From an uncultured Bacilli bacterium (GTDB taxonomy: Bacteria; Bacillota_I; Bacilli_A; RF39; UBA660), in NCBI GenBank assembly GCA_944358535.1, contig CALVRH010000013.1, positions 1-34,641 of the forward strand: a DNA stretch of 34,641 nt. The letters are read 5' to 3'. The translations under genes and the position numbers were made by a program. This document shows, piece after piece, positions 1 through 34,641 of the stretch (positions within the stretch are counted from its first letter, which is position 1; every line of letters starts with the position of its first letter). The notes under the pieces were generated by a model, which was not told the origin of the DNA, did not search any database, and worked only from the letters and a program-made list of their open reading frames with translations.

Positions 1-177
1 ATCACTACTTTTTTTGATTTTTTTAACATAATTATCATGTTTTTTTATCGTGTCTTAATTTTCTATGTTTTGCGAAGAAAAAATTAGATAATTCTTATTT
101 ACAGTTTTTTATATGTTATTTTATCTATTTTTTTTATTTTAATTTATTTACTCTTTTTTACTGAAAAAGAAAATAGT

Positions 178-780
178 TTAATCTATTTTCTCAAAGACAG
201 TGGCTGGGGCACCACATATTGGGCATACAAAATTTTTTGGAAGTGTTTTTCCTTCATAAATATATCCACAGATGGTACATCTATAACCTTTTGTTTTTTG
301 TTCATAGGTTGGAGCTTTTGGCGGAGTGATGCCTTTTTTTATTTTATGATAATAATCATAAGTCATAACTTCTTCATCTGATAATTTTTGTGTATTTATT
401 ACATTTGCAATAAATATGGTATGTGTATCTAAATCTATTTCATTTATTACTTCGCATTCAATTAAAGATGCCATATTTTCTTTAATATAAGGAATATTAT
501 TACTATCTTTTTCTATTTTATAGTTTTTATATTTATTATTTTCTTTACTAGAGGTGAAGCCAAAGGTTTGAATGATGTTCATATCAGTGTTTTTAGTAAG
601 TACTGTAGCATTAAATTTTTTGTTTTCTTTTAACATTTTATTTGTATAATTTTCTTTGTTTATAGCAATTATTATTTTATCATTAGTAACCCTCGTTAAT
701 GTATTTACTATGCAGCCACTATTTTGAGTATTTATAATGTATATGCCATAACTTATTTTTTCTAATCCTTCTTTATTCAT
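178..780 (-). CDS. hrb: Flavin reductase-rubredoxin fusion (high-molecular-weight rubredoxin type)
   Basis: A 200-residue protein in two parts. Residues 1 to about 155 look like the FMN-binding flavin reductase-like split-barrel domain (MNKEGLEKISYGIYI start, mid-domain NATVLTKNTD). Residues 165-200 are a rubredoxin knuckle pair, C168-x2-C171 and C186-x2-C189, which would bind one Fe. Family members shuttle electrons from NAD(P)H oxidoreductases to oxygen- or NO-reducing flavodiiron proteins. It is the last gene after nrdD, the glycyl-radical ORF and nrdG, with only 8 bases between it and nrdG, so it is probably co-transcribed. An electron-supply role for the anaerobic reductase is inference. 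The start ATG has the upstream sequence AAGGAGAAAT. The symbol is by family resemblance only. Confidence 0.85.
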   Translation of the reverse strand: MNKEGLEKISYGIYIINTQNSGCIVNTLTRVTNDKIIIAINKENYTNKMLKENKKFNATVLTKNTDMNIIQTFGFTSSKENNKYKNYKIEKDSNNIPYIKENMASLIECEVINEIDLDTHTIFIANVINTQKLSDEEVMTYDYYHKIKKGITPPKAPTYEQKTKGYRCTICGYIYEGKTLPKNFVCPICGAPATVFEKID

Positions 781-788
781 ATTTCTCC

Positions 789-1340
789 TTATATATAAAC
801 GTGTTTTTTACGCGGAACTTCTATTTTATGATTTCTTTCATGCATATATTTATCAATTAAAATGATTTTTTCTTCTTTAAGGCTTTTTTGAACATCAATT
901 ATTCTTTGATTTCTAGAACCTCTAAAATCAAGATTTAAACTAAATTCATTTAGTTCAAATTTACCATCAACTAAGACATCAATATATTTTAGAAAATTGG
1001 TCATTTCTTTACTTTTAAGAACTTCTTCATAGGTAAAACCGGTATAACACCAGACGTTTAATCCTTTTTCTTTAGCGTGTTTGGCGATTTGTGCACAGGC
1101 TTTTGGTTGAAACATTGGATCGCCACCAGAGAAAGTTATACCTTGCTGGCCTAACAAGGTATCTAATTCTTTGGTTACTTCTTCTACACCCACAGAAAAG
1201 CCGCCTTTAAAATCATGGGTAGTCGGATTTTGGCATCCTTTACAATTATGACTACATCCTTGAGTCCAAATGACGGTTCTTATTCCTGGGCCATCAACTA
1301 TACTATCAGGTTGTAAGTCGCTGGCTAAACGAATTTTCAT
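789..1340 (-). CDS. nrdG: Anaerobic ribonucleotide reductase activase (radical SAM)
   Basis: A 183-residue NrdG. It uses S-adenosylmethionine and a 4Fe-4S cluster to form the glycyl radical on NrdD. The cluster motif C29-x3-C33-x2-C36 lies in GCSHNCKGC, preceded by the DGPGIRTV segment typical of NrdG, and a TFSGGDP segment follows (SAM-binding GGE-like motif). The length is normal. The start ATG overlaps the stop of the preceding 55-codon ORF by one base (TAATG), so translation is probably coupled. Its substrate glycine is not in the large NrdD ORF but in that small ORF. Confidence 0.95.
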   Translation of the reverse strand: MKIRLASDLQPDSIVDGPGIRTVIWTQGCSHNCKGCQNPTTHDFKGGFSVGVEEVTKELDTLLGQQGITFSGGDPMFQPKACAQIAKHAKEKGLNVWCYTGFTYEEVLKSKEMTNFLKYIDVLVDGKFELNEFSLNLDFRGSRNQRIIDVQKSLKEEKIILIDKYMHERNHKIEVPRKKHVYI

Positions 1341-1507
1341 TATTTAGCGGCCTTCATAAGACCAGCAGTACTATGTTTTACGCGATCGTGTTCTTCGGCT
1401 CTTTTGGCATTGTTAAATCTATCTGTAGTTCCTACTAAATATCCTGTAATTCTTCTAATTCTTTCGAATTTAACTCCTTCTCCTACTTTTTTTTCGTCTG
1501 CTTTCAT
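1340..1507 (-). CDS. Separate glycyl-radical domain of class III ribonucleotide reductase
   Basis: A 55-codon ORF between nrdD and nrdG. Residues 14-45 contain RRITGYLVGTTDRF followed by NAKRAEEHDRVKH. This is the C-terminal glycyl-radical loop that in most NrdD proteins (for example RRxCGYLG in E. coli) belongs to the large subunit; the radical glycine would be Gly22. It has its own strong ribosome binding site, AGGAGG, 8 bases before the ATG. It lies in the same frame as nrdD, separated by one TAG (1520-1522) and four codons (Glu-Glu-Ile-Lys), so stop readthrough could also give a joined protein. The ORF is intact and codon use matches its neighbours. The family assignment is from the motif; independent function as a small subunit is inference. 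Confidence 0.85.
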   Translation of the reverse strand: MKADEKKVGEGVKFERIRRITGYLVGTTDRFNNAKRAEEHDRVKHSTAGLMKAAK

Positions 1508-1519
1508 TTTAATTTCCTC

Positions 1520-3817
1520 CTATCTTCCTCCGCAAGTATTTAAACTTGCATTTTTTATTCTTTCCATTGGTACACCTTCGCCTTCTTTTCTTCCACAGCC
1601 TGGGCAGAAGTCACCAATGACACCAGTGTATCCACAAACTGGATCTCTATCTACTGGGTGGTTAATAGCACCATACCCGATACCATTATCATGCATTACT
1701 CTGATGATTTGTTCAAATGCATCAACATTCATGGCAGTATCACCATCTAATTCAACATAGGTAATATGTCCACCGTTGGTAAATGCGTGATAAGGGGCTT
1801 CTAATTGGATTTTCTTTACAGCTGAAATATTGTAATAAACAGGTACATGGAATGAATTGGTGTAGTATTCTTTGTCAGTTACGCCTTTTATTTTTCCATA
1901 TATTGCTTTATCGATATTAGTAAATCTTCCTGATAGACCTTCAGCTGGGGTTGCGATTAATGAAAAGTTCAAGTTATACTCTTTAGTATATTCATCTGTT
2001 TTTTGTCTCATAAATCCGATGATTTTTAGACCTAACTTTTGAGCTTCTTCGCTTTCTCCGTGATGTTTACCAATTAAGGCTTTTAAACATTCAGCTAGAC
2101 CTATAAAACCAATAGTTAAAGTTCCATGTTTTAAAACTTTTCTTAGTCTATCGTTTAGTTTTAATTTTTCACTATCAATCCAAACACCTTGTCCTAGTAA
2201 AAATGGAAAATTATAGATTCTTTTTGAACATTGGATTTCAAATCTTTCTAATAATTGGTCTTTTACTAAGTCCATAAGTTCTTCTAGTTCTTTAAAGAAA
2301 CCATCTAAATCGGTTTCGCCACTAACAATTCCATGTTTAATGCCTAGTCTTGGCAAGTTGATTGATGTGAATGATAAGTTTCCTCTACCTGGTGTAATTG
2401 GATGGTCTGAGGCAACATCAGCTAAAACTCTTGTACGACATCCCATATAACCTACTTCTGTTTCAAAATCATTTGGGTCGTAATATTCTAGATTAAATGG
2501 GGCATCAATAAATGAGAAGTTTGGAAATAGTCTTTTAGCAGATACTTCACAAGCTAATCTAAATAAATCATAGTTTGGATCTTCTTTATTGTAATTGACA
2601 CCTGTTTTTACTTTAAAAATTGAAATTGGGAATATTGGTGTTTCATGATTACCTAAACCAGCGTCAGTAGCTAGTAAATAATTTTTCATGACCATTCTAC
2701 CTTCTGGTGAGGTGTCAGTTCCAAAATTAATTGATGAAAATGGAACTTGAGCTCCAGCTCTTGAATGCATAGTATTTAAATTATGTATAAAGGCTTCCAT
2801 AGCTTGATATGTTTGTCTATCCGTTTTTTCATAGGCTTTTTCGTAAGCTTTTTTAAATAAGCGTTTTACTTGCTTTGACTCTTTAGTAAAAGAATCAAAC
2901 ATGCTTAAGTCAATATTGATAGTTTTAATTTTATCAATCTCTTTAGCTACTCTATCCATATTTATGTAATATTCTAAATCAGTTAAATCTAAGTAATCAT
3001 ATATGGCTTGTTTTAGTTGTTTTTTAAAGGTTGCAAGAACACCTGGAGCCATATAATAATCAAATGCAGGTATTGCTTGACCGCCGTGCTGATCATTTTG
3101 ATTTGCTTGAATGGCTATTGCAGCTAAGGCTGTATAGCTAATTATATCTTTTGGTTCTCTTAAATATCCGTGTCCAGTTGAGAAACCGTTTTTAAATAAT
3201 TTATTCAAATCAATTTGACAACAAGTGGTTGTACCCATTGGTAAAAAGTCCATGTCATGGATATGGATATCACCATTTTCATGAGCTTCAGCAAATTTTG
3301 GTTTCATTAAATAGGCTTTAGCAAATTCTTTTGAAACGGTTGAACCATACTGAAGCATCGTTCCCATGGCTGTATCACCATCGACGTTAGCATTTTCTCT
3401 TTTGTCGTTTACCTCAGAGGCAGATTTTAAGCCTAGGCTTTCTAGTGCTTTTAAAAATTTATGTTGTTTTTTCTCACCAAAGAATACTTGTCTTGAAATG
3501 TTTCTTCTTTCACGGTAATCAGCAAAGGCTTTATAGACATCTGGATAACCTTGTTTTTGAAGTTCAGCCTCAATTAAATCTTGAATGGCTTCTATTTTGA
3601 TTTTTTCTTCATTTTTATAATCTTTTTCAATATGTTTAATAACTGCATTATAGACTTTATTAACGTCTTTTTCGGAATAATGTCTTTCTTCATCTTTTTC
3701 TAAGCTATCAAAAGCTTTTTTTATAGCTAAGGCAATTTTAGTGCCATTCCATGCGACTTTTTTTCCACTTCTTTTAACGACTGTTAAATAGTCTAGTTTT
3801 TCTTCTTCAATTGTCAT
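1520..3817 (-). CDS. nrdD: Anaerobic ribonucleoside-triphosphate reductase, large part lacking the glycyl-radical loop
   Basis: A 765-residue class III reductase catalytic protein that makes dNTPs without oxygen. Residues about 10-105 form an ATP-cone allosteric domain (VVKRSGKKVAWNGTKIA). The barrel follows, with recognisable NrdD segments such as HIHDMDFLPMGTTTCCQ, GGQAIPAFDYYMAPGV, MGCRTRV and GNLSFTSINLPRLG. The C-terminal zinc region has Cys728, Cys738 and Cys741, with Cys762 in the last residues (NTCGGR). The protein then ends at a TAG, before the RRITGYL radical loop expected here; that loop is in the next ORF. The tail KEGEGVPMERI resembles the start of the small ORF, KVGEGVKFERI, suggesting a local duplication at the split. 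The start has AGGAGG upstream. Confidence 0.95.
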   Translation of the reverse strand: MTIEEEKLDYLTVVKRSGKKVAWNGTKIALAIKKAFDSLEKDEERHYSEKDVNKVYNAVIKHIEKDYKNEEKIKIEAIQDLIEAELQKQGYPDVYKAFADYRERRNISRQVFFGEKKQHKFLKALESLGLKSASEVNDKRENANVDGDTAMGTMLQYGSTVSKEFAKAYLMKPKFAEAHENGDIHIHDMDFLPMGTTTCCQIDLNKLFKNGFSTGHGYLREPKDIISYTALAAIAIQANQNDQHGGQAIPAFDYYMAPGVLATFKKQLKQAIYDYLDLTDLEYYINMDRVAKEIDKIKTINIDLSMFDSFTKESKQVKRLFKKAYEKAYEKTDRQTYQAMEAFIHNLNTMHSRAGAQVPFSSINFGTDTSPEGRMVMKNYLLATDAGLGNHETPIFPISIFKVKTGVNYNKEDPNYDLFRLACEVSAKRLFPNFSFIDAPFNLEYYDPNDFETEVGYMGCRTRVLADVASDHPITPGRGNLSFTSINLPRLGIKHGIVSGETDLDGFFKELEELMDLVKDQLLERFEIQCSKRIYNFPFLLGQGVWIDSEKLKLNDRLRKVLKHGTLTIGFIGLAECLKALIGKHHGESEEAQKLGLKIIGFMRQKTDEYTKEYNLNFSLIATPAEGLSGRFTNIDKAIYGKIKGVTDKEYYTNSFHVPVYYNISAVKKIQLEAPYHAFTNGGHITYVELDGDTAMNVDAFEQIIRVMHDNGIGYGAINHPVDRDPVCGYTGVIGDFCPGCGRKEGEGVPMERIKNASLNTCGGR

Positions 3818-3843
3818 ATGTACCTCCTATATTTTCTAACTTG

Positions 3844-3872
3844 ATTATATACCGCTATTAGATGTGAGTCAA
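3844..3872 (-). promoter_or_regulatory. Promoter of the nrdD operon
   Basis: On the minus strand, TTGACT (3867-3872) and TATAAT (3844-3849) are separated by exactly 17 bases and lie 26 bases upstream of the nrdD ATG. This is a close match to a housekeeping sigma-A promoter. I saw no clear NrdR box. Confidence 0.75.
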
Positions 3873-4238
3873 TAGAAAATGTTCGCTTTTTTTAAGTTTT
3901 TTTATTCTAGTTTATTTTACCTTTGTTTTTCAATATTTTTTACTTTTTAAAAAAATGTAAATTTGTTGATTTTATATTTTTTGATTTTTTGAATTTATTA
4001 CTTATTTTGCATTCAATTATGGTTATGTCTTATTTTTTAAGGTTTTTATGAATTTTGATATTTAAAAAGTTGTTTTAACTTTTTTTATTTTTTTGCTTTT
4101 TTGTTTTTTTGGATTTTACGTTTTTGTAATTTTTCCGCATTTTTGTTTTACGTTTTATTTGATAGTCATAAGGTAAAATGTTCGCTTTTTGGTATGTTTA
4201 TAGCAAACACAACATATATTTATTTAAGGGTGGTTTAA
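3873..4238. repeat. AT-rich intergenic region with a 16-base direct repeat
   Basis: No gene is visible between divergent nrdD and the deacetylase. The 16-mer AAAATGTTCGCTTTTT occurs at 3876-3891 and 4175-4190. The first copy starts four bases from the nrdD -35 box, and both are preceded by a GTCA-containing stretch. Near the second copy, TGTTCGC and GCAAACA form an imperfect inverted repeat (about 4179-4207). It could be a shared regulator site; the regulator is unknown. Confidence 0.4.
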
Positions 4239-5456
4239 GTGAAAAAATTGACAATGTTTTTAATGATTATTTTTTTGGTTTGTGGATGTAGCAATAATAA
4301 AAGTACTGAAAGTTATATAAATTCAGAGGATGAGTATGTTGCTATTAACTACCCTATCACAAATATTAATGTTTTAGATGATGCAATAAGTAGTTATGTG
4401 AACAGGATTTATTATAATTTTAAAAACATGAAATCTAGTAATATTCCAGAGTTGAATATTTCTTATACTTATAAAGAAATAAATGAAAATATTATTAATG
4501 TAAGTTTGCAGACCGAAATTATTACAGATAAGACGATTAATAAGATTAAAACTTTTACTTACAATAAGACTAATGATAAGTTTTTAACAATGGAAGATTT
4601 AGTTCAAGATTTAGATGGTCTTGATTATGAAGTTAAAAAAGAATTATTAGAAAAGTACCAAGATGCGGATATGGATTATTTAAGTAATGTTAGTTATGAT
4701 TATTTTACAATTGATGATGAGAATTTAACACTTTATTTTAATCCAGCGGAAATAAAAAGCAAGCACGATGAATTAATATATTTAGATATTCCGTTAGACA
4801 GTTTAAAATTATTAATAGATATAGATAAAACAGAAGATAATGATATTTATTTATCAATTAAAAAAAGAAATGTTTCTTTAGATGATAAGGTGGTAGCTTT
4901 AACTTTTGATGATGGTCCTAGTAAATATACAAATAAAATTTTGGATGTTTTAAAAAAATATGATGCATGTGGAACGTTCTTTTTAATTGGAAACAAGGTT
5001 GATTTTTATGGTGATGTTTTAAAAAGAATGCTTTTGGAAGGTAGTGAGATTGGAAATCATTCATATGATCATAAATTGCTTACAAGGTTATCTAAAGCAG
5101 ATTTTCAAAAGGAGATAAGTAAAACACAAGATGCAATAAAAAAAGTCACAGGATTTACACCAACTTTATTTAGACCTACTTATGGTGGATATACAAATAT
5201 TCTTAAGAGTTATACTGATTTAAAGTTTGTATTATGGGATGTTGATTCAAGAGACTGGCAAGTAAAAACCAAAGATAAGATAATTAAAAACATTTTACCG
5301 AATGTGAAAAGTGGAAGTATTATTTTAATGCACGACAACCATGAATATTCTTTAAATGCCTTAGAAGATGTGCTTAAGAGTTTAAAGAATCAAGGTTACA
5401 AGTTTGTAACTGTTAGCGAACTTTTGGAGCTAAAAAAATTAAGGGAAAGTGAATGA
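4239..5456 (+). CDS. Lipoprotein polysaccharide deacetylase (NodB domain, PdaC-like)
   Basis: A 405-residue lipoprotein. The signal peptide ends in the lipobox LVCGC, making Cys17 the likely lipidated residue. Residues about 25-210 form an N-terminal extracytoplasmic domain resembling the DUF4163/DUF3298 region of PdaC-type enzymes. Residues about 215-400 form a NodB deacetylase domain with all main motifs: TFDDGPS (metal and base aspartates), HSYDHK (zinc histidines), RPTYGGY, and ILMHD near the end. It probably removes acetyl groups from peptidoglycan or another surface glycan outside the membrane. The start is GTG after GGGTGG. It overlaps the next gene by 4 bases (ATGA). Substrate is not determinable here. 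Confidence 0.88.
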   Translation: MKKLTMFLMIIFLVCGCSNNKSTESYINSEDEYVAINYPITNINVLDDAISSYVNRIYYNFKNMKSSNIPELNISYTYKEINENIINVSLQTEIITDKTINKIKTFTYNKTNDKFLTMEDLVQDLDGLDYEVKKELLEKYQDADMDYLSNVSYDYFTIDDENLTLYFNPAEIKSKHDELIYLDIPLDSLKLLIDIDKTEDNDIYLSIKKRNVSLDDKVVALTFDDGPSKYTNKILDVLKKYDACGTFFLIGNKVDFYGDVLKRMLLEGSEIGNHSYDHKLLTRLSKADFQKEISKTQDAIKKVTGFTPTLFRPTYGGYTNILKSYTDLKFVLWDVDSRDWQVKTKDKIIKNILPNVKSGSIILMHDNHEYSLNALEDVLKSLKNQGYKFVTVSELLELKKLRESE

Positions 5457-5836
5457 CTAATTACGATTTAGAAGAAGCGGAGCTTATTACTTTACAGATA
5501 GTTTTATCGGTTGTTTTACTTTTTACGACGATTATATCTATTACTTTATCTTATGACTTTTTGATGAAGTTAGAGAAAAAAGAGCCACTTTATGCTGAAG
5601 AGGAAGCGACTGATATATTAATATTTAATAGATTAGTAATGTTTGTGGTTGCAATAATATTTATTTATATTAATATTAGAGATAAGAGTGTTAAGGAAAA
5701 ATATAATTCCGAGGATGAGTTTGCAGATTTACAAATATTGGCGAGTGTATTTAGTTTTATAGCTGCTTTAATTGTTTTATATGTTGGGATTAAATCTGGA
5801 AGTAATATTACACCTGAAGAGAATCCAACTATATAA
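5453..5836 (+). CDS. Small membrane protein of unknown function
   Basis: A 127-residue protein with three hydrophobic segments: about residues 14-33 (LQIVLSVVLLFTTIISITLS), 61-78 (LVMFVVAIIFIYINI) and 96-115 (FSFIAALIVLYVGIK). The loops are acidic. The ATG overlaps the deacetylase stop by four bases, so the two are translationally coupled and may work together at the membrane. I do not recognise the family. Confidence 0.75.
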   Translation: MTNYDLEEAELITLQIVLSVVLLFTTIISITLSYDFLMKLEKKEPLYAEEEATDILIFNRLVMFVVAIIFIYINIRDKSVKEKYNSEDEFADLQILASVFSFIAALIVLYVGIKSGSNITPEENPTI

Positions 5837-5842
5837 GTATTT

Positions 5843-5866
5843 TTCTCCAAAGATTGCCATTTTTTT
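5843..5866 (+). repeat. Intergenic repeat copy 1 (TTCTCCAAAGATTGCC...)
   Basis: A 24-base sequence, identical to 5974-5997. It begins TTCTCCAAAGATTGCC and ends in a T tract. A third partial copy is at 13960-13974. It lies just after the stop of the small membrane protein. Function unknown. Confidence 0.6.
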
Positions 5867-5973
5867 TAAAAGTGTAAAGTTTTATTTTATTTATGTTTGT
5901 TTAATTACGGTTTTATGTTTTTGTTTATTTTATAATTATGGATATGTTTATTTTTATTTATCTAATTACCACA

Positions 5974-5997
5974 TTCTCCAAAGATTGCCATTTTTTT
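5974..5997 (+). repeat. Intergenic repeat copy 2
   Basis: The same 24 bases as 5843-5866, with 107 AT-rich bases between the copies. A longer left extension, CACATTCTCCAAAGA (5970-5984), is shared with 13960-13974. No ORF lies between copies 1 and 2. Confidence 0.6.
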
Positions 5998-6001
5998 ATA
6001 C

Positions 6002-6025
6002 AAAAAGAAGCATTATTTTGCTTCT
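6002..6025 (-). terminator. Terminator of rny
   Basis: On the minus strand, AGAAGCA pairs with TGCTTCT across a short loop and is followed by a run of T. The hairpin overlaps the rny stop codon. Confidence 0.75.
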
Positions 6026-7566
6026 TCAGTTACTCTAGTTTCTCTTACAACTACTACTTTAATAGTACCTGGATATTGTAAGTTTTCTTCTATTTTATTT
6101 TTGATTTCACGGGCTACTTTATGACTTTCGAGGTCATCAATTTCTTCTGGTTTAACAATAATTCTAAGTTCTCTACCAGCTCCTACTGCGTAGGCTTTTT
6201 CAACGCCTTCAACTTCATTTCCAATTTGCTCTAATTCAGTTAGACGTTTGATATAATTTTCTAACGAATCATTACGAGCGCCTGGACGTGAGGCAGAGAT
6301 TGTATCGGCAATTGCAACAAGGGTACTAATAATACTTGTTGGTTCAGTATCACCGTGATGAGATTCTATGGCATTAATGACTATTTCATTTTCGCCATAT
6401 TTTCGAGCTAAATTAGCTCCTATTTCAACATGGCTACCTTCAACTTCGTGGTCAATTGCTTTACCGATGTCATGTAATAATCCGGCTCTTTTAGCTAATG
6501 TTATATTTTCACCTAATTCACCGGCTAAAAGCCCAGCTAAATTAGCTACTTCGATAGAATGTTTTAGGGCGTTTTGACCATAACTAGTTCTAAATTGTAA
6601 TTTACCAATAGTTTCAACTAGTTCTGGTTCCATTTTAGTAATTCCTAATTCAAATAAAGCATTATTACCAATTTCGATTAAATTAGCTTGCATTTCTTTA
6701 ACAGTTTTATCATAGACTTCTTCAATACGACTCGGATGAATTCGTCCATCTTTTATTAGGGTTTCTAGAGTTAATCTAGCTATTTCTCTACGATAAGGGT
6801 CAAAACTTGATAAAACTAAGGCTTCCGGGGTATCATCTATAATTAAATCAACTCCTGTAACGGCTTCGATGGTTCTAATGTTTCGACCTTCTCTACCGAT
6901 TATTCTTCCTTTCATTTCATCATTTGGTAAGGTGACTACAGTAACAGTTTGTTCACCAGCTATATCAGCAGCATATCTTTGCATGGTAGAAACTAGCATT
7001 TCTTTGGAGCTTTTATCAGCTTGCAATTTAGCTTCGGCTTCACGATCTTTAATATATGATGTTATTTCTAAGTTCATCATATCTTCTACTTTTTTCATGA
7101 TAAGGTCGCGTGCTTCTTTTTTGGTATAACCAGCAATTTTTTCTAGCAATTTTATTTGCTCGTTTTTTGTTTCTTCTAACTCCATTTGCTTTTCTTGAAT
7201 TTCTTTTTGCTTAAGTATCAAACCTTGTTCTTTGTCTTCTAGCATTTGCTCACGGTTTTGGAGGGTTTGGTCTCGGCGATCCATACTCTCTTCGCGCGCT
7301 AAAAGACGGTCTTCGGAGTCTTTGATTTCTTGTTTCTTTTCTTTTGTTTCTTTATCTAATTCAACTTTTAATCTATGATTTTCTTCTTTAGCTTCTAAAA
7401 TACTATCTCTTTTTAATTTATCTGCTTCTTTTTTCGCATTATCAAGCAAACTTTGAACTTTTTTAGAAGCGTTCATTAATTTAATAGAATTTAAAATTAT
7501 CATAAAGATAATACCAACAAAAAGGCCAATTAAGATTAGCAATATGGAGAACACAATATCATTCAT
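6013..7566 (-). CDS. rny: Ribonuclease Y
   Basis: A 517-residue membrane-anchored endoribonuclease that starts mRNA decay in Firmicutes. It has an N-terminal membrane helix (residues about 4-26), a long charged coiled coil (about 35-190), a KH RNA-binding domain ([15 protein letters not shown], about 215-270) and an HD phosphohydrolase domain ([12 protein letters not shown] and IESHHGD). Length and order match the family. The start has GGAGG seven bases upstream. It has its own promoter and terminator, so it is probably a single-gene unit. Confidence 0.97.
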
Positions 7567-7602
7567 ATTTAACCTCCATACGGGAACTTTCTCCCTAATT
7601 CT

Positions 7603-7631
7603 ATTGTAAATGGAATATAATCAGAAGTCAA
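7603..7631 (-). promoter_or_regulatory. Promoter of rny
   Basis: On the minus strand, TTGACT (7626-7631) and TACAAT (7603-7608) have a 17-base spacer. They lie about 36 bases upstream of the rny ATG. Confidence 0.7.
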
Positions 7632-7704
7632 GAAAAATTAGTTTTGTGAATATTGAAAAAAAAACTTAATTTTTGTGTTACAACGTATATGGATGTGGGA
7701 TTTC

Positions 7705-7863
7705 TTATAAAAGAACAAAATTTATGTTTAGATAGTTTGCTTTATTCCTTTTATATATTTTTAATCCTTTAAACATTATATTAACTGTGGCATTATAATC
7801 ACGGTTATGCTTTGTATGACATACTGGACATTCTTATTTCCCTAGCTTCAAATCTTTTATCAC
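7705..7863 (-). pseudogene. Relic of a TnpB (IS200/IS605-type) C-terminus
   Basis: Read on the minus strand, this stretch gives VIKDLKLGK, an in-frame TAA, then ECPVCHTKHNRDYNATVNI and about 22 more residues to a normal stop at 7705-7707. CPVC followed by RDYNATVNI is the second half of the TnpB zinc ribbon plus the third RuvC catalytic aspartate motif. The first CxxC pair and the whole upstream nuclease are missing. It is therefore the decayed 3' end of an insertion-sequence accessory gene. I could not place the right end of the element or an omega-RNA. The remaining bases between rny and greA (7632-7704, 7864-7920) show nothing else. Confidence 0.85.
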
Positions 7864-7920
7864 CTTTTATCTTTGATTATAATACATACTATTTATTTTA
7901 CAAAGCAAATTCCTGGTATA

Positions 7921-7943
7921 TTAAAAAGGACATAAATGTCCTT
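7921..7943 (-). terminator. Terminator of greA
   Basis: On the minus strand, AAGGACA, a four-base loop and TGTCCTT are followed by T residues, overlapping the greA stop. Confidence 0.8.
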
Positions 7944-8412
7944 AACTTATAGCTATAATTTTAACTTGATATTCACCGTTTGGGCTAGCAACAGTGGCAA
8001 TATCGCCAACTTTAGCACCCATTATTGCTTTAGCAATTGGTGATTCATTAGAAATTTTGTTAGCAAACGGATCAGCTTCTTTAACACCCACTATAGTGTA
8101 TGTTTCTGTATCACTCTCGCCAACATATTCTAATTCTACAGTATTACCAACTGAAACTTTATCGGTTTGAACGTTTTTTATAACGATTGCTTTTTCTATT
8201 TGTTTTTCCAATGTAGCTATACGATTTTCTGTTTCTGATTGTTCATTTCTAGCAGCATCGTATTCGGCATTTTCGCTTAAATCGCCTAAGGCTCTGGCTT
8301 CTTTTAAAGCTTCAATAACTGCCGGTCTTTTTTCCATTTTTAGATATTCTAATTCTTTTTTCATATCTTCTAAACCTTGTTCAGTTACGTAAACTTCATC
8401 TGTGTTTGTCAT
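7942..8412 (-). CDS. greA: Transcription elongation factor GreA
   Basis: A 156-residue GreA that rescues backtracked RNA polymerase by stimulating transcript cleavage. The N-terminal coiled coil holds the tip residues in ALGDLSENAEYDAARNEQ (the acidic D-x-x-x-E pair). The C-terminal FKBP-like domain follows. I chose ATG at 8412 rather than the GTG three codons upstream, because that GTG lies inside the ribosome binding site (GAGGTG, six bases before ATG). It follows trhP2 in the same order as the B. subtilis yrr-greA cluster. Confidence 0.97.
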   Translation of the reverse strand: MTNTDEVYVTEQGLEDMKKELEYLKMEKRPAVIEALKEARALGDLSENAEYDAARNEQSETENRIATLEKQIEKAIVIKNVQTDKVSVGNTVELEYVGESDTETYTIVGVKEADPFANKISNESPIAKAIMGAKVGDIATVASPNGEYQVKIIAIS

Positions 8413-8440
8413 TATTTTCACCTCAGTTTTCTATTTACTC

Positions 8441-8466
8441 CATAAAATATTACTACATATTTTATG
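8441..8466. other. Perfect inverted repeat in the greA leader
   Basis: CATAAAATAT, six bases, then ATATTTTATG: a perfect 10-base palindrome between trhP2 and greA. It lacks a following T tract, so it is not a standard terminator. It could be an RNA-processing hairpin (RNase Y is encoded nearby) or an operator. Confidence 0.5.
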
Positions 8467-8471
8467 CTTTG

Positions 8472-9653
8472 TCAACATATTTTCATCATGTCATTTACAC
8501 TTACTTTTTTAGGAACTTCTAGGTAAATTATTTGTTTAGGATGTCTAACTATACTGATAGGATTTTTATCCTCATCATAAATGTTTTTTATAGTGAATTC
8601 AAAGTGTGTATTAGGTCCAAAGATTTCTACTTTATTGCCTTTTTTAAAATAATTTCTTTGTTCTAGCTTAGCTAAATGAGTGCTTTCATCATAGTCTAAG
8701 ATTAAGCCTAAAAAATCTTGATTGGTAATTTCTTGACGCCCATTATAATATTGAACTTCTTTACCAAAGTTACCATCGAAAAATTGTGTAATTGAGTCAC
8801 GGTTGGCTACTCTTCTTAATATGTCTTCATATTTTAAATTATATTCGTATTTTTTTGGATTGTGACAATATTCATCAATAATTTGCCTATATACTTTGAC
8901 AACGGTAGCAATATAATAAATACTACGCATTCGGCCTTCTATTTTTAAACTATCTATTTGTATGTCTATTAACTCTGGAATGTGTTTAGCTAAGGATAAA
9001 TCTTTGGTGCAGAAGGTAAAAGGTTTTTCACCTTTTAGATGATTGTTTTCATTATATAGATCAAAATCCCAACGACATATTTGGCTACATCCACCACGAT
9101 TAGAATCTCTACTTGTTAGGAAGTTTGAAAGTACGCATCTGCCACTATATGAGGCACACATAGCACCATGAATAAATACTTCTATTTCAATATTGGTGTT
9201 ATTTTTTATATCAATGATATCTTCTTTAGTACATTCTCTAGCTAAAACGATTCTAGTTACGCCTTCTTTTTTCCAAAATTCTATAGCTTCTTTATTTAAT
9301 GTTGAATTTTGAGTTGATAGATGAATTTCTAAATTTGTATTTTTTGCAAGTTTTATTATGGCAGGATCACTGATGATTATAGCATCAACACCTATTTTAT
9401 CTAATTCTTTTAAATAGGTGTTGATTTTTTTATACTCTTTATTATGCATGGCGATATTTAAAGTTACATAGACTTTTTTATTTAATTTATGGGCATAGTT
9501 AGTTCCTTCTTTTATTTCTTCTAAGCTAAAATTATCGGCATTAGCTCTTAAATTAAAAGCACCACCAATATATACAGCATCCGCACCATATAATAAAGCT
9601 ATTTTTAATCTTTCTAAATCGCCAGCGGGGGCTAATAATTCTGGTTTTTTCAT
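8472..9653 (-). CDS. trhP2: U32-family tRNA uridine 5-hydroxylation protein (YrrO/TrhP2-like)
   Basis: A 393-residue U32-family protein. It opens with MKKPELLAPAGDLERLK, the family signature, and carries the conserved cysteine cluster CASYSGRC and GGCSQIC around residues 165-190, which probably binds an Fe-S cluster. A C-terminal beta domain follows. B. subtilis YrrN and YrrO (TrhP1, TrhP2) are needed for prephenate-dependent 5-hydroxyuridine at tRNA wobble positions, and the gene order here is the same. It is often annotated as a collagenase-like protease, which is probably misleading. TrhP1 ends one base upstream of this ATG. Confidence 0.88.
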   Translation of the reverse strand: MKKPELLAPAGDLERLKIALLYGADAVYIGGAFNLRANADNFSLEEIKEGTNYAHKLNKKVYVTLNIAMHNKEYKKINTYLKELDKIGVDAIIISDPAIIKLAKNTNLEIHLSTQNSTLNKEAIEFWKKEGVTRIVLARECTKEDIIDIKNNTNIEIEVFIHGAMCASYSGRCVLSNFLTSRDSNRGGCSQICRWDFDLYNENNHLKGEKPFTFCTKDLSLAKHIPELIDIQIDSLKIEGRMRSIYYIATVVKVYRQIIDEYCHNPKKYEYNLKYEDILRRVANRDSITQFFDGNFGKEVQYYNGRQEITNQDFLGLILDYDESTHLAKLEQRNYFKKGNKVEIFGPNTHFEFTIKNIYDEDKNPISIVRHPKQIIYLEVPKKVSVNDMMKIC

Positions 9654-9654
9654 G

Positions 9655-10458
9655 TTACTTCACCTTATATATTGTTTCTTTATAAAGAAAACCGGTTTCT
9701 TTTTGAAATTTGTTTTCTTTTTTATTTTTATAATTTTTTAAGACTTCTAAAAAATCTTGTTCATTAATTAAATTGCTATTAAAAACTAGATAATCGATGT
9801 TATCAAAATTTATGTCTACTGCATTTAAAATATAATTAGAATAGACGGTTGTACCTATTTCTGTATCATTTATTTTATATGATTTTCCTTCTTTTTTTAT
9901 TTCATGGATATTACTATTATTTTTGATATTAAAGGTGTCTAGGTAGTTTTTAACGAGGTGTCTTCTAGAGGTAAACATAGGAATATAGCCAAAGATATTT
10001 ACAAATAATTTTGATTTTGTGTTATTTTTTATTTCATCTATTTCCCTTTTAGTTAGTTCAGATGAAAGATAGGTATATTTAATTCCTTTATCGTACCAAT
10101 AGTTAACGGTCCCATAATTGGTTGCGAGATGTTCTTGATTCCAAACTAATGGAGTTTTAAGCATTAATTTTTGTTTTAAATTTACTATGGCTATATCATA
10201 GAATATAATACCATTTATGTTTAAGTTTTCAATTTCTTTTAAAGTGTTTTCTAGATGAGACAATTCATTATTGTGAATATTTTTATTTAAGATGACAAAT
10301 ATTTGTTTATTTAAGGTTTTTATTTGTTTTATTTCATCTAATGAAAAGGTGTTTGGATAGTTAATACTTAGGTCTTTTAAAGGTATAAGATAAGCGTCTA
10401 CATAATCTTTAATATTTTTAGCTTCGTTTATATTAGTTATAATAGCGGCTATATTCAT
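9655..10458 (-). CDS. trhP1: Shorter U32-family partner protein (YrrN/TrhP1-like)
   Basis: A 267-residue, cysteine-free relative of the neighbouring U32 protein, with the same barrel-like pattern (VDAYLIPLKDLSINY, INGIIFYDIAIV, VNIFGYIPMFTSRRHL). B. subtilis YrrN holds the same place before YrrO and partners it in tRNA 5-hydroxyuridine formation. It is somewhat shorter than YrrN. Assignment rests more on position and pairing than on motifs. GGAGG precedes the ATG. Confidence 0.78.
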   Translation of the reverse strand: MNIAAIITNINEAKNIKDYVDAYLIPLKDLSINYPNTFSLDEIKQIKTLNKQIFVILNKNIHNNELSHLENTLKEIENLNINGIIFYDIAIVNLKQKLMLKTPLVWNQEHLATNYGTVNYWYDKGIKYTYLSSELTKREIDEIKNNTKSKLFVNIFGYIPMFTSRRHLVKNYLDTFNIKNNSNIHEIKKEGKSYKINDTEIGTTVYSNYILNAVDINFDNIDYLVFNSNLINEQDFLEVLKNYKNKKENKFQKETGFLYKETIYKVK

Positions 10459-10489
10459 GATTTACCTCCAATCAAGTAATGATTATACC

Positions 10490-10519
10490 AAAAAAAGTGA
10501 TTTTTTTCCACCACTTTTT
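10490..10519 (-). terminator. Terminator of the DUF975 gene
   Basis: On the minus strand, AAAAAGTG and CACTTTTT form a stem with a 12-base loop, ending in a T run and overlapping the gene's stop. This separates it from trhP1, whose ATG is about 30 bases further on. Confidence 0.6.
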
Positions 10520-11243
10520 ATGCTTCTATTTTAACATCTTTTTTTATTTTATCATAAAAGTTAACCATCGATACATTCATGTATGGAATAATCCATAGCC
10601 ATAATATGCCAAATGTGAATATACCTAAGATAAACCACCCTATAAATGATAGACATAATAATATATAGTCTAATTTATGACCATCCATCATATCCATACT
10701 TAGTCTAAATATATCACCTAATGGCATGTTTTCATGGTCATATAAAATATAATAGCTTTGTGACAGACAAAGAATTAGAACTATCCAGAACAAGGCTATA
10801 GCAATGCTTAAGACAATACCTACTACTATCATGAATGATGATAAAGCGATGTTTAAGTCTGTTTGATAAGTTATGAAAACAAATAATGAGTTTACTGCAG
10901 TATATTCTAACAAAGCAAAAATGACATTTATTGCCAAGAAGACAATGGTTATAGCGGCGCATCTAAAGAAGGCATCGGTTCTTTGAAATAGTTCATTTAT
11001 GCTTGTTTTTTTGTTTCTCGCTATTTTAATCATTATTTGGAGCAGTCCCAAATAGAATAAACTAGTTATAATCAGACCTAAAAATATAAACATGGCTGGT
11101 TCTTTAATATATAGTGCTGTGGCATAGCACATTATTTGCATTATTATATAGGATAAGACTGCAACAACTGGTGTGAAATATTTTCCACTTAAACTTTTGC
11201 GTGCTTTGGATTTGATTTTAACGATGTCTACACTTTCATTCAT
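10518..11243 (-). CDS. DUF975-type integral membrane protein
   Basis: A 241-residue protein with about six membrane segments. The N-terminal cytoplasmic stretch MNESVDIVKIKSKARKSLSG has the ARKxLxGK pattern that opens DUF975 proteins, and the helices are rich in aromatic residues. Function of the family is unknown. It interrupts the otherwise conserved trmR-trhP1 order and is flanked by terminators on both sides, so it is probably its own unit inserted into the cluster. Confidence 0.75.
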   Translation of the reverse strand: MNESVDIVKIKSKARKSLSGKYFTPVVAVLSYIIMQIMCYATALYIKEPAMFIFLGLIITSLFYLGLLQIMIKIARNKKTSINELFQRTDAFFRCAAITIVFLAINVIFALLEYTAVNSLFVFITYQTDLNIALSSFMIVVGIVLSIAIALFWIVLILCLSQSYYILYDHENMPLGDIFRLSMDMMDGHKLDYILLCLSFIGWFILGIFTFGILWLWIIPYMNVSMVNFYDKIKKDVKIEA

Positions 11244-11270
11244 ATAACATACCCCTTTTCTACTATTACA

Positions 11271-11301
11271 ATTATATCATAAGTGTATCTTTTTTACACA
11301 A
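11271..11301 (-). promoter_or_regulatory. Probable promoter of the DUF975 gene
   Basis: On the minus strand, TATAAT (11271-11276) is preceded by TTGTGT (11296-11301) with a 19-base spacer. The -10 is good, the -35 and spacing are weak. Confidence 0.4.
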
Positions 11302-11336
11302 AAAAATAATAATCCACAGTAAAATATTTACTTTTG

Positions 11337-11367
11337 AAAGAAAAAATGGCACTTAATGTACCATTTT
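11337..11367 (-). terminator. Terminator of trmR
   Basis: On the minus strand, AAAATGGTAC and GTGCCATTTT pair (one U-G wobble) and are followed by T residues. The trmR stop lies in the loop. Confidence 0.75.
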
Positions 11368-11934
11368 GCTTACAGATATACCATCACCAATTTGATAGAA
11401 TTCCGTTTTGAATTCTTTATTTTCTTTTAAAAATTCTTTATAGTTATTGATTTTAGTAACCAAAGCTTTTAAGTTTTTGCTTTGAATTTCTTCTGGATTT
11501 TTAGTAAGACCATGAAAATTTAAATTATCGGTAATAATAACACCATCTTTAGTTAAATTATTTTTAAATTTTTCAAAAAATTTTATATACTGAGCTTTAG
11601 CGGCGTCAATAAAGATTAAATCGTATTTACCGGTGATGTTTACTTCTAAGGCGTCTTTTAATACTAGGGTTATTTGTTTTTCTAAGTTAAATTTTCTGAT
11701 GTTTTTTCGAGCTTCGGCATACATGTTTTCATTTCTTTCGATGGTGGTTACTTTGATATTCGCATTAATTAAAGCCATGTTTATAGCAGAGTAACCAATG
11801 GCTGAGCCAATTTCTAAGATGTTTTTTATGTTATGTTCTTTTATATAATTGATAATGAATTCTAGACCATCTTGCATAATAATTGGAACATTATTTTCTT
11901 TAGCATATTTTTCTAATTCAATTAGGCTGCCCAT
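11353..11934 (-). CDS. trmR: tRNA 5-hydroxyuridine methyltransferase (YrrM/TrmR-like)
   Basis: A 193-residue class I SAM methyltransferase of the catechol O-methyltransferase-like group. SAM motif I is ILEIGSAIGYSAINM (residues about 40-55), the acidic motif is TTIERNE, and the catalytic metal motif is YDLIFIDAAKAQY. B. subtilis YrrM (TrmR) methylates 5-hydroxyuridine in tRNA, the product of the TrhP pair encoded downstream. The ATG overlaps the end of mltG by 13 bases, indicating translational coupling. Confidence 0.88.
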   Translation of the reverse strand: MGSLIELEKYAKENNVPIIMQDGLEFIINYIKEHNIKNILEIGSAIGYSAINMALINANIKVTTIERNENMYAEARKNIRKFNLEKQITLVLKDALEVNITGKYDLIFIDAAKAQYIKFFEKFKNNLTKDGVIITDNLNFHGLTKNPEEIQSKNLKALVTKINNYKEFLKENKEFKTEFYQIGDGISVSKMVH

Positions 11935-13004
11935 ATTCCCTCATCTTTTAATTTGGCAATAATTTGGTCATGTTCATTAGCATTTTTTGTGAAATAAACT
12001 TTTTTGTTGGTGTCAGCTACAAAGTAATAATAATCATTTTTGGTCGGTTCTAAAGCAGCTTTAATTGAACTTATACTAGGGTTATCAATTGGTCCGACTG
12101 GAAGGCCGATCATTGATGTACATCTTGTGTTATAACCATTACAGGCAGTTAAATCACTTTGAGTAAGTCTTTCTGTCATGGATTTTTTTGCGGCATAATA
12201 TGTCGTGGCATCACAGCCTAATGACCATCCATCGTTTAAACGATTATATAAAACTCCGGCAACCATGGCTCTATCTGAGTCACTAACAGCTTCTAGCTCA
12301 ACTATAGAAGCTAGAGTTAAAATTTGATGGACTTTGTAAGTACCATTTTGAAGTTGATTTTTATATGGATTTAGTTTTTCTTCGGTATTATCTAATATTT
12401 TTCTAATAATTGTATCAATATCAATTTCACTTGGCAAGAAGTGATAAGTATCAGGATATAGATAGCCTTCTAGTGGATAATATATTTCACTATTATATAT
12501 GTCATCGGTTAAAAACCAATAATCATTTTGAAGTTCTTCTAAATATGTTTTATCGGCTATTTTATTAATGAATTCACTAGATTTGATGTTGGTTTTTTCT
12601 TCGACAATTTTTGCCATTTGGGTAATGTTTAAGCCTTCTCTAAAGGTTAGTTTGATTGTACTATTTTTACTTGAATCTTTATCACTTAAAACTTTAACAA
12701 TGTCTCTAACACTCATTGCTTCATTTAATTCATAGTCACCATTTAATAATGATGATGGACTTGCAAATTTTAAGTATATTTTATAGAATGTTTCAGATCT
12801 AATTAGATTTTGTTCTTTTAATTTACTAGCAATTGTAAAATAATTATCGCCTTCATCAACCGTAATTATTTTAGGGTCAGTATTATTGCTTACTGGACTT
12901 GTTTCATATTTATAAATTCCTATTGCGATAAGAATTAAAACGATGATGAGAAGCAACAAAAAGAGTAAGAATTTACCCACTTTAAATTTACGAACTTTTT
13001 TCAA
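11922..13004 (-). CDS. mltG: Endolytic murein transglycosylase MltG (YrrL)
   Basis: A 360-residue inner-membrane lytic transglycosylase that cuts nascent glycan strands. One membrane helix (residues about 13-30) is followed by a LysM-like region (ITVDEGDNYFTIASKLKEQ) and the YceG catalytic domain. The signatures are LEGYLYPDTY, LASIVELEA with the catalytic Glu, and GLPVGPIDNPS. The start is TTG, preceded by AGGT in a small AGGTTTTTACCT palindrome; no better upstream start exists. It would act with the PBP1 encoded elsewhere in the window. Confidence 0.93.
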   Translation of the reverse strand: MKKVRKFKVGKFLLFLLLLIIVLILIAIGIYKYETSPVSNNTDPKIITVDEGDNYFTIASKLKEQNLIRSETFYKIYLKFASPSSLLNGDYELNEAMSVRDIVKVLSDKDSSKNSTIKLTFREGLNITQMAKIVEEKTNIKSSEFINKIADKTYLEELQNDYWFLTDDIYNSEIYYPLEGYLYPDTYHFLPSEIDIDTIIRKILDNTEEKLNPYKNQLQNGTYKVHQILTLASIVELEAVSDSDRAMVAGVLYNRLNDGWSLGCDATTYYAAKKSMTERLTQSDLTACNGYNTRCTSMIGLPVGPIDNPSISSIKAALEPTKNDYYYFVADTNKKVYFTKNANEHDQIIAKLKDEGIWAA

Positions 13005-13022
13005 GGTAAAAACCTACTCTGC

Positions 13023-13355
13023 TTATGCGTTTTGCTGTGAAGTGCCATTGCTAGCAGATTCAATTTGTGATTGCATTTCGTTTAATATTGTTTCAATTAT
13101 TTTCCATTCTTTTTCTGTTTCGATTGGTTTTAATGGTAATGCCGCGAATTCATTATTTTCATCAGATTTTAAATCTTTTGGATCATAAATTGATGCATAT
13201 ACTTTAGTGTTTCCTTCATTATCGATTGAATGATCAGTATAAACAATATAGTTCTTTTTAGTTTCAGGAGATTCAAATAAGAATAGAGCTTCACAATCTA
13301 ATTGTCTTCCTTCTTCATCAATAGCTTTAAATTTAATTTCATTTGTTTCTGGCAT
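13023..13355 (-). CDS. DUF1292 protein (YrzB-like)
   Basis: A 110-residue acidic protein. The core FKAIDEEGRQLDCEALFLFE followed by KNYIVYTD is the DUF1292 pattern, and a Gln/Ser-rich tail follows. It keeps the Bacillus ruvX-yrzB-mltG position. Function is unknown. I chose the second ATG (13355), nine bases after AAAGGA; an ATG at 13364 overlaps the ruvX stop (ATGA) but directly abuts the binding site. Confidence 0.85.
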   Translation of the reverse strand: MPETNEIKFKAIDEEGRQLDCEALFLFESPETKKNYIVYTDHSIDNEGNTKVYASIYDPKDLKSDENNEFAALPLKPIETEKEWKIIETILNEMQSQIESASNGTSQQNA

Positions 13356-13360
13356 ATTTT

Positions 13361-13780
13361 TCATTCCTTTCTTTTATCTAAATATGTCTGTAAAATGATA
13401 TTGGCCGCTAGACTGTCTATTTTTTTCTTTCTTTTTTTTCTAGACATATCGGCGGTTATCATATAACCACTGGCTTCTTTAGTAGATAACCTTTCATCTT
13501 GCATTTCAACAGGTATGTTAAAGGTTTCTTCTAATTGTTTTTTAAAATCTAAGGTTACTAAAGCCCTTGGTCCTACTGAGCCATTCATATTTTTAGGAAA
13601 TCCTAAAATAAATTTTTCGATAGGCTCTTTTTCCACAATAGTTGATAGTTTGCTTATGGCTTCATCGTAATTATTTTCTTCAAAGTGGATTACCCCATAA
13701 ACAGTTGCAATTGTTTTTGTCATATCAGATATAGAAACACCAAGGGTTCTAGTTCCTAAATCTAAACCTAAGTATTTCAA
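13361..13780 (-). CDS. ruvX: Putative Holliday junction resolvase RuvX / YqgF (YrrK)
   Basis: A 139-residue RNase H-fold protein. It starts MKYLGLDLGTRTLGVSISD (first catalytic Asp in GLDLGTRT). FILGFPKNMNGS and EMQDERLST follow, then KIDSLAANIILQ with the last Asp. Homologues are linked to Holliday junction resolution and 16S rRNA 5'-end maturation. The start is TTG at 13780, six bases after GGGTGG; the GTG listed upstream would lie in the binding site. It is first in the mltG-trmR operon. Confidence 0.93.
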   Translation of the reverse strand: MKYLGLDLGTRTLGVSISDMTKTIATVYGVIHFEENNYDEAISKLSTIVEKEPIEKFILGFPKNMNGSVGPRALVTLDFKKQLEETFNIPVEMQDERLSTKEASGYMITADMSRKKRKKKIDSLAANIILQTYLDKRKE

Positions 13781-13810
13781 TATAACCACCCTCTATTAAT
13801 GTACATTTTA

Positions 13811-13839
13811 ATTGTACCATTTATTTTTAATTTTGTATA
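13811..13839 (-). promoter_or_regulatory. Promoter of the ruvX-mltG-trmR operon
   Basis: On the minus strand, an extended -10 TGGTACAAT (TACAAT at 13811-13816) and TATACA at 13834-13839 have a 17-base spacer, 30 bases upstream of the ruvX start. Confidence 0.55.
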
Positions 13840-13959
13840 GATAAATTGCGAAAAAACGGAGTTTGTAAAATGAGTGTAAATTTACATTTAAATTTGGCTT
13901 TGAATTTTATTTTATTATCTTATCTTACTTAAATATTACCATTATCTATTTTTATAAGT

Positions 13960-13974
13960 CACATTCTCCAAAGA
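13960..13974 (+). repeat. Third partial copy of the CTCCAAAGA repeat
   Basis: CACATTCTCCAAAGA is identical to 5970-5984. As after copy 1, a GTGTAAA follows at about 20 bases. It lies in the 286-base gap between divergent ruvX and the first carboxypeptidase, which holds no gene. Confidence 0.5.
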
Positions 13975-14066
13975 CTCTCAAATTATGACAATGTGTAAAA
14001 TGATAAATTAAGGTTTTCTTAATAGTATATTTTAAGGAAAGATGATATAATGATGATGGTGATGGT

Positions 14067-15014
14067 ATGTATTATAAAAGAAAGATTAAGAAAGGTCCTA
14101 TTATTGCAATTATTGTTATAATTTTAGTGGTTATTTTAGTAATTGGTGGCATAAACTTATATAAGTATTATACTAGCGATGAGTATAAGCTTGGTGAGGT
14201 TGGCTATAGTGAAAAGGAAATTCAAGATATTTTAAAGTTTGAGCGCAAATATATTGATTATGCAATAGAGCACAAATATGAAGATGATTTTATTCCACTT
14301 ATGAAGGAAAAGTATTTTCTTTGGAAAAATTATGATAGTTATATTAAGTATATTGATGATGTATATGGCGATAAGAAGGTCGATTATTCTAAGGTGGTTT
14401 CTTTAGTCAATGTTGGAGCAAATAATGATCCTTATACACATACTAAAAAAGCGGATATGGACAAAGGGTATGCTATTTTAGTTAATAAATATACTTCTCT
14501 TCCTGAAAAATATGCGCCTGATGATGTTGTAGAGATGAGTAATTGGTATTCATACCCTGGGAATAGTATCAGAAAAGAGGTATATGATGCCTTTATTGGA
14601 ATGTTTAATGCAGCTAAAGAGGAAGGGTTGACTTTGATTGTTAATTCATCTTACAGAACTTACGATGTTCAAAAGGAAATATATGATGATTACGAAAGTA
14701 ATCGTGGAGAGGAATATGCGGACAAATATGCAGCTAGGCCAGATTTTTCTGAACATCAAACAGGGCTTTCTGTAGATATATTTTCACCTGGCTCAAATAT
14801 GGAGACGTTTGAGAGTACTGATGAGTTTAAGTGGCTTAGTGAAAATTGTTACAAATATGGCTTTATTTTGAGATATCCAAAGGATAAAGAAGATATTACT
14901 GGTTACAGTTATGAGGCGTGGCATTATCGCTATGTTGGTACTGATTTGGCAAAAAAAGTTTATGATAGCGGACTTACTTACGATGAATATTATGCATATT
15001 ATTTAGATAATTAA
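14067..15014 (+). CDS. VanY-type D-alanyl-D-alanine carboxypeptidase, copy 1
   Basis: A 315-residue enzyme with one N-terminal membrane anchor (about 10-32) and an external peptidase M15B domain. Zinc ligands are His230 and Asp237 in SEHQTGLSVDIF and His286 in EAWHYRYVG; the catalytic acid is probably Glu283. SSYRTYDVQKEIYDDY is the usual substrate-groove segment. It trims the terminal D-Ala of peptidoglycan stems. A TATAAT at 14046-14051 may be its -10; the -35 is poor. It is followed after 10 bases by a paralogue. Confidence 0.92.
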   Translation: MYYKRKIKKGPIIAIIVIILVVILVIGGINLYKYYTSDEYKLGEVGYSEKEIQDILKFERKYIDYAIEHKYEDDFIPLMKEKYFLWKNYDSYIKYIDDVYGDKKVDYSKVVSLVNVGANNDPYTHTKKADMDKGYAILVNKYTSLPEKYAPDDVVEMSNWYSYPGNSIRKEVYDAFIGMFNAAKEEGLTLIVNSSYRTYDVQKEIYDDYESNRGEEYADKYAARPDFSEHQTGLSVDIFSPGSNMETFESTDEFKWLSENCYKYGFILRYPKDKEDITGYSYEAWHYRYVGTDLAKKVYDSGLTYDEYYAYYLDN

Positions 15015-15024
15015 GGGTGAGATT

Positions 15025-16101
15025 ATGAAGAAAAAGGTGTTAATAATTGGAATTATATTAATAGTTATTTCTTTATTTTCATTCTTTTTATTTTTTAATA
15101 ATAACAAGAGTGATGATAAAAGCATTAATGATTTACTTAAGGAAAAGGGGTATTCTGATAGTGAAGTATCATTTATTTTAGATAAGGTTTCTAAAGAGGA
15201 TTATGATTATGTTTTAGAATTTGGTTATGATAAAAGTTTAATCAATATATTGTCATCTTCAGAATATGATGAAAATAAATTTACTGATTACATAAAATAT
15301 TATATGAAAAATAAAGATTCAAATATTAATGATATTATTACTATTATAAATTCTGATTATGATTTAGATAATTATCCGGCTAGTAGTTTACTTGCTAGTT
15401 TAGTCAAAGAAAAATATTATATAAATGGTAATGTGGCACGTTATTTAGACTATGGAAATAATCATGATGTTGATTTTAAAAAAGTTATCGGAATCGTGAA
15501 TTCTAAAGCTGATTTGGGTTTTTATAGTGAGAGTTTAGATAGTAACTTAGGTGCTAATAATTTAGTTTTAGTAAATAAGTTTTACCATTTAAAAGATGAT
15601 TATATGCCTTCAGATTTAGTTAGTTTAGGTGGACAATATAATAGAGGGGCAAACAGTAGAATGAGAAAGGAAGCGGCGGATGCTTTTATGAAAATGGTTG
15701 ATGCGGCTAAACTTGATAATATTATTTTATATAATGCTTCAGCTTTTAGAAGTTATGACTATCAGGTTAATTTATATAATAGATATATTAAAAGAGACGG
15801 CAAAGCAGCGGCTGATAAGTATTCGGCGAGGCCTGGATACTCAGAACATCAAACTGGGTTATGTTCTGATTTGAATATCATAGACGATTCTTTTGATGGA
15901 ACTGATGAGGCTAATTGGCTAAAGGATAATGCTTATAAATATGGATTTATTTTAAGGTTTCCAAAGGGTAAGGAAGATATTACCGGTTATAAATACGAGC
16001 CTTGGCATTACAGATATGTGGGATTAGATGCGGCTAAGATAATTTATGAGGATGATATTACATTAGAAGAATATTATGCTTACTATATAGAAAAACTCTA
16101 A
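15025..16101 (+). CDS. VanY-type D-alanyl-D-alanine carboxypeptidase, copy 2
   Basis: A 358-residue paralogue of the preceding gene: a membrane anchor (about 5-26), a longer linker region, then the M15B domain. Zinc ligands are His275 and Asp282 in SEHQTGLCSDLN and His328 in EPWHYRYVG, with Glu325 as the catalytic acid. The two share the C-terminal pattern (KYGFILRFPKGKEDITGY) and the same Tyr-rich tail, so they come from tandem duplication, but linkers have diverged. A pair may differ in timing or substrate. No vanR/vanS, vanA or vanX is nearby, so resistance is not implied. Confidence 0.92.
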   Translation: MKKKVLIIGIILIVISLFSFFLFFNNNKSDDKSINDLLKEKGYSDSEVSFILDKVSKEDYDYVLEFGYDKSLINILSSSEYDENKFTDYIKYYMKNKDSNINDIITIINSDYDLDNYPASSLLASLVKEKYYINGNVARYLDYGNNHDVDFKKVIGIVNSKADLGFYSESLDSNLGANNLVLVNKFYHLKDDYMPSDLVSLGGQYNRGANSRMRKEAADAFMKMVDAAKLDNIILYNASAFRSYDYQVNLYNRYIKRDGKAAADKYSARPGYSEHQTGLCSDLNIIDDSFDGTDEANWLKDNAYKYGFILRFPKGKEDITGYKYEPWHYRYVGLDAAKIIYEDDITLEEYYAYYIEKL

Positions 16102-16125
16102 GATTTGAGGTCTTAGAGTTTTCTT
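16091..16125. terminator. Bidirectional terminator between the second carboxypeptidase and the surface-protein gene
   Basis: AACTCTAAGA, seven bases, then TCTTAGAGTT, flanked by A5 on the left and T-rich sequence on the right. It serves convergent genes on both strands. Confidence 0.85.
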
Positions 16126-16128
16126 AAT

Positions 16129-16722
16129 TTAATAAACTTTTTGAGGTTTTGCAGAACTATCATTTAGATTTATGTAGTATATACCATTAGCATTAGAATA
16201 CATTAATAATGCTTCACTTCCATATCCTGGATATAATATTTTCAAACTAGTTGCTGTTTCATTAGTTAATTTTGTTGGTGATGAAGAAGTAGCTCCTAAA
16301 TTTAAATAGTATATTCCACTATTATTAGAAAAATATAAAATAGCTGAATTATAGACAGCATACACATCCATTGAATTAGCAGTCATTTTTGTAAGTTTCA
16401 CAGGCTTATTATCACCCAATGTTAAAGAATATATACCATTATTATCAGAAAAAATCACTCCAACTTGGTATGTCGAAGGAGATATAGCTGCACTAAAACT
16501 TAAATATTTTGATTTTGATGAACAATTTTTGGCTTTAGAATATAATTCATCAATAGCAGTTTGAACCTCTGTAGCATTTAGTCCGCTTGTTTTATTATCA
16601 TATGTTACTTGATTACTTGGAAAGTATGTTATAGCATAAGCAATGGTTATTCCTCCTATAAAAGAAACTAATATTAAAAATAATATTTTATTTTTGAAAA
16701 ATTTTTTTATTTTTTCTTTCAT
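16129..16722 (-). CDS. Membrane-anchored surface protein with YFPSN-VTYDN module and three repeats
   Basis: A 197-residue protein: MKEKIKK start, a signal-anchor helix (about 12-31), then the module TYFPSNQVTYDNK ... SGL ... VQTAIDELY (about 32-63). The rest holds three repeats of about 40 residues, each with a NGIYxLxL or NGIYYINL core and a KLT ending, like short beta-propeller or DUF5050-type repeats. The same N-terminal module opens the gene at 23041-23985. It is divergent from an XRE regulator in both cases. The module is one I associate with uncharacterised surface proteins of uncultured gut Firmicutes; function unknown. Confidence 0.75.
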   Translation of the reverse strand: MKEKIKKFFKNKILFLILVSFIGGITIAYAITYFPSNQVTYDNKTSGLNATEVQTAIDELYSKAKNCSSKSKYLSFSAAISPSTYQVGVIFSDNNGIYSLTLGDNKPVKLTKMTANSMDVYAVYNSAILYFSNNSGIYYLNLGATSSSPTKLTNETATSLKILYPGYGSEALLMYSNANGIYYINLNDSSAKPQKVY

Positions 16723-16748
16723 GGTTATTCCCTCCTATTTTCTATTAA

Positions 16749-16822
16749 GATGTTATCATATTCATTTGACTTTGTCAATTGTAAACATCACTATGATAAT
16801 GAAATATCATTTTGGAGATGTT
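16749..16822. promoter_or_regulatory. Divergent control region with nested inverted repeats (putative operator)
   Basis: Between the surface protein and the XRE gene: AACATC (16784-16789) and ATGATA (16793-16798) are mirrored by TATCAT (16805-16810) and GATGTT (16817-16822). The same two hexamers occur fused as GATGTTATCAT at 16749-16759. TTGAC-TTT-GTCAA (16766-16778) is a further palindrome, and its minus-strand TTGACA can act as the -35 of the surface gene. This is what an autoregulating XRE operator region would look like. Binding is inference. Confidence 0.55.
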
Positions 16823-16842
16823 ACTATTTTATTGGTGATTAT

Positions 16843-17121
16843 ATGATAGCAAATAAGATTAAAATATTAAGGGAAAATAAGGGATTATCACAGAAAGCTT
16901 TAGCTGATAAACTTGGCATTACAAGATCAAGTGTGAATGCTTGGGAACAAGGTATTTCGGTACCATCAACACAATATATTGTTGAGCTTGCCACCCTATT
17001 TGAAGTATCAACTGATTATTTACTTAATTTTAAAAATGATAAGGCTATCAGTATTGAAGGTTTAAATGACAAAGAGGTTAAGATTGTTTTAGAATTAATT
17101 GAATATTTTAAGCAAAAGTAA
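16843..17121 (+). CDS. XRE-family transcriptional regulator
   Basis: A 92-residue protein with one helix-turn-helix of the Cro/C1 type at residues 4-58 (KIKILRENKGLSQKALADKL and SSVNAWEQGISVPS), then a short C-terminal tail with LNDKEVKIVLELIEYF. I chose ATG at 16843, giving the standard start of this family; an upstream ATG at 16750 would add 31 unrelated residues that overlap the operator. It probably controls the divergent surface gene and itself. Confidence 0.88.
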   Translation: MIANKIKILRENKGLSQKALADKLGITRSSVNAWEQGISVPSTQYIVELATLFEVSTDYLLNFKNDKAISIEGLNDKEVKIVLELIEYFKQK

Positions 17122-17146
17122 AACTCCGTTATTTGGGAGTTTTTTT
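17121..17146. terminator. Bidirectional terminator after the XRE gene
   Basis: AACTCC, an eight-base loop and GGAGTT, followed by a T run. It ends the XRE gene and overlaps the end of the convergent CmpB-type gene. Confidence 0.8.
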
Positions 17147-17779
17147 GTTATTTATAAATTTTAGATGTGGGAAGGCGTTTAGTAATCTACGATTAAAGAT
17201 AGATTTATTTTTAAGAATTTGTTTAACTTTTTCATTATACTGCTCGGTAAAGTCTTTGATGTTAGTATCTTTGGTAATTTTTATATTAGAAATTATTTTA
17301 TATGAAGCAATAACATCGGTTAAGAAAATTACTAATATGATTATCATAATTATACAGAATATAATTGATGGTATGTTTTGAATTATTCTTAGGAAAAATG
17401 GATTTAGGATATAAACTAGAATTAGACCTAGTAGTCCAAATCCTAGTGAGGTGGTTAGGCTTACTCTACCATTTATTTGAAATTTATGATTACTATAATC
17501 CCACCATCTAGCATGGAAAAGTTTTTCCATTAGATAACTAGTTACATATTCTAAAATAGTCCCCATTAGAAAAGACATGACGAAAAGAGCAATTGGGTCA
17601 TTATAGTATTTTTTTAATAATAATGTTATAAATAATGCTCCAAAACCATAGATTGGACACCATGGACCTATCAGGAAACCTCTTGCGGTTATTTTTCTTT
17701 TTTTAGAGGAAACTATAACTACTTCCATAAACCAGCCTAGAATAGAATAAATAATGAAGATATAGAAAATTTTTAGCAT
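17129..17779 (-). CDS. CmpB-type membrane protein (putative ABC transporter type IV)
   Basis: A 216-residue protein with five or six membrane helices. It shows the family pattern: YSILGWFMEVV near the N-terminus, then RGFLIGPWCPIYGFGAL and MEKLFHARWWDYSNH, followed by a charged C-terminal tail. The Pfam family is called ABC_trans_CmpB, but its transport role is unproven. No ATPase gene is adjacent. Confidence 0.8.
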   Translation of the reverse strand: MLKIFYIFIIYSILGWFMEVVIVSSKKRKITARGFLIGPWCPIYGFGALFITLLLKKYYNDPIALFVMSFLMGTILEYVTSYLMEKLFHARWWDYSNHKFQINGRVSLTTSLGFGLLGLILVYILNPFFLRIIQNIPSIIFCIIMIIILVIFLTDVIASYKIISNIKITKDTNIKDFTEQYNEKVKQILKNKSIFNRRLLNAFPHLKFINNKKTPK

Positions 17780-17834
17780 AATACTACCTACCTTTTTGAG
17801 TAATTTTACACTATTATTTTCTATTTGACAATGA

Positions 17835-17933
17835 TTATTTTTTCTTATTGATGATTACAGATGATTTTAATTTGATATATTTTACATCTTCTTTCATTTC
17901 ATTGAAGATTTTATTGATTTTATCTATATTCAT
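17835..17933 (-). other. Possible 32-codon ORF or gene remnant upstream of recU
   Basis: On the minus strand, ATG at 17933 opens MNIDKINKIFNEMKEDVKY and runs to a TAA at 17835, with GGTGA before it. A second open frame without a start codon (17920-18012) reads IATIVETIEKENIECYHK and overlaps it out of frame. Together they could be a decayed gene or a small protein with a leader; a TTGACA lies upstream at about 18020-18025 (minus strand). The rest of the 296-base gap between 17780 and 18075 holds only the recU promoter. Confidence 0.25.
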
Positions 17934-18031
17934 ATTGTTCACCGGTTTTATGATAACATTCTATATTTTCTTTTTCTATCGTTTCGACAATAGTAGCTAT
18001 ATTTAGAACTTCTTATTTTTTTGTCAAGAAG

Positions 18032-18060
18032 TTGGCAAATTTTTGTAAATATAGTATAAT
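18032..18060 (+). promoter_or_regulatory. Promoter of recU-PBP1
   Basis: TTGGCA (18032-18037), a 17-base spacer and TATAAT (18055-18060), 15 bases before the recU ATG. Confidence 0.75.
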
Positions 18061-18075
18061 TGTAGTGGTGTTAAT

Positions 18076-18651
18076 ATGACAAAAATTATGGGGGCTAAAA
18101 CTAAATTTAAAAACATAAATACATACGCTAACAGAGGAATGACATTAGAAGCTGATATACAAGCTAGTAATGATTATTATCTTGTTAACGATAAAGCAGT
18201 TATATATAAAAAGCCTACACCAATTACAATTTCGAAGGTTAATTATCCTTCGAGACGTGAGGCTATTATTAAAGAAGGTTTTTTTAGAACCCCATCAACA
18301 ACTGATTACAATGGAATATATAAAGGAAAATATATTGATTTTGATGCGAAAGAGACTAAGTTAAAGACAGCTTTTCCTTTAAACAATATTCATCCACACC
18401 AAATTAAACATTTGGCTTGCATATACAAGCATGGTGGTATTGGCTTTTTAATAGTTAGATTTACTGTTTTGAATAAAACATTTTTACTACCAATTGAATC
18501 TTTGATGAAGTTTTTAGACGAATCAACACGCAAATCGATTCCGCTTTCATATTTTGAAGAGAACGGGTATATAATTAAAGATAAATATAATCCGAGAGTT
18601 GATTATTTATCAGTACTTGATATGTTATATTTTGATGGAGGTAATTTATGA
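18076..18651 (+). CDS. recU: Holliday junction resolvase RecU
   Basis: A 191-residue RecU. It shows YANRGMTLEADIQASNDYY (start of the nuclease fold), IYKKPTPI, the catalytic TTDYNGIYKGKYIDFDAKET (Asp, Asp and Glu-x-Lys) and HPHQIKHL. It cuts four-way junctions in recombination and chromosome segregation. It overlaps the PBP1 gene by four bases (ATGA), the conserved recU-ponA arrangement of Firmicutes. Confidence 0.96.
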   Translation: MTKIMGAKTKFKNINTYANRGMTLEADIQASNDYYLVNDKAVIYKKPTPITISKVNYPSRREAIIKEGFFRTPSTTDYNGIYKGKYIDFDAKETKLKTAFPLNNIHPHQIKHLACIYKHGGIGFLIVRFTVLNKTFLLPIESLMKFLDESTRKSIPLSYFEENGYIIKDKYNPRVDYLSVLDMLYFDGGNL

Positions 18652-21600
18652 AAGACTTAGTAGCTTTTTTTAAGAAAGATAAGTTCAATTTATTAGTCCT
18701 TATTTTATCAATTATTATTTTTGTTATAGGAATATTTGTGGTAGGATTTTTAATATCCTTATTAGTATTTATAGTTATCAATTTATTTTGGCTTCTTCCA
18801 TTTATTAAGTGGAAGAAAAAATTGGATAATCGAAAAAAGGTAAAGATGAAAAATAAGGAAGAAATTTTAGATGAAGAGGCTGAAAAGATTAGTATAGCTT
18901 TAGAGGAAAGAAGTGAAGATATGGCTAAAAAAGGGAAAAAAGGAAAGGCTAAGAAAAAAGAAAAAACTAAGTTAAGTAAAAAGATATTACTTGGGTTTTT
19001 AATTTTCTTCTTGATTTGTATAATTTTAGGAATTGTCTTCTTTATATATATTGCAGTAACGGCTGGTAAATTTGATCCAGATAAGTTATATTCTAAGGAA
19101 GCTAGTACTTTACTTGATAGAGATGGTGAAGTGTTTGCGAAACTCGGAACACAAATGAGACAAAAAATAGATTATGATGATATGAGTGAAGAACTTGTTA
19201 ATGCGATTGTAGCCACTGAGGATTCACGTTTCTTTGAACATAATGGTTTTGATTTACCTCGTTTTATGAAAGCTTCATTTGGTCAACTTTTAGGCCAAAA
19301 TGCAGGAGGAGCATCTACACTTACAATGCAGGTTTCTAAGAACCAATATACATCAGCAGTTTCAAGCGGATTTGCTGGTATTAAACGTAAGTTTACAGAT
19401 ATATATATATCAATGTTTCAAATTGAGCCTAACTATTCTAAAGAAGAAATTTTAGAGTTTTATGCGAATTCATATTATTTAGGTAGTGGAGCTTATGGTG
19501 TTGAACAAGCTGCTGAAACTTATTTTAACAAAGAGGCTAAAGATTTGAATTTATCTGAGGCAGCCATGATTGCAGGACTATTTCAATCACCTGTTTCATA
19601 TGACCCTAATATTAATCCCGAAAAAACAGAATCTAGGCGTTTAGTTGTTTTAAGTTTAATGAAGAGGCATGGATATATTACTGATCAAGAATATGAAATT
19701 GCGAAGAAGATGACCGTTGATAAGATTGTTATTAAAGGTCGTAGTGCGAATACCAGTAATGCGAAGTATCAATCATTTATAGATAGAGTTGCAGCAGAAG
19801 TAGCTGATAAAACCGAGTATGATCCTTATTCATATTCAATGAAGATTTATACAACTATGGATAGAGAACAACAAGATAAGATTTCAGCTATAATGGACGG
19901 TTCAAATTACAATTGGGAAAATGATAAGGTACAAGCTGGTATAATTGCTATGGAGACTAAAACTGGTGAGATTGTAGCTATTGGTGGCGGAAGAAATAAA
20001 ACTAATGCGAAATCGCTAAATAATGCGACGGATATTCATAGACAAATTGGTTCAACTGCTAAACCGTTATATGATTATGGACCAGCTATTGAATATTTAA
20101 ATTGGAATACAGATCATCCGATTATTGATGATAAATCTACATATAGTGATGGTACAGAGATTAACAACTGGGATGGTAGATACAAAGGTATTATTACAAT
20201 TAGACAGGCTTTAGTTGAGTCACGTAATATTCCTGCGTTGAAAACTTTCCAAAGTGTACCAAATGCAGATATTAAAGAGTTCGTTACTAATTTAGGATTA
20301 TCTCCTGAAATTGCTAGTAATGGTATGCTTCATGAGGCTCATGCGATTGGTGGATATGGTGATAGTAAAACTACTGGTGAATCGCCTATGACTGTAGCAG
20401 CAGCATATGCGGCTTTTGGTAATAATGGCGTTTATAATGAACCACATACTTTTACTAAGGTTGTATTTGATGAAAGTGGCGAAACTTATGAAAATGATTA
20501 TAAACAAACTAAGGTTATGAGTCCCGAAACTGCTTATATGGTTACTGATATGCTTGTAGATACTGGTCAAAATGCCTTGGGTAGATATAATAATATTAAT
20601 GGTTCTGAATTTGCAGCTAAAACTGGTACAACAAACTTTGATGAAAAGACTATGGAAGCTAGAAATTTACCAAGTAATGCGGTTAATGATTTATGGGTAG
20701 CTGGATATAATTCAGAATATTCAATTGCAGTTTGGTATGGATATGAGAATTTGAACGATGGACATAATAGATTCGGTTCTAGTCAAAATTCTAGATTGTT
20801 CCAAACTGTGGCTAAAAATTTCTTTAATAAAGATGCTAAATTTGAAAAAACTGATGGTGTAGTCGAGGTTACGGTTGAGAAGAATACAGGTTATTCAATG
20901 CTTCCTAGCGAAAATACACCTAATGATATGAAGACTACTGAGTTATTTAAAGAAGATAGTAAGCCTACTGAGGTTTCTGCTAGATTTAATACATTATCTA
21001 ATGTAACTGATTTAAAAGCTACAGTAAATGGTAATAGAGCTACATTAACATGGAAAGCTATTGCTACACCTGATGCATTAAATAGAAGTTATTGGAGTCC
21101 CCTTATTGAAAAAGCTTTTGCTCTTTCTAAGGATCAAAATACTTATTTATCTTATATAATGTCTTACAATAGCGGAAGACTTGGCAATGTTGTTTATAAT
21201 GTTTATAGTAAAGATTCTAGTGGTCTTAAGTTACTTACAACTGTAAGTGGTACATCAGCTACGGTGAAGCTACCTAATACATCATCACCTACTTTAGTGG
21301 TTAAAGCAAGTTATTCTAACTTTAGTGGTGCTGAAAGTTCTGGTGTTGAAACAAAAGTTGATTATGAAGGTGTTTCAGCTAGTGATGTAACAGCAACTTT
21401 AAATGGAAAATCTTCTGTAGAATTAACTGTTGGATCTATATATACTGAGCCAACAAAGCCAGTTACTGTAACACTTGATGGTGAAGATATTACTGATGAT
21501 AGTGATGTTAAGATTGAACTTACAGTTACTGATTCAACTGGTACTCCAATAAGTAATTATAGTTCTGTCATAAAATCAACACCTGGTACTTACACATTTA

Positions 21601-21671
21601 CTTATACAGTTACATATCAAGGTGAGACAGTTACAACTTTAACTAGAACAGTTAATGTTAAAGAGGAATAG
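18648..21671 (+). CDS. ponA: Class A penicillin-binding protein (PBP1)
   Basis: A 1007-residue bifunctional enzyme that polymerises and cross-links peptidoglycan outside the membrane. The glycosyltransferase (GT51) domain starts near residue 150: catalytic Glu191 in ATEDSRFFEHNGFD, then GASTLTMQVSKN. The transpeptidase has Ser469 in GSTAKP and the KTGTT triad at 658-662. The C-terminus (about 790-1005) holds Thr/Ser-rich fibronectin-type and Ig-like repeats. Unusually, the canonical anchor at about 112-136 is preceded by a further hydrophobic hairpin (about 14-50) and a Lys-rich cytoplasmic linker. The gene is coupled to recU and convergent with nth. Confidence 0.95.
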   Translation: MKDLVAFFKKDKFNLLVLILSIIIFVIGIFVVGFLISLLVFIVINLFWLLPFIKWKKKLDNRKKVKMKNKEEILDEEAEKISIALEERSEDMAKKGKKGKAKKKEKTKLSKKILLGFLIFFLICIILGIVFFIYIAVTAGKFDPDKLYSKEASTLLDRDGEVFAKLGTQMRQKIDYDDMSEELVNAIVATEDSRFFEHNGFDLPRFMKASFGQLLGQNAGGASTLTMQVSKNQYTSAVSSGFAGIKRKFTDIYISMFQIEPNYSKEEILEFYANSYYLGSGAYGVEQAAETYFNKEAKDLNLSEAAMIAGLFQSPVSYDPNINPEKTESRRLVVLSLMKRHGYITDQEYEIAKKMTVDKIVIKGRSANTSNAKYQSFIDRVAAEVADKTEYDPYSYSMKIYTTMDREQQDKISAIMDGSNYNWENDKVQAGIIAMETKTGEIVAIGGGRNKTNAKSLNNATDIHRQIGSTAKPLYDYGPAIEYLNWNTDHPIIDDKSTYSDGTEINNWDGRYKGIITIRQALVESRNIPALKTFQSVPNADIKEFVTNLGLSPEIASNGMLHEAHAIGGYGDSKTTGESPMTVAAAYAAFGNNGVYNEPHTFTKVVFDESGETYENDYKQTKVMSPETAYMVTDMLVDTGQNALGRYNNINGSEFAAKTGTTNFDEKTMEARNLPSNAVNDLWVAGYNSEYSIAVWYGYENLNDGHNRFGSSQNSRLFQTVAKNFFNKDAKFEKTDGVVEVTVEKNTGYSMLPSENTPNDMKTTELFKEDSKPTEVSARFNTLSNVTDLKATVNGNRATLTWKAIATPDALNRSYWSPLIEKAFALSKDQNTYLSYIMSYNSGRLGNVVYNVYSKDSSGLKLLTTVSGTSATVKLPNTSSPTLVVKASYSNFSGAESSGVETKVDYEGVSASDVTATLNGKSSVELTVGSIYTEPTKPVTVTLDGEDITDDSDVKIELTVTDSTGTPISNYSSVIKSTPGTYTFTYTVTYQGETVTTLTRTVNVKEE

Positions 21672-21691
21672 AATTATCTATTCCTTTTTTT
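21664..21691 (+). terminator. Terminator of recU-PBP1
   Basis: AGGAATAG, six bases, CTATTCCT, then T7. It overlaps the PBP1 stop codon. Confidence 0.85.
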
Positions 21692-21694
21692 GTA

Positions 21695-21724
21695 TATTAA
21701 AAGCACCTATTTTTGTAGGTGCTT
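21695..21724 (-). terminator. Terminator of dnaD-nth
   Basis: On the minus strand, AAGCACCTA, a short loop and TAGGTGCTT lead into TTTAATA. It overlaps the nth stop. Confidence 0.7.
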
Positions 21725-22324
21725 ATAGTATTTACATATTTCTTTTAATTTACAATTTTCACATTTAGGATTTCGTGCTAGACAGTGATACCTTCCAAAT
21801 AATACTAACTGATGATGTCTTTTACACAAATTTTCTTTTTTGAAAACTTTATTTAGTTTCTTTTCGATTTGAAGCGGCTCATCTTTTTCTTTGGCTAGGT
21901 TTAGTCTTTTACTTACTCTAGATACATGAGTATCTACAGCAATACATGGAACATTAAAGATATTGCTTAAAACAACATTAGCGGTTTTTCTTCCTACACC
22001 TGGAAGACTTTCTAAGTATTCTCTGTTATTTGGTAATTTACCATTATAATCTTTATCTAATCTTTTGGCTATTTCAATTAAATTTTGGGACTTTTTATGA
22101 TAAGTTCCAATTGGTCTTATGATGTTTTGAATATCAGTGATATTAGCATTAGCCAAGTCTTTTATACTTGGGTATTTTTTAAATAAAATATCTGTGACTG
22201 AATTTACTCTTTTATCAGTTGTTTGAGCACTAAGCATGGTTGCAAGTAAAAGTTCATAATCTTTTGTATAATTTAATTCACATTTAGGATTTGGAAAGAG
22301 TTCATCAAGATAGTTTTCAATCAT
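21707..22324 (-). CDS. nth: Endonuclease III (base-excision DNA glycosylase/AP lyase)
   Basis: A 205-residue Nth that removes oxidised pyrimidines. The helix-hairpin-helix is LESLPGVGRKTANVVL with the catalytic Lys, the catalytic Asp is in VDTHVSRVSKRL, and the 4Fe-4S cluster is C-x6-C-x2-C-x5-C in CLARNPKCENCKLKEIC. I chose ATG at 22324, which overlaps the dnaD stop (ATGATTGA). An ATG at 22342 would add six residues, and an ORF start at 22393 reads further into dnaD. The dnaD-nth pairing is conserved in Bacilli. Confidence 0.94.
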   Translation of the reverse strand: MIENYLDELFPNPKCELNYTKDYELLLATMLSAQTTDKRVNSVTDILFKKYPSIKDLANANITDIQNIIRPIGTYHKKSQNLIEIAKRLDKDYNGKLPNNREYLESLPGVGRKTANVVLSNIFNVPCIAVDTHVSRVSKRLNLAKEKDEPLQIEKKLNKVFKKENLCKRHHQLVLFGRYHCLARNPKCENCKLKEICKYYKHLQK

Positions 22325-22946
22325 TTTCGTTGAGCCAGTCATATTCAAACACTTCTTTCTTGGGTTTCTGTTTTTGATGTTTTTCTCTTTCATTTTTTAT
22401 GTCATTTTCAGTTTTAATACCTTTTTTTCGCCATTCTGATAATATTTTATCAATATACCTTAAATTAGATACACCATTATAAACAGCTTCTTTTAAAGCT
22501 AGTTCAATTAATTCTTCTGTGTAATTTCCATCTAACCATGCTCCTATTATTTCATATTCCATAGGACTTAAAGTTCTGCCAAATTCTTTTTCAAATTTAT
22601 CATAAATAGTGGTTTTAGGTGTTTCTTTTTTATCATTTATCATGGCTATAACAAGTTTTTTATACATTTCATCTAGGTCTATGTATTCTTCACAAACTTT
22701 ACCGGATTTAACAGATATTTTAAGCATATCTTTATTGGTTAAATTATCAATTAATTTTAAAACATCAGGAAGTTTAATGTTTAAATCTTTAGATATTTTT
22801 TCTGGGTCAAATTCACTTGAACCTAATAGATAAATTAAGACGATTAATTCTTTATCGGTTAATTTTAGTTTTTTATAATTTTGAAGTAGAGCCATTGGAA
22901 CCATTATATGTCCTTGCTTTAAAAGTTCTAAAATTTTTCCTGTCAT
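22317..22946 (-). CDS. dnaD: DnaD replication initiation/helicase-loading protein
   Basis: A 209-residue DnaD. The N-terminal winged helix (about 15-95; KLTDKELIVLIYLLG) is followed by the C-terminal DnaB_2 domain (about 112-185): FGRTLSPMEYEIIGAWL and YIDKILSEWRKKGI, which is the YxxxIxxxW DNA-binding motif. It remodels DNA and recruits helicase loaders at the origin and at restart sites. AAGGTG precedes the ATG. Confidence 0.92.
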   Translation of the reverse strand: MTGKILELLKQGHIMVPMALLQNYKKLKLTDKELIVLIYLLGSSEFDPEKISKDLNIKLPDVLKLIDNLTNKDMLKISVKSGKVCEEYIDLDEMYKKLVIAMINDKKETPKTTIYDKFEKEFGRTLSPMEYEIIGAWLDGNYTEELIELALKEAVYNGVSNLRYIDKILSEWRKKGIKTENDIKNEREKHQKQKPKKEVFEYDWLNEND

Positions 22947-22966
22947 ATTACATCACCTTGTCTTTT

Positions 22967-22996
22967 ATTATAACTTAAATATTATTTATTTTACAA
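22967..22996 (-). promoter_or_regulatory. Promoter of dnaD-nth
   Basis: On the minus strand, TTGTAA (22991-22996), an 18-base spacer and TATAAT (22967-22972), 20 bases before the ATG. Confidence 0.55.
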
Positions 22997-23004
22997 TAAA
23001 ATGA

Positions 23005-23031
23005 ATAGAAAAAGTCCAAAAAATGGACTTT
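23005..23031 (-). terminator. Terminator of the second surface-protein gene
   Basis: On the minus strand, AAAGTCCA and TGGACTTT form a stem with a five-base loop, followed by T residues. Confidence 0.8.
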
Positions 23032-23040
23032 AATGTTTAT

Positions 23041-23985
23041 TTATAGTTTTAATTGGAATGGATTACTTTGACTTCCATCTCCACCTGTAATTTGTGTTTC
23101 GGATGTGAGATATAAGACTGGGCGGACAATATTAGAATAAGTGACTGCAGGTCCACGTCCGTCAACAAAGCCACTAGATAAACTAGAAATAATAACATTT
23201 GCATAATATCTAAATGAAGCATTAGGTGTTTGTAACCATTCTGTTACTCCACTAAATAAATAATCACTGTTTTTACAACTACCATATCCATAAAGTGTGG
23301 TTGATAAACAACTACTTCCTGCCGCATATCCATAATCACTTGGATACATTAATCCTATATATTGTTTGGTACTTGTTGGATTTCCACTATATACTGTGTT
23401 ACTTCTTTCGGCATCATAATAACCACTTGCTGTTAGTGTTTGATAATTTTCTTGAGTTGGCCCGCCTAAATAATATGTCTCTTCTGATATCATATTTTTA
23501 TATGTTCCATCTATACTATTATAATAGTCCCCATTTAAATAACTTTTTAATGATGCGTTATTCCAATTATTGTTATCAGTTGAATTCCATTGCATACTAC
23601 CAATACTTTCATTTCTGATTATTTTTATTTTTCCATCTATTACTCCTATTATTCTCCATAACTCATTATTAAATGATACATAATTATTTGGATTTTTTCC
23701 ATAATATCTTATATCTCCATGTTCATCTTTATATAGTTCATCTGGGTTACTTGGTAACAAATCTGTTATTGTGTCTGAACCCTTTGGCGGAAAACATACT
23801 CCATACAGTTCATCTATTGCTCCTTGGACATCTGTACTTGAAAGCCCGCTTTCTTTATTATCATATGTTACGTCATTAGATGGAAAATATGTAGCCGCAA
23901 TTACACTTATACTAATTGCTGTTATTACTCCTAATACAAATCCAGGTAAATATCCAAATATAATTTTCTTTATTTTTTTCTTTCA
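23041..23985 (-). pseudogene. Surface protein with YFPSN-VTYDN module, out of frame at an A7 run
   Basis: Read from the ATG at 23985, which has a strong AGGAGAGG site, the gene leaves its frame at a run of seven A (23973-23979). With six A, as at the same place in the paralogue at 16722, it reads MKEKIKKIIFGYLPGFVLG, a membrane anchor, TYFPSNDVTYDNK, VQGAIDELY, and on to the stop without interruption (about 314 residues). The external domain has NNELWRIIGVIDGKIKIIR, W- and N-rich strands, IGLMYPSDYGYAAG and VRPVLYL near the end, a C-type-lectin-like or DUF6273-like pattern. The only in-frame start after the run, TTG at 23760, has no binding site. Phase variation, mutation and sequencing error are all possible. 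Confidence 0.8.
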
Positions 23986-24011
23986 TGAATACCTCTCCTA
24001 TCCTTAAATTT

Positions 24012-24040
24012 ATTATAGCATATTTTTGTCGTATAGAATA
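24012..24040 (-). promoter_or_regulatory. Promoter of the second surface-protein gene
   Basis: On the minus strand, an extended -10, TGCTATAAT (TATAAT at 24012-24017), with a weak TATTCT (24035-24040) at 17 bases. It lies 26 bases before the ATG. Confidence 0.5.
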
Positions 24041-24094
24041 GCAAAAAATAAATAAAAATCTATTTACTAGTTACAATTTTTATGGGTGATATAT

Positions 24095-24529
24095 ATGGAG
24101 TTTAAAAGGATTAAAGCTATTCGTGAAGATAATGACTTGACGCAATCTAACATAGCACGTCTACTTAGGGTTAATAGAAGTGCTTATTCTTTATGGGAGT
24201 TAGGTATTAATACAATTCCACTTAGTAATTTAGTTGATTTTTGTAATTTATTTAATTTGAGTATAGATTACATTTTAGGAATAACAAATGTGAAGAATTA
24301 TACATTAGTAAATAAAAATATTGATATAAAGGTTTTGGGTGAAAGATTAAAGTTTATTAGAAAGAGAGAAAAAAAGACGCAGGAAAATATTGCGAATTTA
24401 TTAAATACAACGCATTCTACTTGGAGTGCTTATGAACACAGTAAAGTTTTAATTCCAACTATTTTTATATGGAAATTTGCGACAGAATATAAGTGTTCTA
24501 TTGATTGGCTTTGCGGAAGGATAAATTAA
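24095..24529 (+). CDS. XRE-family regulator with two helix-turn-helix domains
   Basis: A 144-residue protein. Residues 1-62 form one Cro/C1-type domain (KRIKAIREDNDLTQSNIARLL, SAYSLWELGINTIP) and residues 78-142 a second (LGERLKFIRKREKKTQENIA, STWSAYEHSKVLIP), each ending in a CSIDWL- or LSIDYI-type helix. The double domain may bind two half-sites as one chain. I chose ATG at 24095 because the GTG nine bases upstream lies in the GGGTGAT binding site. It is divergent from the frameshifted surface gene, as at 16.8 kb. Confidence 0.87.
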   Translation: MEFKRIKAIREDNDLTQSNIARLLRVNRSAYSLWELGINTIPLSNLVDFCNLFNLSIDYILGITNVKNYTLVNKNIDIKVLGERLKFIRKREKKTQENIANLLNTTHSTWSAYEHSKVLIPTIFIWKFATEYKCSIDWLCGRIN

Positions 24530-24556
24530 AACCACTGTTTAGCAGTGGCTATTTTG
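24529..24556. terminator. Bidirectional terminator between the second XRE gene and the HEXXH gene
   Basis: CCACTG, five bases, CAGTGG, with A-rich sequence on the left and T-rich sequence on the right. It sits between convergent genes and touches the stop of the minus-strand gene. Confidence 0.75.
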
Positions 24557-26255
24557 TTTTAATTGATGTATTTTTATATAGTCCATCTTTTGTTTGATAA
24601 TTTATAATTATGTTTACAATATCTGTATTATCTGCATAAGTTTCAGCAGATATGCCTTCAATATTATAAGGATCTAAAACTGTTATTTCTGGTTTATTAA
24701 TAACTATATTGGGAATATTTTTATATTTTTCTATGTCTTTTTTGGAAATATCATAAATAAATTCGTATTTATAATAATTTATTTCAATGTAACCCATATT
24801 TTTAGCTTCTTCAGGTGTATATTGTTTTCCATCAACATAATCTACAAAGTATTCACCATTTTTATCAATTATTAAATCACTTAGATTCGGATTTAAAATA
24901 TTGTATTCTTTATGGATTGTTTCATCGTTTATGTTGGAAATATTAACTGGTATTTTTTTAGTTACACTAAATGATATATTTACAAGATTATTTTGTAAAG
25001 CTTTATCTATAGGAATAAAGAATTTATATATGAATTTGTTATTATTTTTTTCTTCTTTACTTGGATAATTATAACTATTTAAGTAATCAGTACTTGAAAG
25101 GTTTTGACTATTAGATATTGTGGTTAAAAAATCAATAGTATCTTTACTATCTGGATACATGTTAGTATAAATTTCTTTTAGATAGTTATCAATTTCTTTA
25201 TTTACTTTATTTGCCATATCTGGAGTTAATTCGCCTGGGGAAGAAGAAAATAATTCTAGAAGTTTATCAGCATCTTGTTTTGGGAGAATTTCATTTATTG
25301 CATTTTCAAATTCTTGGGCCGATCCACTAAAATTTAAATTCCATATTATGTCTGGTCCAATTAATTCCATAAGAAATTTAGTCCTAACAATTTCATTTTT
25401 ATAACTATTAGAACTAGTTTCATAATATTCATTACTTATTATAGTGGCACAGGCTTCACGAATATAGTTATATTTATTATTATCTTGAAGTAAATGAATA
25501 AATTCATGAATAATTGTAGAATCATCATTTTCGTTTACGACAAATATTTTATTGGTTATTAAAGGATTATACCATCCCAAAACATTTGTCCCTGGTTTAC
25601 CCTCTTCGCCAATAACTATACTTATATTAGTCAATTTAGTTTCTAAAGAAAATATTCTATCTGATGTCATTTTAGTTAATGACAAGTCTTCAAAAAGATT
25701 ATTATTAATTAATAGTTGTTTTTGCCTTTCTGTTAAGTTATTAGAACTATTAATATAATCTATAAAAAATGAAGCGTCTACAGTTTCATCCGGCTTTGAA
25801 TATTCTATATTACTAGTTAAATTAGTTTGATTGTTATTTTGGGTATTTTGTCTAGAAGTAATGATATTGTTTATTGTGATAAATGATGTTAAAGTGAGAA
25901 TAATATCAATGCCTATTATGGTGAAATAAAAAGGTTTTGATTTATTTTGATTTTCATTTTTATTATTAAATAAAAGAGCTAGTTTACCATTTTCAAAGAA
26001 AAATTTAGTAAAATTTTCTTGATTATTTTTATAAAAATGTTTATATCCTGTTTTTGTATCTAAATATACCGTGTAATTATTTTTATATAAAGGTTTAGGT
26101 TTATGGCAAGTAATAATATATTGCATTATATTTATGATTAAATCATCTGAAATAGTTATTTTCTCTCCATTAATATATCTATAACAATATAATTTATTAT
26201 TTTTAATATCAATGTATATTAAGTTATTTTTTATTTTCAGTATTCCAGCATACAT
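24549..26255 (-). CDS. Membrane-anchored putative zinc metalloprotease (HEXXH)
   Basis: A 568-residue protein that I cannot assign to a named family. Residues 1-105 look cytoplasmic (short beta strands, Tyr and Lys rich). One membrane helix is at about 109-132. The outer part carries IIHEFIHLLQD (HEFIH at 250-254) and a Glu at 267 in IREACA, a HEXXH-x12-E layout that fits a gluzincin-type zinc site. The C-terminal 200 residues are strand-rich with many Asn. Composition is more Asn/Ile-rich than its neighbours. It starts eight bases after cca (AGGTG site), so is in that operon. Candidate roles such as processing of surface proteins are speculative. Confidence 0.65.
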   Translation of the reverse strand: MYAGILKIKNNLIYIDIKNNKLYCYRYINGEKITISDDLIINIMQYIITCHKPKPLYKNNYTVYLDTKTGYKHFYKNNQENFTKFFFENGKLALLFNNKNENQNKSKPFYFTIIGIDIILTLTSFITINNIITSRQNTQNNNQTNLTSNIEYSKPDETVDASFFIDYINSSNNLTERQKQLLINNNLFEDLSLTKMTSDRIFSLETKLTNISIVIGEEGKPGTNVLGWYNPLITNKIFVVNENDDSTIIHEFIHLLQDNNKYNYIREACATIISNEYYETSSNSYKNEIVRTKFLMELIGPDIIWNLNFSGSAQEFENAINEILPKQDADKLLELFSSSPGELTPDMANKVNKEIDNYLKEIYTNMYPDSKDTIDFLTTISNSQNLSSTDYLNSYNYPSKEEKNNNKFIYKFFIPIDKALQNNLVNISFSVTKKIPVNISNINDETIHKEYNILNPNLSDLIIDKNGEYFVDYVDGKQYTPEEAKNMGYIEINYYKYEFIYDISKKDIEKYKNIPNIVINKPEITVLDPYNIEGISAETYADNTDIVNIIINYQTKDGLYKNTSIKTK

Positions 26256-26263
26256 ATTTTCAC

Positions 26264-27367
26264 CTAATCTACTATGTTTTTATATTTATTTATAATATAT
26301 TTTTTTATGTCTTCTTTATTATTATTTAACTTTTCCTCTAATATTTCTTTTTCTAAGTCGGCTAAAAGAGGTTTTAAAAATGCACCGGCTTTTTTATTTA
26401 ATAGGTCACATATTTCTATTGGAGATAGAGCTATATCTAGTCTACTTTTTATTGGTATTTTAGCATATTTTTCATTAATCAATTTTTTGTCAGTATCATT
26501 TAATTCAGCCGCCATGGTGCATGTATAAAGTCCATAGTTGTATAATGTATAGTTATCTAGTAAGTCTTTATCTTTAACTTCGTTTATTTTTCTAATACTT
26601 TCTTTTTCTATGGTATTAAAGTTATACTTATCTAGAGCGTCTAATTGGGCCCAAGTTACAATCATTGATGGAGTGATTTTAGCTTTTTTTAGATTTGGTA
26701 TTTCAAGGTGATCGGTTAATTTTAAATCGATTAACAGTTCAATACCATAAGCCTTATTAGGGCTTGAGAAGATTAAGTCTAATTCATCTTTTTTTCGGTC
26801 TTTGGATATTTTTTTTAATAAATGGCCATATTTTCTAATATATGTTTTTAGTTTTGTTTCAATAGTAAAATTTAGGGTAGTAGCAAATCTAATGGCTCTT
26901 AAAATACGTAAAGCGTCATCTTTTAAACTTTGTTTTGGATTACTAACTGTTCTTATTATTTTATTATCTAAGTCTTGTTTAGCTCCTATTAAATCTATTT
27001 GTTTGCCATCTTTATCAATACATAGGGTATTTATCGTAAAATCTCTTCTTTTAATATCTTCTTCTAAGGTGTCTACATATTCTATTTTTTCTGGTCTACG
27101 GTGGTCTTTATATTTAAATTCTTTTCTAAAGGTAGTTATTTCAAATTTGACTTTTTCGAAGACAATGGTTACTGAGCCATATTCTGAATTAGTGGTTACA
27201 ACTTCAGAGAAGATTTGATGCAGTTCCATTGGTGTGGCATCAGTACAAATATCAATGTCAGTAAATGTTCTTTTTAAGTATAAGTCTCTTGGATAGCCTC
27301 CAACCATATAAGCGATGTAGCCATAGTTACTTATCTTTTCTAATAATCTAAGTGCAGTTTCGTACAT
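26264..27367 (-). CDS. cca: CCA-adding enzyme / tRNA nucleotidyltransferase
   Basis: A 367-residue class II nucleotidyltransferase. The head has AYMVGGYPRDLYLKRTFTDIDICT (GG-x-x-R and the catalytic DxD), then TFRKE and KRRDFTINTLC, and RILRAIRFATTL of the polymerase/RNA-binding part. It adds or repairs the 3' CCA of tRNAs. Whether it adds all of CCA or only part cannot be told here. I chose ATG at 27367, eight bases after GGAG; a TTG at 27388 would place seven residues over that site. Confidence 0.93.
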   Translation of the reverse strand: MYETALRLLEKISNYGYIAYMVGGYPRDLYLKRTFTDIDICTDATPMELHQIFSEVVTTNSEYGSVTIVFEKVKFEITTFRKEFKYKDHRRPEKIEYVDTLEEDIKRRDFTINTLCIDKDGKQIDLIGAKQDLDNKIIRTVSNPKQSLKDDALRILRAIRFATTLNFTIETKLKTYIRKYGHLLKKISKDRKKDELDLIFSSPNKAYGIELLIDLKLTDHLEIPNLKKAKITPSMIVTWAQLDALDKYNFNTIEKESIRKINEVKDKDLLDNYTLYNYGLYTCTMAAELNDTDKKLINEKYAKIPIKSRLDIALSPIEICDLLNKKAGAFLKPLLADLEKEILEEKLNNNKEDIKKYIINKYKNIVD

Positions 27368-27392
27368 TAATTCATCTCCATTTTTCAAAATT

Positions 27393-27413
27393 AAAAAAAG
27401 GCTTCAAAGCCTT
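27393..27413 (-). terminator. Terminator of hup
   Basis: On the minus strand, AAGGCT, a four-base loop and AGCCTT are followed by a T run. It overlaps the hup stop and lies in the leader of cca. Confidence 0.8.
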
Positions 27414-27684
27414 AGTTTAATGCATCTTTTAATTTTGCGCCAGCTTTGATAGAAACAGCTGTTCTTGCAGGAATAGTTACGGCCTCACCTGTTCTTGGGT
27501 TACGACCTTGTCTAGCTTCTTTATGTTGAGTAGCAAATGTGCAGAAACCAGTTAAAGTAACTTTTCCTTCACTTTTTAATCCTTCAACAATTCCATTTAA
27601 TACAGCATCTAATGCTCTAGTAGCATCTGCTTTAGTCATTCCTGTTTCTTCGGCAATATAGTTTACTAAATTTTGTTTTGTCAT
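27412..27684 (-). CDS. hup: HU family DNA-binding protein
   Basis: A 90-residue histone-like protein that bends and compacts DNA. It shows MTKQNLVNYIAEETGMTKADA, the GFCTFATQHKEARQGRNPRTGE flank of the beta arm, and IPARTAVSIKAGAKLKDALN. The length is exact for HU. It lies next to spoIVA, as B. subtilis hbs does. GGGAGGTAAAATTAAA precedes the ATG. Confidence 0.97.
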   Translation of the reverse strand: MTKQNLVNYIAEETGMTKADATRALDAVLNGIVEGLKSEGKVTLTGFCTFATQHKEARQGRNPRTGEAVTIPARTAVSIKAGAKLKDALN

Positions 27685-27732
27685 TTTAATTTTACCTCCC
27701 TTGTATTGTTAAGCTATCTTGCTTACATTTAC

Positions 27733-27761
27733 ATACTATCATGTTTAATCAGAAAAATCAA
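27733..27761 (-). promoter_or_regulatory. Promoter of hup
   Basis: On the minus strand, TTGATT (27756-27761), a 17-base spacer and TAGTAT (27733-27738), 48 bases before the ATG. The rest of the 208-base gap to spoIVA shows no gene. Confidence 0.6.
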
Positions 27762-27892
27762 CATATTTTTCGTTTTTTTATGGTTTTTTTATGTTAGTGG
27801 TTGTTATTTTCATTTTATAATATTTTGACTTGTTTTAGCTTATTTTTAAAGGGGTTTTGTTAAAACTGCATAAATGGTAATATTTTTAATTA

Positions 27893-29368
27893 TTAAATAA
27901 CGATGGCAAATAAGTTACCGGAGCCTTTATTAACAAGTTTTGATAGTGTTTGTCTTAGTTTAAATCTGACAGAATCTGGCATTAGTGATAATTTTGCTTG
28001 AATACCTTCTTGAACAATAACATCTAAACTTCTACCAAATATTTCACTTTTCCAAATATTTTCACTACCGGCTTCTTTATCTTTCATAAGATAGTTGATT
28101 AACTCTTTACTTTGAATTTCAGAACCAATGATTGGCTCAAATGTACTTTCAACATCAACTCTAATCATATGAATAGAAGGTGCGACAGCTTTTAATTTGA
28201 TACCATAGCGGCTACCTTGTTTAATGATTTCTGGAGTATCTAGGGTCATATCAGCTAAAGTTGGTGAAGCAACACCATATCCAGTTTGTTTAACCATTTT
28301 TAAGGCATCTTTAACTTGGTCGTATTCTCTTTTTGCTTCACCTAAATCTTGGAAAAGGCTTAGCAACTGTGATCTACTTGTAATATCTACTCCTATTATT
28401 TCTTTTAAAACATCATTATATAGGTTTGATGGAGTTTTCAAAGTGACTCTTACATTACCTGTAGCAGTGTCTACTTCAGATAAATATGCTTTTTCAATAT
28501 ATTCACATTCTTCTAATTTATCTGTTATTTGTTCAATATCTCTTAGTTTATCTATTTCATGAATACTATTTCTGATTGCATCAATATATGATTTTTTTAA
28601 CCAATTATTAGGTTCTAGGCAAGCAACCCAATCAGCTATTTCGACATCTATGCAGACTACTGGAAATTCATATAAAGCTTCTCTTAAAATATTATAAGCG
28701 TCTCTTTCGCTCATGTTATCAATATTCATGGGTATGACAGGTGCATTATATTTTTCTTTTAAATCTTCGGCTAATTTTTCTGTTTCTGGAAGCATTGGAT
28801 GAGTTGAATTTACAATTACTATAAATGGTTTACCTATTTGTGTTAATTCTTCGGCAATTCTTTGCTCAGCTTCAATGTAATCAGTTCTATCAAATTCACC
28901 AATTGAGCCATCAGTGGTAACTAAAATACCAATACTAGAGTGATCTTTAATAACCTTTTCAGTGCCAATTTCAGCTGCCTCTACAAAAGGAATTGATTCT
29001 TCATACCATGGAGTATGAACCATTCTCGGACCATTTTCGTCCTCATATCCTTTCGCCCCATTTATAACATATCCTACACAATCTACTAGTCTTACGCTAG
29101 CGGAGAAGTCATCAATTTTGATAGTGGCAGCATTACTTGGAACAAATTTTGGTTCTGTAGTCATAATTGTTTTACCTTGTGCAGACTGTGGAATTTCATC
29201 TAGTGTTCTTTTTCTTTCATATTCGTCTTCGATATTAGGAACCACTAGATTTTCAATGAATCTTTTAATAAATGTTGATTTTCCAGTTCTGACTGCTCCT
29301 ACTACTCCTAAATAGATATCACCGCCTGTTCGTTCGGTGATATTTTTAATAATGTCTATTTTTTCCAT
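27893..29368 (-). CDS. spoIVA: Stage IV sporulation protein A (spore coat ATPase)
   Basis: A 491-residue SpoIVA, an ATPase that polymerises on the forespore surface as the base of the spore coat and is needed for cortex assembly. The Walker A motif is GAVRTGKST (residues about 19-27), with GKTIMTTEPKFVP and VRLVDCVGYV following. Length matches B. subtilis (492). I chose ATG at 29368 (AGGGAT before it), since an upstream ATG at 29458 would add a hydrophobic stretch foreign to the family. It implies endospore formation in this lineage. The promoter looks like sigma-E type. Confidence 0.96.
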   Translation of the reverse strand: MEKIDIIKNITERTGGDIYLGVVGAVRTGKSTFIKRFIENLVVPNIEDEYERKRTLDEIPQSAQGKTIMTTEPKFVPSNAATIKIDDFSASVRLVDCVGYVINGAKGYEDENGPRMVHTPWYEESIPFVEAAEIGTEKVIKDHSSIGILVTTDGSIGEFDRTDYIEAEQRIAEELTQIGKPFIVIVNSTHPMLPETEKLAEDLKEKYNAPVIPMNIDNMSERDAYNILREALYEFPVVCIDVEIADWVACLEPNNWLKKSYIDAIRNSIHEIDKLRDIEQITDKLEECEYIEKAYLSEVDTATGNVRVTLKTPSNLYNDVLKEIIGVDITSRSQLLSLFQDLGEAKREYDQVKDALKMVKQTGYGVASPTLADMTLDTPEIIKQGSRYGIKLKAVAPSIHMIRVDVESTFEPIIGSEIQSKELINYLMKDKEAGSENIWKSEIFGRSLDVIVQEGIQAKLSLMPDSVRFKLRQTLSKLVNKGSGNLFAIVI

Positions 29369-29391
29369 ATTATCCCTACTTTCTTCACTTA

Positions 29392-29420
29392 AATATATGA
29401 ATAAAAAAAATAAATATGAA
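29392..29420 (-). promoter_or_regulatory. Putative sigma-E promoter of spoIVA
   Basis: On the minus strand, TTCATATT (29413-29420), a 13-base spacer and CATATATT (29392-29399). The known Bacillus sigma-E consensus is close to GTCATATT with CATACAAT about 13-15 bases on. spoIVA is sigma-E dependent in B. subtilis. Confidence 0.5.
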
Positions 29421-29532
29421 ACATATAAACTAATATTTAAGAAATATTTTATAGACATTTTTTAACATTTTTTTATTTTTCTTTCTTGCATTATTTGTTT
29501 ATTAAAATTACAATTATAATGGAGGCGATGTT

Positions 29533-30498
29533 ATGGAAGCAAAAGATATTAAAAAAGTAGCTTGTGTGGGAGCTGGAGTTATTGGATATAGCTGGGCTTT
29601 GTATTATTCTTTAAAGAAACTTTCAGTAAATGTTTATGATTTGACTGATGAAAAGTTAAACTTAGCTAAAAAAAGAATTCACGATAGTCTACTTAATTTA
29701 ATGAAAAACAATGTTGTAAATGAGGAAGAAATTAAGGAAATTGAAGGTAGGATTAATTATACTACTTCGATGGAGGAAGCTGTAAAAGATGTTCAGTTTA
29801 TTACTGAATCTGGTCCTGAGTTTTATGATGTAAAACAGGATATGGCAAAAGAAATGGAAAAGTATACATCTAGTGAGACAATTATTGCATCTTCAACTTC
29901 TGGATTACTTGTTAGTGAGATAGCTAAGGTTGCGAAACACCCCGAAAGATTTATTGGGGCACATCCTTATAATCCACCACATTTAATTCCTCTTGTAGAG
30001 CTTACTAAAGGTGATGAAACTACTGATGAGGTTTTAAAGTGTGCGAAAGAGTTTTATCAAATGATTGATAAGGAACCTGTCGTATTACAAAAGGAGGCAT
30101 TAGGATTTATTTGTAATCGTATACAGATGGCGGTTTACAGAGAGGTATGTAACTTAGTGATGAATGGCGTATGTACGATTGAAGATGCGGACAAAGCAGT
30201 TACTTATGGTCCTGGACTTAGATGGGCAATTATGGGGCCTAGTTTAGTGTTTGAATTAGGTGGAGGCGATGCTCATATTGATGGTTTAATGAAACATTTA
30301 AATTCTTCTATTACATTATGGCTTCACGATATGGCTGATTTTAAAGAGTTTCCTAAAGAGTTTCCAGAAATTGCACGAAAAGGTGTAGAAGAGGCTTTAA
30401 AAAATCGTCCAAAGGAAATTGGAAATGATGATGTTTCTTTAGCAGAATACCGTGATAAAATGCTTATTTCTTTATTGAAATTACATAACAAATTATAA
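29533..30498 (+). CDS. 3-hydroxyacyl-CoA dehydrogenase family oxidoreductase
   Basis: A 321-residue NAD-dependent dehydrogenase. Rossmann fold at the N-terminus (VACVGAGVIGYSWALYY), then ITESGPEFYDVK, ASSTSGLLVSEIA and GAHPYNPPHLIPLVEL (catalytic His). The C-terminal helical domain has LGFICNRIQMAVYREV. Features such as the PYNPPHL motif are shared with carnitine, gulonate and lambda-crystallin-type dehydrogenases, so the substrate may not be a CoA ester. It has GGAGGCGATG before the start. It is the only plus-strand gene in the spoIVA-der stretch, near where many Bacilli carry gpsA. Confidence 0.85.
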   Translation: MEAKDIKKVACVGAGVIGYSWALYYSLKKLSVNVYDLTDEKLNLAKKRIHDSLLNLMKNNVVNEEEIKEIEGRINYTTSMEEAVKDVQFITESGPEFYDVKQDMAKEMEKYTSSETIIASSTSGLLVSEIAKVAKHPERFIGAHPYNPPHLIPLVELTKGDETTDEVLKCAKEFYQMIDKEPVVLQKEALGFICNRIQMAVYREVCNLVMNGVCTIEDADKAVTYGPGLRWAIMGPSLVFELGGGDAHIDGLMKHLNSSITLWLHDMADFKEFPKEFPEIARKGVEEALKNRPKEIGNDDVSLAEYRDKMLISLLKLHNKL

Positions 30499-30534
30499 AA
30501 AGACACTGATTAAATCATTTTATCAATGTCTTTT
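30497..30534. terminator. Bidirectional terminator of the dehydrogenase and spoVIF-like genes
   Basis: AAAAGACA-c-TGAT pairs with ATCA-a-TGTCTTTT around an 11-base loop. It overlaps the stop of the spoVIF-like gene. Confidence 0.7.
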
Positions 30535-30752
30535 GGTACATTATCATTGACTACAGCGTCAATGATTTTCTTTTGGTTTTCTTCGGAAACTGGTCTTCCT
30601 GTCATTTGACTCAGTTCGTTAATTACTTCTCTTAAGGTTCCTTCGTCTTTTAAATTACCTTCTTGAAGTTTTTTTGCAAGATCTAGGATTGTTTCTTTAT
30701 TTACATTGGTTTTCTTTTCTACACGTTTGAAAAAGCTATCTGAAAATGTCAT
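30510..30752 (-). CDS. spoVIF: Stage VI sporulation protein F-like
   Basis: An 80-residue protein with SDSFFKRVEKKTNVNKETILDLA at the start and GRPVSEENQKKIIDAVVND near the end, the pattern of SpoVIF/YjcC, a spore coat assembly factor in B. subtilis. AGGAGG precedes the ATG. A CATATATT (30771-30778, minus) matches the -10 proposed for spoIVA, so sporulation-specific transcription is likely; I found no convincing -35. Confidence 0.78.
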   Translation of the reverse strand: MTFSDSFFKRVEKKTNVNKETILDLAKKLQEGNLKDEGTLREVINELSQMTGRPVSEENQKKIIDAVVNDNVPKDIDKMI

Positions 30753-30795
30753 TTTAAAACCTCCTACATTAATATATGCTGGAAGTTTTATTAGG

Positions 30796-32109
30796 CTACA
30801 TTTCTCCTTTATTTTTAAAATTTAAGATAATTGGTGTGCCAGTAAAATCAAAGTTTTCTCTGATTTTGTTTTCTAGATATCTTTCGTATGAAAAGTGAAT
30901 TAGTCCTTTACTATTAACTTGAATATTAAATGTTGGAGGACAAATATTACTTTGATTTGAAAAATATATTTTTAACCTTTTACCTTTATATGAAGGTGGT
31001 AAATTTAGGGCATAGGCGTCAGTTATGACATTATTTAATGCACTTGTTGGTATTTGTCTATGAGCGTTTTCATTTGCTTTAATTATTTCTGGCATTAATG
31101 TATGGATTCGCTTTTTAGTTAGTGCGGAGAGAAAGACCACTTTCGCGTATGGCATGAACTGGAACTGATATTTTATGTCTTCTTTCCATTTTTTCATGGC
31201 TTTATCTTTGTCTTCAACTGTATCCCATTTATTGATAGCGATGACGACAGCTTTTCCAGCTTCAATAGCGTATCCGGCAATATGTTTATCGTGTTCAATA
31301 ATTCCTTCTTCAGCATTGATAACGATTACACATACATCAGATCTATCTATGGCTTTCAATGAACGAAGTAAGCTATATTTTTCAACATTTTCATATATTT
31401 TTCCGCGTTTGCGCATACCAGCAGTATCTATTACTACAAAGTTTTTTTCATGATATTTAAAGGGAGTGTCTATGGCGTCTCTAGTGGTGCCGGCGACAGG
31501 ACTAACGATGACTCTCTCTTCATTTAATAGGGCATTTACTAAACTACTTTTCCCAACGTTTGGTCTTCCGATGATAGAAAATTTGATGATGTCTTCAGCG
31601 TATTCTTCTTTAATTTCTTTAAAGTTTTTTGTTATTTCATCAAGTAATATAGCTATTCCAGAATTATGTTCTGCGGATAGTTCTATATAGTTATCAAAAG
31701 CAAGTGCATAAAAATCATATTTATGTTCTTCATATGCTTTAGAGTCGGTTTTATTTATGGCGACAATTACTGGTTTACCACTTTTTTTTAGGATATCTCT
31801 AACGGTATAGTCATTAGTAGTTAATCCTTCTTTACCATCAACAACAAAGACTACGATATCAGCTTCATCAATAGCAAGTTCAGCTTGTCCTTTAATTTCA
31901 GCATTAAAATTACCGGCGGTTATATCTATACCACCAGTATCAATAAGATGAAAACTATAATCTAAGTAGTTTACGGTGCCATAAAGTCTATCTCTTGTAA
32001 CACCGGGGGTATCTAGGGTTAAGGCTATTTTACTACCGACTAGACGATTAAATATTGTGGATTTTCCAACGTTTGGTCTTCCAACTAAAGCTACAATGGG
32101 TTTTCTCAT
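30796..32109 (-). CDS. der: Ribosome assembly GTPase Der (EngA)
   Basis: A 437-residue double-GTPase for 50S subunit maturation. G domain 1 has GRPNVGKST (about 9-17), DTPG and NKTD. G domain 2 has GRPNVGKSS (about 180-188), DTAGMRKRG and NKWD. A KH-like C-terminal domain contains PPTFNIQVN. It lies eight bases after an unknown gene that itself follows engB. Confidence 0.97.
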   Translation of the reverse strand: MRKPIVALVGRPNVGKSTIFNRLVGSKIALTLDTPGVTRDRLYGTVNYLDYSFHLIDTGGIDITAGNFNAEIKGQAELAIDEADIVVFVVDGKEGLTTNDYTVRDILKKSGKPVIVAINKTDSKAYEEHKYDFYALAFDNYIELSAEHNSGIAILLDEITKNFKEIKEEYAEDIIKFSIIGRPNVGKSSLVNALLNEERVIVSPVAGTTRDAIDTPFKYHEKNFVVIDTAGMRKRGKIYENVEKYSLLRSLKAIDRSDVCVIVINAEEGIIEHDKHIAGYAIEAGKAVVIAINKWDTVEDKDKAMKKWKEDIKYQFQFMPYAKVVFLSALTKKRIHTLMPEIIKANENAHRQIPTSALNNVITDAYALNLPPSYKGKRLKIYFSNQSNICPPTFNIQVNSKGLIHFSYERYLENKIRENFDFTGTPIILNFKNKGEM

Positions 32110-32117
32110 ATTTACAC

Positions 32118-32591
32118 CTACTTTTTTATTATTTTGCTTTCTTTTTTTATTTTTTTAGCTTGTTTTCCATATATTATTTTACTATTTTCAAGAATGTTTC
32201 CTAGTTTTATGGAGGATATTTTATCTTTTATTTCTAAGTAAAACTTATACCCTTTTTGATAAATTATAAATTTAGTCAAAAGATTATCATCAAAATTAAA
32301 TATATCTTCTATTTCATATAAAAAAGAGTCTTCTATAATTTCAATATTTAGTTCTATTTGATTATTAAAATAATCTAAATATTCGAGGTCTTCTTTTTGC
32401 ATGTCAATTATTAATCCATAGTTTTTATCATGATATATGAAAACATTATAATATCCGTTTAAATCAACAGAATGTTTATTTAACATTTTAAATAAGCTTT
32501 TTTCAATATTGTTATAGTCTTTTAAGTTATAATCTTTTAAGTAAAAATTTCCTAATATTATGACAATATTATTATCTATTATAAGTTTCAT
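32118..32591 (-). CDS. Uncharacterised protein between engB and der
   Basis: A 157-residue soluble, acidic then basic protein. It begins MKLIIDNNIVIILGNFYLK and has alternating strands and helices (YYNVFIYHDKNYGLIIDM), and a Lys-rich tail (QAKKIKKESKIIKK). AGGTGATAAA precedes the ATG. No known domain was recognised. Its place between two ribosome-assembly GTPase genes makes co-expression likely. Confidence 0.65.
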   Translation of the reverse strand: MKLIIDNNIVIILGNFYLKDYNLKDYNNIEKSLFKMLNKHSVDLNGYYNVFIYHDKNYGLIIDMQKEDLEYLDYFNNQIELNIEIIEDSFLYEIEDIFNFDDNLLTKFIIYQKGYKFYLEIKDKISSIKLGNILENSKIIYGKQAKKIKKESKIIKK

Positions 32592-32634
32592 TTTATCACC
32601 TAAAATAGTGTATGAAACTTAAATATAGATGTTA

Positions 32635-33216
32635 TTACATTGTTCTTTCGATTTTTTTATGAATTTCTTCTTTACCATCTTTAGTTATACTTGAAAAAGT
32701 GACAAATTCATCACCAACAACTAGGTCTAGGTCGTTTAATATCATGTTTCTTTGTTTTTGCCTAGAGGTTATACCAATTTTATCGACTTTAGTAGCGACT
32801 ATAGTTACTGGTATTTTATAGTATTTTAAAAAGTTATACATAAGAATGTCATCGTTTGTTGGGCGGTGACGAAAATCAATTAGTAGGAAGACACATTTTA
32901 AGTTTTTTCTATTTATTAGATAGTCTTCAATCATTAAACCAAATTTTTTTCTTTTTGTTTTACTTACACCAGCAAAACCATAGCCAGGAGCGTCTACTAA
33001 GTAAAATTCATCATTGACATTATAAAAATTGATGGTTTGAGTTTTACCTGGTCTACTAGAAGTTCTAGCAAAATTTTTACGGTTTATTATTGTGTTTATA
33101 AAACTACTTTTTCCAACATTTGATCTACCTACCAACATATATTCTGGTTTATTATCGGTTGGATATTGACTTCGGCGAATGGCCAAAACTGATAAATCTA
33201 CGGATTTAATTTTCAT
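32635..33216 (-). CDS. engB: Ribosome biogenesis GTP-binding protein EngB/YsxC
   Basis: A 193-residue single-domain GTPase for 50S assembly: GRSNVGKSS (residues about 29-37), SRPGKTQTINFY, VDAPGYGFAG and VATKVDKI. I chose ATG at 33216 (AAGGTGATTAAA before it), not the ATG 12 codons upstream, which lies right at the predicted transcription start. Confidence 0.96.
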   Translation of the reverse strand: MKIKSVDLSVLAIRRSQYPTDNKPEYMLVGRSNVGKSSFINTIINRKNFARTSSRPGKTQTINFYNVNDEFYLVDAPGYGFAGVSKTKRKKFGLMIEDYLINRKNLKCVFLLIDFRHRPTNDDILMYNFLKYYKIPVTIVATKVDKIGITSRQKQRNMILNDLDLVVGDEFVTFSSITKDGKEEIHKKIERTM

Positions 33217-33242
33217 TTTAATCACCTTAACTATTCCCTTAA

Positions 33243-33271
33243 AGTATAACAAAATTGATTTGAAAAGTAAA
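33243..33271 (-). promoter_or_regulatory. Promoter of engB-unknown-der
   Basis: On the minus strand, TTTACT (33266-33271), a 17-base spacer and TATACT (33243-33248), 26 bases upstream of the chosen engB start. Confidence 0.6.
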
Positions 33272-33395
33272 GGTTAATGCTTTTAAGTAGTAACTTTAAG
33301 TTTTTTTGGAAGTTTTAAAAAAAATATAAATTTTTAAAGGAAATTTATTTTTGACGTCGTATGTTTATATATGAAGGGGCTTAGAAAGGAGAGAT

Positions 33396-34541
33396 ATGAA
33401 AAAGTTTTTATTAATTGTATTTATGTTATTGTTGACAATACCTGTTAATGGACTTGAAAATAGCAACGTAAAATACAAGTATTACCGGCTTAACAAGGTA
33501 ATGGGACCTTTGGTGTTTAAAGGTGAAGTTAACGAGGAGTTTCCACTTATTGATGAAGAAAATGCTATTAAGACTGAGCCTAGCGAACTTTTAACTAATA
33601 AACCGGAGGAAAAAGAAGGTAGAGAAATTAATGAATATGATGGATACCATTATTTAAAAGTACCATTAATAGATTCAATTGAAATTGAGGTTTTCCCTAC
33701 TTACAGTATTTCTAACATTAATGTTATGTCGTTAAATGGTGATATTGAGGTCAATAGTGATAATGATGGCAGTTTAGCTGATGGAGAAAAAGGAAATTTT
33801 TGGTTATCTAAATCTGTAGATCTTAAGGATTTAGTTATAAGTTTGAAAACGGGTTCTGATGGAGAGTATCATAGCTTTAATGTTTATTTTAAAAGTAATA
33901 ATATTATAGTGAGTAAATTGATTATTTCTATGCGTCCTGGTGTGAACAGTTACATATATGGTAATCAAAGTGTATTAGATACTGGTAAATTAGAAAGTGT
34001 TTATTTTACTGAAAATCAAGATGACCAAAATTTAATATATAAAGGTCCTATTAAGTTATATCAATATTCAGATTATAAATATCAATCTTACAAATTAGAA
34101 AAAGAATATTACCCTGAATATTTAAGTGAACCATTTGAAGATTATATTTATAGGGATGATAATGATTATATTATTGAAGAAAGTGTCATAGAAGAAAATA
34201 CAGACGATAATATAAAAGATGAACAAATATCCAATTTAGAAAATGATAATATAAATGTTCCTTTAGATAATGAACCTATAGAAATTAAAGCTCTAGATAA
34301 TGAAAATAAAATTAAGTATTTAGAAGATAATGCTAAAACAAATATTAAAACTGAAACTCCAAAAACAAATGTAAATAAGCCTAAACAATACCAAAGTGTT
34401 TTAAAAACCTCAAGTGGTCAAAAAGTTTCTAATAAGGTATCTAATAATAAAACATATTTTTATTTTATACTTGTTATATTAATTGTTTTATTATTACTGA
34501 TGCTTAGGATTAGAAAAAAGTTAAAAAACAGTTATAGATGA
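33396..34541 (+). CDS. Secreted protein with a C-terminal membrane anchor, unknown function
   Basis: A 381-residue type I membrane protein. It has a signal peptide (MKKFLLIVFMLLLTIPVNG), a strand-rich external domain (about 25-240; LKVPLIDSIEIEVFPTYSI, KLIISMRPGVNSYIYG), and an acidic, Asn-rich stalk (about 245-345). A membrane helix (YFYFILVILIVLLLLMLRI) and a basic tail end the protein. There is no LPxTG motif. AAAGGAGAG precedes the ATG. Family not recognised. It probably sits on the cell surface. Confidence 0.7.
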   Translation: MKKFLLIVFMLLLTIPVNGLENSNVKYKYYRLNKVMGPLVFKGEVNEEFPLIDEENAIKTEPSELLTNKPEEKEGREINEYDGYHYLKVPLIDSIEIEVFPTYSISNINVMSLNGDIEVNSDNDGSLADGEKGNFWLSKSVDLKDLVISLKTGSDGEYHSFNVYFKSNNIIVSKLIISMRPGVNSYIYGNQSVLDTGKLESVYFTENQDDQNLIYKGPIKLYQYSDYKYQSYKLEKEYYPEYLSEPFEDYIYRDDNDYIIEESVIEENTDDNIKDEQISNLENDNINVPLDNEPIEIKALDNENKIKYLEDNAKTNIKTETPKTNVNKPKQYQSVLKTSSGQKVSNKVSNNKTYFYFILVILIVLLLLMLRIRKKLKNSYR

Positions 34542-34562
34542 TAGTTTTTATCATCTTTTTTA
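34536..34562 (+). terminator. Terminator after the secreted protein
   Basis: AGATGATA, five bases, TATCATCT, then T residues, overlapping the stop codon. Confidence 0.85.
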
Positions 34563-34587
34563 ATAAAAGCTCAAATGAAAAGTTTAA

Positions 34588-34614
34588 TTGACCAAAACAA
34601 AAAAATGTTATAAT
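34588..34614 (+). promoter_or_regulatory. Promoter of a gene beyond the window
   Basis: TTGACC (34588-34593), a short 15-base spacer and TATAAT (34609-34614); a second overlapping TATAAT lies at 34614-34619. Only about 20 transcribed bases remain in the window, too few to name the gene or a leader RNA. Confidence 0.5.
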
Positions 34615-34641
34615 ATAATGGCATTGAATGAGTAAATGGGC

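Follow-up and report, generated by a model that had tools for sequence, protein, structure and literature searches.

The two loci of the window, i.e., of the whole stretch of 34,641 nucleotides that was analyzed, belong to a family in which the regulator and the beginning of a surface protein gene are conserved between species, while the remainder of the gene is often replaced. The explanation that we hold to be probable is that these loci are fixed promoter docks, each of which is controlled by a repressor of its own or by a slippage switch and carries exchangeable surface domains. Each dock would consist of a fixed promoter, a conserved N-terminal anchor module, and a private control device, usually a divergently encoded small DNA-binding protein or, where this is absent, a promoter with a poly-T tract, in which slippage could occur; the loci of the window would be two of about 40. 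The body downstream of the module would be replaced by recombination between paralogues and strains, and the switch would stay put.

Two Loci With the Same Design

In both loci a gene for a surface protein with the conserved module is accompanied by a divergent XRE gene (Table 1), so that the common design put forward in the original prediction was found at both sites. The surface protein of locus 1 has 197 aa and contains MKEKIKK, TYFPSNQVTYDNK, and AIDELY; its exposure on the surface is inferred. An AlphaFold2 model of this protein had a pLDDT of 73, with values of about 85-94 in the blades, and its Foldseek matches are beta-propellers. The body of locus 1 gave no Pfam match to DUF6273 (PF19789), in contrast to the body of locus 2, which matches this family with 28 bits (curated cut-off 23.5). 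The lectin-like fold of DUF6273 rests on the literature, because an AlphaFold2 model of this body was discarded (pLDDT 41, alignment of 5 rows). The predicted differences between the loci are thus present on both sides, with a beta-propeller-like versus a DUF6273 outer domain, and a regulator with a single HTH at locus 1 and one with two HTH stretches at locus 2.

Table 1. Positions of the features of the two loci within the window.
Feature	Position	Strand	Remarks
Surface protein 1	16129..16722	-	N-terminal membrane-anchor helix, conserved module, and three beta-propeller-like blades
Conserved N-terminal module, locus 1	16534..16722	-	residues 1-63; common to 40 copies in the genome
Outer body, putatively exchangeable, locus 1	16129..16533	-	with the same regulator in other species, bodies are unrelated or 18-29% identical
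Inferred -35 TTGACA, surface gene 1	16773..16778	-	TTGACA-17-TAACAT
Inferred -10 TAACAT, surface gene 1	16750..16755	-	TTGACA-17-TAACAT
Candidate operator palindrome ATGATA-N6-TATCAT, locus 1	16793..16810	no strand	perfect in G019 too
Private XRE regulator, locus 1 (single HTH, 92 aa)	16843..17121	+	HTH_3, E=6.9e-17
Surface gene 2 (module and DUF6273 body)	23041..23986	-	ATG out of frame
Conserved N-terminal module, locus 2	23794..23982	-	in frame with the DUF6273 body down to 23041
Run of seven As, one-base frame offset	23973..23979	-	sequence
Inferred -10 TATAAT, surface gene 2	24012..24017	-	sequence
Block GCTATTCTATACGACAAAAATATG, candidate control element	24019..24042	no strand	identical in four species' versions of the locus 2 dock
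Private double-HTH XRE regulator, locus 2	24086..24529	+	two HTH stretches

A start with MKEKIKK had been claimed for both surface proteins. It is present at locus 1, but at locus 2 only if the frame offset at the seven As is ignored, as the ATG at 23984-23986 and the module are in different frames. The same is true for a paralogue at C40:8840 (L021), the ATG of which is likewise out of frame, with the offset again at seven consecutive As. In both cases this could be the out-of-frame state of a slippage event within the gene, decay, or an assembly error.

The spacing of the inferred promoter of surface gene 1 recurs in two orthologous docks. The palindrome of locus 1 is by itself weak evidence, given its size and the AT-rich DNA. 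The most likely start of the divergent XRE gene is the ATG at 16843; a start at 16750 was set aside because the 92-aa form is the one that other species conserve. This regulator was found in only seven genomes of the 26-genome subset searched, all of which have an expanded surface family, and orthologues of the locus 2 regulator in three species are 84-87% identical. Locus 1 is adjoined by two tandem genes for VanY-type D,D-carboxypeptidases (14067-16101, plus strand), which converge with it, and locus 2 by a gene for a protein of 568 aa (24549-26255, minus strand) that is without a match in Pfam and contains HEFIH, as is typical of zinc metallopeptidases.

Distribution and Layout of the Family

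The genome that contains the window, an uncultured member of the Bacilli, comprises 1.33 Mb and has 40 copies of the N-terminal module (E<1e-9). Most copies have DUF6273 bodies, and DUF6273 has 42 matches in this genome, 32 of them over the curated cut-off. The distribution within the genus is all-or-nearly-nothing: six of 39 other genomes contain 24-51 copies (G002, G004, G017, G019, G026, and G038), two contain one copy, and the rest none. Distant forms of the surface family occur in 22 of 148 genera sampled within the taxonomic family. All genomes are draft assemblies, and the loci sampled in relatives were the stronger matches and not a random draw.

The upstream DNA was read for every copy in the window genome, and 36 were assessable, since four are cut by contig ends. 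A divergent XRE gene was found at 23, compared with about 0.2 divergent XRE/HTH genes expected by chance upstream of 36 loci, a divergent RHH-like gene at three, a same-strand XRE gene at one, and a poly-T tract at nine. The recurrence of the layout beyond the window had been anticipated, and it would have been refuted if most copies lacked an adjacent regulator. This was tested and is not the case: a regulator is adjacent to 27 of the 36 copies, divergently in 26, and to 56 of 74 assessable loci from five related species, in which 80 sampled loci fell into the same layout classes. In the six genomes together, 83 loci have a divergent regulator (83/114 assessable), two a same-strand regulator, 26 a poly-T tract, and three neither; six are cut.

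The copies without a regulator are not random exceptions, as nearly all have a poly-T promoter tract, which appears to mark a different type of individual switch. No divergent regulator was found at poly-T docks in the six genomes. One poly-T locus (L013) had been flagged by a script as having both, and the match turned out to be an upstream same-strand gene or a non-coding frame.

The regulators are diverse, and those of the class-A docks form 29 clusters at 50% identity. XRE/HTH_3 matches in Pfam exceed the cut-off of 23 (P0002 with 61.7 bits, P0005 with 58.4 bits). The RHH-like regulators stay below the Pfam cut-offs (best Arc, 15.5 versus 20.4 bits) and have weak profile matches to CopG/Arc structures in the PDB (E 0.005-1; ORF56 E=0.005). 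The evidence that these three are ribbon-helix-helix proteins is thus weak, and "RHH-like" is used as a label only.

Conserved Regulators and Replaced Outer Domains

The comparison of outer domains between species, which had been suggested at the outset, gave the strongest result. In 65 cross-species pairs with regulators of at least 80% identity, the regulator had a mean identity of 89%, the module of 72%, and the outer domain of 44%, versus 38% for the outer domains of unrelated pairs. The outer domains were less than 60% identical in 52 of 60 cross-species pairs; L004 and L098, for example, have regulators with 98% and bodies with 33% identity. At the DNA level, homology extends from the regulator into the module and typically ends at +171 to +200, the end of the module being at about +183. 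In many pairs it restarts after the stop codon with 80-96% identity. Such second segments have identities of 96% in L010/L107 and 96.5% in L154/L165, and in L001/L116 a segment with 84.5% identity starts at +601, the gene ending at +594. These values are from blastn segments, which replaced semi-global nucleotide identities of the flanks that were inflated (null 0.76).

Of 58 pairs in which the upstream DNA is conserved, 33 had bodies that were largely unalignable and 13 had bodies that aligned throughout. Exchange is therefore not universal, and the whole body has been kept in a few pairs (L004/L144, L037/L152). Part of the divergence may also represent rapid evolution rather than replacement.

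The dock of locus 1 is present in other species with regulators that are 92-95% identical. Its body is beta-propeller-like in the window genome and a lectin-like DUF6273 domain in G017; in G002, G019, and G038 the dock has other bodies made of blade repeats. The body of locus 1 has a relative in another species (L043) behind a different, double-HTH regulator. Within the window genome (G000), the bodies of L012, a poly-T dock, and L032, which has an RHH-like regulator, are 95% identical at the DNA level over 1.3 kb, a stretch that begins shortly behind the start codon and extends beyond the stop codon. The conserved module might provide the homology for recombination on one side of the body; homology on the other side has not been shown. 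In the locus 1 docks of G019 and G002 (L116, L160) the outer domain is made up of blade repeats in tandem that are almost identical to one another, which suggests variation by repeat number or repeat conversion.

Palindromes in the Control Regions

Private palindromes were observed in several docks. In the docks of one subgroup of regulators, the 17-bp spacer that separates TTGAC(A/T) from the -10 box of the surface gene is filled by a perfect palindrome, and docks with different regulators have different palindromes: ACTCACAAAATGTGAGT (also given as CTCACAAAATGTGAG), CCACGAAACGTGG, TGTCTGCAATAAAGACA, and ACACCAAATTGGTGT. Palindromes occupy 10 of 23 scored promoter spacers, compared with 2.3 expected, but they are found in only 10 of the 83 divergent docks, mostly of this one subgroup. 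Outside of it the evidence for operators is modest, because perfect inverted repeats are present in 67 of the 83 control regions versus 47 expected.

The spacer palindromes fit local repression by the private regulator, for which binding data are lacking. The divergent regulator most likely represses its neighbor, and probably itself, by binding to a palindrome of its own in the control region that the two genes share, and it is proposed that each surface protein would therefore be turned on and off independently. Repression as well as actual switching are inferences, for which there are no expression or population data. It counts against the explanation by docks with private switches that it takes more than a small autoregulator to produce a heritable switch.

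Poly-T Docks and Poly-G Relatives

Poly-T tracts lie beside a conserved leader in nine docks of the window genome and in 17 of the loci sampled from relatives, with the consensus ...AAAAATATTACTTG-Tn-GTGATATCTTG(A/T)ATATTGGATAAGATAGGAGAGG...ATG. The conserved 29-base leader occurs ten times in the genome and not at all in a reversed control. Tracts in the window genome are T7 or T16-T22 where measurable, and the lengths at 27 poly-T loci fall into two groups, 7-8 (seven loci) and 16-36 (20 loci), with none between. Nine contigs break off within the tract, directly behind ATTACTTG, which would be expected if it is impassable for assemblers, and the exact lengths of long tracts are therefore unreliable. 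Broken genes are more common in docks with short tracts (4/7 versus 1/20, Fisher p=0.009), intactness having been judged by the analyst from frame lengths. The -10 box of this class is uncertain. A loss of mismatch repair, which might have explained tract instability, was rejected, as MutS is present.

The poly-T docks (L230-L244, L012, L017, L020, L097, L106, L108, L110, and L113) are situated shortly downstream of same-strand genes. By eye, these resemble housekeeping genes, e.g., for ribosomal protein L27, polynucleotide phosphorylase, DNA ligase, and tRNA synthetases, and the same neighbors recur between species. At L013, L033 (41218), L136, L142, and L244 the upstream gene looks, also by eye, like one for an Rpn-type recombination-promoting nuclease.

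In sister genera, genes of the same protein family have an upstream poly-G tract of G7-G12 (loci L211-L228 in G197, G117, G063, and G186), which in G197, G117, and G063 lies between -35-like and TATAAT-like boxes. Two loci of these genera (L219, L226) have a divergent XRE gene in place of the poly-G tract. Most of the poly-G tracts are beside the TATAAT-like box, and the tract of G186 could also pair in a hairpin that is followed by Ts.

Alternative Explanations

The poly-T tract could be the U-tract of a terminator-like hairpin, with the surface gene being expressed by read-through from the same-strand gene upstream. The short distance to that gene would suit such an arrangement, and a dyad, ACAAGT(T/A)AT...ATTACTTGT, precedes the tract in many loci, its region having a mean fold z of -1.4 with 14 of 23 below -1. 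However, the dyad is wholly absent in several loci (L055, L056, L113, L244), several upstream genes apparently have their own hairpin-plus-T terminator before the poly-T element, and the poly-G tract of the sister genera is placed between recognizable -35 and -10 boxes. Read-through from a terminator is a possibility that we retain, but think unlikely. The poly-T tract as a promoter spacer is favored because the poly-G tract seems to be analogous, and the question remains open.

More generally, the loci might represent an ordinary expanded family of adhesin-like proteins, in which regulator and surface gene were duplicated as a unit and are under ordinary local control, and the outer domains evolve fast. 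Divergent pairs of a regulator and its target are common in bacteria, XRE genes are common in such genomes, and the 13 pairs with aligned bodies are also in favor of this explanation. Yet the regulators are of unrelated types (XRE with a single HTH, XRE with a double HTH, RHH-like), and therefore duplication as a single unit cannot account for all of them. This explanation, which we regard as improbable, is already hard to square with the drop of homology at the module boundary and its recovery downstream, with the near-identical bodies of L012 and L032 behind different switches in one genome, and with unrelated folds in one dock in different species. That regulator and surface gene form a toxin-antitoxin, immunity, or prophage-remnant module can be given hardly any weight: the matches of the XRE proteins include phage repressors and antitoxins (RstR, PezA, DicA), but all are below the cut-off and no family cut-off is passed, the partner is a membrane-anchored protein with a lectin-like or beta-propeller-like ectodomain and not a member of a toxin family, and the poly-T docks have no regulator at all.

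Comparison With Known Systems and Implications

The nearest described case is Spy1336/R28-Spy1337 of Streptococcus pyogenes, in which the genes for a surface protein and a DNA-binding regulator are likewise divergent, transcription changes with a variable T-homopolymer in the control region, and the protein repeats vary (PMC7098570). It is one locus with an AraC-type regulator and an LPXTG anchor that has the tract and the regulator together (PMC7098570), in contrast to the about 40 docks described here, which have XRE or RHH-like regulators and either a tract or a regulator, never both. The nearest family is the spacer switching of mycoplasmas, which shares the homopolymer tract by promoter elements: for vlp of Mycoplasma hyorhinis, maa2, and vmm, changes in tract length in the -35/-10 spacer turn transcription of surface proteins on and off (cited in PMC2268961). 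Unlike the docks, these genes encode lipoproteins and are not known to have private divergent regulators. For vlp-type systems we know of no report that bodies were exchanged between fixed promoters under different regulators, and to our knowledge neither they nor R28-Spy1337 comprise paralogues by the dozen, with private regulators that are unrelated to one another and bodies that are exchanged separately.

The tentaclins, C-type-lectin-like receptor-binding proteins of phages that are diversified by retroelements (PMC10743442), belong to the DUF6273 family, as do the body of locus 2 and those of most copies. In contrast, the variation observed here appears to be by exchange of whole bodies; retroelements were not looked for. 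Nothing was found on RF39 and phase variation in a search of open-licence literature, and nothing specific on combinations of XRE regulators with phase variation. A function as antigens or adhesins, as had been proposed, and a role in host, phage, or immune recognition remain inferences. Whether the genome has a bank of about 40 mutually independent docks, controlled individually by repressor-operator pairs or slippage promoters, that exchange ectodomain cassettes, resulting in a combinatorial display of lectin-like and propeller-like proteins, is in our judgment evenly balanced.

In the antigen-switching families known so far, all members usually share a single type of switch. The family described here has many unrelated private regulators as well as presumed slippage promoters, and a switch and the protein that it controls are inherited separately. 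If this is true, the docks would represent a natural set of small repressor-operator pairs and a clear case of a regulator and an effector that evolve on separate tracks, and they would offer a testable account of how uncultured Bacilli of the gut type diversify their surface against phages or immunity.
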